A stretch of DNA of 64,000 bases, taken from positions 544,765 through 608,764 of the forward strand of contig JAGTXK010000087.1 in assembly GCA_019096195.1 (NCBI GenBank), read 5' to 3'. A program made the position numbers and the translations under genes. The notes beneath the pieces were generated by a model. The model had not been told where the DNA came from and did not search any database. It was given only the letters and a program-made list of their open reading frames with translations. Every line of letters begins with the position of its first letter. The stretch's first letter is position 1. Origin of the DNA: Boletus sp. NGJ. Lineage: Eukaryota; Basidiomycota; Agaricomycetes; Boletales; Boletaceae. This document shows, piece after piece, positions 1-64,000 of the stretch.

Positions 1-663
1 ATGGGGCCTCGTTTTTTCTGTTCTGTCGAGAGAGGGCCAAGCCTTGGCATAAATCAGCAACGCAGACGAGCGGAAACGGAGGAAGGCGGGTACATGAAGC
101 CCGTGACAGGGACTCTTCTGCTTTTTGCCAGAGCTTTTCGACCTATCTTGTCCCAGTCAAGTGCGCCGACCTCAACCACTTGCATCTCGTCCTCCTCGTC
201 CTCGAAGCGTTGCCTTCCGCCCATGTAACTAATGAGTTTCGACACAAAGTCATCCATATCGAACGCGGCAGAGCCGAGTTTCATGGCGCGCGCCTTTTGT
301 GCGCTGATGCTCGAGACATTTCGAAGTACCGTTGAGTCAAGAGTCGCTTCGGTCGGATTTTTGACTGTAACAAGTGGGCGTTTAAGATACTATGACTGTG
401 ACGGCGTGGAGGTGCACACCTTTGGAAAACAACTGGTCTGCTTGTGCGACCTGACCAGCGAGGTCTTCCGCGTCGTGGTCCTGCGGTCTCATGTGATCTG
501 GATCGTGTTGGCTTCATCGCGCAAGGACCAGCGCGTCAGACGCACCTCCTGTCCTCTTCTCGAGAAGACGGTATTTCTTGCGGATATCGCGCTTTTCCGC
601 TGCATCCTGGTCTGGGTCATATGTGGGGCAGTCGATGCTGCCAGCGTTCTCGAACTCGACCAT
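1..663 (-). CDS. NSE4: Nse4, kleisin subunit of the SMC5/6 complex (partial, runs off the left edge)
   Basis: Nse4 bridges the SMC5/SMC6 heads in the nuclear SMC5/6 DNA-repair complex. Reading the minus strand from the ATG at 663 gives an acidic start followed by the family motif IRKKYRLLEK. Short GT-AG introns then lead to ADQLFSK, VKNPTEATLDSTVLRNVSS, QKARAMKLG, DDFVSKLISYMGG and SRRVPVTGFM. An intron at 43-93 joins this to LGPLSTEQKKRGP, the conserved Nse4 GPL(S)-E-KKR segment. The C-terminal winged-helix part lies outside the window. It is transcribed divergently from the RAD5-like gene, so two genome-stability genes share about 230 bp of upstream DNA. The intron joins are inferred by eye but are supported by recovery of family motifs on both sides. 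Confidence 0.87.
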
Positions 664-893
664 GTTTTCTGGCTTGAAAGTTGTCTGTCAGCGATAGCAA
701 CAAGGACGAAGCGCGCGCCTCACGTGATACATTTGCGCGACGCGTTTAACCAAACAAGGACAAACCCATGTGCGAGCCTACACTTTGCCCGACGGCGGCC
801 ACGCGGCCCCTGCCACATCAAAAACTCTACCAGAACTGACGCCTTTACAATCTTAAATCTTTAATCCAATCTTCACTACGCGCGTTGGCTACC
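664..893. promoter_or_regulatory. Divergent intergenic region between NSE4 and the RAD5-like helicase gene
   Basis: This is 230 bp between the NSE4 ATG (minus strand) and the candidate first ATG of the SNF2 gene (plus strand). No coding sequence is apparent. It must hold at least part of both promoters if the start at 894 is right. I see no unmistakable TATA box. Confidence 0.4.
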
Positions 894-3800
894 ATGTCAG
901 CGCATGCGATAGATGTAAGTGCACTCCAGAGTGCTCAGCGTCGCGCTTATAGGAGCTTGTGTAGTACAGCAGAAGTACACGCGCAGTGTGCAAAGGGCCC
1001 GCACCGTGCACGGGTGCTTCAATCCCCGTAGGCACTCTGAGGTACGGCCAAATCGTCAAAGGTGAATTTGGTGAAACCGTCTCCTGGCGGCATTGGTGAG
1101 CATGTCGTCAACTCGGCAAAGTCCTGTGAAAGAAGCTGAAACGATCGGCGTCATTGGAACAGGGGTTGCGTCACACCTGACATCTTGCGCGCGCTTGCCG
1201 TCACCAACTTGAACAGTGTCACTGGATTCAGTGGCATCAGGTGCGCCATCATTTTTTTTTCAGATGTGGGATAGTGGTGAATATTCGCACAGATACGGGG
1301 ACCAGCAAAAGGTCAGGTGCGCTATTGCGGCCCAACGCATAGATCCTACAGACATCCCTGCGAGTGCGAAAATAGTCGCCCCTCCAGCTATACCTCCTGT
1401 GATGCTGTCTGGTCCTTCTGTTCCCGGGCCGTCCAACGGTGCATTGGCCGGACAGAAAAGAAGATACCAATTTGATGTCGCCGAGACCTCTCGGTCGCTC
1501 ACTCAGCTGAGTATTCCAAACGTGACCGCGACACAAGGCGCACGCTGTTCAGTTGGCGACGAAGACGACGAGGCCATGCTCATGGAACCAGAACCAGCCG
1601 ATGAGCTCTATTGTGTCATGAACACTAGCATAGTGGGTGTACAGTACTACATGGGTACGTACTTTGTCGCATTGAGTCAGGTTTCGTCGTGCTTACCCGA
1701 TATGTAGGTCTTGTTTCGCCCGGAGAACAAGTCAGTCTGGTCAGAGAGCCGCACAATCCATATGACAGGTAAGATATAAGATGACATTTTCTCTGTCATT
1801 CTGCTCAATGGAATTGAAAGGAATGCGATCCAAGTAAAGAACATTGGCGGGGCTCAAGTGGGACACATCCCAAGAAATGTCGCGTCCAAGCTAGCCCCAA
1901 TTCTCGATCAGAGGCTGGTCACGGTAGAAGGTGTCATGCACGAGGGAAACCGTAAAGTTCTTTCCATACATTTTGAGTCCTAGATTGACTGTTTTTTTTT
2001 CTAGTGAGCGGCTTCAATTATTCATTATCTATGTAAGCAACATCCAGTCTCATTGGTTCCGTCCTTACCGGCACAAATGTTAGGTCGTTGAACATCTTTG
2101 GACCATCTGACAAACGAGACATGCTAGAGCCAATGCTTATTTGGGCTACCCCTCGGCAAAGGGGTTTCCCACAACGGGCAAGAGGTAGTATTCCAGGGAC
2201 GTCATCTGCAGTTGCCGCAGCTGCCACTTCTGCTGGTGGTGGAGCGTTTCCTTCTGCATACGCTTCTGCGCTCGCAGCAACAATGGGGATGGCTGGCCCC
2301 AGCCAAGCACGTGGGATGACAAGCGCGCAGAGTGAAGCACAGCAAGAGGCAATCAGGAAGCAGAACGAAGCATTCGTAAGGGCTGCTGAGCTTAAGGAAA
2401 TGTTGAGCGGCCTCGAGAGAGTTGATGACGAAGGCCGGCGTACCTCATTGCTTGATACCCTTTGCTCAACGGATGACATCTTGAAACTCCCCGTACATGC
2501 CAATCCACCAGGCATTGCTAGCGGGGAATTGGTTGTGGATTTGTTAAAACATCAGGTAAAACCTTCATTCTGTCGTCGCAGCTGCACACTCACATGCGTA
2601 TAAATCTTAGAGTCAAGCCCTTCAGTGGTGCATTGGCCGTGAGTACCCCGAGTTGCCCATCAAGGAGTCGGACAGCCCGGTCCAATTCTGGCAATATAGG
2701 AAGGCGGGTAACAAGGTATGTTGTCATGATTGACGAGCAGGTGTCAAACTTATAGACTGATTGTCGTCAGCCATACTATTTCAATCGTCGGTCCTATTTG
2801 GTTGATATCTGGTGTAGTGGTTGACTATCCTCGTTGCAGTCGCAACCAAGAGTCCGCAAGACATCGGGACACCTCCGGCGCTTGGCCGAGGTGCCTTGGT
2901 AGCCGATAGCATGGGTTTGGTATGTAGGACAGTGAAGAAGGAAAGCGGTAAATAACAGCTTTTCTAGGGTAAAACGCTCACGATGATTTCCCTTGTCCTT
3001 GCGACGAAGAACGATGTTCCTAAGAAATTCTGCAACAGTACCCTCATCGGTGCGCAACACCACGACGATGTATAATGCCATCCATCTCATCCCCTTTGTT
3101 GATCACAGTTGTCCCGCTCTCTGTAATCTCGAATTGGGAAAAACAGATTGACGAGCACTGCGTCAGAGGCGCCTTGTCCGCATGTGTTTACTACGGTGCC
3201 ACACGCAACATGACACCTCAGCAACTGATGCAATATGATGTAGTGATCACCACTTACCAGGTAGTTTCAGGCGATGCCGATTCCAGTACCGTCACACAGC
3301 ATGGCATTGAGGGGGGAGGACCTGCAAAGAAGAAGAAAAAGAGCGGGAAGGGATTATTCGGTGTGAAGTGGAAGGTACGCATGCGGCGATTTGATGAGCA
3401 TTTCTGGCAAGCTAAAATAACAGATGGTTCTCAGAGGATTATCCTAGACGAAGGCCACAACATCAGGAATCCCAGGACGAAGATGGCCATGGCAGTGTGT
3501 ATGCTTACTGCTGAAAGGCGATGGGTACTTTCTGGAACTCCTGTCGTGAGTGATAGACTACTTGTCCGTCCCGCACCTAAGCGTCCCTCCATAGATCAAC
3601 TCTCCCAGGGTTAGCCACATTGTTTGACTTTGACTTGTTTCTGTCACTGATTTCAACAGGATCTCGGTTCTATGCTTACCTTCCTTCAAATTTGCCACCC
3701 ATTGGACAATGAGGATTTCTTCAAACGTCTGGTCCTACGTCCCCTGAAACAAGGAGATCCCGCTGGTGCAGAATTACTTCGTGTAGGTTTGTTCCACCAG

Positions 3801-6105
3801 CTAGTGGTCGCTCTGACCCTCTGCTAGGCCTTGATGAGCCACATTTGCATTCGGAGAACGAAGGAGGTATGTTTTTGACTGACGCACCGCGGTACCTTCA
3901 GTCCTGACACTGCACCAAAGATGCAAGATAGTGAGGGAAACTCCCTTGTACCTCTCCCACCAGTGAAATCCCTCTGTCTGCCGTTCCCTTCATCCACTCA
4001 CTCGTGATAATAGGTCGACATCACTTTAGTCCCCGTGACACTTAATGATGAGGCACGAGTAAGTGTTGCACCAGCTGTGATGTGCCAATCCTGATTGCAA
4101 TTTTCAGACACTTTATGATGCTGTGGAACTTCTTTCCCGGCAGCGAGTCGAAAGCTTAATGAATCAAGCCGGAGGGATGAACTCTATTGTTGGTGTCGCC
4201 TTGAATCTGGCCATTTTCTGTGCTTATATGTAGATATATATATAGGTGACTACTAACGTCCTGAGCATGCTTACCCGTCTGCGTCAGATTGTTCTCCATC
4301 CAGGATTAGTCCCAGCTAACTACTTGGATCAACTTCGGGTGAACGAGGACATCAATTCTACCTGCGGCGGTGTCGTACAAATCACACCCGAGCTAAAAGT
4401 CAAGTTGGAGTCGATTATTCTCCAAGCGATCGAGGACAACGAAGAATGTCCTGTTTGTTTCAATGTGATGACGGAACCTAGGATTACGTCGTGCACCCAC
4501 GTCTTCTGCTTGGCTTGGTACGTGCCGGTTTATTTGTTGGCATTTTATTTCAGCTCACGATACTTAGTATATCGGAGGTGATCGCAAGGGATCCTAAGTG
4601 TCCTATGGTATGGTATTTGTTGTCCACTGCGTCAACCACATCACCCATTCTCTTGCAGGATCGCCGGCCTCTTACGATGCAAGCTTTAGTAGCGCCGCCA
4701 CCTCCTACGGACCTTACGCAAGCTCCTGTAGAACAAGACACTAATCAAAGTGACCTATGTACTGGATCGTCTGCCAAGATCGGTCAACTCATCCATCTTC
4801 TGAAACTGATCCCTAACGACTCAAAAAGTTTGGTTTTCTCTCAGTTTACTTCTTTCTTGGACAAGGTAATTGTATTTTACGACTATGCTCGTATGTTTGC
4901 ACTGACATGTCGGATAGATTGGCGAGGCACTAGAGGAACATGGGCAAGTCCGCCAGTTGAATAATCTCGGGTGTTGTGCTGAATGTGCCCGCAGGATTCC
5001 ATATGTGCGGTTTGACGGAAAGTTGTCCGCAAGAAAAAGACAGGAGGTGTTAGAGCGGTTCTCCATTCCCCTTGACCCTGATGAATCCCCAGCTCCCGGA
5101 GAACCCCTTCTAACTGCCCGCCTGCGTCAAACTCAAACACGAATCACAGTCGAGAATGACGAGAATGCCACCGATGGCAATGACTCGGACTTTGTCGTTG
5201 GAAATGACACTGACGACGACGACGACTTTGATGAAGACATCTCGACCCGTGTACAGAAGAGCAAGGCAAAGGAGAGCAGGAATAAAGGAAAGGGCAAGGC
5301 GAAAGCAATTCCAGCTGTGAAACAGGTTTTCGACGGCTCTGCGTTCTGCGGCGTGAACCCCAAGGTCATGTTGATTTCGCTCAAGGCGGGTGCGTTGGGT
5401 CTCAATCTCACGGTTGCAAACCACGTCTTTTTGTGAGTTTTGTTTCGCTTTGCTGCGTACATTGAGATGTTCATGCATTTCACCAGGATGGATCCGTAAG
5501 TACCCATATGATTAATCGTTTCATATATTGATTGGTGATTGTTGGCCTCCGTCCCGTGCTCAGATGGTGGCAGGTAATGTGACCAGTCAGCTCGTGGCGT
5601 CTTCTCTGCTGACAATTCCATAGGAGGGTATCGAAAGTCAGGCCATTGATAGATGCAATCGGTAAGCAGGGTGGCCTTTCTCGTTACGCTGACAGACCCT
5701 GACGTTCCTGTAGCATCGGACAGAAGAAACCCGTTCACGTATACCAACTGATCGCCGAAAATACTGTCGAATCCAAGGCAAGTCACACACTCGATCGTCG
5801 CAGAATGACTTTTGCAATGTCGACCGTTCGTCCCAGGTGATTGAAATTCAAGAGAGGAAGAAGCGCCTGATCCAGCATGTATGTAGTCATTCCACATCGT
5901 CGGATAGGTAGGTCAAGCCCGACACAACTTCACAGGTATTCTCTGGCATCAAACGTACGGAGACGCAAAGAGAGAAGAGGGAGGCAAGGCTCCAAGGTGA
6001 GTTGTGGCACTCTCGTTTTCCTGAAAGGGTTGCTCAATTGAGTTTGCTTTAGATCTTGTAGCACTGTTTGGGATCCGCGACCAAAGACGCCCGCGCGAGA
6101 AATGA
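894..6105 (+). CDS. RAD5/HLTF-type SNF2 helicase with HIRAN, split SNF2, RING and helicase-C domains
   Basis: This is a predicted nuclear DNA translocase and ubiquitin ligase of post-replication repair (RAD5/HLTF class). After a low-complexity N-terminus, a HIRAN domain spans about 1620-2060 (VGVQYYMG, REPHNPYDRNAIQVKN, GHIPR). SNF2 motif I is ADSMGLGKTLTM near 2900-2980. The Walker B box is DEGH rather than DEAH (ILDEGHNIRNP near 3450), as is common in this subfamily, followed by VLSGTP. A RING lies near 4447-4610 (CPVC, CTHVFC, LAC, KCPM). Helicase-C motifs are LVFSQFTSFLDK, VRFDGKLSARKRQ, SLKAGALGLNLT and DRCNRIGQ, with an acidic insert near 5150-5250. The CDS ends at a TGA at 6103-6105. 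There are many introns. The first exon is uncertain: ATG at 894 followed by a GTAAGT at 915 joins in frame to the T-tract acceptor before 1264; otherwise translation starts at the ATG at 1264. Confidence 0.87.
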
Positions 6106-6374
6106 TGCGTAGAGTATACTTGCTTTTATAGTACATACAGTATACAGCTTTGTCAAAGTAATTCAACCTATATTGCCCAATCATTGGAATGGGGAGTCCG
6201 AACATGGCGGTACAGGTCCTTTCGAGAAATAAAAACTGTACAGTTTCGGCAATGACCTGGGAGGCGTCAAACCTTAATTGTTGTAGTGCTAGGCGACAAT
6301 AGAGACAAACAACGAGCTCGTCGCCGAGGCAGAATCCACGCTTGCACTTCAAGACCTCAAGAAACATTTCAAAA

Positions 6375-7270
6375 ATGGCTGCGGTACAAACTCTTCCCAA
6401 GGATATCTCGAAACTTGGCCAGGAAATAAAACTCTTCGGCAAATGGGACACACAGGAGTACGCGTCCATATGCTCAAAGAGGAACTTGACATTGATCATA
6501 ACGATAGTGTTGAGGTCAAGGACATCTCGTTGACTGATTACATCCAGGTCCGCCATGCAGTCTACCTCCCCCACACTGCTGGCCGTTATGCAAAGAAGCA
6601 GTTCAAGAAGGCCCAAATGCCCATCGTCGAGCGTCTTGTTGACAGGTATGCCATCATCGGAACAGAGAGGGTAGATCTGAGACATTTGACTTGGCTACCA
6701 GTCTCATGATGAAAGGTCGTAACAACGGCAAGAAGCTCCTTGCCGTCCGCATCGTCGCACACGCGTTCGAGATCATTCACCTTCTCACCGACCAGAACCC
6801 AATCCAGGTTCGTACGCTTCGGGATGGGACGTCTCAAGGCTGGTTTTTAATGCTCTGTGGGGTGCATAGGTACTCGTCGATGCGATCGTCAACACGGGTC
6901 CTCGAGAAGACTCGACGCGTATCGGTTCGCAGGGTACTGTCCGTCGTCAGGCCGTCGATGTGTCCCCTCTGCGGAGAGTTAACCAGGCGATTTCCCTTCT
7001 TACCATTGGCGTAAGTAGCGCGATGGGTTCGAAGCAGACCTTGTTCTCACAGTAAATTTGACACAGACCCGCGAGTCAGCATTCCGCAACGTGAAGTCTA
7101 TCGCCGAGTGCCTCGCCGATGAACTCATCAACGCCGCCAAGGGTTCATCGAACTCGTATGCTATCAAGGTCAGATGCAGTCTGTCATCTGCGATCGCTCG
7201 TGCACTGACGCGACCTTTTTGTAACCAGAAAAAGGACGAGCTCGAACGTGTCGCCAAGTCCAACCGGTGA
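6375..7270 (+). CDS. RPS5: 40S ribosomal protein S5 (uS7)
   Basis: This is a core small-subunit protein of the mRNA exit/E-site region. My exons are 6375-6457, 6508-6645, 6702-6807, 6870-7010, 7067-7168 and 7229-7270, which sum to 612 nt (203 residues), the usual eukaryotic length. Recognisable segments are [95 protein letters not shown] and the terminal [14 protein letters not shown]. All five introns are 50-62 bp with GT-AG ends. The first intron (6458-6507) is needed to reach the family sequence; reading through it gives a false second frame. A truncated copy retaining introns lies at 9701-10175. Confidence 0.97.
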
Positions 7271-7845
7271 AAAAAAGAAACGGCCTGCGTCTGCAGTGCA
7301 TATATGCAGAGGACTTGGGTTCGCGGTACAAGTATGGCTGCACTATACGGGCTTTTTTTAACTACATCCTTGTTTTCTTCCACTCTGCATCTGCGCCAAG
7401 CGCTTTAGCCCTCATGCTTTTATCCATGTATCCTCTATGACACTCCTGCATGCGAGTATGCAACACGTTCTTACCTGGGCTACTTTCGACTGTGCTAGTT
7501 GTTACTTCTTCAATACCACGATATTCACCAGTAACCCGCTGGGCGGATATCCGGTGTTCGGACTCGGACGCGGCGTAGAATGCGCCGAGAACCTGATTTC
7601 TGGTATTTCCCGAGTCTTCCCTGGAGCTAAGTTGGTTCACAACAAGGCGTAAAGCGAAATGAGGGAGCGCGACAATTTCAAGCAAGGTATGCATCTTGGA
7701 TTCTTCCGATTTGATGCTGAGCGCTGAGCCAAGATAAACCCCATGAACACTTGACAATGTCCAATGACCAGAGTTAGATTGTTGTCACACAATCATTACT
7801 ACTGAGTTGGAGAATGCTCGTGGGCAGGTCTTGACTCGGATCCTT

Positions 7846-8160
7846 CCGCTCGTTCTCGACGGTCTACGCCCTTCACATCGCCTTGGCCCCCTGGTGTTTC
7901 AGCCCGCGCATCTCTTGCGCCGGGCCCGGGCCTGGACGGTGTGGAGAAACACCGTTACAATTTGATAGCTAGGACGCTTCATCTCCAGAGATCCTGGAGC
8001 CTGACTCAGGATACTCGTCGGCCGCTCGTTCATGACGGTCTACGCCCTTCATGTCACCTTGGCCCCTTGGTGTTTCAGCCCGTGCATCTCTTGCGCCGAG
8101 TTCTGGACGATGTGGAGAAACACCGTTATCATTGCCAATTTGTTAGCTAGGATGTCTCAG
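7846..8160 (+). repeat. 176-bp tandem repeat upstream of phosphatase copy 1, recurring upstream of copy 2
   Basis: Two imperfect copies start at about 7846 and 8022. Shared blocks include CCGCTCGTTC, ACGGTCTACGCCCTTCA, TGGTGTTTCAGCCCG, CATCTCTTGCGCC and TGTGGAGAAACACCGTTA. Diverged versions of the same unit recur at about 10640-10740 and 10790-10920 upstream of the second phosphatase gene. The repeat therefore travels with the gene, and its position makes it a candidate promoter element. Confidence 0.75.
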
Positions 8161-8221
8161 CTCCGGAGTGCAATACAATGCCACTCTTGGATGCGTCGTT
8201 ACCGTGGGCGTAAAAACCGGG

Positions 8222-8228
8222 TATATAA
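8222..8228 (+). promoter_or_regulatory. Candidate TATA box of phosphatase/beta-trefoil copy 1
   Basis: TATATAA lies 66 bp before the ATG at 8294. The same box in the same context (ATATAACCCCTGCTTTCTGC) is kept upstream of copy 2 at 10980. Conservation in the paralog supports function. Confidence 0.6.
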
Positions 8229-8293
8229 CCCCTGCTTTCTGCAGGATTGTGCCCATTCATCCCTTCGATCAACCTCACATCGATCTCATCACT

Positions 8294-9609
8294 ATGGCAG
8301 CAGCAGCAGGATGGCAGCGGTTCATGCAAGTCACTACGTCTGTGCCCACCGGACACAAACTCTACCGTGCCTCCGCCCCCAACTACAACAACCAAGACAG
8401 CGATCAAAATCTCACTCAGGCAGCGGTCAACTTCCTCGTCAGCCAAGGGATCAACAGCATCATTAGTTATAATGAACACGAATACACGGCAGCAGAGAAG
8501 GCCAGATTGGCCAATGCGGTACCGCCAATCAAATACTTGCATCTCAGGCTCGGGGACTTCAAGCCGCCTACCCTCGCGCAGTTGAAGCAGGCGAACGACT
8601 TTTTCCTGGAGAACACGTCGACGCTGGTACACTGCGGCTATGGCATGGGTAGAACTGGGACGGGTGTCACCGGACTACAGATATACACCGTGCATGGCGC
8701 GAGCCTTCAGCCTTTGGCCGCGACGTGGACTCGAGGGCTTTACAGCAACCCGAGTGGAAACAACGTCGAAACACGGGAGCAGGTGTCCATTCTTGCTCAA
8801 CAGCGAAACATCTTTTTGCCGTATGTACTGTCTTTCGCCGACGGGGGGGCGAAGCTTATTTTTATTTATTTATTTTGCGATCTAATTTTGTTCGTAGTCG
8901 GGTCACAGGTATCCCCGCTGGCAATCCCAACCAGGCGTATGCAATCATCAACTTCGCGACTGGCTACTACCTGACGCTCTCGACTGACAAGCGTAGCGTC
9001 ATCTCCCTCTCTCCGGAGACGGTGGAGACTGCATCCACGATTGCACAAGCAGTAAGTCTAGAATGGTTTGTATATCTGAATCCCCAACGATGCTTATCGA
9101 CGTTAAAACTGTAGTACCAATGGGTGGTCACGAATACACAGGGCGACTATACGCTCTCGAACAAGACGACGCTCACCAGTTTCGCGCTAACCAAATCTGA
9201 AGGTGCCCTGGTGAACGATACAGTGACGTACGGTACCCAAGCACAGGGGAATATACTGTTCACGATCAAGGAAGTCACCTCGGGCGATAACGGCCGCTAC
9301 GTGTGAGTCCGCCTCGACATTGACCAAGATAATGCATGTTGAATGTTCGTAGTATCTCCCCCAAACCTAGTCCCGGCCTTGCAGTAGCGATCAATACGCC
9401 GAGCGACGATGTTGGTGCGGCTCAGCAGGTATGTAATTGGTGATGCTCGCAGAAGCTGAGACTCATAGACCATTGTCTGTATCTGGGCACAGATGCCTGC
9501 GCTGCTTGCAACCAACAATACGAGCAATAGCTTCGGGCTTTGGATTCTCTTGAGGTCTGACTTCAGGGTCACTGGACTTCTAGGAGGGACCGAATACGAG
9601 GCTGAGTGA
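8294..9609 (+). CDS. CX5R dual-specificity-type phosphatase fused to a beta-trefoil (ricin-B-like) domain, copy 1
   Basis: Exons 8294-8820, 8898-9051, 9115-9302, 9353-9428 and 9493-9609 give 353 residues in frame. Residues 1 to about 175 form a compact cysteine phosphatase. The signature HCGYGMGRTGTG places catalytic Cys114 and Arg120. Asp88 in LGDFKPP sits where the general acid of dual-specificity phosphatases is expected. From about residue 180 the sequence (NQAYAIINFATGYYLTLS, YQWVVTN, ISPKPSPGLAVAINTP) reads like a lectin-type beta-trefoil. No signal peptide is visible (it starts MAAAAGWQRF), so a cytosolic product is likely. It is the first of three copies in the window; copy 2 is intact and copy 3 is broken. 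The phosphatase call rests on the signature. The trefoil call is weaker and inferred from the repeating pattern. The substrate is unknown. Confidence 0.78.
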
Positions 9610-9700
9610 GGTTAATCCGGAGAGAGCACTGTAATGTGTACGATTTGAGGATCTTGAAGATCTGGCAATGTGTTTGTTTCCAGTGTACGAGTAGGAGTAG

Positions 9701-10175
9701 TTCAAAAAGGCCCAAATACCTATCGTCGAGCGTCTTGTTGACAGGTATGCCATCATCGGAACAGAGAGGGAAGATCTGAGACATTTGACTTGGCTACCAG
9801 TTTCATGATGAAAGGTCGCAACAATGGCAAGATTCAAGAAGCTCTTCGCCGTCCGCATCCGAGTCGGCGTTTGAGATCATTCACCTTCTCACCGACCAGA
9901 GGTCCAGAACCCAATCCAGGTTCGTACGCTTCGGACTCAGCGAGACGTCTCAGGCCCAGGGCTGGTTTTTAATGCTCTGTAGGGTGCACAGGTGCTTGTC
10001 GGTGCGATCGTCAACACGGGTCCACGAGAAGACTCGACGCGTATCGGTTCGCAGGGTAAGGCTGTACGTCGATGTGTCCCCTCTGCGGAGAGTGAACCAG
10101 GCGAGTTCCCTTCTTACCATCGGCGTAAGTAGCGAGATGCGTTTGAAGCAGACCTTGTTCTCACAGCAATTTGGC
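9701..10175 (+). pseudogene. Partial RPS5 pseudogene with introns, left by segmental duplication
   Basis: It starts abruptly at sequence equivalent to RPS5 6602 (TTCAAAAAGGCCCAAAT) and follows the parent through three introns to about 10170. The first two exons and the last are missing. Relative to RPS5 it has small insertions near 9830 and 9900 and many substitutions, so no reading frame survives. Because introns are kept, this is DNA-level duplication, not retroposition. It lies between phosphatase copies 1 and 2 and marks the edge of the duplicated unit. Confidence 0.92.
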
Positions 10176-11052
10176 CAGTGGGCTTACATACATCTCTGTT
10201 TTCTTCTACTATCTGCCCCAACCGCTTTAGCCCTCACTGGCATGAATGCAACTATGACATCCTTTTACTTCTAGGACACTTTTGCATGCGAGTATGCAAC
10301 GCTTCTTAAATGGGCGACTTTTAAGTCTCGACTGTTCTGGTTCTTCAATGCCACCATATTTCACCAGCAGGTCACTTGGGCGGATATCCGGTGGGCGGAC
10401 GCGGCGTAGATTGCCAGGACCCGGTTTCTACCAGTTCCCGTGTCTTCCCTTGAGCTGTTGGTTCACAACAAGGCGTAACGCCTTACTAAAGCAAAACGAG
10501 GGAGCGGACCCTTTCAACCAACTTCAAGCAGAGGTATGCATCTTGGATTCTTCCGATTTGATGCTGAGCCAAGACAAATCTCGTGTGTCCATGTATACTT
10601 GACATTCATCATTATTACCGTCAGCAGGTGACAATCTACAAGACGGCTTTCACATCGCCTTGACCCCCCGGTGTTTCAGCCTGTGCATCTCTTGCGTTCA
10701 GCCCCTGGATGGCGTGGAGAAACGCCGTTATCAATGCCAATCTGGTAGCTAGGACCCTTCATCTATAGAGTCCTTGGAGAATGCTCGTCGGCAGGTCTTG
10801 ATCCCTCCGCTTGTTCTTCACGGTCTACGCAGTAACGCCCCTGATGTTACCTTGGCCCCTTGGTGTTTCAGCCCCTGAACGGTGTGGAGAAACCCGGTTA
10901 CCAATGCCAAATTGATAGTTAGGACGTCCAACGCAATGCCCCTCTTGGATGCGTCGTTACCGTAGGCGTTAAAACCGGATATATAACCCCTGCTTTCTGC
11001 AGGATTGTGCCCATTCATCCCTTCGATCAACCTCACATCGATCTCATACACT
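10176..11052. other. Duplicated intergenic spacer between the RPS5 pseudogene and phosphatase copy 2
   Basis: This spacer is a diverged version of 7280-8293. It includes the RPS5 3' flank, the 176-bp repeat units (about 10640-10740 and 10790-10920) and a TATATAA at 10980. No gene is supportable in it. Confidence 0.6.
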
Positions 11053-12336
11053 ATGGCAGCAGCAGCAGGATGGGAGCGGTTCATGCAAGTCACTACGTCT
11101 GTGCCCACCGGACACGATCTCTACCGTGCCTCCGCCCCCAACTACGACAACCAAGACAGCGATCAAAACCTTACTCAGGCAGCGGTCGACTTCCTCGTCA
11201 GCCAAGGGATCAACAGCATCATTAGTTATAATGCATACGAATACACGGCAGCAGAGAAGGCCAGATTGACCAATGCGGTACCGCCAATCAAATACTTGCA
11301 TCTCAAGCTCGAGGACTTCAAGCCGCCTACCCTCGCGCAGTTGGAGCAGGCGAACGACTTTTTCTTGGAGAACACGTCGACGCTGGTACACTGCGGCTAT
11401 GGCATGGGTAGAACTGGGACGGGTATCACCGGACTACAGATATACACCGTGCATGGCGCGAGCCTTCAGCCTTTGGCCGCGACGTGGACTAGTGAGCTTT
11501 ACAGCAACCCGAGTGGAAACAACGTCGAAACACGGGAGCAGGTGTCCATTCTTGCTCAACAGCGAAACCTCTTTTTGCCGTATGTACTGTCTTTTCGGGG
11601 ACGAAGCTTATTTTTGTTTATTTATTTTTCGATCTAATGTTATTCGTAGTCGGGTCACAGGTATCCCCGCTGGCAATCCCAACCAGGCGTATGCCATCAT
11701 CAACTTCGCGACTGGCTACTACCTGACGCTCTCGACTGACAAACTTAGCGTCATCTCCCTCTCTCCGGAGACGGTGGAGACTGCATCCACGATTGCACAA
11801 GCAGTAAGTCTAGAATGGTTTGTATATCTGAATCCCCAACGATGCTTATCGACGTTAAAACTGTAGTACCAATGGGTGGTCACGAATACCCTGGGCGACT
11901 ATACGCTCTCGAACAAGACGACGCCCACCAGTTTCGCGCTAACCAAATCTGAAGGTGCCCTGGTGGATGATACAGTGACGTACGGTGCCGAAGCACAGGG
12001 GAATATACTGTTTACGATCAGCGAAGTCGCCTCGGGCGATAAAGGCCGCTACGTGTGAGTCCGCCTCGACGTTGACCAAGAATAATGTATGTTGAACGTT
12101 TGTAGTATCTCTCCCAAACCTAGTCCCGGCCTTGCAGTAGCGATCAATACGCCGGGCGACGATGTTGGTGCGGCTCAGCCGGTATGTAATTGATGCCTCG
12201 CAGAAGCCGAGACTCATAGACCATTGTCTGTATCTGGGCACAGATGCCTGCGCTGCTTGCAACCAACAGTACGAGCAATAGCTTCGGGCTTTGGATTCTT
12301 TTGTCGTCTGACTTCAAGGTCGTTGGGCTCCAATGA
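11053..12336 (+). CDS. CX5R phosphatase/beta-trefoil fusion protein, copy 2
   Basis: This is the tandem paralog of the gene at 8294, with the same exon structure: 11053-11579, 11650-11803, 11867-12054, about 12106-12181 and 12244-12336, giving 345 residues. It keeps the HCGYGMGRTGTG catalytic loop, the Asp of the general-acid loop (LEDFKPP) and the beta-trefoil part. Differences from copy 1 are mostly conservative substitutions plus a shorter C-terminus ending FKVVGLQ. No frame damage is visible, so it is probably functional. It shares the upstream TATA context of copy 1. The duplication is recent enough that introns are also alignable. Function remains inferred from the catalytic signature only. 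Confidence 0.78.
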
Positions 12337-12813
12337 GTGGCTGAGTGCGAGAATAGTCCTGAGGGGGCACTGTAATGTGTACGATGGATGTTGAGAATCT
12401 GGCAATGTGTATGTTTTCCAGTGTACGAGTAGGAAATAACTGTTGTTTCGTTTCTCCAGCTGCACAGTTTGGCATGGGTTGTAATGGCTCTCACGAGCTA
12501 TGCTGCGGCTAAGAGCCTCAGCGAGCCATCGCGGGGCACTGCGGAGACCGTGACAAAGTGGAAGCGCCCTCAGGCTAGGTATCCCCGTTTCGATTTATTA
12601 ACCTCGACCGTCGAGGCGTGATCCCCAGGAAATAACGAAGGCGCTGCAAGTACCGTCTGAATACGGGATCTTCGTGCTACGCGCTTTACCCTTTCTAGAT
12701 TATACGACGATCAAAATACCACGCGTTCTACACATACAAACTAAGACGATTCAACACGAGTAAACCATAATATATAATCTGCAACGTACAACCTGCAAAC
12801 TACGAATCATTAA
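12337..12813. other. Intergenic spacer, partly repeated near 15.5 kb
   Basis: This is the 3' flank of phosphatase copy 2. The stretch 12470-12545 (TTGGCATGGGTTGT ... CATCGCGGGGCACTGCG) recurs at about 15590-15680 after the broken third copy, so it belongs to the duplicated unit. No coding sequence is seen. Confidence 0.5.
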
Positions 12814-13987
12814 TCAATATCCATCCGCTGCCGCGCTTGACTGAGCTATCTTTGCGGGTTCCGGCTCGTCGGAGAACCATGTTGCATCTTCGTCCCAGAA
12901 TGGCAGCATTTGGCGAACGAGTTGCAGGGAATCCTCGTCTTCTGTTGGGTGATCTTCCAAAAGATTATCCGTACCCAAGACCTGCATGTATTCCTCACGC
13001 TCGGTATCGCCGATTACCTTCCATGTCGCATCCGTGCACCCGTAGGCTCGAAGACTGTACCTCGGGTGCTTTAGCGGTGTCGTGCCAGTGATGCGTGAGG
13101 AGGTGCGCGTTTCTCCTTTGCCAATTTCCAGGTGGGATTTCCCGAGAGTAACGGTAACACCTAGCTCAGCCACAAGTGTCACATATGGCCTTATAGGTTT
13201 CTCCATGGTAGAATCCTCGAGGAAGAATTCAAGTGTCTCCTGGTCAATTATGTAAGTACCCGCCCGTTTCCGCTGCTTCACTTGTATCAGAAGTGCAGAC
13301 ATTGAGGTTTCTTCCAGCTTTTCGTGTTTGGCAAGTAAGACTGGAATGATCGTGTCGATGACTTCTTGGTTGTGGCGACATATGAATGACGAACCCCTCA
13401 AAAAGCCGGATACCATGGCCTTTGTCGACACAGCAGAGTCGTCGACCACTTTGACGAAATGTGTGAACTGCACAACCGCATCTTCAAAGGCATCTTCAAG
13501 CGTCTCGAGAGTTATTGCTCACCAAGGGTGCCCCCAGGGTCCTGGGATTTGACATCAGTACCCCAACCAGACTGTTCTTCAATCAAAGTGCTAGGGGGAT
13601 ATTGAAGAATGATTGAAAGAGCTGATCATGTGTGAGGAAAGTAACAGACGAACTACCTACCCGAGGACAATTCGTAGCATTTCTCGTCAATTGCACTTTT
13701 CAGAGCTTCCTGAACATCAGGCCGCTCCTTGACCAGCGTCACACACTGACCAAGGTCCAAAGCCACCTTGATTTGGTTGTCGGATTTGGCCTTCTCGTAA
13801 AGCATACACAGCACGTTGGCTAACAAGTTGGCGGGCGTGAGGTAGTACTGCAGACCCCTGACCCTCAGACCCTGTGGTGTATCTCTTCATTTGCTACCTT
13901 GTATGTATCTGCAAAATCTCCTGACTTGGGCGACTTCAGATGGACTGGTCCAGCTTCCTCCAGCGCAGTGTGGTCCCGTTTCGACAT
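12814..13987 (-). pseudogene. Crinkler-like NTPase-family pseudogene, internally deleted (copy A)
   Basis: The N-terminal exon starts with ATG at 13987 (MSKRDHTALEEAG) and has close relatives at 60296 and 61061. A short insertion puts a stop after about 39 codons, so the exon is broken. The C-terminal part (12814 to about 13510) is open and reads FTHFVKVVDDSAVSTKAMVS, MSALLIQVK, PYVTLVAELGVTVTLGKSHL and RYSLRAYGC. The parent family has a P-loop NTPase (SGTGKSR in copy B near 59600) between these parts. Here it is missing: at about 13515 the sequence jumps from the C-terminal region straight to DNA next to the N-terminal exon, so about 1.9 kb is lost. The family is expanded in Agaricomycetes and resembles the NTPase of Crinkler-type effectors; that relation is my inference. 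Confidence 0.75.
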
Positions 13988-14283
13988 GGTAATCTCTGAC
14001 AGTAGACAAAGGGTGGCTGACGGCGGAGTTCGATTTCTTGCTCGTGGGAGAATATTACGTCGCAGTGTTACCCGGGTTGAATTGCATGTGAACTATACAG
14101 ACTCACTCCGAGGATGGTACTCAAGCTCAATATTGAGGGGTTCTGTCACCATGCGCAAAGCACCGGATATCCACTATCATAGACATACATGCCGCACCGC
14201 ACTGTGCACACGTTAGGAGTGTTTCCGAGTGCTTCACCAAATATTCACGTTCGTTCCAGGATTTTGGATTTTCAGGACAGGTT

Positions 14284-14483
14284 CGTCTGGCTTTGGTCGG
14301 AAGCCACCAAACACTACCAAGGTATAATTCGATGAAGGAACCTGCGGATCCGCATGGATCTGGTCTTGTCCAGTTCTACGACCACCTCTTGGAGGCAATT
14401 CGCAGCGTTGACGAGAACCACATCTTGTTCTTGGATGGAAACACTTATTCGATCGATTTCTCTACCTTCCCAGATGATGCGAA
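14284..14483 (+). pseudogene. Stray GH5 glycoside hydrolase exon fragment (copy A)
   Basis: One frame reads EPADPHGSGLVQFYDHLLEA then IRSVDENHILFLDGNTYS, which is the catalytic NEP region and following strand of GH5 cellulases/glucanases. The Asn before the catalytic Glu is lost because sequence between 14300 and 14340 is disrupted relative to the copy at 60500. There is no rest of the enzyme. It ends abruptly at 14483, where phosphatase copy 3 begins. Confidence 0.8.
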
Positions 14484-15480
14484 GCCTCCGCCCCCAACTA
14501 CAACGGCCAAGACAGCGATCGAAACCTTACTCAGGCAGCGGTCAACTTCCTCGTCAGCCAAAACGTCATCAGTTATAATGAATACGAATACACGGCAGCA
14601 GAGAAGGCCAGATTGGCCAATGCGGTACCGCCAATCAAATACTTGCATCTCAGGCTCGGGGACTTCAAGAAGCCGCCTACCCTCGCGCAGTTGAAGCAGG
14701 CGAACGACTTTTTCCTGGAGAACACGTCGACGCTGGTACACTGCGGCTATGGCATGGGTAGAACTTGGACGGGGTATCACCGGACTACAAATATACACCG
14801 TGCATGGCACGACCCTTCAGCCTTTGGCTTGACTAGACTGCTTTCCAGTGGCGGAAACAATGCCGACGGACGGGCGCAGGCGTCCATCCTTGCTCAACAG
14901 CGAAACATCTTGTTGCCGTATGTACTGTCGGTTACTACCTGGCGCTCTCGACTGACGAGCGTAGCGTCATCTCCCTCTCTCCGGAGACGGTGGAGACCGC
15001 ATCCATGATCGTACAAGCAGTAAGTCCAGAATTGTTTGTATATCCACAACAATGCTTATCGACGTTGTAGCTGTAGTATCAATGGGTGGTTACGAAGGAT
15101 GCCCAGGGTGACTATACGCTCTCGAACAAGACGACGCTCACCAGTTTAGCGCTAACCAAAACTCAAGGTTAATGATACAGTGACGTACGGTACCCGAGCA
15201 CAGGGGAATATACTGTTCACGATCAACGAAGTCGCCTCGGGCGATAACGGCCGCTATATGTGAGTCCGCCTCGACGTCAACCAAGATCGATGTATGTTGA
15301 ACGTTTGTAGTATCTCTCCCAAACCTAGTCCCAGCCTTGCGGTAGCGACGATGTCGGTATGTAATGGGTGATGCCTCGCAGAAGCCGAGACTCATGGACC
15401 ATTGTCTCACGGATGCTCGACCATTGATACCTTCGGGCTTTGGATTCTCTTGTTGGCTGACTTTAAGGTCACTGGGCTCC
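14484..15480 (+). pseudogene. Phosphatase/beta-trefoil copy 3, broken
   Basis: This aligns with copies 1 and 2 from the codons for SAPNY onward, without promoter, ATG or first 25 codons. A deletion near 14560, a three-base insertion near 14668 and an extra base in the catalytic loop (RTWTGYH instead of RTGTGVT) destroy the frame. About 150 bp covering the first intron and start of the trefoil domain is missing near 14930, and further deletions occur near 15170 and 15350. The 5' end is fused to the GH5 fragment at 14484. Confidence 0.92.
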
Positions 15481-17642
15481 GAGGAGGGACCGATAACCCG
15501 GAGGGAGCACTGTACTAACGTCTACGTTTCGAGGGTGTTGAGAATCTGACAATGTGCATGTTTTCCAGTGTACGAGTAAGAGGTGACTGTTGGCATGGGT
15601 TGTCATCATGGCTCTCAACGGGCCATGCTGCGGTTACTCACACGGTCATAGAGCCTCGGCTGGCCATCGTGGGGCACTGCGACGACAACGTGGGAGCGCC
15701 ATCCGCCATTCACGGCTGTAACGTTCATGGTTTCGTGGCTCTCCAAACACTGATGCTCCAATGTCCACCATTCGAATTCCCGTCACACATGAATCACACG
15801 TTCATACGGACATGCCAGAATGTCTCGTCGACGGCTCCCATCTACACGACGGAGTACTTCACGTCACCTCGACCTCACCTCCCGTTCCTTTTATAACCTG
15901 GCATCAGTGCAGATACCCCTCGTGCCATCCTCGATAGAGTATAGCACTCGCTCGTAAAAATAATACTAGATTGACAGTTATGTAACGATCGGAACGGTAA
16001 CACGTACCTCCGTTCGAAACCCCCAGCAAATATTGCACGTTCGTCCCGTCGCTGAATTTCCCCCTCTACTAGATCGCTCACAATGTCGCCTTGCCGTGCA
16101 CTGATAAAAGTTGTGATGATTGCAAGTACGTTATGTATGGACAGCGGATGGCATAGCGTGCCGACGAGGCACCCCGGAGAGTTAACCGGAAACCCGCGAG
16201 CACCCCGAGACCCCATTATATCTTCACTTCACCCAAACGGAGAAACCCGACCTGACCAGGGCTCTTTTCTCCCTCGCTAGCTCGAACCTTGTCAGGGGAA
16301 ACCTCTGAGCGAGCCAAGCCCTCCAAAAGACGTTAACCCAACGCCGAGCCAGAAAGGACGACCTGTGGCGCCGGTCGTGTGGCGCCATCGTCCCATTGTC
16401 ACTGTCATAAAGGAAAAAAGAAAGGAGTGCCTGGAGGCCGTCATCCACAGCAAAAGGCGCCGAGGGGCGGGAAAATAAAAAGTAAAAATAAAATAAAAAA
16501 ACAGGGCAGTCGACGGTGCCGTCCCGGAGGAATGTGTCACGTACTACATAATACTTTCCGATGCTGACGACCCTTGTGCGGTGCGCTGAGAAAACTGAAT
16601 CAAAAACAAAAACAGCGCGAGACGCCCGTCCGCACGAACTGTAACTTTGAAGTCTCCAAGGCACTGAGTGAAATATCGAATATCGTCTACTCTCTACCTG
16701 TGGCCTAGTCTTCACGCCTCCGACGTGACAACATCAAGTTTATATGTTGGACATAATACACTGTCAATGTCATCCCGATAGTCGTTGCCAGCCAAGTACA
16801 ATGCGGATCTCCACCAATAGATCCCCATCGCTCCACACGACCGACGATGAAACCGAGCTGCACAAACTCTACGTGGTAAGATACGCCCCCTAGAGCGTGA
16901 TATAAATATAGTATCTGAAAAGTACACATATGTACGGTGGTTCCCTCTGCCATCCTGTTCTTTTGGCGCTCCTAGTCTGTGGTCATGAAACGCGACCCAA
17001 GATCGAGGTATCGAATGGGTCTGGCTTGGACTCCGCCTCGGGCCTCGTAAAGCGTCCCGTGCGTGGGCCTGGAAACGGATAGATCCGGGATAAATAAGAA
17101 CATGCCCTCACGCCGGAAAATGAACCAGGGTAGGGCTCGATTCAGGAAAAGCAAATGGGTTAAAAAATCTGCTGTGTACTGAATCAAATCAAGGGGAAGA
17201 AGCCACTGTAATGGAATACGAAAACTCGAGTCAGAGTGCCATCCTATAGGGAATGGGTTTGTTCCAAGGCAATTATGAGTAATAATACAAAACAGCTGGG
17301 CGGAGAAGACTCCGTGGTCGCGCAGCTACCTGGGGCTGTGAGGTGTCGTGGTCATCGTCGGAGATCCTACGAAGATCGTCTGATGCGTTAGAGTAGCTGT
17401 CCTGATCGAGCTCGTTCCACACTCGCAGTGGAAGAAGCGGTCCGGCCAAGTATTGTAGGCCAATAGTGGGGGACTGCGAAAGCCTGCCAGTCAGCCGTAT
17501 GCCAAGATTCTATTCCTCAGTCCCCGAAAAACCCAGTTGAAAAATTCGTCCAAAAGATTGCGCGATTGTGCAAATCCGATCATGAGTCCGAATCCCGAGT
17601 TGTTGATGCCGACAAGAAATCAAAAATGATTGCAATATCACG
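15481..17642. other. Gene-poor spacer; no supportable gene
   Basis: About 2.2 kb. The first 200 bp repeats the 3' flank of phosphatase copy 2. Beyond that only short frames are present, none with a recognisable domain or a clear exon series. A run of purine-rich and A-rich sequence lies at 16410-16510. No tRNA-like B box was spotted by eye. Confidence 0.45.
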
Positions 17643-19491
17643 TCACCGATGAACGGATTGTCGCAGCGAATCTGCCGGGGATGCTCCCGAAGGCGGTTCT
17701 GGTTTTGGAACGACACCCGCGAGACCAATGTACCCAAAGTCACGGCCAATTTCTTTGACCATGGCTTTGCCCATCAGGCAAACCCAGCCGAGACCCTCGC
17801 CAGTGACGCACTGGCCTGGCCAGAAAAGCTCTCCTTCTTCGTCCTCAATGTCTGGCTCATGCTCCTCGTGCGCCGAGAGGCTTGTTCCCACCAGGCGAGC
17901 AAACGTCGTGGGATAGTGGCGAGCCAGGATTGGGAGAGTCAGGTACCTCTGAGCGTGCTCCATGCCATAGCCTGCCGAAAGAATGCCACCCGATTGCTCT
18001 TTAAGGGTGAACGCAAAGGTTGGACCGAACGAAGTAGTTGCCTTCGCAGCTGCCGCGATCATGTTGGCAGATGGCGCGCGCCCATCAGAGGCGGTGGGTA
18101 AATGAGCAACCAGGTGTGGTGGTAACGCAGCTTGAGCAGACGGGGCAGAACGTGGCGGGTTGGACGACTGGGAAGGGACTAGCGTGGTACTCGAACTGTT
18201 TGTGTTCGGTGTACCCCCTGCGCTGTTTGTGATGGGTGTCGAGTTGGCGCTGTTGGCGGGAGCGATACTCGCGGGAGAAGGAAGCATCTGAGGCGTCGCT
18301 TGCGAGCCCAGAGGGAGCTGGCCCGCGGTCCCCGCTGTGCCATTCATCTCCGCCTTCTCCGCCTCCCGGCTTAGCACGGCCATCTCAGACTTCATCTTCG
18401 CCCATGTGCGATCCAGTTCAGGGTCCACTACCAGTTTCGCTGTATAATAGAACTTGCGCGCGCGGATGAAACCCTCGATCATCCAGCTGTGTGGGGGGGG
18501 GAAGACTCATGCGTGAGCGAGCCACAATAGGTAATGAATCTGCTTACATCAAGCCCAGCAGGGCCTTTTCGCGTTCGCCAAAAGCATCCTCGGCGGTCCA
18601 CTTATTTTTACACCAGCCCAAGAAAGCTTCGATCGTCAACCAAGTTTCGTGGAAGCAAGATTTCTTGCTGTAATCCTTGATCCATAATGAATAGGCGAAA
18701 CAGACGAGGGCATCGACGAGCTCTAGCCGTGCGATAAGTGCCCCAAATTTATGGTATTGCGAGTTTGGTGGAGGAGGGTGGGAGAGTGGGCGATATTCCT
18801 TGTGCGACGAAGGATATGTGGACCAGAATCTGGAGTCACCGGAGAACTTGAGCAAACGGCCAGCATGATGATACTTTTGGTGTATGGCATCATAATCGAG
18901 CGAAGCAATCTTGCCTCGCCGTGGTCGACGGACAGGCACAAAGGACGGTAATGTGGAGAGCGCTGTTGTACGAGCTGAGACTGAAGCCAAATCCTCTCTT
19001 ACTTCGCCGTCTTCTGACGGTTCGGAGCGCAGGTTGAAGTTGGGGGGTTGGTTAGAAGACCTGTGGAGGGCAGGCGGGGGCGGTTGGGGGGGGTGATAGT
19101 GGTGGGAATGCTGTGATAGCGCATCTGGGTGATGGGTGGTGCGCTGACGTTTGGTAGACTCAAAGTCTTGCGCGGGATCATGCTTGCGCTTGGGTGGAGG
19201 TGGCCCAGGGGAGTTTGACCGGGACGAAGGGGGAGATGGTGGCAAGTCCGGTGGCAGTGGGTTTGAGAGAGGGCCCAAGATCTGGAATGAACAGGACATG
19301 TCAGGGATTGGGAACGGCTGAGAGAAGGTAGTGACCTCTAGACTCTTGAGGAGCTGCTCTCGCGTCCATTTACTGTTGGCGATAGGATGAGGGAGTGTGA
19401 GAGCGTGGGGAGGATGCGGAACTGACCGTTTCTTTAGTTTGGAGTGTTGGGAGGACGATGCGGAGGAGGAGGAGGGCGGCAGAGGAGACAT
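17643..19491 (-). CDS. Nuclear-type protein with AF4/FMR2 C-terminal-homology-like helical domain
   Basis: The ATG at 19491 opens a Pro/Ser-rich, disordered N-terminus (MSPLPPSSSSASS) with basic patches (PKRKHDP, VRRPRRGK). A single clear intron (18487-18547) joins EKALLGL to IWMIEGFIRARKFYY in frame. The helical part runs KYHHAGRLLKFSGD, ALIARLELVDALVCFAYSLW, ETWLTIEAFLGWCKNKW, then the IRARKFYY segment. The order and spacing recall the C-terminal homology domain of AF4/FMR2 super-elongation-complex scaffolds, but this is pattern matching by eye. The C-terminus (about residues 450-590) has FGPTFAFTLKEQ, GMEHAQRYLTLPILARHYPT and an acidic linker; I do not recognise it. A transcription-elongation role is a hypothesis only. 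Confidence 0.8.
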
Positions 19492-20542
19492 GGTGATAGT
19501 AGTGGGAAGAGAGAGAGCGGTGGCCAGCGCAACAATGGCTGGATGAGTTGTGAGGACCCGCTAGGCGGGTGCAGAATTTGGCTAAACAGGGAATGCCTTG
19601 CCGGTCACAGCGCTTACGGGAACAGCCTTCGCATTACAGTTTCCCCCCTCGAAAAAAAATGCAAATGCGACCCCCATTTCCCGCCGACATGAACGTGCTA
19701 AAGCTGTACTACGAAGGGGGACATTACGGCGACTCCCCGTGCATAGTTTAGGGCGAGAATGTAGCTCGGTTCCATCATCCCACCAATTCAAGTCTGAAAC
19801 CCGAAGAAGGCCCTCGCTTGTCCATGGCGAGAGTGCTCCGCCGACATGGGAATGTGTGCAGCGACGTTGGTGCAACGTTTGTATGGTACCCGCACAGCTC
19901 GCCAACAACGTTTTGGGCTGGCATTCTGAGACATGGAGACCTCCTGGACCGCGTGATTGCTAATCCATTTTCTCGCATTTTTTCCCCTTCCTTTCCGCTT
20001 GCGGGTCTTGGCAAATATGCCTGCGTATTTACCACGTTTCGGATCTGTAACCTTTCCAGCTCATCACGCGGAGACTTGTCCACGCCCCCATGTCATTTCT
20101 ACCCTTTGAGATCCATCCTCTCTATCTTCCAACCACCCTCCCGACAAAGCCCGCTCGATAGGCGATAGATAACGACTCGTTTATCCTCCGTCGATTTCGA
20201 CCGTTCTCACATGACACATGGTCCACGCACCGGCCTCTCCTCAGGAACGTCACTGGTGTCCCAGAATAGCTGTAGATGCTATCCCTTATCCTCTTATGCC
20301 AGCGCCATCTCAGTGCTCCACTGTGGATGCGTCCAACAACCCCTCAAGCGCTCCATATCTCTCGTGCCCAGATGCAGACACGCTCCCAAGCGATGCCCAC
20401 GCTCCCAGCGCTGACCAAAAGGGCACCTGATGGGCAAATTATCATCGCCACTACGATTCCGATCTAAGCGAAATTGAAAACGTCCGCCTAGACTCCGGAG
20501 TTCTTTCCGGCCATTGACCCTTCCAGCCAGCCAGCCTTTTCC
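19492..20542. other. Intergenic; promoter side of the AF4-like gene
   Basis: About 1 kb with short overlapping frames on both strands and no recognisable protein. A frame at 20218-20430 (starting MVHAPASPQERHWC) is rich in Pro/Ser/Ala and could be coding, but nothing supports it. Confidence 0.35.
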
Positions 20543-20731
20543 ATGCAGCAGCTCATCCGTCCAAAGGTCATCCCCTTCCATGACCCCCACGATCCAGAGG
20601 CTGAGCAGACCTGGTTGACCCACGAGCAAGTCGCTGCGCTAATTCTGTATCATCGATGGGGCCTTCCGCGGCCGTACGGCCTAGGTCGATCCAGGAACCG
20701 GCACTACAGTTATCCGATCACGCGCAAGTAA
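20543..20731 (+). CDS. Possible small hypothetical protein or exon
   Basis: A 62-codon frame starts MQQLIRPKVIPFHDPHDP and continues AEQTWLTHEQVAALILYHRW. The composition is protein-like, unlike neighbouring shadow frames. There is no recognisable domain and no clear splice partners. It could be an exon of a longer unrecognised gene or chance. Confidence 0.25.
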   Translation: MQQLIRPKVIPFHDPHDPEAEQTWLTHEQVAALILYHRWGLPRPYGLGRSRNRHYSYPITRK

Positions 20732-21175
20732 ACCATAATGTAAAGTTTACTTATATATTTCGTGATGTGACAATAGCATGGAATGCGAGTACCGAACAGA
20801 AAGTTTACAGTTTCGCATGAAACCCCGGAAAGAATGGCGTATGCAAGGTCTCGACCACGGGACACCAACTCGCGGCGAAGGCCACGAGGAACGGAAAGCA
20901 AACGAGCGCGTGCCCCCGTGGGCCCAGAAAAGTACCTAAGTGAATGGTTGTATAAAGGTCACACCCAGATTTCCCGTTCAGGAGTCGTATCGCCGAACTG
21001 TCAGCATCGCTTCACTTCCATGGATTTACCGCCAAAAAATTCGTGAGATCAGCCTGCGGTATGTGGCCCTGTGGATGCTGGGTAAGCGGTGACCTTTCAT
21101 TCAGAAAAAGGCTTACTGCGAGTCAGCGCGCGCAAAATCAAGGCCAGCGCACAGGATGGGTGCCATGGCGTCTAG

Positions 21176-21710
21176 TTAAATACCGGTCTCGAAGCTTGAA
21201 GGCCGAGTCATCAAATTGTCACGTTGGAGTGTCAGACCATCCAGTGCACCTTGGATCATTAGAGTCGCGAACGTAACAATGCGATCAACGCCCTGTGTCA
21301 CCGGCCCCGCCATATAACACATGATAGCAATCAATGTCCGCTGCACATCAGAGCAACTGCAAGTGAAAGTACCAGGACATGCCTCGGAGACATGGCCGCA
21401 CAATGGATACCGCGGTTTTGTGGGCAGTTGAATTGGATTCACAGGCCCTTCACCTTCCATGATCCGAAATGCACGATGTCCTGCTGACACAAAGCTTGTC
21501 ACCGAGAAGATGTTACTCGTCAACGCACTTGTTAGGGTCCGAAGAACGTCAACCAGAGGAAGTTGTGGGTCATAACGTCCCATGTACAGCTTCGAGAATT
21601 CCTAGCATCCCAATTTCTCGCGAATCCTGAGCGAAGACCGAGTTGTTGATATGCTCGATAACGTAAGGCGAATTCATGCCTGTTTGGGATGATTGCATTT
21701 GTTGGACGAG
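21176..21710 (-). CDS. Hypothetical protein, probably two or more exons
   Basis: On the minus strand a frame near 21600-21710 reads MNSPYVIEHINNSVFAQDSR then EIGMLGILEAVHG. It is followed in another frame (21583-21176) by RTLTSALTSNIFSVTSFV and a Cys-rich stretch CGHVSEACPGTFTCSCSDVQ, ending in a weakly hydrophobic segment. The amino-acid composition looks genuine. The clustered cysteines and hydrophobic ends would suit a membrane or secreted protein. I do not recognise it and cannot fix the joint. Confidence 0.35.
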
Positions 21711-22321
21711 TCGACACAAAGGATACTACTTGACTGTGCAAAACTGATCTGCAGATGGACGAGTGTTCGATCGCTTCTGCGGGACGATCGTGATCGGTGC
21801 GGGAATAAGACCTGAAGGTGGCAAACATGAAACTCCCGGTCCTCCCGTGAATCTGTCAGAGCGTCATGTTGGCAATGTCAGGCAACGGTGGTAGGTGTTA
21901 CAGCGTCCGTCGGGGGAAGTTGCTAGCATTGATTGGTGGTGATAAGTCGGGACTGGCCGTGCGCCACATCGCCGCATTCTTGATGACGGTCCGAATCAGA
22001 CAAATAAATACCACCACATGAATGCCTTGAACGTCGCTTTTGAGGGGTAGATACATCTCGTTGGTTCTGAAACCCTGAACCTCTGAGGTCGGTATGAGGC
22101 TTGAGAACAAGGCATTTGTTGTACCATGTTTGCACGTGTTAGGATCAGAAGCTCCCAGAAAACAAATCGTGCCGGACTGTCCTGTACTCGAACACTAACT
22201 AGGCGGGCGCAAAAGCTTCGCCACCTCGTTCCAGTTCTCTTCTCTGGACGTGAAATTTGACCCCAGTTTTGAAATCTTTATCCTACAAGCGTTTTGACGG
22301 TTATTTTGTAAAATCGTCAGA
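21711..22321. other. Intergenic; nothing recognisable
   Basis: About 600 bp with only short frames. It includes the upstream region of the TEN1-like gene. Confidence 0.4.
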
Positions 22322-22956
22322 ATGCCCCAGCAAGTGGACAATGCGACGATCGCGATGCTAGATCGTATCTGCGAAGACGATGTTGGACGGAAATTGCGTG
22401 TTGCAGGAAGGTGTGGCTTTGATTATATTCTTTCCGCGCCTCACTGTACAAAGGGGCCACCAAACATAGGATGCTCACGTATGAAGCCGAAACCGCGCTT
22501 GTGTTGCTGCATGACGCATCCAACGCACTGCTTGTCGATGTAAGTCTCTGCGTTGACGCAGACTTTCTTATGTCTGCGTCAAGCACGAAGGAGCGCAAGG
22601 ATCCAAACATCGATCATCGATGGGCCTTGGAGCGAAAAAGCTATGTGTGGGTTGTTGGTTACCTCGAGCGGGTTGATGTAAGTGATGCTGGTTCCAGATA
22701 TGCTCAGTCGATCTCATAGGACATGCTTCCGCTTGTTTCCGCCAACCAGTCGGAACTGCCCATACCCATGCTTCCAGCCTACCTACCACCACCGGATATC
22801 GATCCCTCACTTGTTGTGCGTGCCGTAATTATCGCACCAGTCACGAGGGATTTCACTACTGGACGAGTGCGAGATATGCTCGCTGGGATGGCAGACGTGT
22901 CTCCCGTGCCCTACCCGGAATGCGCAAGGGAGAACCCAACTCATCGTCACTCGTGA
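22322..22956 (+). CDS. Small OB-fold protein resembling CST telomere-capping subunit TEN1
   Basis: The ATG at 22322 starts MPQQVDNATIAMLDRICEDD. A GT-AG intron joins GRKLRVAGR to MLTYEAETALVLLHDASNAL, and further short introns (about 22540-22599 and about 22683-22719) lead to WALERKSYVWVVGYLERVD and a segment containing LPIPMLPAYLPPPDIDPSL, then VVRAVIIAPV, ending at 22956. The layout (short helix, strand GRxxxYE.ETALVLL, strand NALLVD, strand VWVVGYLE) is that of a small single OB-fold of the TEN1/RPA3 type. TEN1 would act with STN1 at telomeres. RPA3 is the main alternative. The second and third intron boundaries are uncertain. Confidence 0.5.
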
Positions 22957-23802
22957 CGGAGTCCGAGCGTGGCGCCCGTCGAGGATGGGTATTTCCGGAC
23001 CTGCGATCCGACCTTAAGTTCTCTCACCGTCGTCGGCTGGGATGACGTGCACGCGTGCAGGGGTATTTCCTTGGGGTGTGGCGTGAGTTAGCCGAGTACG
23101 TTGTGGGTAAACAAGGATCCATTCGACCTTCATTGATTTGAATCGCGTCCGTTTCTTCGCGAGGTTGTGGAGCCCACGCCGGAACCTTGACGCATCTGAT
23201 CTGTATCTGTGATGTGGTGTGATACGCAGTGTCCTCGTCAGGTGGTCCCGTTGCTGGACCAATAATATATGGCATGATTTCATCGAGATGAGCTGGATAA
23301 CCGATAAGATTAGATAGTCGAGGGCTAGCGGGATGCCGAGATTTGTCCGGATGAGTCTTCTCCTGCGCACTGTGGCGAAAGTGGTAGCAACGCAGTGGAC
23401 GTCGAGGACAAAGAGACAAAGGAGGTCCCGTCACTGGTGTGGACGGCTTTTTCTTGCTTTGTCGGTGTGGACTGGGGCCTGCTTTATGAAAGCCACGTGT
23501 TGGGAGAGAGGTGACCTAATTTGGCAGGTGATGGATCGGGAATGCGTGCCCTGCCTCGCCTTGCAAGCCGGCGCGATGCCAGTGAGAGCCTGCACCACTC
23601 AGACACAACAACGCTCTTTCTCTCCACCGCAATCATCATCCTCGCCATTTCCTTTCCGTTCCCAACTATATATCTACCATCGGCACACATCTACCAGACC
23701 ATCCGCTCCATACCCCTCGTACGTTTCGCATCGCACCGCACCGCCGCTACCGCGTCTTTGTTAAATCGCCCCGTATCCTCTAGCTCCCAGTGCTCATCCA
23801 CG
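22957..23802. other. Intergenic between the TEN1-like gene and a basic nuclear protein gene
   Basis: About 850 bp. Frames on both strands are short and not protein-like. Pyrimidine-rich sequence before 23803 suits a fungal promoter or 5' UTR. Confidence 0.4.
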
Positions 23803-25430
23803 ATGATAGGCACTTTAAACAACACCCACACAGACCCATTCCGGTCGCCCTTGCAGCCCCGTCAGCCCGTCCCTTGTCCCTGCCCTCGCGACCTTCCTAC
23901 CTCCCTGGAATACGATTTTCCCGCCTCCTCCACCTCCAGATTCCCCATCTCCTCAATTCGCATAGATGAACCTCAGAAACCAAGCGCAAACCCACCAGCG
24001 CATCCTCCAAAACCCATATATCCGCGCCACGATCCACTCTACATACTCTCCCAGAGGCCCCCGCCTCCACCCCGGTCCTACCCTAGTGTCGCTCCAGCAC
24101 GCTCGGTGGCACCGGGCGTACTCGCAGACGGTGTCCTCACTGCTAAACTGCCCTCCGTCAGAAGTTTCCTCGAAGCTGCGACCATCGCTCCACCCGAGTG
24201 TCCCCCATTGCCCACAGACAAGCGGGTTTTGGCGCTTGTAGCTCTCTCTGTCTTCTACCATCCTCTCCATCCTGCCCACTGGGCTTTCTGGAACAGAGAG
24301 CAGAAAAAAGCCACTGCATTGATGATCCAATCTGTTTTGGGTGAGTCCTCTCTCTCGCCCGGCCCCAGCCCCGCTCCAGACCGTCTTCCATTCCAATCAT
24401 GCATTACCCTGGTATGCACCGTATTGACGCTTCTTTCAAAGATTCTACTCCCACACCTATTCTTTCTCCGATTGGATGGATCGATGTCCCAGAGAACCTC
24501 TGGATTCTTAAGAGCATGCAGCTCGCTTATGCGCCAGCCCTCGCCTCAGTGCCTTGGTATACGGCCTATACCCCCGTCGAACCTGAGAACCGTATGAACC
24601 TCCGGAAGCGTAAAGCACCTCCCATCCTCCCATCGACAACAAACGGCGCAAGCGGTGACGAGACTGTAGACGAGGAGGAGAGAGTGACTCCTCCACCTCG
24701 CAAGCGTGCCAAAACGCGCAAATCGGCAACGTCTCGTTCAGCAGAAGTCCAACCAAAGTCCAGCACTAATGGCGAGCCTGCAGACGAGGAAGTTCAGCAT
24801 GGCGATGGACCCAGAGCGCCAGAAGTCGTCCAAGCGGCGTTGTTACTTGCACCCGATGTCCCACCCACTGTCACCAAAACTACGAAACACGAGCGGATCG
24901 ACTCTCCTGAAATTGTCGTGTCAGCAAGTGCCGCAGATGAGTCTGTACAGCCCGACCCACCGGATGCGGAAGAAGCGCCAGAGCTACGCAAAAGCTTGCG
25001 ACAGCGAGAGCGAAAGGCGAAAGCAGCAAGCTCTGCGTCGCCTGAATCCGTCACATCCACGCTTACCCCATCTGTTCGGGCTCGCGGCCTGTCTCAGGCA
25101 GGAACGCCATCCCGCGAATTATCCCCGGTGACCCCCGAGTCTGTCGGAGGCGGGGAGTCCGGATCAAGCACAGCCGTCAGTTTGTGTGAAGAAGAGGCAA
25201 CGAAATCCAAGACTGCCAAGACAGCCGACGAGGAAGAAGTAGAATCCCTCGGCGTTGAGGGTCCCACTGCAAAGAGAACTCGAATTGCTCGCCCTAGAGC
25301 CAAAGGCGGCTCTCGAGCGAGAACGGCGACAAAGAATAAGACGGATACAGTCACTGACGAAGCCAAGACGAACACGACCGTGCAGCCACGGCCAAAGGCA
25401 CGATCGAGGGCCAAGTCCCGAAGACGCTGA
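23803..25430 (+). CDS. Uncharacterised Pro-rich protein with a basic, disordered nuclear-type tail
   Basis: The ATG at 23803 (MIGTLNNTHTDPFRSPLQP) opens a Pro-rich N-terminus. A conserved-looking helical patch follows: LALVALSVFYHPLHPAHWAF, then WNREQKKATALMIQSVL. A GT-AG intron (about 24340-24440) joins in frame to DSTPTPILSPIGWIDVPE, NLWILKSMQLAYAPALASVP and MNLRKRKAPP. The last 250 residues are a charged disordered tail with basic patches (PPPRKRAKTRKSATSR, RPKARSRAKSRRR) that look like nuclear localisation signals. The upstream in-frame ATG at 23521 is less likely because its extension is low in protein character. I do not recognise the family. A chromatin or nuclear role is inferred only from the tail. 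Confidence 0.72.
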
Positions 25431-26036
25431 TTGACGACCCGACATCTATCACGACGGAATCCAGCATCAGCACCAGCATTGGATCATTTATCATACCCAT
25501 CGCATTGGAAGGATTTTCTCTCTCGATCTCAAGCTATCTCGCTGTTGGGACGTTGTTGACCTCACGGCAGGCGAGCACAGATGTGGGTGTAGAGTGGTAG
25601 ATTGGAGGTTGTACCATCGGTGGATTCCTTGTCCTTTCTTACTTGATTCATTATTTTTTTCCTTCCTCTTTTCCTTGTATGTCTGAGAGTCGGATGCACT
25701 CCAGTTGTGCCCACACTACTGTCGCTTTGCTTTGCACTTGGTCTGTACCTGGTAGAACGTTATGTAGACTGGGGGGTGATTTGTACCATATCGTTGTGTA
25801 TGTAGGAGATGTAGGAACTGGTACCGTCGCATACTTTCTTGGAATGACTCTTTCTCAGATTGACTGATCCGGCCGAGTGGGTATTGAATAACGCGACGCG
25901 ACTGTCACAAACGCGATGTGACATTGCACGTGATTGGTGACAATGTAACCGCACTGCCACACCTTCCTCGGTTTTGTCGCTGCGGGTGACGTCGATTGCG
26001 TTGACCAGTCAGCTGGCCCGAGCGCACGACGTTACG
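25431..26036. other. Intergenic; nothing recognisable
   Basis: About 600 bp holding the 3' flank of the preceding gene (T-rich near 25650) and the promoter of COG5. Confidence 0.45.
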
Positions 26037-29000
26037 ATGGCAGGTATTCGTTGTGTCTGAGCTTTATCGACCGAAGTCATCGCTCATGACTCTTAGACTA
26101 TGCTGTCTTCTCCATCGCAGACTTTGACGCCAACGCGTACGCAAACGCCGTCCTCTCCGGCGAACCATACCCTCCGACGTCCTCATCTCAGTTAAAGCCC
26201 AAGATGTCGCGCTCGATCCAAGAGCCTGCAAAGGAAGACACTTCTATGGCGATCTCCAAGCTGGACCTTGGCATCGAGGATGTCAGTAAGCAGATCAAAG
26301 CCTTGGTCTGTTCGCCTTCTCTTTCGCATCGTCGTGACGAGTTATTGATCGTTGGGTGTGGGGCAGGTCACGGCGCACCACGAGGACCTCTTGCAGCACG
26401 CGTCGAATGCGAGCAAGCTTTCGGGCTCTCTCTCGTCCGTCCGACGCGGCCTAGACGACGTCGAATCCTCGATCGAAAAGTAAGTGTTTATTTATTTATT
26501 CTTGGTGATGGAAGGTAGCACTGAGGATACCTCGAAAGACTGCGCCAGAAGATCCGTGTTCCTTATCAGGCTCTACAGACGAACGTCACTCGTCTTCAGC
26601 GCATACAACAAGCCAACGATGCGCTTCGCCGGACGGCGCGCTTCGCTGTTCTCGCGAAGCGACTCGAGGCGCAGATGAGTGAGTTGGGTGGGTATGAAAG
26701 CGGGGAGAAGCGCACTGGCGTCGGTGCGAACGGGCCTGTCGAAGAAGAGAAAGAGCGATCGATCGCCAAGGCTGCGTTGAGCATCGCGGAATTGAGTGCG
26801 TGTTGCGAGTTTGGTTGTGCAGATATTGGACGTTTTGACGGGGAGCAGGTGCATTGCTTGATGGGCCCGACGAGGACAATCCAGAAGAGACACACGCTCA
26901 ACCTGATGGCGAGTCGTCGTTACCGACGAGTGCGAATAGCATCCCTCTGCGTTCCGTCAATGCAGCAGCCGCATACATCCCATTTATCACCGATTCTCGA
27001 AAGAAAGTCACAGAAGAAATGGAGGCAATGGTACTTCAGGGGCTTACCTCCCTGGTGTGTAACGTGCCTTGCATTACTCTTCACAAACATTTTGACGTTA
27101 TCGGAAGGATCAATCGCTGCTTGCGTCTTCACTGCAGACGGCGTATAACCTGCGCATGTTACCGACACTAGTGGAAGGTCTTGTTCGTGATTTGAGTGAG
27201 GCTGTTGAGGAGCGTATCCAAAACGCTTTTGATCTCTCCCGAATATCGAAAGAGATCGTGGCCAAGGGTTGGTCAGCTCGTGTAGTGATTTTTCTTCTTT
27301 CTAAGCATGGCATGGTTGCAGAACCTTCACAAGCTTCGCAAGGATTGTTGTACAAGTCGCGTGTGCGGACAGAGCCAACGAACATCACTGCACCCCAATT
27401 TGCAGCTGCGCTATGGACGAGACTCGAGTCGCTTGTCGAGGAAATGGCGGGATGCTGCATCAAGGTAAAGATCTCTCCTGGTCGTTGTTCACAGGAGTCA
27501 AGCGTTTGCGTCTAGGTTTATACCCTCGAGAAAGTACTGAATCTCAAGAAGGACCCGGTCAGCGGGATAACGTTCCTTGACGAGGCTCTCAAGGTTTGTC
27601 GTCGACATCCACATCATCGCAGGTGGTTGACCGTACGAACATTAGGCGATCGACAGTAAGCCAAGTATTGTATTCTGGTCGTCGCTAGGAAAGTCTTTGG
27701 AAAAGTGCGCACGCGATGCTGCTAAAGGTCGATGATACTCTCAACGTTGTCGAGATGATCTGACGACAAGTATAGGATCAAGTTTCCTACAGCAAACTCT
27801 GAGCTCTGGCTATCCCAAGCTCTTACGGCTTTTCCACGAGTTCTTTGCTAGTATTGCGGTGCACACAGACACTGTGTACACTCCAGCATATCAATCGTGA
27901 GTCTCGCCCAGTATCTTTGAAGGCTCGTCGCCAACGATCAAATCAAGTCCAGAAACGATCCTCGTGCTTCGCGCACTTTCCACTTTCGAAGCTCTCTATG
28001 TTTCTCGTTCATCTACGAGAATGAACGAGGCTGTTGCTCAAGCCTTCTCCGGTGGCTCTCGTGCTCCTCCCAGCGCAAATGAAGGAAATAACATCGTGCG
28101 CGCCGTGACCAACGAGCTCGACTCTGCACGTTCCGATCCTCTGTTGGTGCGGGCAGTGGCCAAGAACGCGGCGACGAGCCTAGAGAGCGTGACCACCAGG
28201 GCCGATGGACTGGTGAGAGCCTGGCGTTCGTACTGATGTCGCTCATATCATCATTGCAGGTCGTGTCAGACCGTTCGGCTGTGTCGCTGTTGGGCCCAGT
28301 AGCTACCTCACAACAATTACTGAATGGGCAGGTTGCAACGTGTTTATATCATTGCTGGACCAAGTTGGAGAAGCTTATGAAAGAACACACGGAGAGCGTG
28401 TCTACCGCCATCGGGCCTAGCATCACAGTACGTGAAAGCCATAAGGGATAGTCGTCGTATTCACCTGCATGATCAGAAAATCCGAAGCAGATATGATCAA
28501 ATTGTGGACCCCCTGCTGACTGCCATCAAAAAGGAGCTCGCAAGCATCGTGTCGCGACTCCACAGACTAGACCTGCAAAAGGCGATCGACCCCATGTCGG
28601 GCATCTCAGGAACGAGTCTGTACATGAAGGACCTTGTGGATAAACTCAACTTTGTCAAGACGGGATTACTCAGCAACTTTGCGCCAGAGATCGTGCGCCC
28701 TTGGTAGTCGTTCTCGTTTGATCTAAGACGTGTCCGGCTGAGATCTGGTGGACAACAGGGTGTCTGGTATCGTCAAGTATGTTATCCGAATATTCGTGTT
28801 GCATGCGTCGATCGCAAAACCGCTCGGAGAGAGCGGTAAACTTCAGTTGACGACAGACATGACCGAGCTCGAATTCTCTTTGGGCGCTTTCCTGGCCGAC
28901 GGATCGCAAAGCAAACGTGGTGGGAACCTTGAGAGCATTGGTGATGAATACAAGGCGTTGAGAGCCATGCGGTGGGCGTCCTTTTTTGCTCCGCTTACGG

Positions 29001-29329
29001 GTCCTCAACGTGCACGCAGACCGCTTCTGTTCCTCGAAAACGCGTTTTTGGCTTCTCCCGAACGCACTGCCGGCCTCGCGCCTCTCGTCGTGCTCCATCA
29101 CATTCTCGTCCGATCACCGTTGCCACTCCCACACACGCTTCATGGCTGGCAAGAATCAGAGTATGTACGCTGGGTCGATGAGCACTCGCCAGAGGAAGCC
29201 TTGTCGCTTATTGATAGCAGCATCACGCATTGGGAGATACGAGATGGTAACAGGGAGGACGCTGGGACGGCTGTAGAGTACGTCGGCCTCGCACGCGCTG
29301 TGCTTCAGACTGCACAAAGACTGTCGTGA
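26037..29329 (+). CDS. COG5: COG5, conserved oligomeric Golgi complex subunit 5
   Basis: This is a tethering-complex subunit for retrograde intra-Golgi transport. Exon 1 is only MA plus one base (26037-26043), then an intron, then DYAVFSIADFDANAYANAVL. The diagnostic N-terminal helical region follows: ISKLDLGIEDVSKQIKALV, HHEDLLQHASNASKLSGSLS, SVRRGLDDVESSIEKLRQKI and RVPYQALQTNVTRLQRIQQA, NDALRRTARFAVLAKRLEAQ. The HHEDLL...L..QI and A.DLLRR...L..RL pattern is that of COG5. About ten short introns follow and the CDS ends LARAVLQTAQRLS at 29329. It converges on the asparaginase gene with about 214 bp between the stops. Intermediate exon limits were only sampled. Confidence 0.88.
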
Positions 29330-29543
29330 TATATTATCTGTGTTCTTGGAATTGACTAATTACTAGGGGTCTCCGTGGTCGTCATCCTAGTCTATGGAGA
29401 ATCTGATTCCGAAACTGGTGTAAAACAAAATTGTTCCTCGTTTGCGACATGTCTCAGAGGGTATTACCCCCCAGATATCCTTTCCATCCATATTGCATTA
29501 TGCAAACCACAGAGCGGCACAAGTGAATCGCAAGCTCCGGCTC

Positions 29544-31054
29544 TCAAAGTTGGGACAAATCATCATCGAAGAAAATGGCAGTGAGGGGCACACCGTCCGG
29601 ACGGATAATACCGCGGTACATGCCACCACAGTTGAGCGGCAGGGCAACTAATCCAGCAAAAGTGATCAGTTTCAAGTGTGCGGGACGAGCGCACAAGATC
29701 GTTTACCATTCCCTTGTCTATCTACGGCAATGATGCCACCCATGCCACCGTCCTTGAGCAGATCGTTGACGACATGTTGTGCTGCGGCTTCGAGAGGCTC
29801 GTCGAGGTATTGCATGCGATGTGCTATCGTCGAGGCAGCATTCTGGCGGATGTAATACTGGCAGCCGAAAAAAAAAACGGGAAATCAGGACGTCATTCAG
29901 GTGACATGGAATGGTGTTCGGCCCCCTACATCACCGTCGCCAGTTCCAGAGATCCCAACACCGGCCTGGGTAGGTTTCCCTGACAAGCGGTCCCAGGTCC
30001 TCTTTAGCAAACCCCCCTTGCGCTGCCATTCCTCGGCCCAGAACCCACTGCCCATTATGGGGGTATCACCCACGCGTCCGACCAACTTATTTGTCTTCCC
30101 TCCTGTGGAGGTCAGGGCGGCAATACACCCTCGAGCGTCCAACGCCACAGCACCGACGGTGCCCGTGGGCATCAAATCGATTGGGTCGAACTTGAAGCTT
30201 TCCAGCGAACCCACTTCCGTCGTCTCAGAGTCTGTCTCGGAGGGGAACTCGGACTTGGTATCCGGGACGTGCGGCGGCTCGATGGGTTCCACTGGTAGTC
30301 CGAGTCCAGTTCGATGTTCCCTCCACCTTGCCTCTGTCCAAAAGTAAGACGGAGCGACGGTCTGGATGCCGAGATCCTCTGCGCCGATGGTTTCGGCGGT
30401 CGCGCCGGAGAGCATCGGGTGTGGTGCGAGGCTGGGTGCAAGGTAGAGTGCACGGACGAGGTGAGAGGGGTTCTTTGTGCGGGTGAGGAGGGTGACAGAG
30501 GTGCCACGGCGAGTGGTTGGCATGGCGGGGTGGGCAGCAGGGGGTTTGGAAAGCATGAGGGACGCTTCGAGTTCGTTCTGTGGTCATCCGTGTGTGAGCA
30601 ACAGTGTTTCACGGGGCGAGAAACCGACATCTGACCTTTCCAGCTACATTGAAGACGGCACCTTTGCCAGCATTGAAGAGAGGGCTATCTGTCGACGGGC
30701 GTAAGACACGAGAATACCCCACTCGAAACCATAATGTTTGGAATTCCCTAGCTCTATGGAAAGGGCGAGCGTATTTTCAATCCAAGTCTACTTACCTTCC
30801 AAGACGGTGACTGCGGCTACGGTAGCATCCATTGCTTCGCCTCCGAGCTTGAGGACTTCGTAACCAGCCTGGAGTGCACGAATCAGCGTCGCTCTGTATT
30901 TGGTGCGCTTCTCGGGTGTCGAGCTATCCCGGTCCATCGTGCCCGCGCCGCCATGGATGACCAGGACATAGTTTTGTCCAGTATCACGGTTCCCTGCACG
31001 GAGAATGCTACGCTCGGCTGCCAGAGATTTTCCAGTGGGCTGTTTCTTGGCCAT
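29544..31054 (-). CDS. Plant-type L-asparaginase / isoaspartyl peptidase (Ntn hydrolase)
   Basis: It hydrolyses L-asparagine and/or isoaspartyl dipeptides after autocleavage. The N-terminal exon 30796-31054 contains YVLVIHGGAGTMDRD, the family's glycine-rich start. Introns 30689-30795 and 30578-30635 join to SPLFNAGKGAVFNVAGK and NELEASLMLS. The large exon ends at 29930 and holds the cleavage site GTVGAVALD; the Thr of TVGAV would be the new N-terminal nucleophile. The intron 29858-29929 leads to YYIRQNAASTIAHRM, then GGMGGIIAVD and the C-terminal LPLNCGGMYRGII, ending at 29544. A roughly 50-residue Asp/Glu/Ser insert precedes the cleavage Thr, as often seen in fungal members. Confidence 0.93.
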
Positions 31055-31338
31055 GGCTGGTGAGAGCGGGGCCTGGTCAAAGACGTTCCCATGTTATCAT
31101 GGGTTATATATAGTCAAAAAGGTGTAGAATCCATTCAACTAATTCGGGTCATGAAGAAGTGTGGGCAAAGATACGATGGGAAGATACTTAGCCGTGTTCG
31201 CCGAGGCCGGTCGGACGTTCAAAGTAGATTGTGATTATTCGGGGTCGGTGCCCACCGGCCCTTTGACTCCTTCACTCCCCACACTCACAACCACTTTGAC
31301 TCTCAGGTCTACTTCTCTTCAGGCGTATCCTCTCCACA
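31055..31338. promoter_or_regulatory. Divergent promoter region, asparaginase and GTPase
   Basis: 284 bp between two head-to-head start codons. No coding sequence. TATATATA-like sequence is present near 31104. Confidence 0.4.
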
Positions 31339-34300
31339 ATGTCGACCGGAAATATCCGAGAGAAATTCGGTCGTTTCAGGATTCTTATCGTCGGGCGGGC
31401 AAACGCAGGCAAGACGACCATTCTCCGGGGGATCTGTAACTCTACGGAAAACCCAGAGATCTACGACGGAGATGGAAACAAGGTATAATCCCGGTCGACA
31501 TATGAATGTCGTGCGTTATGCTAAACCGCACGACTAGATCGATCCGTCAGAAGTCGAGCCAACAAGGGAGGTGAGTAGTGTTGCACGTCAGGCTTTGACA
31601 CGATGCGCATTATAACCCTCATTAGCGCGGAAAGCACAACATCGAGAATGAACTAATTTTCCGCAGCAATGATAACTTTGTCTTTCATGATTCGTTAGGT
31701 TTCGAAGCTGGTCGCGAAGACGAATTCCTGAAAATGAAGGAATTTATTGCGGATCGCGCGAAGACCACTTTTCTCAAGAAACGCATTCACGCGATATGGT
31801 AACGGGCGAAGCTGTATTACAGAACATTAATCAATTTACACCCCCGGACAGGTACTGCATCCCAATGGATAAGCTTGATCGAGCAATCCAAACTGCGGAG
31901 GAAAAGTTCTTTCAAGAATTTGATCCTGGAAATGGTGAGCTGATCTTCGTCATGGTTTTCTCGAGCTCATGATTCGGTCAGTTCCTGTTGTAGTGTTGTT
32001 CACCAAATTTGATGCACTGCTCCCTGTAGCACTGGGGAAACTAGAACTCGCTGATCGACGACTACCATTACAGGAACGGTTGTCAAAGGCCGAGGTGCTC
32101 ATTGATGGGATTTTTAGTAGAGCTAATGCATGGGGACGTCTTTCTCAAATGAAACATGCCCCAAAGTTGTGTGTCCAAATTGGAGGTGTGTATCATGTAT
32201 TCTCATGCACATACTGGGTTATGCTCTCCCATACATTAGGCATGCATAAGTCCAATGAGGGATGCAAGAGTCTACTGGAAAACACTGCAAATGTCCTAGA
32301 TGAAAGAGCTTTGCAAATGCTGCTAGTTTCAGCCCAAGAAACGAACATAGGACTTTGTATCAAATATGCAGTCCAAGAGTAGGTCATTTATTCTGTATAC
32401 AAAAACATCTATCTTCGATAGCAGCCTAACACTTTCATTTGAATGAAGTTTGATATCTCGAGTAAATGAAGCTCGCAACTCTACACTTCCCATGAGTAAT
32501 ATGGACAAGATAAAACTGCATGAACTTGCATTTTGGTTCCCACATGTTCAGGTAAGGCACTATAATTTCCTAGTTGGTGTGCCCTTATTGTTGATCCTCC
32601 AATAATGATCATAGTTGGTAAGTTGTACATTCTTGCATGTTTGTGACAGTGATCATGTGTTAATGATCTCATGTTCATTCTTCATCCTGGTTTGGCAATC
32701 GTAGAGAGTGAGTTGTGCATTCTAGCATGTTGGTGACAATGATCATGCTAATGATTTTATGTTTATTCTTCATCCTGCTCTGGCAATTAGTGGGTGAGTT
32801 GTGCATTGTGGTATGTTGGTGACAATGATCATGCTGATGATCCCATGCCCATTTATCATCACACACTGGCAATCACAGGAAGTGAGTTATGCATTGTGGC
32901 ATGTTGGTGACAGGAGCCATGCTGATAGTACCATGTCCATTCTTCATGCTGTGCTGGCAATCATAGGGAGTGAGTTATGCATTGTAGCTGTTGGTGACAG
33001 TGATCATGCTGATGGTACCAAATTCATTCTTAGAAGGTGAGCTGTGTATTGTGGCATGTTGGTGACAGGGACCATGCTGATGGTCCCATGTCCATACTTC
33101 ATCCTGATCTGGCAATTGTAGGAGGTGAGTTAAACATTCTGGCATGTTGCTGCAGTGACCATGCTGATGATTTCATGTCCATTCTTCATCCTGCTAAATC
33201 ATAGGAGGTGAGTTCTGTGTTGTGGTCATGCTGATGAAAGTGATGATGCTGATGGTCCCCATGTCCATCCTTCATCCTGCTCTGGAAATCATAGAGAGTG
33301 AGTTGTTCATTTGTGGTGTGTTAGTGACAGTAATCATACTGATGGTCCCATGTCCATTCTTCATCCTGGCTTGGTAATTATGCTAGAGAGTGAGTTGTGC
33401 ATTGTGGTGTGTTGGTCCATAGTATTCATGCTGATGATTCCATGATCCATTTTCATCCTGTTCTGTCAATCATAGGAGGTAAGTTGTGCATTGTGGCATA
33501 TATAACAGTGATTATGCTGATAATCCCATGTCCATTTTTCATTTTCTCTGGCGATTATAGTGGGTGAGTTGTACATTGTGGCAAATTGGTAACAGTCATC
33601 ATATTGATGATCCCATGTCCATGCTTTATCCTGCTGTGACAATTATAGTGGGTGAGTTACACATTCTGTTGGTGTCAGTGATTGTTTTGATGGTCTCATA
33701 CCCATTTATTCTAGTTGGTGAGTTGTGCATTGTGGCATGCTGGTGACAGTGATGATGCTGATGATTCTATGACTTTCTTCATCCTGGTCTGGCAAATCAT
33801 AGAGAGTGGGTTGTGCATTGTGGCATGTTGACTATGACTATGCTGATGACCCCAAACCATTCTTTATTCTCTGGAAATCATAGGAGGCAAGTTGCATATT
33901 GGTGAAAGTAGTCATGCTGATATTCACATATCCATTCTTCACCCTTCTCTGACAATTGTAGTGGGTAAGTTGTGCATTGTCATATATTGGTGAAAGTGAT
34001 TATGTTGATAATCTCATGTGCTTGTCTTATCCTGCTCTGGCAATCATAGTGGGTGAGTTGTGCATTGTGACATGTTGGTGACAGTGATCATATTGATAAT
34101 TTCATTCTCAAATTTCATCCTACACTGGCATTCATAGTTGGTGAGTTATGCACTGTAACATCTTGATGACAGTGATCGTGCTGATGATCCCAAATTCATT
34201 CATTCTGCTCTGCCACTTGTAGGAGGTGAGTAGTGCATGGTGGTGTGTTTGATGACAGGAATCATGCTGATGGTCCAATGTCTAATCTTTATCTTACTCT

Positions 34301-37300
34301 GGCAATCAAAGGAGGTGAGTTGTGCATGGTGACATGTTGGTGACAGGGACCATGCTAATGTCTTATGGTCCCATATCCATTCTTTATTCTGTTCTGGCAA
34401 TCATAGTTTGTGAGTCACACATTGTGGCATGTTGGTGACAGTATTCATGCTGACAATCACATCTCCATTCATCCCACTTTGGGAATCATAGTGGGTGAGT
34501 TGTGTATTGTGGCATGTTGATGACAATGCTCATGTGTTTATGTTTATGATCCCATGCCCACTCTTCATCTTACTCTGACAATCACAGGAGGTGAGTTGTG
34601 CATTGTAACATTTTGGTAACAGTTATCATGGTGATAATTCCATTCAACTCTGCCCATTACAGGAGGTAAGTTGTGCATTGTGGCATGTTGGCCACAGTAA
34701 TCATACCAATGACTCCAAACCCATTCTATGTCCTATCTGGCAAGCATAGAGAGTGAGTTGTGTATTATGGCCAGTTGGTGACAGTGAACATGCTGATGAT
34801 GTCATGATTCTTCATCTATCTATGGCAATCATAGGAGGTAAGTTTTGTATTGTGGCATATCAGTCACAGTGATAATGCTAATGATAACATGTCCATTGTT
34901 CATTTTTCTCTGGAAATCATAGGAAGTGAGCTGTCTATTGTGGCATGTTGGTGACAGAAACCATGCTGATGATTCCATGTCCATTCTTCATCCTGCTCGG
35001 GAAATCATAGAGAGTGAGTTGTGCATTGTGATATGGCTGATTGTGATGATATTGACAATTTCAAATCATTCTTCATCCTGCTCTGGTAATCATAGTCAGT
35101 GAGTTGTGCATCATGCATGTTAATAACAGTGATGATGGATCTCATGTTCATCTTCCATTCTGGTCTGGCAATCATAGGAAGTGAGTTTTGCATTGTGGCA
35201 TGTTGATAACAGTGATAATAATCCATGTCCATTCTTTATCCTCTGGACATTTATAGGAGGCAAGTTGTATCTTGTGGCATATTGGTGACACTAGTCATGC
35301 TGATAGTTCCATGTCCATTCTTCATGCTATGCTGGCAATCACAGGGAGTGAGTTGTGCATTTGTGTCAGTGATCATTCTGATGACCCAGTGTCCATTTTT
35401 CATCCCACTCTCACAATCATAGGAGGTGAGTTATGCATTTTGGCATGTTTGTGACAGGGAACATGCTAATGGTCACATGTTCATTCTTCATTCTACTCTG
35501 GCATTCATAGTTTGTGAGTTGTGCATTGTGGCATGTTGGTGATAGTGATCATGCTAATGATTCCATGTCTATTCTTTGTCCTGGTCTGGCAATGATAGGA
35601 GGTAAATTGTATATTATAGCATGTTGGTGATGCTGATGATGCTGATGGTCCCATGTCCATTCCTTATCCTGCTCTGACAATTATAGTTTGTGAGTTGGGC
35701 ATTGTGACATGTTACTAACAGTGATGCTGATGATCATCTGTCCATTCTTTATCCTAATACTCTGACAAACATAGGAGGTAAGTTTTGCATTGCATTGTGG
35801 CATGTTGATGATACTAATCATGCTAATGGTCCCATGTTCATTATTTATCCCACTCTGGAAAACCACAGAGAGTGAGTTGTGCATTGTGGCATGTTGGTAA
35901 CACTGATGATGCTATTGATTCCCTGTCCATTCTTCATCTTGGGTGGGTAATAGGGGGTAAGTCATATATTGTGGCATGCTGGTTACAGTGATCATGGATC
36001 CCCTGTACATTCCATAGTTGGTGAGTTGAGTTGTGCATTCTGGCCTATTGGTGACAGTGATAATGCTGATGGTCACATTTTTATTCATTAATATACTCTC
36101 ACAATTACAGGCAGTAAGTTGCATTGTGATATGTTGTGACAGGGACCATACTGATGTCACTGGCATGTCCATTATTTTATCCTTCTCTGGCAATGATAGT
36201 TGGTGAGATATGCATTTGGGCTTGTTGGTGACAGTGATCATGCTAATGGTCCCATGTCCATTCTTTATCCTTCCCTGGCAATCACAGGGGGTAAGTTGTG
36301 CATTGTGGCATACTGGTAACAGGCATGCTGATGGTTTTATGTTCATTTTTCATGCTACTCTGGCAATTATAGAGAGTGAGTGGATTGTGGCATGTTGATG
36401 ATGGGAATCATGCTGATGATTCCAAATCTCTTTTTCATTCTGGTTTGGCAATCAGTCTGTGAGTTGCACTTTCATATGTAGTTTATATCATAATATGCAT
36501 GCTAACATATCTATTTTTATCTTTTATTTATTATTGATCAATAGCATGTAAGTTGTTGTTACCATTTTCTATGAGTTGCTGTTTAACTTTTTTCTTTTGA
36601 CTCTCATAGCTGGTATGTTTTGCAAATATACATTCTTTATTTGGCCTTAAATATTTTAATAGGATGTAAGTTTGCTATATGGTGTATATTTGATAATGAC
36701 TTATCTGTATTACAATCTTAGCAGGTGATATTTCAATTTTGCATCTAACAATATTCTATTTATTTATCAAATCTTAGGAGGTTGTTTTTGTGACAAACTA
36801 TTCCACCATTTATTGATTGTATGGTTTTATCTTATTCAGCTACTCAAGAACAAGCATGTATGTATTTTTTTCAACCCAATGTTTTCTACATTAATATTCA
36901 ATTAAATAGAGTCACCGGCGTGCAAGCTCAGCTCAGCTTTCCAAATCATCCAACTGGGTAAACCTATTACTATTTTGATTTTATGTGTAAACCTAATATT
37001 ATATGACTTTATTGCATCCAGCCACTCAACAACAAGCGTGTATGTATGCAATTATTTTTAAATTCAATGTTTACATTAATATTCTATTTAAATAGAGTCA
37101 GCGTCGTACAAGTGAAGTTCAGCTTCCCAAACCATCCACCTGGGTAAATCTACTTTCGTTTTCATTTTGATATATAAATCTAATATTGGCATAAATAAAA
37201 GGGAAAGTTTGCTACATGGACACAAATTCTTCAAGCTGCTGTTGGTATGTTGTAATTCCTTATCCCATATCTAGCAATAATACTATTAATTACCCATTAT

Positions 37301-37738
37301 ACAGATATAGTTCTAATATCAGAGCATTCTTTCTATCTTTCCCAGAGAAATGACTCTAGAGCATTCTCCACTGCTGCTAAGCTATACAAAGCATCCAATA
37401 TATCTGATATGGTTGGGAAGGCCTTGGAAGAAGTTGTCAAGCAATATGGCAAATTATCTGACAAGGAAAAAGTGGATATGGTATCAAATATCATTCTTCT
37501 GAATCACATAGGTAGTTTGATACATCCTCCAAGTTTCTATTTACTAATAAGTCAATTTTAGAAACTCCAGCATATACATAAAGACAATAGTGTTAGACTG
37601 GGTTACAACTCCAAGTCATTCTAATAGTGAAAATTGATTGCAGAACTGAAGCAAGATGATCTTGAAGGCAGAAGATTGTTGGAAACATATCAAGATTCCA
37701 GGTTGAAATTGTATCCAGTGACTGTCTATATATGGTGA
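31339..37738 (+). CDS. G-domain GTPase with a tail encoded through 51 predicted one-codon microexons
   Basis: Exons 31339-31482, 31538-31570, 31626-31798, 31852-31934, 31982-32185, 32240-32378 and 32449-32551 encode a 293-residue G domain in continuous phase. G1 is GRANAGKT (residues 19-26), G3 DSLG (81-84) and G4 TKFD (152-155). The last of these exons ends in phase 0 (WFPHVQ). Then follow 51 AG-NNN-GT microexons (32615-36780), then exons 36840-36857, 36910-36957, 37022-37039, 37096-37143, 37202-37244, probably 37305-37309, 37346-37511 and 37644-37738. These keep frame and end YPVTVYIW with a TGA at 37736. The full model has 66 exons and about 490 residues. The G domain suggests a fungal AIG1/dynamin-like small GTPase; the partner is unknown. 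The 5-nt exon at 37305 and its 36-bp intron are the weakest joints. The microexons are predicted, not proven; skipping all of them also stays in frame. Confidence 0.7.
32615..36780 (+). repeat. Tandem array of intron-like units separated by 51 AG-NNN-GT three-base exons
   Basis: Units average 83 bp (range 53-96). A typical unit starts GTGAGTTGTGCATTGTGGCA, has CATGCTGATGGTCCCATG in the middle and ends CTCTGGCAATCATAG. Exactly three bases then precede the next GTGAGT. Triplets start, for example, at 32615, 32705, 32791, 32879, 33034, 33649, 34407, 35011, 35775, 36111, 36456, 36663 and 36778. All 51 acceptors end in AG; 49 donors begin GT and two (33887, 35260) are GCAAGT, the usual GC-AG form. 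Triplets: GAG 14, AGA 8, TGG 6, TTG 5, GAA 3, TTT 3, GGA 2, GGG 2, and eight others once each; no stop. The last five introns (from 36548) are AT-rich and unlike the repeat, yet keep the three-base spacing. The structure is seen directly; splicing is inferred. Confidence 0.9.
36840..37201 (+). repeat. Tandem duplication of an 18-nt + 48-nt exon pair with its introns
   Basis: Exon pair 1 is 36840-36857 (LLKNKH) and 36910-36957 (SHRRASSAQLSKSSNW). Exon pair 2 is 37022-37039 (PLNNKR) and 37096-37143 (SQRRTSEVQLPKPSTW). The introns are alignable too (GTATGTAT... and GTAAA... types). All four exons are multiples of three in phase 0. The same growth mode, duplicating intron plus short exon, would explain the microexon array upstream. 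Confidence 0.85.
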
Positions 37739-39288
37739 AATGTATTCTAGACTGTATTGAATGAGCAGTCTATAAAAAATACATTCATGAACCCTAGTGA
37801 AGGATATTCTATCAATGTAAAATACTATCTAGACACCTAGAGCATGAATTTCCCAGGGCTGGAAGAGCAACCTGAAGCTTCAACATGAATAGTTCAGTGA
37901 TACCTTCCATATAAATTGCTTGATTATAGGGCCAGAAGCCAGGAGCCTTGAGAATGTTTTGTATTCCTGAAGCATTGATATCTACCATGTTCCACCTGCT
38001 AGCCTGTCAAGATGAGTTGCAGACAGGGGAGATGAACTTGTCTTCAAAATGTGAGGCAACATTAATGACATCATCATACATAGGAGATTCACTGGGAAAA
38101 ACCTATCAAATTGTACATAGAGGAAGCATCATGATGTAAAAAAAAACATGCTTTTACTCTTAGTGTAGGTCAAGTCCTCACCACAAAGGGTCTTCTGTTG
38201 TTGTTAGGTGGATTATATACAAATATTGGAGATGTTTGAAGACAAAGTGTTTCATCCATGCCTCCTTGAAATAGAATATTGATAATTCTATCTGAAAGGA
38301 ATGTCAGCCAAGCAAGTCCAATTTGCATTCAAAGTTTGTCACTATGTAAAAGGTGTATGTTCTTTCAAAATGCCAACCAGAGTATATTGGCAGAATCTAC
38401 TAATGCTGAACAATGATACTAGTGCAGTTCTTGCAGTGAAGTCCTTATCACAAACCTTTCAGATGCATTCACTTATCAAACTTTGTCAGTGAATTGGTAA
38501 AAAGTTGTTCTCAATCAAGTCAAACTAAATGCCTAAAGAATGTACCATGTTGGTCTTCACAAGGATAAATTCTACAGTATGCAACTTAACATATACTTGT
38601 TGATGTGACTCAGCTCTTAGACTGGCAATGGCATATAAATGATCCAACAATGTGTTATATGTTGCAACTTTTTTTCCACCATGTTAATGCTTACAACCCC
38701 TTATAACTGTCTGATAAGTCATGCTAACCCTATTTTGGCATTACAATGTTCATTATAAGTTCATTATCATGTCATTATAATATAAAAAGTTACCTAATTT
38801 ACTCGAAATTTCATCAGCAGACATTATAATAGGGTATGATCTTTTGGTAATGTATGGTAATTCATTAGTAGCTTAGCAAAAAAGTTCCGACAAAAAATAA
38901 TAGTACTCACATTTGATTGTCACAGTGGTGACTCAGCCCCATGTGGACAATAGCGTCAAGCACGAGAATACCCAACATCCGGGCCGACTGAAACTTCCTC
39001 CAAACTAGTGATCAGTTGAAGGTGGTTACTGCAGAGGATGCAGATGGGATGTGGCTCGACGTGACACCATCGAGAGGGAGTGGCAAGATATTAATTCGAA
39101 CGCTGCAGCGGTGACTCACCTCTGCTCTAGGAGGAGACATCGGCGAAGGTATAGCGTTGACGTGAGATGACAAGATTAAATAAAGGAGTGCTTGGGGTCC
39201 TTGCCATTTTGTACCAACACACATGTCGCGGCGGTTGCGGGATCAACCAATGCAGCACTGCATCACCACTGGCGGCGACGACTAAGTC
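37739..39288. other. AT-rich intergenic spacer
   Basis: 1.55 kb between the GTPase gene and GCN5. It is AT-rich up to about 38900, then switches to the GC content of the neighbouring housekeeping genes. Frames at 37948-38139 and 38301-38492 have no recognisable domain. No terminal repeats or integrase/reverse transcriptase motifs were found by eye. Confidence 0.5.
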
Positions 39289-41660
39289 ATGAGACTGACA
39301 TATCCACCGGTGATTGAATCCTCTTTCACGGATGCTGCACTGGCGTTCAAGATTGCCCGCCATATGCCATGCTCCGCGTGTGAAACCTGTTTTGGCCTCC
39401 GCCCTCCACCTGACATCGAAGTCGTACAAGGCGACGAAGACAGTCGCAAATCATCTCTCGGCGCATTGGATCAGTATGGCTCAGATGAAGACGACGAACC
39501 TGCATACTTATGCACTTGTGTATGTGGACACGAGGTAGGAGACCACGGGGCAGACGAAAGCGTCATAGGAAGAGAGGAGTTCTCCCGAAGAGGTCGTTTA
39601 GCTATTCGCCTCGATGAGATGCTTCAGGCAAGTTTGGACACTGAGCCAGTGCCCCGTGACTAAATGCTTCCATTCCTCGTCTTAGGTTGGCAATCATCTT
39701 ACTCAGATACCCCGTTTGGTTGATATTAATGGACGGATTGCGCGTTTTCTCTCTACAGGAGGTTGACAAGCTACTCGACTTCGACTACTCGGACGACGAT
39801 ATCTTCTCCTTGAGGCAACAAATGAAGCTACCCGTATCGCTTATTTCGATGTGTTCTCCGTCTATCGGTAAGATACGAGGATGACACACGGTCGTCGATT
39901 AGCTTACAATCCTTCGTAGAACATTCAACCCCGCTTGAGAGAGCCCAGTCGCCTACACCTTCTATGTTGAGTGACGGTGACGAACCACCCACAAAGAGAC
40001 GCCGGTTATCTCTATCGTCACTTAGCGATGCGGATGAAGAAGACGAAGACGAAGAGGAGGATCAACCTCTTGCTGCACAGGTGTCACACCCGCAACTACT
40101 AGATACGCCAGCACGAAAATCAAATCAGAGAACTGGGAAGAAGACCTCGAGTATGAAGTCCAAATCACAGACCGCACCCAAGTCCAGCATGCAGCCCGAC
40201 GTGAATGGCATGAATGGATATCTTCCAGATGCAAAGGTGAAAGTGGAAGAGAAGATGGACGAATCTCAGTTAACAAGACTTGCTACCGGTGTCACTATTG
40301 ATGCGGGTCCATCGTCCGCCGCTCATGTGAGTGATGTTTGACCCATCCGCGGTCGGTGCCTCCATAACATAAACTCGTTTTCAGTCACCTTCGAAACCCG
40401 AGAAAGCAGCATTCGTTGAGCTTCGGAAAGGCATCATTCAGGTGACAGCGGTCGAGAATGACGGAACACCCCGCTCACTGGTGATCCTCACTGGTTTGAA
40501 AACGCTCTTCCGGACACAATTGCCAATGATGCCTCGAGAATACATCGCTCGTCTGGTGTATGATAAAAATTCGAAGGCACTTGCCATCATCAAACGGGGA
40601 TATAAGGTGGTTGGAGGAATCTGTTATCGCCCGTTCCCCCATCGTGGCTTCGCAGAGATCGTCTTCTTTGCCACGGCTTCCGTTGACCAAGTCAAGGTAT
40701 GTTTTGATTGGTCGTAGGATTGGTAGCTAAGATATGTCCCAGGGTTACGGAGGCATGCTCATGGACCATTTCAAAGCCCATATACGCAAGACATACGCGA
40801 CCGTGATGCATTTCCTCACCTATGCGGACAACTTTGCTGTGATCTTCTTTAAGAAGCAAGGATTTTCGAAGGACATCACCCTGCATCGATCCGTGTGGGC
40901 TGGGTACATCAAGGATTACGAAGGCGGCACAATCATGCAGTGTACAATGTTACGCAAAGTCGACTACCTCGACAAGGCGAACATCATTGCACGGCAGCGG
41001 GACGCGATTATAGCAAAGATTAGGGAGAAGTCAAAGTCACATATTATATATAAGGGTTTAGACCAGTTCCAGGAAGGCGAACCGGAGGGCGTCATCGTGG
41101 ACCCCAAAGATGTTCCGGGGCTGCGTATGTGATTTCTTGAATGAGAAGGTGGATTTGTGTTCTTACAATGCAACAGGAGAGAGTGGCTGGACGCCTGGGA
41201 TGTCCACTTAGTGAGGCTGACCGGTTCGACTCTCGCCACCACTTACTGATTTACCCGGTCCTATCAGTTCTCGTTCGACGCCACAGAGCGCTGAGCATAA
41301 TTTCATGCATCGGCTACTTGGGGATATGAAGGCTCAGCCAAACGCATGGCCTTTCTTGATTCCTGTCAATGGGGAGGAAGTGGTCGATTATTACGAGGTC
41401 ATCAAGCGACCCATGGGTTGGTCTCGTCCAACCCCTCCTCCGAGATACACCTGACCCTCCTTGCAGACCTTAGCAGCATGGAGCACAGGCTGAATACGAA
41501 CCAATACCAAAACCTCAAGACCTTTTTGGATGACGCACAACTGATATTTGACAATTGTCGGCTTTACAATCCGGAAGGGTCGATCTACGTAAAGCATGCA
41601 GTTAGGCTGGAGAAATTCATGAAAGAGCTTGTCGCCGATTACGCAAAGAGGGTAGCATAG
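39289..41660 (+). CDS. GCN5: GCN5 histone acetyltransferase (KAT2), SAGA/ADA catalytic subunit
   Basis: It acetylates histone H3 in the nucleus. The N-terminus has ALAFKIARHMPCSACETC and an acidic/basic linker with TKRRRLSLSS. The acetyltransferase domain follows: EKAAFVELRKGIIQV, LVILTGLKTLFRTQLPMMP, EYIARLVYDKNSKALAIIK, VVGGICYRPFPHRGFAEIVF and, across an intron, QVKGYGGMLMDHFK (the acetyl-CoA loop Q-x-x-G-x-G). Then come FLTYADNFAVIFFKKQGF and YIKDYEGGTIMQC. The C-terminal bromodomain reads AWPFLIPVNGEEVVDYYEVI, KRPMDLSSMEHRLN, FLDDAQLIFDNCRLYNPEGS. The CDS ends TAG at 41660. The N-terminal ATG at 39289 is the first in a frame continuous with the conserved CxxC part. Exons are separated by short introns. 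Confidence 0.96.
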
Positions 41661-42485
41661 TGGTATGTAGGACTTTTGCTTATGATTGTGTAATTGACTA
41701 CTAAGGTCGCCGGACCAAGTCTCCCAATAGATCTACCTTGAGCCGCTGGAATCAGCATGCTCGATTAGGGCACGATTTGTCGACATGCGATCTCGAGACC
41801 ATATCACAACCTATCGCTCGTGAATGCGTGAACCCTCACATCGTCGCTGGACCTGCACTACATCAGGCTGGCTGAACACACATGACCGCAAGGTCGGAGC
41901 GGGCGGGTGTGTCAAGGATCACTGCATTTCTTTTCGTCCCCCATTCCGTTGTTGTTGTTGTTTGGATTACCGTGAGCTCTGTTTATAAATGCGCTGCAAT
42001 GCTATTCATTTCACTAAGAAGTGATGAGTGTTTGTTCCCTGGGTCTTGAATGGCTTGGACGCGAAATTGCGATTTATCATGAGCGTTTGAATAACCTGAT
42101 GGCCCTGACAATGGCAGCGACATGATACCGTCGGTATATTCCGCTTTGAAACCCAGGCCCACGGGGAGGTCTCGCCAGGAGCATGGAAGACGATCGATCA
42201 TCGATCATCGATCGGTGTTGAAACGTTAAGAAGGACCCCCACGCCGACACTCTACAGGCTGCGATAGCGAGATATCCCAGCCTGTTCGTCAAAGTCTAGG
42301 GTAAGAGAGAACTGAACGCTCAGATCCCTCGCACACGGGCAAACGAATACATAGCGGGTTTTTGGATTGGATTCCTTATAAAAGACAAACATGTGTGACG
42401 CACTAATACACTCCGCCAAAACCGACCGCCACTCTCGTAACCATAAATTTAGATCACCAATACACCGCCCCGTTTCACTCGGTAC
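41661..42485. other. Convergent 3' intergenic region of GCN5 and FDH1
   Basis: About 825 bp between two convergent stops. No gene is recognised. A small direct repeat, GATCGATCATCGATCATCGATC, lies at about 42191-42212 (written here only as the GATCATC unit repeated). Confidence 0.45.
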
Positions 42486-44047
42486 TCAGCGTTGACCGTA
42501 AGCCTTGGTCTCGTACTTGCCAACGCCGATGATGATGTTGCCGGGATCCTGAGACTTTCCGGTGAGATAGTTCTCGATGATGCTTCTCGTTCCACCGGCG
42601 TAACGCGCCTGAGCGTCGAGCGTCGTACCAGAGTAGTGGGGAACCATGCCGTTGCCACCGCCGAGGGGGTTCTTGACCGTCCGCCAGACGTGGTCCCGTG
42701 GTGCAGGTTGGACGTCCCAGACATCACCCGAGTAGCCTGATCGTCAAGTCGAAACCAAGGAGAAGTACCCTCGGATCAGTACACGGAGGCGAGCCACGAT
42801 GGGAGACCTGTAGACGTACCGTTCAGTTGACCAGACTTGATGGCCGCGGCGACGGCGTCCTTGTCGCAGATGGCGCCACGAGCGGTGTTCACGAGCCATG
42901 CACCCTTCTTGAAGTGCTTGAGAAGCTCGGTGTTGACGAGTCCACGAGTGCCTTCGTGGAGGGGGCAGTTGACAGTGATGACATCGCATTTAGAGACGAA
43001 CTCCTTGAGGTCCTCGATGCGGCGAGCGCCGACTGCCTTGGCGGCAGCTGGTATGATGAAAAACGGATGAGAGGCATCGTGGGGTGAAGCCAGTGAGCTC
43101 ACCTTCGGGGAGAGGAGCGTAGTCGTAGTAGAGGAGCTCCTTGCAGTCAAAGGGACGTAAACGTTGAAGGACACGGTAACCGATACGGCCAGCACCGATG
43201 GTACCGACGACCTTGCCCTCCAAGTCGAAGGCATTGCGGGCGACATCCGAGACTTGCCAGTCACCGCGCTCGATCATCTATACGGTACGTAACAGATCTC
43301 AGAACACGGCCTCGGTGAACAAAAACCAAGCGTCAGGTACCTCATGAGCGGGAATAAAGTTCCTGACGAGGAGGAGAATGGACATGAGAACGTGTTCAGC
43401 AACGGAGACGACATTTGAGCCGGAGACTTCCAGGACCTGGATACTCTTCTTGACGGCGGCGTTGAGGTCAATGTGGTCAGAGCCGACACCAGCTGTGACA
43501 CAGAGCTTCAAGTTCTTGGCCTAGACGAAAACAGAAAACGTTTTCACATCGTTACCCACAGCTGACGAAAACCGTGACAGTCTATACCTTCTCGAAGAGG
43601 TCAGCTGTGAGGTATCCGGGGTGGAACGGTGTGGTGATCAAGATTTCAGCCTAAAAGAGATGAGATCCCGCGGGGTATCATATTTGGAGCGATAGACACA
43701 CATCAACGATGTGCTTTTGGAAGTCACTGTCAGGGCCCTCCTTGGAGTCAGACACCTGTGATCAAGTGCGGCGTGAGCATACAAAACTAATTCCGGAAAG
43801 AAGGTACACATACAATGTATTTGTGTCCCTGCGATTCAAGGTACTCCCGGAGGCCGAGCTGCGTGTGTCGTTAGTGTCTATTAGCTGCAAACTGCTTCCA
43901 ATCGTTGCCCACCTCGTTCTCGATCGTACCAAGGAGACGAGGCTCACTCTTGGCGGCATCACCACCTCTGTAAAGGATAGCAAGAACCTGATTCCAAAAT
44001 GAGTGATCGTGTAGACTGAATTTAGGGGCCATTCAGCTCACCTTCAT
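42486..44047 (-). CDS. FDH1: NAD+-dependent formate dehydrogenase
   Basis: It oxidises formate to CO2 with NAD+ in the cytosol. The ATG at 44047 gives MK, an intron, then [20 protein letters not shown], the typical fungal FDH start. Further exons give [67 protein letters not shown], the nucleotide-binding [16 protein letters not shown], then [34 protein letters not shown] and the catalytic His region PRDHVW...[16 protein letters not shown]. It ends [10 protein letters not shown] at 42486. Catalytic residues expected in the family (Asn of TAGVGSDH context, Arg after LVNTARG, His in PHYSG) are visible. At least seven introns. Confidence 0.96.
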
Positions 44048-44813
44048 GACTAGATCAGATAGTTTTTAGTTGATGCTGACTCGTAGGAACTGGACAGAAA
44101 GATGGATCCAAGACACCATGCTTCATCCAGCTTTTATACTGCTAAAGGTGTGGTTCTCTGGGTGAAGTATGGGCCAAGACAAATGGTATGAATAACCATC
44201 AGCAGCCGTCGGCTGACGTGCGACGGTCCGGATACTAACTGCTCCATTCACGAGAAGGCGGATTTCGGAGAGTTGGAGCACGTGACAATGCGAGGTTCCA
44301 AGCCGGATATTTTCGGAGGTCTTTTCCCTCTGCGAAGATGAGCCCACACTCGAGGCGGCCACGGGTAATCCAGGACAGGGAACTCTCAAGGAGTCTCCCA
44401 GCATCTCCATCTAGACGATGACTACGACAGATCCGGGCCGGTTATGCATTGATGAGCGATTGTTTTCCGGATCTCACAGAGTTTGCATTCTCATTCTGCC
44501 GTGTGGAATTGCCCGGTTTGATGTACTTAAAACATGGCCCAATCATTTGGGACGATGTCGGACGTTTTCGGGATCTGTCGTAATAGAGAAATTGCATCAG
44601 CTGAATTCCACAGCGGGTAAATGATCATGCGCTGAGTCAAGGAATCGCGACGCTCCGGGAGCCCTGCAAGTCTGGCATACAAGAAAGGTGAATTCGTTTC
44701 TAGTAGATGACATCTATGCTTCAAAGGTAAACATTCAGGCCACCTAGTCTGGAAGAAAAAATCGGGGACCTACTACAACAATTATCGTACTGTAACACGT
44801 AAGTGTCAATGGA
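44048..44813. other. Intergenic; upstream of FDH1 and 3' of ERD1
   Basis: About 770 bp. It contains the FDH1 promoter on the left. No gene is recognised. Confidence 0.45.
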
Positions 44814-46340
44814 TCAATCGAACGCTTCTCCCTTACTGTGTGCTTGGAAGAGTTCTATGTCGTCAGATGGTATACCATCTCCTATGGCGCGCGCCTTGTC
44901 TCTCCCTCTCCTCACGACTTCCCACTCTATACGAAGAAAGACCCATATCCATCTCCGCAGCACCTCTGCCATTTCGAGCCAAAAGATGAGCGCGCTCCCG
45001 TCTGACTGTGAGTAAAGGTGGCTTGACAGCTTGATGGACCATGTCATTCGAAGGATGAAATTCAAGAAGATAACCATGGGGTATACTGGAAGAGGATATA
45101 AAAGCACCGCACGGAGCCCGTACGGATACAGAGTGTCACGGCGCCCTGGGGTGTCGAACGATGAAGACGTCTGGTCCGGTGAAGAAATTGATTCATGTGA
45201 TCTGCTGGACGATATAGTGTTTGACTTTCGCGATCTCGGTGATCCCTCTCGTGGCCTGGTTGAACTCGTGGCCAAGAGATCAAGACCCCAATCGTTGGTC
45301 AAGTCCCACCAAAACGAATACGACGAATTGACAACAACTGACATCAGCCTGGTCGAGTGCAAGGTAGGTGAGGTGATCCAGAGCCGGCGGAAGACCAACA
45401 TACCAGAGACGAAAGAGGGGGTGTTCGCCATGCCATCCTTGTTGCGTCCCGTGGGTTTGCTCTAGATCTGAGATCACGATTCTTTGAGCAGCAGAGAGGA
45501 ATATCACGGGGAACGACGAAGCGTATTTGATAGCGTTGAAGAGTGAACGGCGGCTCGAGTTCGTCGGAGCATAGTACTCGATAAGACATTGACGTAAACG
45601 AATCAGATAAGGCAAACTAGTGTATCTCAGCGTCGTAGAAGCTAGAATTGAAAGTGGCAACTTACCTCATGAGGCTTGGTAGTATCCACTGGTACCAACC
45701 ATCCTGCGATGGAAGTTGTAACAGACTACCTCCCGGAAGCAGCATGCACAATGACAGCCACATGTCACCAAGGACTTTTGCGAAAGACGTCAGAACGTCG
45801 GCAAATACGATATCCGAGAAATACACAGAGCTGTCAAAGCCAGAAAAGAGGCACCTCGTAGCAGTACTAAAGAGGAGGTGATCAGAAACACGCGTCAGAA
45901 AGACAGTAAATCACGAACGAGAGGAACCAATCACGCTCCCGCTTGTGAAAGATATCATACGGACACATGAGTGCTGTCACCACACCGAGCATGCACACAG
46001 CGGGGACATATCTAAACAAATCCACGAGGTCGGTATCTGACTGTGTTGCTGCTCGAAATAATAGCCAAGCGGCGAAACACCAGCTTGTGTATCCGGCAAA
46101 GATTCGGTAGAGAGGCGAGTAGAAGGAACGGGCGGAGAAGTGTCCACTGGACGAGGGGGACCTGAGAGGAAGGTGGCTGCTTGCTTGGAACTCCAACGCG
46201 CCAGGCCCGTCAATACCTAGTAGTTGCAATCCATGGAGATTTGTTGCCCATCCCAGCACACCCAACCCGACGAGGAACAAGACGCGGAAGGGAAGCGGAA
46301 ACGAGGCTGCGAGAGGTACTTCGTTGTCGATGTACATCAC
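44814..46340 (-). CDS. ERD1: ERD1/EXS-family multi-pass membrane protein
   Basis: A Golgi membrane protein of the EXS family (yeast Erd1), linked to ER-protein retention and Golgi glycosylation/phosphate handling. The ATG at 46340 starts MMYIDNEVPLAASFPLPF and is followed by a first membrane span RVLFLVGLGVLGWATNLHGL. Further spans include YRIFAGYTSWCFAAWLLF and YVPAVCMLGVVTALMCPYDI. The downstream part has FPVIFLSAAQRIVISDLEQ, YSFWWDLTNDWGLDLL, MTWSIKLSSHLYSQ, SDGSALIFWLEMAEVLRRW and IWVFLRIEWEVVRRGRDKA, the signature EXS end (WD.xNDW, RxxWxxKLSSH, ExxRRxxWxxxRxExE). The CDS ends near 44814. It is head-to-head with SNU23, 227 bp between ATGs. Confidence 0.87.
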
Positions 46341-46567
46341 GAGCTTGAGGAGGCGAACAGGTCAAAGCATGCGGATTATGAGTGAGCTCGATGGGGACAA
46401 GGAGGGAGAGGTAGAGTTTTTGGACTAGTTGAATGAATATTTGGGAGCTGCGAGGTACATTGAAATATCGACACTTAGGTACGCTGGCACATGTCCAACT
46501 TGAGCGGTATTACGTGGCTGTGAATTTTCATGACGGTCTATTTCGCTTTAGCAGAGCCACCACCACC

Positions 46568-47355
46568 ATGGCAGACAAATCTGGGGCATACGCCGCAAAG
46601 GCAGGCGACACAGACTTTCGAAAGAAATGGGACAAGCAAGAATACGCAGAACGAGCGCAAAAAAAGGACGACGAAGAACGAGAGCGCATGCAGGAGAATG
46701 AAGAACGCATGAAGCAGGGTGCGTCACGGTCCCAATCCTCCATCATACCTCTCAACCCGCATCGCGTCCTTCAACAGGTAAAGCACCCCGAAAAGGGCGG
46801 AAGGAAGACATTCCCAAACCAACAGAGCTCATGAAACGGCGCGAACAATCGCTGGAGCTCGACAAGAACCTCGGTAAGACGATGGTCGTGCAGCACCCAG
46901 GCGGTCGCGGTCCTGGCCAACCTGGTTTCTATTGCGAGACGTGTAGCCGGACGTACAAGGACACCACCGGGTATTTGGACCACATCAACGGCAGATCTCG
47001 TTCGTTCGTTTTGTTTCCGTGTCTTTGGGAAGGAACTTGATAGTATCACCCAGACCTTCGGAAATTGGGGCAGACAACCCGTGTGGAACGCTCAACGCTA
47101 GAGCAGGTTCGCGCACGGATAGCCTTTTTACGAGAGAAGACAAAAGAAGCATCCGCCGCAAAATCGTTCGACTTTGACAAACGACTAGCAGAACTCAAGA
47201 GCCAGGAGGCTACTCGACGTGAAGAGAAGAAAGCCCAGAAACAAACACAGAAAGAGCAGGCACGAATACTGCTTGCAAAAGAATCCACCATGGAAGTCGA
47301 CGATGAAATGGCAGCTGTCATGGGCTTTGGAGGATTCGGCTCAACCAAGAAATGA
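46568..47355 (+). CDS. SNU23: SNU23/ZMAT2, U4/U6.U5 tri-snRNP zinc-finger protein
   Basis: A spliceosome component involved in B-complex and 5' splice-site handling. The ATG at 46568 (context ACCACC ATG G) gives MADKSGAYAAKAGDTDFRKK, WDKQEYAERAQKKDDEER. After a short intron come MKRREQSLELDKNLGKTMVV and the matrin-type C2H2 finger FYCETCSRTYKDTTGYLDHI. An intron splits the finger: its donor GTTCGT rejoins NGRS to HLRKLGQTTRVERSTLEQ, giving the second His. It ends MAAVMGFGGFGSTKK at 47355. It is notable beside the microexon gene because SNU23 belongs to the splicing machinery, but the adjacency is about 9 kb and probably coincidental. Confidence 0.95.
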
Positions 47356-47506
47356 CCATCGTGGCTCTAGTAGTCTTCCGCTCTGGGTCTGCACTAGCAT
47401 CCTGTATTTCTACATCACCAGCACTCTACGGACTTCTTATCTTCCAGTATACCCTACTTTTTTCCTCAAGGTATAGTACACGGTCTCTTCTTTCGCTCTA
47501 CTCTTA

Positions 47507-50500
47507 TCAAGCTCTTACCAATGTCAAGGAGAACTTGACATCGGCAACCTCTTGCTCCTCCACGATGATCAAATTTCCGCCATTCCGTTCCTGGATATCA
47601 ACGGGGACGCTCCTCACCGTCTTCAAGATGAACTCTGCATGCTCCTTGAGGGCATCAAGCAACTCCGCCCCCGACCTCTCTTCGAACTTGTAATACACAT
47701 CGACATCGTCCGTCGCTTGCAACCCAGCCTTTTTCCTCAGCTTTTGTATCCGATTGATTAGCTCTCTCGCGAGCCACTCGCCCATCAGTTCCGGGTGAAC
47801 TTGCACGTCCAGTCGCACGACCACATCGTTGTCTGTGTTTGTCGAGTATTGGCCCTCGGAGGCAGCTGGCAGCTCGAGATATCGCTGGACCGTCAGATCG
47901 CCTGCAACGAGCTCGATGCCGTCCACTGTGAGTTTACCGCAGTCGACGTATGCCTTGACAGCATCGCTCGGGACGTTGGGGAGCGCGTTCTTGACGCGGC
48001 CAAGATCCTTGCGAAGTTTGCGACCCAAGACACCCCAATCCGCAACCGCACGGTAGCGCACGCCGGACATGGATTCGTCAGAGGTGAAGACGACATCGCG
48101 CACGTTGAGCTCGGAGAGGATGTACCGCTGAAGTGATGTCACGTCTGCAATGTACTGTGCGTCGGGGTGGAACACCAAGAGTTCTTTCAATGGGGTCTGT
48201 TTTGAGTCACGGGTCAACCATGCAACGCTTCGGTAGAACGTCACAAAGAATACAGACCTTGAGGGAGAGATTATGCCTCTCGCGGATGTTTCGAGTCAGG
48301 TCAATAACGGCCTTCATCCGCTGTACTTGTCGCTCGATCTCGGCGTCAAAGTATTCTTCTTTCACTTCTGGGAAGCTCAAGAAGTGGACCGAACGAGGAT
48401 CTGGGACCGATGGGTCTTCTGGTATGTAGTCCCGTAACGTCTGATAAAGGTTTTCCGTCAAGAATGGCGTGTAGGAAGACTGTCACATGTGCCATATGTT
48501 CGTCAGCGATGAGCAAATTCGAATGATGGTACCTACCATCGTACGACACAATGTGAGCAACGTTTCGAACAAGGTGTTCAATGCAGCAATCGTATCCTCC
48601 GCACCGTCCTCGCCCTTTAATCTTCGTCTGTTGAATCGGATGTACCAATTCGTCAGTTCATCGACGAGATCCAAGAGGCGCGGGAGAATGCTGTAAAGCC
48701 TATATGCGGCCATCTCCTCGCGGAACAACAGTATGAGCGATTGACAACGCGCGAGGATCCACCGATCCATGACGTTGTTCGAAAGCGGAGCGTGAGTGTT
48801 GTGCTTGAACTCGATTCCAGTCGTCTTTTGCAAGAGGGTCGTTTGACCGAGGAAGAACCGGAAGGCGTTGACCCAGGGAAGCATGACGCGAGAGACGACG
48901 TCGTGCACGCCCTCCTCACGGAACCGAAGGTTCTCGCCACGGACGATCGGCGAGTTTACCAGGAACATCCTAGAAAAGACACACATTCAGCCGGGATCAC
49001 TCGAGCATGAAAACACGAACCTGACAGCGTCAGCACCATACTTGTTAAACATCAAGTTCGGATCGGGGTAGTTTTTGAGACTTTTGCTCATCTTCTTGCC
49101 GTCGGCAGCTAGGACGAGACCGGTGACGATCAAGTTCTTCCACGGCGCTCTACCGAACAAATGGGTCGACAGCACGAGTAGCGTGTAGAACCATCCGCGC
49201 GTCTGATCGATGCCTTCAGATACGAAATCGCCAGGGAAATTGTGCTCGAAAAACGCCTTGTTCTCGAATGGATAGTGGACTTGGGCGTACGGCATGCTGA
49301 TGATGTCCGGGTTCATTTCTGGTTGGACGAGGGGTTCGTTGCGAGGTGTATGCTTACCTGCCTGACTCGAACCAACAGTCAAAGACTTCCTCGACTCTCT
49401 TTAGGGCACCCTTTCCCTTTTGAGACGGAATGGTGAGGTGGTCTATCTTGTCCCGATGGATATCGGTGATGCCAGTCGCACCAGTTAACCGTTCCAATTC
49501 CTCGATGGAAGCAACTGCGACGACCTGAAAAGAATTGTGCTTATCACTCCTTTTTCGGTAATGTATGTAACGTTCCAACGGACCTCCTCAAAGTCATCGC
49601 TCGCCCACAACGGCAGCGGAGTACCCCAGTAACGATTTCTTGAGATGTTCCAATCGCGTGCATTTGCAAGCCAGTTTCCAAAGCGATTATCGCCAACAGA
49701 TTGAGGAACCCTGGCTCGTTCAGTCGGGAGGGGATACTATCAGAAAAAGTCATCCAAGTTTCTTACCACAACGTTTCCTTGTTGTTAGCAACAAGCTGAT
49801 CTTTGATGGGCTCCACTCTTACGAACCAAGAGGGTATCGCGCGATAAAGGAGAGGCGTACCCGATCTACCAACAAAGCTCAGTCAGGACTCTTCTGGTTG
49901 ACCAGAGTCGTGAGAGTACACACCGCCAGCAATACGGGTAAGAGTGATTGATAGTAGATTGAACGACCAGTCGTCCCTTGGCCTTCAAGTGCTTCATGAT
50001 TTCCTTATCTGCCGCCTACATGAACGTCACGTCAGCAGATGGTGAAACAACCAGACGATCGTGTGTTGACTTGCCTTGATGTACATGCCCTCGTAATCCG
50101 TGACGGGCTTGACGAATTTACCGGCATCGTCTAGAGGACAGGGTGGCATCTCATCTGCGGCGAGGATACCATTCTCCCTAGCAATGCGATGATCGTCCTC
50201 ACCAAAAGCTGGTGCTTGTTGGACGATCCCCGTACCATCTTCGTCGGTGACATACGTATCAGTGACGACGACGAACGCTCGATCTTCGTACTGCGGACCA
50301 AACGCGTACGTTAGGTTCCCGACGCTCTAGTTTAAGATATCCCCTCTCACCTGCTCAGTAAAGTACTCAAAGAGCGGTACATATCGCCATCCTTTCAGAT
50401 CCGCCCCCTTGAACGTCGCCACTTTCTTAAACTTGGCTTTCTTGGGATCCTTGTAGAGCGACCCAAGCAATTTTTCACAAAGAATGTAGTTTGTGTCTTT

Positions 50501-51368
50501 TTCCTCGTCGTGGATTTTGATATACGTGAACTCGGGATGGACGCACAACGCCAAATTGGATGGCAGCGTCCACGGGGTCGTCGTCCATGCTAGCAGTGCC
50601 GTGGTGGGATCATCGACGAGCTGAAAGGCAATCGTAACCGCCGGATCGTTGACGTCTCGATAATCCAACCCAGCCTCAAAGTTGGACAACGGCGTCGTAC
50701 ACCCAGCCGAATACGGCATCACCCGCGTACCGCGATACACCATCCCCTTTTTCCAAAGCTCCGAAAACGCCCACCAGATGCTCTCCATAAACGTCGTGTT
50801 TAGCGTCTTGTAATCATTGTCGAAATCGATCCAGCGGCCCATGCGTTCGACGGTCGCGCGCCACTCGGACGAGTAACGCATCACGATGGCGCGGCATTCG
50901 GCGTTGTAGTTGTCGATGCCCATTTTCAGCACGTCTTCTCGGCCGGTGATACCGAGCTTCTTATCGATCTCGTGTTCGACAGGTAGGCCGTGGGTGTCCC
51001 AGCCGAATCTACGGGTGACATGATGACCCGTAACGTGCGCATATCGCGTCACGATGTCCTGCGCAAGACTCAGTACGACATCATCGTTGGAGCCGAATCA
51101 CGAGACCAAAATCGCACCTTGATGGTACCGGCCAGCAGATGCCCGTAATGCGGCAAGCCAGTGGCGAAAGGCGGTCCATCGAAGAAGACATACTCGGGCT
51201 TCCCTTCTGAGAGCTTCAGGCTCGTCCGGAATGCGTCAATCTCGCGCCAGTATGCAATGACCTTTTCTTCCTCCTTGGAGAAGTTGAACGTTTGTGATAC
51301 TGTACAGATCGGTCAGATGGGAGACGGTGGGAGGCTCAGGACGTACTGTCGTGCTTTGGGAATGGCAT
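47507..51368 (-). CDS. ILS1: Cytosolic isoleucyl-tRNA synthetase
   Basis: A class I aminoacyl-tRNA synthetase charging tRNA-Ile. The ATG at 51368 gives MPFPKHD, an intron, then [20 protein letters not shown] and [20 protein letters not shown], which contains the HIGH-type motif [24 protein letters not shown] follows, then the editing domain ([20 protein letters not shown]). The KMSKS motif is [15 protein letters not shown] at about 49070-49110. The anticodon-binding and C-terminal parts run to [10 protein letters not shown], stop at 47507. About ten introns of 45-70 bp are visible, and the length (about 1,080 residues) is normal for the eukaryotic cytosolic enzyme. It converges on SNU23 with about 150 bp between stops. 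Confidence 0.96.
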
Positions 51369-51790
51369 GATTATATACACTGTCTTTACTGTTGGAAAGA
51401 CGTTAGGCTTTATGCGCTGACGATAAGTGTCAAAATGACTCGATGTGAGTGACTCGTGCGACAGAAAAGACACCCGAGCGGATCGAGTCAAATCTACTCA
51501 GATGGAAAGATAAAACGGTGTTTACGAGCAAATCAAAGTCGCCATGACTCGAAGAGATCAGTGAGCCTTGCACGTGACCGGTGACCTTTCACTTGCTCCC
51601 GATTCAATGTTCAAACGTTCATGAACGATAGTACATTGGTCGATTTCCTGACTCTCCCCATATCCGATGAGCGCAAGGATGGAAAGCATGACTCAGACCT
51701 AGGATCCGAACCAAATGCCCAGCGTCGCAACGACCCCTTCACGTCGTTCTGCCTAAACCGAGAATAAATATAAAATCCTAGACACACCAT
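51369..51790. promoter_or_regulatory. ILS1 upstream region
   Basis: 422 bp between the ILS1 ATG and the stop of the BAG-domain gene on the same strand. TATATA-like sequence occurs at about 51372. Nothing else recognisable. Confidence 0.35.
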
Positions 51791-52628
51791 CTAGACATCT
51801 CTTCCTACGACCCCACGCGCCGTCCACGCGCCATCCAACCGATCCAACACCCCCTGTACCTCCTTCACCGCCGCCTTCCGCTGCACCCTCGCCTCTGGCC
51901 AATCAGCCCCCGACATATGCAACGCATCCAAACGAAGCAGGGATTGCAACAATAGCTCTGACAGTCGGGTGTGATCCAGCGACGTCGGCTCTGGTGGTAC
52001 AGTCGACTCGGGATACGTTGCCTCGAACTCTGACGTGGGACCACCCTCCCCAGAGGACGGCGCGAGCGCTCGCACGAACGCATCCACGCCCGGAACGAGC
52101 GTCTCCCTCACCTTCTCCAATTCTGTTCGAATCGCTAAAATCGTACCCTCCTCCGTCTGTGGTGTCGAGGTCTTTGACTTGGGCGCTAGCGGGCGCGGTG
52201 TGGATGAAGCAGAGGGCTTTTCAGGTGCGAGGGTATGCCCGCCGATCAACGCGATCGTCGCGTTTTCTTTCAGTTTATATGTCGATACTGTCCGCAAATG
52301 TCAACGATAGTTGATAGGTGTGAGTGTTTTTGAACGAAAACAGTCGGGGGAGAAACGCACATGGAGCGGTATCCTCCTTCATCACAGCACCCTTGTACAC
52401 CAACTTGAACGACCCCACCGGGAGCTGGGTATACGCTGCCAAGTCGGCGCGGAGTTTGCCCAGTGGTGTGTTGAGAGGGGGAATTGGGAAATGGAGGACG
52501 TCGCGACCCCATTTGACATGAATCATGTTGTAAAAGGCACGACGTGAACGAGAGTAGGTATGGACACGGGGTGTGTATTCGGAAAAGATGGCACGAACGA
52601 GTGCGAGAGCCGCGCGGAAAATCAGCAC
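51791..52628 (-). CDS. BAG-domain Hsp70 cochaperone with ubiquitin-like domain and N-terminal membrane segment (Snl1/BAG1 type)
   Basis: A predicted nucleotide-exchange factor for Hsp70. The first clear exon begins with a hydrophobic stretch (SVALSLVLIFRAALALVRAI) suited to a membrane anchor. A ubiquitin-like domain follows (IHVKWGRDVLHFPIPPLNTP, LGKLRADLAAYTQLPVGSFK, LVYKGAVMKEDTAPLS), interrupted by an intron at about 52300-52360, then TYKLKENATIALIGG. The BAG domain is IRTELEKVRETLVPGVDAFV, SELLLQSLLRLDALHM and RKAAVKEVQGVLDRLDGAW. The CDS ends at 51791. The true start is unresolved: the frame stays open to an acceptor at about 52650 with an upstream exon I cannot place, and the next internal ATG is only at MIHVKWG. 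Confidence 0.82.
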
Positions 52629-52689
52629 AAGGCTGAGCGCGACTGAGGATAGTTGAAAAAGTAGATTCGTCAGACCTGAGCATGTACTA

Positions 52690-53412
52690 AAAAACGAACA
52701 AATTACCAGAGTAAAGTGAAGACAGTTTGGCTCAACAGCTGACGATTCGAATCTGAGACGGAATCGGCGTGGAACAACTTACTGGGCGATGTGGCCAGAA
52801 ACGGAAACTTAGTGGTCGATAGCCCCTGTCTACACCAGAAGTTTCGGCCTGCTTGGTCAACACCGATTGGATTAAGAACAAATCACTAAAACCTTGGACC
52901 AGTGGAACAACCAGCTATCACGATATCCAACAAAAAAGAAACTACTGCCCATGGGAAGACGACCGACAACCAAACCATGATGACCACGAAAAAAAAGAGT
53001 AGCGTAGCTGACGGGTTGGAAAGTAGATTCAGGAATGTATGTATGAGAGGGGTATTACATAAACGACCAGCGTTAGTAGTGTACGTGGTGACGCCCGAGA
53101 AGGGAGATGGGTAATAAGCGCGGTATGTGGTGTGGAGGGGCTACTCTCCCGGTAGCCAAGTGGATGAGTCGAGAACTGATGCAGTAAAGACATTCGTGTC
53201 GCATGGTTCGCTATGGCCCACGCACCGCAGGTAGACAAGTCTGTTGCGCGAGGTAATTGACAATGAAATGGTGCCTTGAGTGATGGGTGGATCTCAATGT
53301 CGCATGATTGACGCGAGCTGTCATGGATCACCGGTCGCGAGGGGAAGAGCGCGGAGATGGGGTCCTCCTCGAGAGGGTGTTACAATGGGAAAGCATCGTT
53401 TAGACACTGTGC
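52690..53412. other. Intergenic between the BAG-domain gene and PBS2
   Basis: About 720 bp, including an A-rich stretch at 52920-53010. Short frames only. The missing first exon of the BAG gene may lie at its left edge. Confidence 0.4.
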
Positions 53413-55514
53413 TCACTCATAGATCGCAAACCCACGTCTCCCCCGTTCTCGCCACTCGATTGCGCGCACCGCCCATTCTGCCATATCGACCTCACGCTCT
53501 GTTTCCATCCTCATCCATGGGTGTGCCTGCGACACCTAATCAGCACACGCACCATCCAGGAAAAACATACTTGCAAGCAGCTCAGGATATGTCGCCCGCT
53601 CATCCGCGTTTTTGATCAAACACCGCCTTACCCAATCGCGTGCTTCAGGAGACCATTTCCTGCCGGGAGGCCGTCCATCACCATTTTCGCCCACATCTGC
53701 AGTCAGTAGGCTGACGACTTCGTCGGGGGTGTCGGCATCATCCGGGAGTCCAGGTGCCTCACCGTCGACAATGGCACTGAGCTGTGCGAAGACATTTTCG
53801 TAGGTCTCAGGGGGGTATGGATACCTGAGGCGGATGAGTAAAACAGGGCAGGGTGGAGCGTAGTGAGAGAAACAGTACTTACTTTCCCCTAGCAATCTCC
53901 ACGATTGAAAGACCGAGAGACCAGACGTCGGCGCTGACGGTATATGAGGTAAAGGCATCGTCAAGGTTTGACGACGAGGGTGAGGATCCCTTTATCCGCT
54001 CGGGCTGTGAATTGCGACCATATATAGAATTAATAACAGCACATATGGTAAGATGGTCAACGCTCGGAAAATTTGAAGACAACCGCAGCAGGCGTAACTC
54101 ACAGCCATATAACTCTGGCACCCGACATTGGTGCGAGCGATGCTTTTTTCGAGTTGCCCGCTCACACCGAAATCGCACAGCTTGATCTCGCCTTTACTGT
54201 TGACGAGAACATTGGTCGGCTTTACGTCACGGTGCATGACGCCCAATTGATCTTTGAGGAAAGCGAGCCCTTTGGTCATCGATGACGCGATGCGCCGAAG
54301 GTGTTGCTCTGCGAGAGGAGCTGGGCTGGAAGTCCAGGCGGAACCTGGGCTGGATGAAATACTAGGGGGGAGGGAGACATTTCCGTTTGGGAAACAACAT
54401 AGCGAGGCAAGGGATCCACCATCCATGTGCTCCATGCAATAGTAGACGCATGACTCGACAAAGAATGCACCATAGAATTCGACGATGAACGGGCTTACGG
54501 CGCGGTGGAGGATGTCAAGCTCCATAAGGATGCCGTTGAGCCTTGTGGAGTCGAGTTCTAAGCGAATTTCCTAAAGCAAGTGCAAACAGAAACGGGGTGG
54601 GGGGGAATGATTAGATGACATATGGGGTGAAGGAATCCAAAGGCGTACCTTCATGGCCATTGCGACATTGGTTGGCTTATGGAGGACCTTTTTTACGGTT
54701 CCATAGTTGCCTCGGCCGAGTTCGTGTTCGAGAACGAGTTGCTCCATGTTGATCGCAAATGAAGACCCGTTTGAAAAATCGACGCCAGACGCGTGGAGGA
54801 CGGCCTTTCCGGCGAAGTTGAGCCGGCCAGACGGATCGCTGATCGGAAGGTCACAGATGAGAAGGGTAGTAAAGAATAAACCAAGGACGTACACGATTTT
54901 GTTGAAGTTCGCGAACGGGGTATCAAAGGTAGAGGGGGGACGACGAGTGGCATCGGCTAATGAGGGTCTGCCTGCTCCAAGGCCGGCATTTGCGGCACCG
55001 ATGGCAGCATCTGGATTGATATCGGACAACTTGAAGCCGGGCTTGTTGCGTTTGGTGGAAGGCGTGGGGGTTGTGCCACGACCTCGGGGGGCAGATGGGG
55101 AAGGGAATGAGTTTGGTTGGTGAACAAAAGGGCGTTGTACGTCATCTAGATTTGTGCGTTGCAAAGCCTGTGCGGCGGAGTCAATGGAGAAGGAAGTGGA
55201 GCCCGGTGGGGCAGGTGACCCCCCGCGGTTGAGCATCTGACGGAGAGAAATGAAGAGAGGAGGAGAAGGAGGACTGCAGCGGGACGTACGGCCATCATCT
55301 TTGCCTGGAGAGAGGGAGGAATAGGCGCATTTCCTGCTCTGTTTGAGAGAAGACCGCTGAGGGTGTTTCTCGGCGCTGTAGCAGCCTGGTTGGGCTGCAA
55401 ACGGTTTGGTTGCCTCTGGGAAGTGAGTGGCAAGGGGGGAGGTCTGTTGAGGGATGGTTGTTGGATGTCTTGTAGAGCGTTGAGCGAGTCGTGGTCATGG
55501 CCGGAGTGCTGCAT
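53413..55514 (-). CDS. PBS2: MAP kinase kinase of the Pbs2/Wis1 class (HOG osmostress pathway)
   Basis: A dual-specificity kinase that activates the Hog1 MAPK. The ATG at 55514 (MQHSGHDHDSLNALQDIQQP) leads to a disordered Pro/Ser-rich N-terminus; an intron joins PSLQAKMMA to MLNRGGSPAPPGSTSF. The kinase domain has the glycine loop LGRGNYGTVKKVLHKPTN, the VAIK-type lysine (MAMK), HRDVKPTNVLVNSKGEIKLC, DFGVSG and the activation segment SIARTNVGCQSYMAPERIKG, with the SxxxT phosphosites of MAPKKs. The C-lobe has YTVSADVWSLGLSIVEIA and RKWSPEARDWVRRCLIKNAD. The last intron, 53527-53574, is GC-AG (donor GCAAGT); using it restores the conserved ELLAHPWM and a C-terminus ending RRGFAIYE at 53413. Confidence 0.93.
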
Positions 55515-57234
55515 TTGGGGAGGACGTGGAGGAAACAGCGATAATCGAGATTTCCATATATACTCGACATCATTCATCAACCGACGCTGGTCACATGTCA
55601 CACTCACCGCAGCATCCACAGCAACTCCCATCGTCCAACGCTCAGTCAACGTTGTGGGGACAGCAATCTCCGCGGTCAAGCGACTTGCTGTACGAGCTTT
55701 ACACAGAGGTGGCGTCCCTCGTTGCAGTCAATAAGCCTCTATGAACCGAGCCCCGGTACCTGTATTAGCGTCGCTCATGCTTCCTGTGACCTGGGTGGGT
55801 TTTCATCTCCGTCGCGCGAGCAAACGTGTACCATGGAAGGCGAGTGTCTGAATTCCCCTCCCCCCGCTAAAGTATTGGTGGTTGATCCGTCCGGATGGCA
55901 GAAGTTGGTCATTTCTATTCACTCCGCGAAGACAATTAGCAATGACATCACCTGAGAGTACATAACATACCTCTCGCTTGGTGGAGAGAGCGGCGATCAA
56001 ACCTATCCCTTGCGTTTCGCGCTGTAATCACCAAGGGACGACCTTTGTGACTTTGAAACATCCTTGCTTGATCGGAGCTAACCAGTACAATGGCGTGCAG
56101 ATCCGCGCTGTCCATGTACGTATCTATACACTCCGGGTCGCATGTTTCGCTGATATATCGGGTGGACATTCCTACGTGGCTTTCCAACACAGACTGTCTG
56201 TTTGCGTGGACGCGAGACGCATCGAAACAACGCATTCCACTGTTATTGACTCAACCCTCTTCGACTTTTCATTGCCACAGCCATACAACTCACCCACGGC
56301 GTCATCAGTGCTCAATCGTCGGAAGGGCTCAAAACGCAACTGGCTGTGTCTCCGAGAAGACATCCCGAGTACGGCAGTCACAACAATCTCCGAGGAGCTG
56401 GCCCGGATCATTCGATAGCCTTGAAGACTTTCACCTTTGACGCCTTCCGTGACAGACGCCTGCGCCATACGGTCGGACTCAGCCTATCTCTGATAGTTTG
56501 ATGATCCTTCCATCCAGGAACCGGAACTGGAGCACCTTCCATCATGTAATAACGGCCTTTTGTCATACTTGCTATAATTACACGAATACAGTTATCTAGG
56601 CTATTTTCGACGTCACCACCCGGCCGGGCCGACAACAGTTCAGGACGCACAAAGCAATTCGTGGCTCCTGTGTAAACGTCAAAGACAACGATGGTGGGTG
56701 ACACTTGAGTCACCAAAGGCTGGGCAAGGGTTGCACCGGGCTCGTGTACATGAATTAAAGTACATGCTTTCGAAACACACATACGACATTTTCGGAGCAA
56801 TATGGGGGCCACGCAATGAAGTGCCGATCTTTAAAAATTGTCACAGTGGATAATGTGTATGACAGTGATGCATTTCCGTCATCTTGCATTGATATTCGGG
56901 GGTTAGTATCAGACAGGAAATACATACAGATCCTTGCGAAGCGATGGGTGTAGTTGAACCATCGAGAACCAGTTCTTGAGCGGACTTGGCGGAGAGCCTT
57001 TGCATGACGCGAAGGGAACGATTCCTGACGAATCCGTCACACAAGCATTTGCAGCCTCCGACTCGGACGTTATCCCTACGCCGAACCATGGCTCATGGTC
57101 AAACTGAGTTGCGAGGGCACGTACTGCACTCACTAATTAAACGAGAATACAAACTCAGTGCTGCAATAATGAACCTGATCAAGACAATTCAACACGAGTA
57201 GACCATAACCTTGCAACGTACAACCTGCAAACTA
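55515..57234. other. Gene-poor spacer between PBS2 and the Crinkler-like block
   Basis: 1.7 kb. A minus-strand frame at 56408-56812 (starting MAPILLRKCRMCVSKACTLI) is moderately protein-like but has no recognised domain. Sequence from about 57170 to 57240 (AATTCAACACGAGTAGACCA) matches 12745-12800, so the paralogous block begins about here. Confidence 0.45.
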
Positions 57235-60200
57235 CTAACCAATATCCATCCGCTCCTCCTCTGAATCTGGCCTCTCAGTTCCATCGCCAACATCCGCTGC
57301 CGCGCTTGACTGAGCTATCTCTGCGGGTCCCGGCTCGTCGGAGAACCATGTTGCATCTTTGTCCCAGAATGGCAGCATTTGGCGAACGAGTTGCAGGGAA
57401 TCCTTGTCTTGTCTTGGATGATCTTCCAAAAGATTATCCGTACCCAAGACCTGCATGTATTCCTCACGCTCGGTATCGCCGATTACCTTCCATGTCGCAT
57501 GCGTGCACCCGTAGGCTCGAAGACTGTACCTCGGGTGCTTTGGCGGTGTCGTGCCAGTGATGCGTGAGGAGGTGCGCGTTCCTCCTTTGCCAATTTCCAG
57601 GTGGGATTTCCCGAGAGTAACGGTAACACCTAGCTCAGCCACGAGTGTCACATATGGCCTTCTAGGTGCAGAACCCGGGGGGAACAAGGGGAACAAGTTA
57701 AGTGCATTCTGGTCAATGATGTAGGAACCCGCCTCTTTCCGCCGCTTCACCTGTATCAGAAGTGCAGACATTGAGGTTTCTACCAGCTTTTCGTGTTTGG
57801 CAAGTAAGACTGGAATGATCATGTCGATGGCTCCTTGGTTGGTGCGACATATGAATGCCGAACCCCTCACAAAAGCCGGATACCATGGCCTTTGTCGAAC
57901 ACAGCAGAGTCGTCGACCACTTTGACGAAATGTGTGAACCGCACCACTGCATCTCCAAAGGCATCTTCCAGCGCACGTTGCTCGACCACGTTGTCCGGCT
58001 TCGCATTCAGGATCGAGGATAGAGAACTCGTCGGCAAACAGGGCTTTCAGAAACTGGAGGAAGCCGCAACCCTTGCTGAAGTTCGGCTCACGACTCCCCG
58101 CTAATTTCGTCGGCTTGTTCAGCGACAATGGCATCTATGTATGCCTTCCTGAGAAGCACCCGCATGACGACCTCACCCCTCTGACCGAGGTCGATCAGCC
58201 CACTGTCGAAATTCTTCTTCAGGATGGAGATCATCCTACTTTCCGAATGTTTGTCGCTCTGTTGCATGTAGTGGTACATTTGACGTGATGCAGCCTCCGC
58301 AAGGAAAGGCTCGGATGGATATCCGGAGCGGAAGTAACGGCGGTGAGTCTGGCACGGAGAACGCGGTCCTCATGTGGCTCGCAACCATTTCTGTTTCGGT
58401 GCTTGTGTGCCAAGCTCTGCTCCAACTCCCTCCTTGGCTCATAGTCGATTGTAATCAAAACATCCAAAATTGCGAGCATTGCCGTATCGCTGTGTTTGTC
58501 CTTCCAGATGTCCCTGGTCGCGGAGGAGTTTTATCGCGTGCCATTCCTCATGACTTCGCCGACCCTGGTAGTCTCTCGTACCAGCCTTCAATCATGGTCC
58601 AGAACCTGCGACACCGAGATTAGCGAAAGAGAAGCCCACTGAACTGGCTTTCATACAATGGCCTCCCAAACCGTGCCAGAAAGGGGAGCTCCGAAAGGTG
58701 CTCCAACTGGAATTGTCCAGGTCGAAGTGGAAAGCTTGGGTGGCAGTCGAACGGTGTTTCCGTGATAGGAGCATGAAGCACGCTCGTATCCTCCTGCCGA
58801 TAGGACCGAGCCACGTCTGGGGACGGAGCCAGCAATGCCAGAGATGATTCCGTGGAAAGAAAAATGGTAAAGACATCAAGGCTGCTGAAGGCATTCAAAC
58901 TCGACGCCACGATATCGTACATTGTCTCCTTGTCCTCGCCGCCTCGGATGGGGTGGTCGAAACTCGTGCGCTTCGTCAAAGTACAATATAACTTTGACAT
59001 CATGCGATTTTGGGAAGGCACAAAAAGTTGTCAAGGCAGAGAGCAACCCGTGGAACTCTGGATTTGGGTCGGCTGAGATGTTGCTGGCCTTACTGTCGAG
59101 GCTAGCCTGATGGATTAAACATGATCATGCTGAGATTAGAAATAACAACAAGCAAGCATCCAATATACTGGCCTGGACATCATTACATGCCCTCTACGAC
59201 TCTCTTGTATAGCTGAGATCGCTTGTTATTCTCTGACAGATGTGTCTTCCAGCGGAGCGCGAGTTCCTTTGGAGATACTTTGGGTCCTCCATCGAAGATT
59301 TTTCGCACTTCAATGGTGACTTTTGAAAATAGTTGTTCGAAGAACAGCGTGACGCGATCCCAAAGCTGCATTCTTGCCTTTCTGCCGCAGCTCGTGGATA
59401 TACATCCAAACGTCTGTGTCTTCTGGCGGGTAAGCATCCCCTGCAGACAATCAAAACAGCAATTAACACTGCAACGCAAGGCCAACATGCACGGCACTCA
59501 CATTTTTGACGCTCTGAAGGATGACGAACATTGAACGGGATTGTGAAAACCAGGTTGGCCAGCTCGTCGACCATACGAGATTTTCCTGTGCCAGAGCTCT
59601 GGACGAGCGCGACAGAATCAGCATACACCCCTCGACCCTTCATTGTATTGATGTTTTTCAACATGATCTCGTGATATCTTCCACGATACGCACGAGACCA
59701 GGCTGAGGCTGGTGACGGGACCTCAATCAATACAGAGGGTGCACAAGGTCAGGAGATGATTTACCTAGATCAGCTACACATATCCACGACGAAAATGGGA
59801 AGGATATCATCAACGAAAAGACGAGTGATCGGGACAGTTATTGCTCACCACGAGCAGGGTCCCGGGATTCGACACCAGCACCCTGACCAGACTGTTTTTC
59901 AACCAAAGTGCTGGGGGTGTATTCGACTGACAGAGCTGATCATGCGTGAGGAAAGTAACAGACGAGCTACCTACCCAAGGGCACATCTTCATAGCGTCCC
60001 TTCTTAATGGCACTCTCCAGAGCTTCCTGAACATCAGGCCGCTTCTCGAGCAGCGCCTCACACCAACCAATCTTTGGAGCCGCCTGGATTTGCTTGTCGG
60101 ATTTGGCCTTCTCGTAAAGGGTACGCAGCACATTGGGTAGCAAGTCGGCGGGAGCGAGGTAGTGCTGCAGTCCCCTGACCCTTTCATGTATCTCTTCATT

Positions 60201-60296
60201 TGCTGCCTTGTATTTATCTGCAGAATCTCCTGACTTGGACGACTTCGGATCGACTGGTCCAGCTTCCTCTAGCGCAGTGTGGTCCCGTTTCGACAT
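57235..60296 (-). pseudogene. Crinkler-like P-loop NTPase family gene, frameshifted (copy B)
   Basis: The N-terminal exon 60296 to about 59970 reads MSKRDHTALEEAGPVDPKSS, APADLLPNVLRTLYEKAKSD and KIGWCEALLEKRPDVQEALE. Upstream of the P-loop a second block has ALWLKNSLVRVLVSNPGTLL. The NTPase part has VALVQSSGTGKSRMVDELAN near 59600 (Walker A). Downstream are KETMYDIVASSLNAFSSLDV, HAPITETPFDCHPSFPLRPG and the C-terminal FTHFVKVVDDSAV and MSALLIQVK regions. The frame is broken at about 59370 (before FFEQLFSKVTIEV) and at about 58010 and 57900, where one-base changes shift the C-terminal part; a 299-codon frame stays open there only by running out of frame for about 100 bases. It is probably a recent pseudogene unless these are assembly errors. 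The Crinkler relation and a restriction-endonuclease-like C-terminus are inferences from published family descriptions. Confidence 0.72.
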
Positions 60297-60497
60297 GGTG
60301 ACTGCAGCAATCTGACAGTAGACAAAGGGGCCGATTCAAGTCGTGGCTGACAGCGGATTTCTTGCTCGTGTTAGTAATTGCATCCGATTCCGCATAGAGT
60401 CCGAGGATGGTACTCAAAGTACTCAAGATTGAGGGGTTCTGTCACCATGCGCAAAGCACCAGATATACACTATCATAGATACACAAGGACAGGCTCG

Positions 60498-60700
60498 TCT
60501 GGCTTTGGTCGTGAACGAACCTGCGGATCCACAGGGATCTGGTCTTGTCCAGTTCTATGACCACCTCTTTGAGGCAATTCGCAGCGTTGACGAGAACCAC
60601 ACCTTGTTCTTGGATGGAAACACTTATTTGATCGATTTCTCCGCCCTCCTAATTGACGCGAAGGAAAGGTGGAAAAATACTGCGCACGCTCTTCATGATG
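60498..60700 (+). pseudogene. GH5 glycoside hydrolase exon fragment (copy B)
   Basis: It reads ALVVNEPADPQGSGLVQFYD, HLFEAIRSVDENHTLFLDGN then ERWKNTAHALHD before a GTACGT donor-like site. NEP carries the catalytic acid/base Glu of GH5. Only this exon is present. It sits between two N-terminal fragments of the Crinkler-like family, as the paralog at 14284 sits next to copy A. Confidence 0.82.
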
Positions 60701-60759
60701 TACGTTTCTTCGAGTCGATCCCATGTGAAGCACGCCAATTCCAGCAGGGTATGCAGTAT

Positions 60760-61061
60760 ACGGATCCCCGGCCTTTCCTGCCCCCTAGAACATCAGGCCG
60801 CTTCTCGAGCAGCGCCTCGCACCAACCAGTCTTTGGAGCCGCCTGGATTTGCTTGTCGGATTTGGCCTTCTCGTAAAGCATACACAGCACGTTGGCTAGC
60901 ACGTTGCCGGGAGCGAGGTAGTGCTGCAGTCCCCTGACCCTTTCATGTATCTCTTCATTTGCTGCCTTGTATGTATCTGGAGAATCTCCTCACTTGGGCG
61001 ACTTCGGATTGACTGGTTCAGCTTGAGGTTCCTCCAGCGCGCTGCTGTCCCGTTTGTACAT
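60760..61061 (-). pseudogene. N-terminal fragment of the Crinkler-like family (copy C)
   Basis: The ATG at 61061 gives MYKRDSSALEEPQAEPVNPK followed by SPK and a TGA where copies A and B read SPKSGD, so it is nonsense-mutated. Further on it matches LANVLCMLYEKAKSDKQIQA and CEALLEKRPDV and stops at the GH5 fragment junction near 60785. Upstream flank (61100-61260, GAGAATATTACATCGCAGTG) repeats that of copy A (14040-14085). Confidence 0.8.
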
Positions 61062-61261
61062 GGTGACTGCAGTAATCTGATAGTACACACCCAAGTCAAG
61101 GTAACGTCTGGTGGAGGTCAAAACTCGTTTATGTTGCTCACTTGAGGCCGGCAATTGTGGCTGACGGTGGCGTTTGATTTCTTGCTCGCGGGAGAATATT
61201 ACATCGCAGTGTTACCCAGGTTGAATTGCATCCGATTCCGCATATACCCAACTTGCTCCTA

Positions 61262-62886
61262 TCACGAAAACACCGTTCGACTGTCACCCAAGCTTTCTAG
61301 TCTGGTGACCAGCCTGTCCAAAAGAGGTTGCACAAGGCAAACCATCGATAGACGGTCTGGTAAATCTGGGTTTGAATTTGGTGTGAGGTGCAACTTCCCA
61401 CTGTCAGCTGACTGAAAGGTCAATTTTTGACCTTTCTGTAGTTATGTGTATGTAGGATAAGTTAGCATGTAAATGATAAGTGGAATGATAAGTCTGTGGT
61501 TGTCAGGTGTGTAAGACTCAATGTGTTAATTGCCTTCCCTCTGTTCTCCTAGCTTCAATATCTGCAAAAATGAATGCCTCTATATAGTCGATATTGTAAT
61601 TGTACTTGCTGTTGTCTTCCCCTAAGAACATAATGAAATTGATTCTTGTGCCATACCCTATAGTATTATGTAGTAATGATTTTTGGTGGGACCACTTCTC
61701 GACAAAGTGCCATGTGTTACAGTTACAGAAGGGGTACATCTTTTTCTCTCCCCTCACCCCCCATAGGACTATGGAATGACTTGTTCTTCAACTCGGACCA
61801 GGGATTCCCCTGGGATTCCTCCACAACACCAACTCAGGCATTGCCCCATTCAGAACTCCCTTTCTAGGAAGCTACCCATTTGGTTTGGACACCGCCTTTC
61901 TATTTCATTGATACATGCCTTCCATTTCTTCTTGATCTAATCATAGATATTGCCTCCTTGGCTGTGTTCTCTCGCACACAGCCCAGTATTCCAAATCTCC
62001 ATTTGACTGATGCCTAGATCCTTTATAGTAATCTTTAGTCTGTGACTTATGATTACCATATACGATATAAAGCCTGCCCTAGATGGGCATGGCCTATAAA
62101 TAGGGATGCTGGCCCTTCATGTAACCTTAACCTAGATCTACACTCCTTCCCATGTAATCTACCAGCTTCTCCCACTACTGGTTCCACTTCACCTCAGAAG
62201 CCTTGCTCCCGCTCTGGAGGTGATCGCCCTTGTGCTAGTAATCATTTTCCTCATCACTGTGCACTTGTGTGGCCTTGTTGCTGTCCAAACCCGCTTCTAA
62301 AAGCTTCAGCAACTCCAATGACCAACAGAGGTTGGTCCATGCAAGCCCAGGACTTCGCCACTGGCAAACGCCAACAGAGGTTGGCCTGTATTGGTCAGGA
62401 CTCTGCCACTGACCCCGCAAGCCCAGGACTCTGCCACTGGCACTAGGCTGTGTAAGCCCAGAGATCTAGTTTCTGGCATCTGCATCCAGTCTGCCCTTCC
62501 TTCTCGGAGGATTGTGCCACTGTAGGTAAATCCAAGACTTCGCCATTGGTTGTAGAGGCAACCAGGACACTCTACATAAAGCTAGCAGTGGTCCCCAGTC
62601 AGAGGAACCATTGGGCCTCTGGAGGTATTTTCCCCTCAAGTCCTGCTAGTCCTATAATCAAACAGGGTTGATTATACGGGAACGTGTCACATTGTTACCC
62701 GGCATAACACCATGTAGTTGACAAAACCACCTGCATATGACTATGTAACCAACATATAAACTAAGGCATAGGTGTAGTACACACTCAATACATTGTCCAC
62801 TCAATCCATACTCATAGTAGGCTAGTAGTGACTCAATCCAATCACATTAAAAATCACATATGAAAGACCACATTGAAGTGTCTGAT
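61262..62886. other. AT-rich gene-poor region with possible degenerate repeat or LTR-like sequence
   Basis: 1.6 kb. From about 61430 the base composition becomes AT-rich. A segment at 62060-62160 has a CCTATAAATAGG box and a following C/T-rich leader, like an LTR promoter, but I find no paired repeat inside the window. Between 62320 and 62460 a short phrase (CCAACAGAGGTTGG, CAGGACT..GCCACTG) is repeated two to four times. No coding sequence. Confidence 0.4.
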
Positions 62887-62889
62887 CTA

Positions 62890-64000
62890 CTAGTACTCCT
62901 TGTCAACATCTGTATCGTCAACCTCTTCATCCTCATCCACCTCATTGATCTCATAGTCAGCCTGAGGATTAATCAGAATCTCTTCATACATCTCTTCAAC
63001 ATCACCCACCTCTTCTTTGATGGTCTCCAACTCTTCTTGCAGGTTATCTGATCAATCTAGGTGCTTATAAATCACATTCATGAAAGCAGTGTTTGGAATT
63101 GTTGCCTTCATCTTGTTATTCCCATCGTTCAATGATGTATCCACACCAGCATGTCCACTAAATGCCAAAGATCACATGACATGTCAGAAATTTAAGATAG
63201 CACCTATCATCCATCCTTGTAGACACATTGTAGTAACTTGTTGAGTAGCTTGTACTTTGCCATGACACTCCCAAACTCATTGAGAGAAGCCAAGTGGGAC
63301 ATATAGATGGTGGAATACTGTTCTTCCTTGAACTTGACTGGTGAAGGTTTTCCGTTAGCCCACTCATCAATTGCATCCTCAATCTGAGAAAATTGCTGTT
63401 AGTAACTCAAGGTTATGTGAAACCCGGGCCTACTGCTGTAAGCGCCAGGGCAAAGGCAATATGTGGAAATGGTTTGAAATATTTTGGCCATTGGACTGCT
63501 ATGTCATTCTTGTGCTTGAATAGAACATCATTGATTAGCAACTGAATCGAAGGATGCTCGTATATCCCCTTGTGTTTGCTAATGGAACTCCTGTGCGTCT
63601 TAGCATCCCATTCAGCATATTTTTTTGTGTGATGACCCAAAAGGGACTCACATGGAAGGTGAAGGCCTTGTCTGTCTTAAGCTCAACTACCAGATCTCTA
63701 TTGTCAGCTTTCGCAGTCTCTGTGGTACTGCTTTAGATACCAAATGAAGTCACAACAATAGGGTGGGCCTTTGACTTGAACTGAGACCACAAGTGGGGAC
63801 TTCGTGCTGTGATCTGCTTTGAATATGAGTATGTGACTTTGACATCATATATTAATCTATATACTAGTTTTGCAATTGGTGGCTCATACTCAATACTTGT
63901 GTTGTGTTGAGTACATGCAAGTGCCCATGCACTTGTAGCCCACTTGTGCTCCTTGGCACGGCTTGGAAAAGGATTTTCAGTGAGCGGCAGTGCACAGTAA
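62890..64000 (-). CDS. DUF6532-like protein, N-terminus beyond the right edge
   Basis: Minus-strand exons read PFPSRAKEHKWATSAWALAC and EPPIAKLVYRLIYDVKVTYS, PHLWSQFKSKAHPIVVTSF, then DLVVELKTDKAFTFH, IYEHPSIQLLINDVLFKHKN and FKPFPHIAFALALTA. An intron with a TACTAAC branch site joins IEDAIDEWANGKPSPVKFKE and QYSTIYMSHLASLNEFGSVM. The pattern (iALvlTai..ai.eW..G....F....y...Y..HL..L) matches DUF6532 of Agaricomycetes, function unknown. A C-terminal acidic segment (LQEELETIKEEVGDVEEMYE ... DEDEEVDDTDVDKEY) ends at 62890. The join between 63207 and 63160 is unresolved; if not spliced, the protein stops at 63207. It lies in AT-rich DNA. Confidence 0.5.

Follow-up and report, generated by a model that had tools for sequence, protein, structure and literature searches.

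Exons of a single codon have been described in several organisms. In Tuber melanosporum, an expanded NACHT-ankyrin (nank) gene family is described as owing diversity to the alternative splicing of microexons one codon (3 bp) in size, of which one account counts 'tens' (PMC3689799, PMC4986451, PMC10197012). Isolated 3-nt microexons are reported in Drosophila homothorax (PMC7392893) and in RPS24 (PMC11162997), and the aphid bicycle and megacycle genes are portrayed as exceptionally rich in microexons, with over 100 of them in megacycle (PMC9168663). For plant microexons, consecutive removal of the two flanking introns has been reported (PMC8831610). As to the origin of introns, the copying of existing sequence into new introns has been put on record both as gain through tandem duplication and as introner-like elements in fungi (PMC4974935, PMC4457414). 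Among the literature matches listed, a set whose scope left out most subscription papers, no title pointed to a case in Boletales or in a GTPase gene. The preliminary description of the locus treated here knew of isolated microexons but of no such run; the Tuber nank genes, as the printed accounts present them, are such a precedent.

The locus lies in a window of 64,000 nucleotides from Boletus sp. NGJ, the window being the whole stretch of DNA that was analysed. It contains an intact GTPase gene on the + strand (31339-37581), with the array inside the gene. According to the open-frame model, the N-terminal part comprises seven ordinary exons (31339-31482, 31538-31570, 31626-31798, 31852-31934, 31982-32185, 32240-32378, and 32449-32551), which encode a P-loop G domain (GRANAGKTT, TKFD) and end in LAFWFPHVQ before the array. 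The array itself (32552..36839, +) is composed of 52 introns of 50-93 nt and 51 exons of 3 nt. It is followed by a C-terminal part of, again, seven exons on the + strand: 36840-36857 (18 nt), 36910-36957, 37022-37039 (18 nt), 37096-37143, 37202-37244, 37305-37511, and 37562-37581, the last carrying the stop. Boundaries of the ordinary exons were placed by eye, using a second copy of the gene (L022) as a guide. The frame is open across all 7 + 51 + 7 exons and is also open without the 51 codons. Both flanks of the array are in phase 0 and each triplet is one codon, in agreement with the preliminary description.

The proteins closest to the window gene are found in Boletales (Imleria, Boletus). 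In Pfam, the exon-1 piece of the window protein scores 21.2 bits against MMR_HSR1, for which the cut-off is 21.9. This cut-off is passed by the relatives P0002, P0004, and P0005, with P0043 just under it, and P0002 and P0005 pass the Arf cut-off too. Neither NACHT nor ankyrin was matched above cut-off in Pfam by the two window-protein pieces and four relatives searched.

All 51 AG-NNN-GT/GC sites that had been claimed between the ordinary exons are present between 32552 and 36839 (51/51), with their flanking signals kept, and the triplets indeed take 16 values over the 51 sites, none of them a stop. The count derives from 53 regular-expression rows, from which the overlapping 32574, 34775, and 36377 were removed and to which GAG 36778-36780 was added by hand. 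The latter is the last one-codon exon and has the donor GTTGTT. Array donors read GTRAGT in 41/52 cases and GCAAGT in 2/52, and acceptors read TAG (42), CAG (9) or AAG (1). The spacing of 53-96 nt given earlier proved correct as a start-to-start distance. The accompanying statement that the spacing resembles introns elsewhere stands in part: array introns are of a similar kind to those of the gene outside the array (47-70 nt), but most of them are longer.

Of the units with the first 46 one-codon exons (32615..36458, +), about 45 are members of a single diverged 88-bp tandem repeat, each unit consisting of intron and codon. This repeat had been missed in the preliminary description. Mean pairwise identity is 0.722 for the 45 units and 0.725 for adjacent ones; units differ at 28% of positions on average and their distance apart makes no difference. 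Since similarity does not rise with proximity, the array is old and not homogenised by conversion. With about 45 introns all copied from a single 88-bp unit, the regularity of the array is partly due to descent: an intron with its codon was duplicated in tandem, and most of the run came about in this way.

A repeat of this type might be a minisatellite whose 88-bp unit happens to hold AG-NNN-GT, the whole either being spliced out as a single intron of 4,288 nt or having no working role. That about 45 units form one tandem repeat is in line with this, and so is phase 0 at both flanks, through which skipping keeps the frame. The bases at the splice sites, however, point the other way. Units were aligned by wraparound alignment with equal match scores, giving splice bases no extra weight, and the comparison was restricted to G columns because conservation, judged by eye, seems in general lower at C and G than at A and T. 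In the window, the splice-site G was kept in 87/89 cases vs 636/855 at 19 other G columns (one-sided P = 6e-9), and the donor and acceptor G columns both ranked first. The corresponding figures for splice G and other G in further copies of the gene are 44/46 vs 321/437 (L022), 46/46 vs 242/368 (L059), 20/23 vs 104/176 (L060), and 27/28 vs 150/224 (C21m). The blind alignment of the window placed 9 gap bases at the triplet, compared with 7.3 expected by share, and the three gapped places concerned, when read directly, are AG-N3-GT/GC. A minisatellite is also at odds with units that are not homogenised and triplets free of stops, and the single intron it may entail would, at 4,288 nt, be 61 to 91 times as long as the other introns of the gene. 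Taken with the tail units and the second repeat described below, which follow the same rule, these observations make the minisatellite reading very improbable.

The tail of the array consists of the last five one-codon exons (36545..36780, +): CAT 36545-36547, CTG 36610-36612, GAT 36663-36665, CAG 36722-36724, and GAG 36778-36780. The introns around them are outside the 88-bp repeat. The same five codons, CAT CTG GAT CAG GAG, occur in the C107 copy (L022), and CTG GAT followed by CAG or GAG is the common end of all five arrays. Because the tail units lie outside the repeat and have identical codons in C107, the 3-nt pattern is independent of the repeat.

A search of the genome (32.8 Mb, 141 contigs) revealed at least five further copies of the GTPase gene. 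Four of them, one perhaps decayed, share the build of the window gene and carry 25-38 one-codon exons. In L022 (C107), 28 sites are intact and one is broken, L059 and L060 (C44) have 38 and 25 one-codon exons, respectively, and the C21 copy has about 27 sites downstream of an inserted retroelement, its final acceptor looking damaged. L059, L060, and C21 have a different intron repeat of about 77 bp, and neither repeat, used as a DNA query against this genome, picked up loci that carry the other. By DNA search, each repeat is present at at least three loci of the genome, all in the GTPase gene family. Introner-like insertion, for which copies scattered over unrelated genes would be expected, was set aside in view of this distribution.

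A further copy, L021, begins about 20 kb before the first base of the window and is truncated, the first 57 residues finding no match in it. Its sites are broken in 4/23 cases, compared with 0/51 in the window (one-sided P = 0.008) and 1/143 in the window, L022, L059, and L060 combined (P = 0.0013). Some excess of kept splice G remains in L021 (32/35 vs 261/336, P = 0.038), the donor G ranking 11th.

Exon length was left free (0-40 nt) in a chain search with generic splice-site weights, and up to 40 random sequences drawn from a first-order Markov model of the window array served as controls. Exactly 3 nt was the length of 49/50 internal exons in the window, 26/28 in L022, 38/39 in L059, 23/25 in L060, and 25/27 in C21m, giving 161/169 for the five loci vs 36/1559 in the random sequences. 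Wider intron limits yielded 48/50 for the window, 26/28 for L022, 38/39 for L059, and 22/25 for L060. With exon length fixed at k=3 and a strict donor rule, a chain of 49 sites was obtained in the window, and for k=0-2 and 4-15, on both strands of the whole window, no chain longer than 5 was among those listed. Two C22 loci with related G domains had no 3-nt-exon chain longer than 3. No stop occurs in the 169 triplets of the five copies, where independence of the three positions would give 14.8, a figure that carries no p-value, the triplets being kin by descent and the chains partly hand-edited.

Serial AG/GT sites are also what recursive splicing would display, in which one long intron is removed stepwise at regenerated sites and the triplets are by-products, and L059 and L060 each contain one AG directly followed by GT. 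Recursive splice sites as a rule leave 0 nt, however, and the spacing is 3 nt at 51/51 sites in the window. A single 0-nt exon was called in the window chain search, at 36725, and it results from an alternative reading of TAG-CAG-GT. Given also that the codons avoid stops and that the tail codons recur among paralogues, we regard recursive splicing as extremely improbable.

If fully spliced, the array would encode a 51-residue linker, LRWEGKEERREWW...SHLDQE (in full LRWEGKEERREWWLREWWLEEFWEEREERSEEGEFEFERGLALGRSHLDQE). Its predicted join to the downstream exon is ...HLDQE+LLKNKH in the window, ...SHLDQE+LLDDRH in L022, and ...KNLDQ+LVFTFK in L059. We compared these predictions with eleven annotated bolete proteins, 12 JGI-sourced proteins, and four Suillus proteins. 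Among the bolete models, P0003, P0005, P0006, P0007, P0021, P0029, P0033, P0046, and P0069 end at most about 45 residues past WFPH, where the array starts, P0001 stops before the array place, and P0121, an Imleria model, starts downstream of it. The exons of L059 (C44) are 96-98% identical to Butyriboletus roseoflavus P0069 in the three best pieces of more than 20 residues, with 42/43 matches at the P0069 end, and the last residues of P0069, VKFYTAIILKPKI, match the translated first array intron of L059 at 12/13 positions. The close match to P0069 suggests that the fungus studied here belongs in or near Butyriboletus. Gene finders that do not bridge the arrays would explain why 9/10 annotated bolete relatives (P0121 apart) end just past the array start. 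When the C-terminal regions of P0030 and P0002 were used as queries for homologues, P0121 and P0122 were the only additions, the latter apparently keeping introns, as judged by eye.

The four Suillus proteins (P0093, P0094, P0099, and P0111) continue into the C-terminal domain. So do 5/12 JGI-sourced relatives (P0002, P0004, P0030, P0043, and P0067), while the other 7/12 end or diverge by the array at the latest. The five that cross are on contigs of 1.2-1.7 kb without introns, from which we infer that they likely represent spliced RNA. Two of these five, P0030 and P0043, have linkers like the predicted ones, ending in LDxE or NLD. P0030 shows WWSWEWWWDLDMELVDEHH at the place of the predicted SHLDQE+LLDDRH of L022 and HLDQE+LLKNKH of the window, and the L, D, and E at this place are each encoded by a 3-nt exon in this genome. 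P0043 shows RFEVFREFVFEFANLDR, which resembles L022, with its F/E-rich codons, and also L059 and C21, which end in NLDQ. Roughly 13-18 codons precede the shared LD in P0030 and P0043, compared with 25-51 in the arrays here; the linkers of P0002, P0004, and P0067 have other sequence. In the predicted structure of P0002 (mean pLDDT 68, pTM 0.53), linker residues 300-337 have pLDDT <50 and are located between the G domain and a helical C-terminal domain. The linker of the window protein is probably disordered. The top hit in a fold comparison of the P0002 model was a bacterial dynamin-like protein (E 1.8e-5, TM at most 0.32), and many G-alpha chains were also returned, matches that are too weak for a closer family name to be given to the modelled fold. 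In a profile search of solved structures, the only matches were to the P-loop end.

We conclude that the 3-nt exons are real and code for a length-variable linker. The serial arrangement of 3-nt exons put forward in the preliminary description is favoured over a single 4.3-kb intron or a plain minisatellite because the splice bases are held while the unit has decayed, four other copies with two repeats are built alike, the tail codons are shared, the truncated L021 is decaying, and two intron-free proteins from other fungi have similar linkers. Very probably, then, an intron and codon were duplicated in tandem, each copy is a working intron, and full splicing yields the 51-residue linker. A short intron with one codon would have been copied in tandem many times, every copy still being a functional intron, so that transcription would produce a pre-mRNA with 52 short introns and one codon between neighbours. 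The spliceosome would pair both ends of each short intron, that is, by intron definition. Since a 3' site and a 5' site 3 nt apart could hardly be bound together, introns would be removed in sequence or in alternation, each removal lengthening the exon available to the next donor. Full splicing would thus place a linker of 51 residues between the G domain and the helical C-terminal domain. Every exon being a whole phase-0 codon, a unit that is gained, lost or skipped alters linker length and leaves the frame safe.

Compatible with this duplicated array of working introns is codon-by-codon alternative splicing, in which subsets of the one-codon exons are skipped in frame and many linker variants result. 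Each exon being one phase-0 codon, the frame that is open without the array too, the P0030 and P0043 linkers that are shorter than the arrays here, and the alternative splicing reported for Tuber NACHT-ANK genes in the accounts cited all lend it some plausibility. The donors, however, are strong and uniform (GTRAGT in 41/52), which suits constant use, and the shorter linkers may come from shorter arrays in other species. We therefore consider alternative splicing possible and somewhat less than probable. A further step, which we think rather unlikely, would be that a fungal GTPase family with no kinship to truffle NLRs has arrived on its own at a codon-by-codon cassette array. Its genomic repertoire would be set by the tandem copying of intron and codon, and skipping of single codons in frame would provide many linker variants from one gene, possibly to recognise changing partners.

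The locus represents an extreme natural test of intron definition, with 52 successive introns separated by one codon and neighbouring splice sites that would be too close for simultaneous binding. It also shows how many introns can arise by a simple route, in which an intron is copied head to tail together with one codon and the frame is guarded from the outset. Two gene families, in fungal lineages far apart, have apparently taken this route.

The exon build is already known from Tuber nank, whose original account is reportedly that of Iotti et al. 2012, and the gene family here is different. As far as the published descriptions go, in both cases an expanded fungal gene family has members that carry one-codon exons by the tens. 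The nank gene, however, is an NLR-type truffle gene with reported alternative splicing, whereas the bolete gene is a GTPase known from DNA, in which the array encodes a linker between domains. In the bolete gene the introns are visibly tandem copies. The exons of homothorax and RPS24, as reported, likewise are 3-nt exons between introns, but occur as one or few per gene and not in a run. The aphid bicycle and megacycle genes, by their description, belong to another gene family and another kingdom than the bolete GTPase, and their exons are said to be longer than one codon. Finally, introner-like elements are described as near-identical introns over many unrelated genes, in contrast to the bolete copies, which lie head to tail inside one gene.

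A 5'-truncated copy of the GTPase gene (L021) lies on the same contig, about 13-16 kb before the window start (L021 about 4500-7260, corresponding to about 529000-531760 of contig C3 of this genome, G000). Its N-terminal region is 97.9% identical to that of the window gene over 750 bp, unlike its array of one-codon exons, which matches the window array at only about 70-77%.

Downstream of the window array, an 18-nt and a 48-nt exon, together with their introns, are present as a tandem duplication (36840-36957 and 37022-37143), the two exon pairs encoding LLKNKH+SHRRASS... and PLNNKR+SQRRTSE..., respectively. In contrast to these two pairs, the gene copy on contig C107 (L022) carries a single one. 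The G+C content is 0.34-0.36 in window 36001-39000, 0.40-0.42 in 32001-36000 and 0.42-0.58 in the remainder of the window.

Among annotated proteins of relatives, the deposited model of P0069 from Butyriboletus roseoflavus ends by running into the first array intron, as judged by comparison with positions 2065-2193 of L059, one of the two gene copies on contig C44. This match indicates that the window probably comes from a Butyriboletus. The model of P0121 from Imleria badia starts just 3' of the expected array position and apparently contains two C-terminal domains in tandem; it perhaps represents the second half of a gene that was split during annotation.

In the C21 copy, covered by L062 and L061, the first array intron harbors a retroelement-like insert (about 2265-9523 in the reverse complement of L062+L061), with direct terminal repeats that are 94% identical in a 368-column alignment. 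The first array intron of both C44 copies (2/2) contains one AG immediately followed by GT (AG|GTAATT; position 2221 in L059 and 2191 in L060). With its AG abutting GT, this site resembles a recursive splice site.
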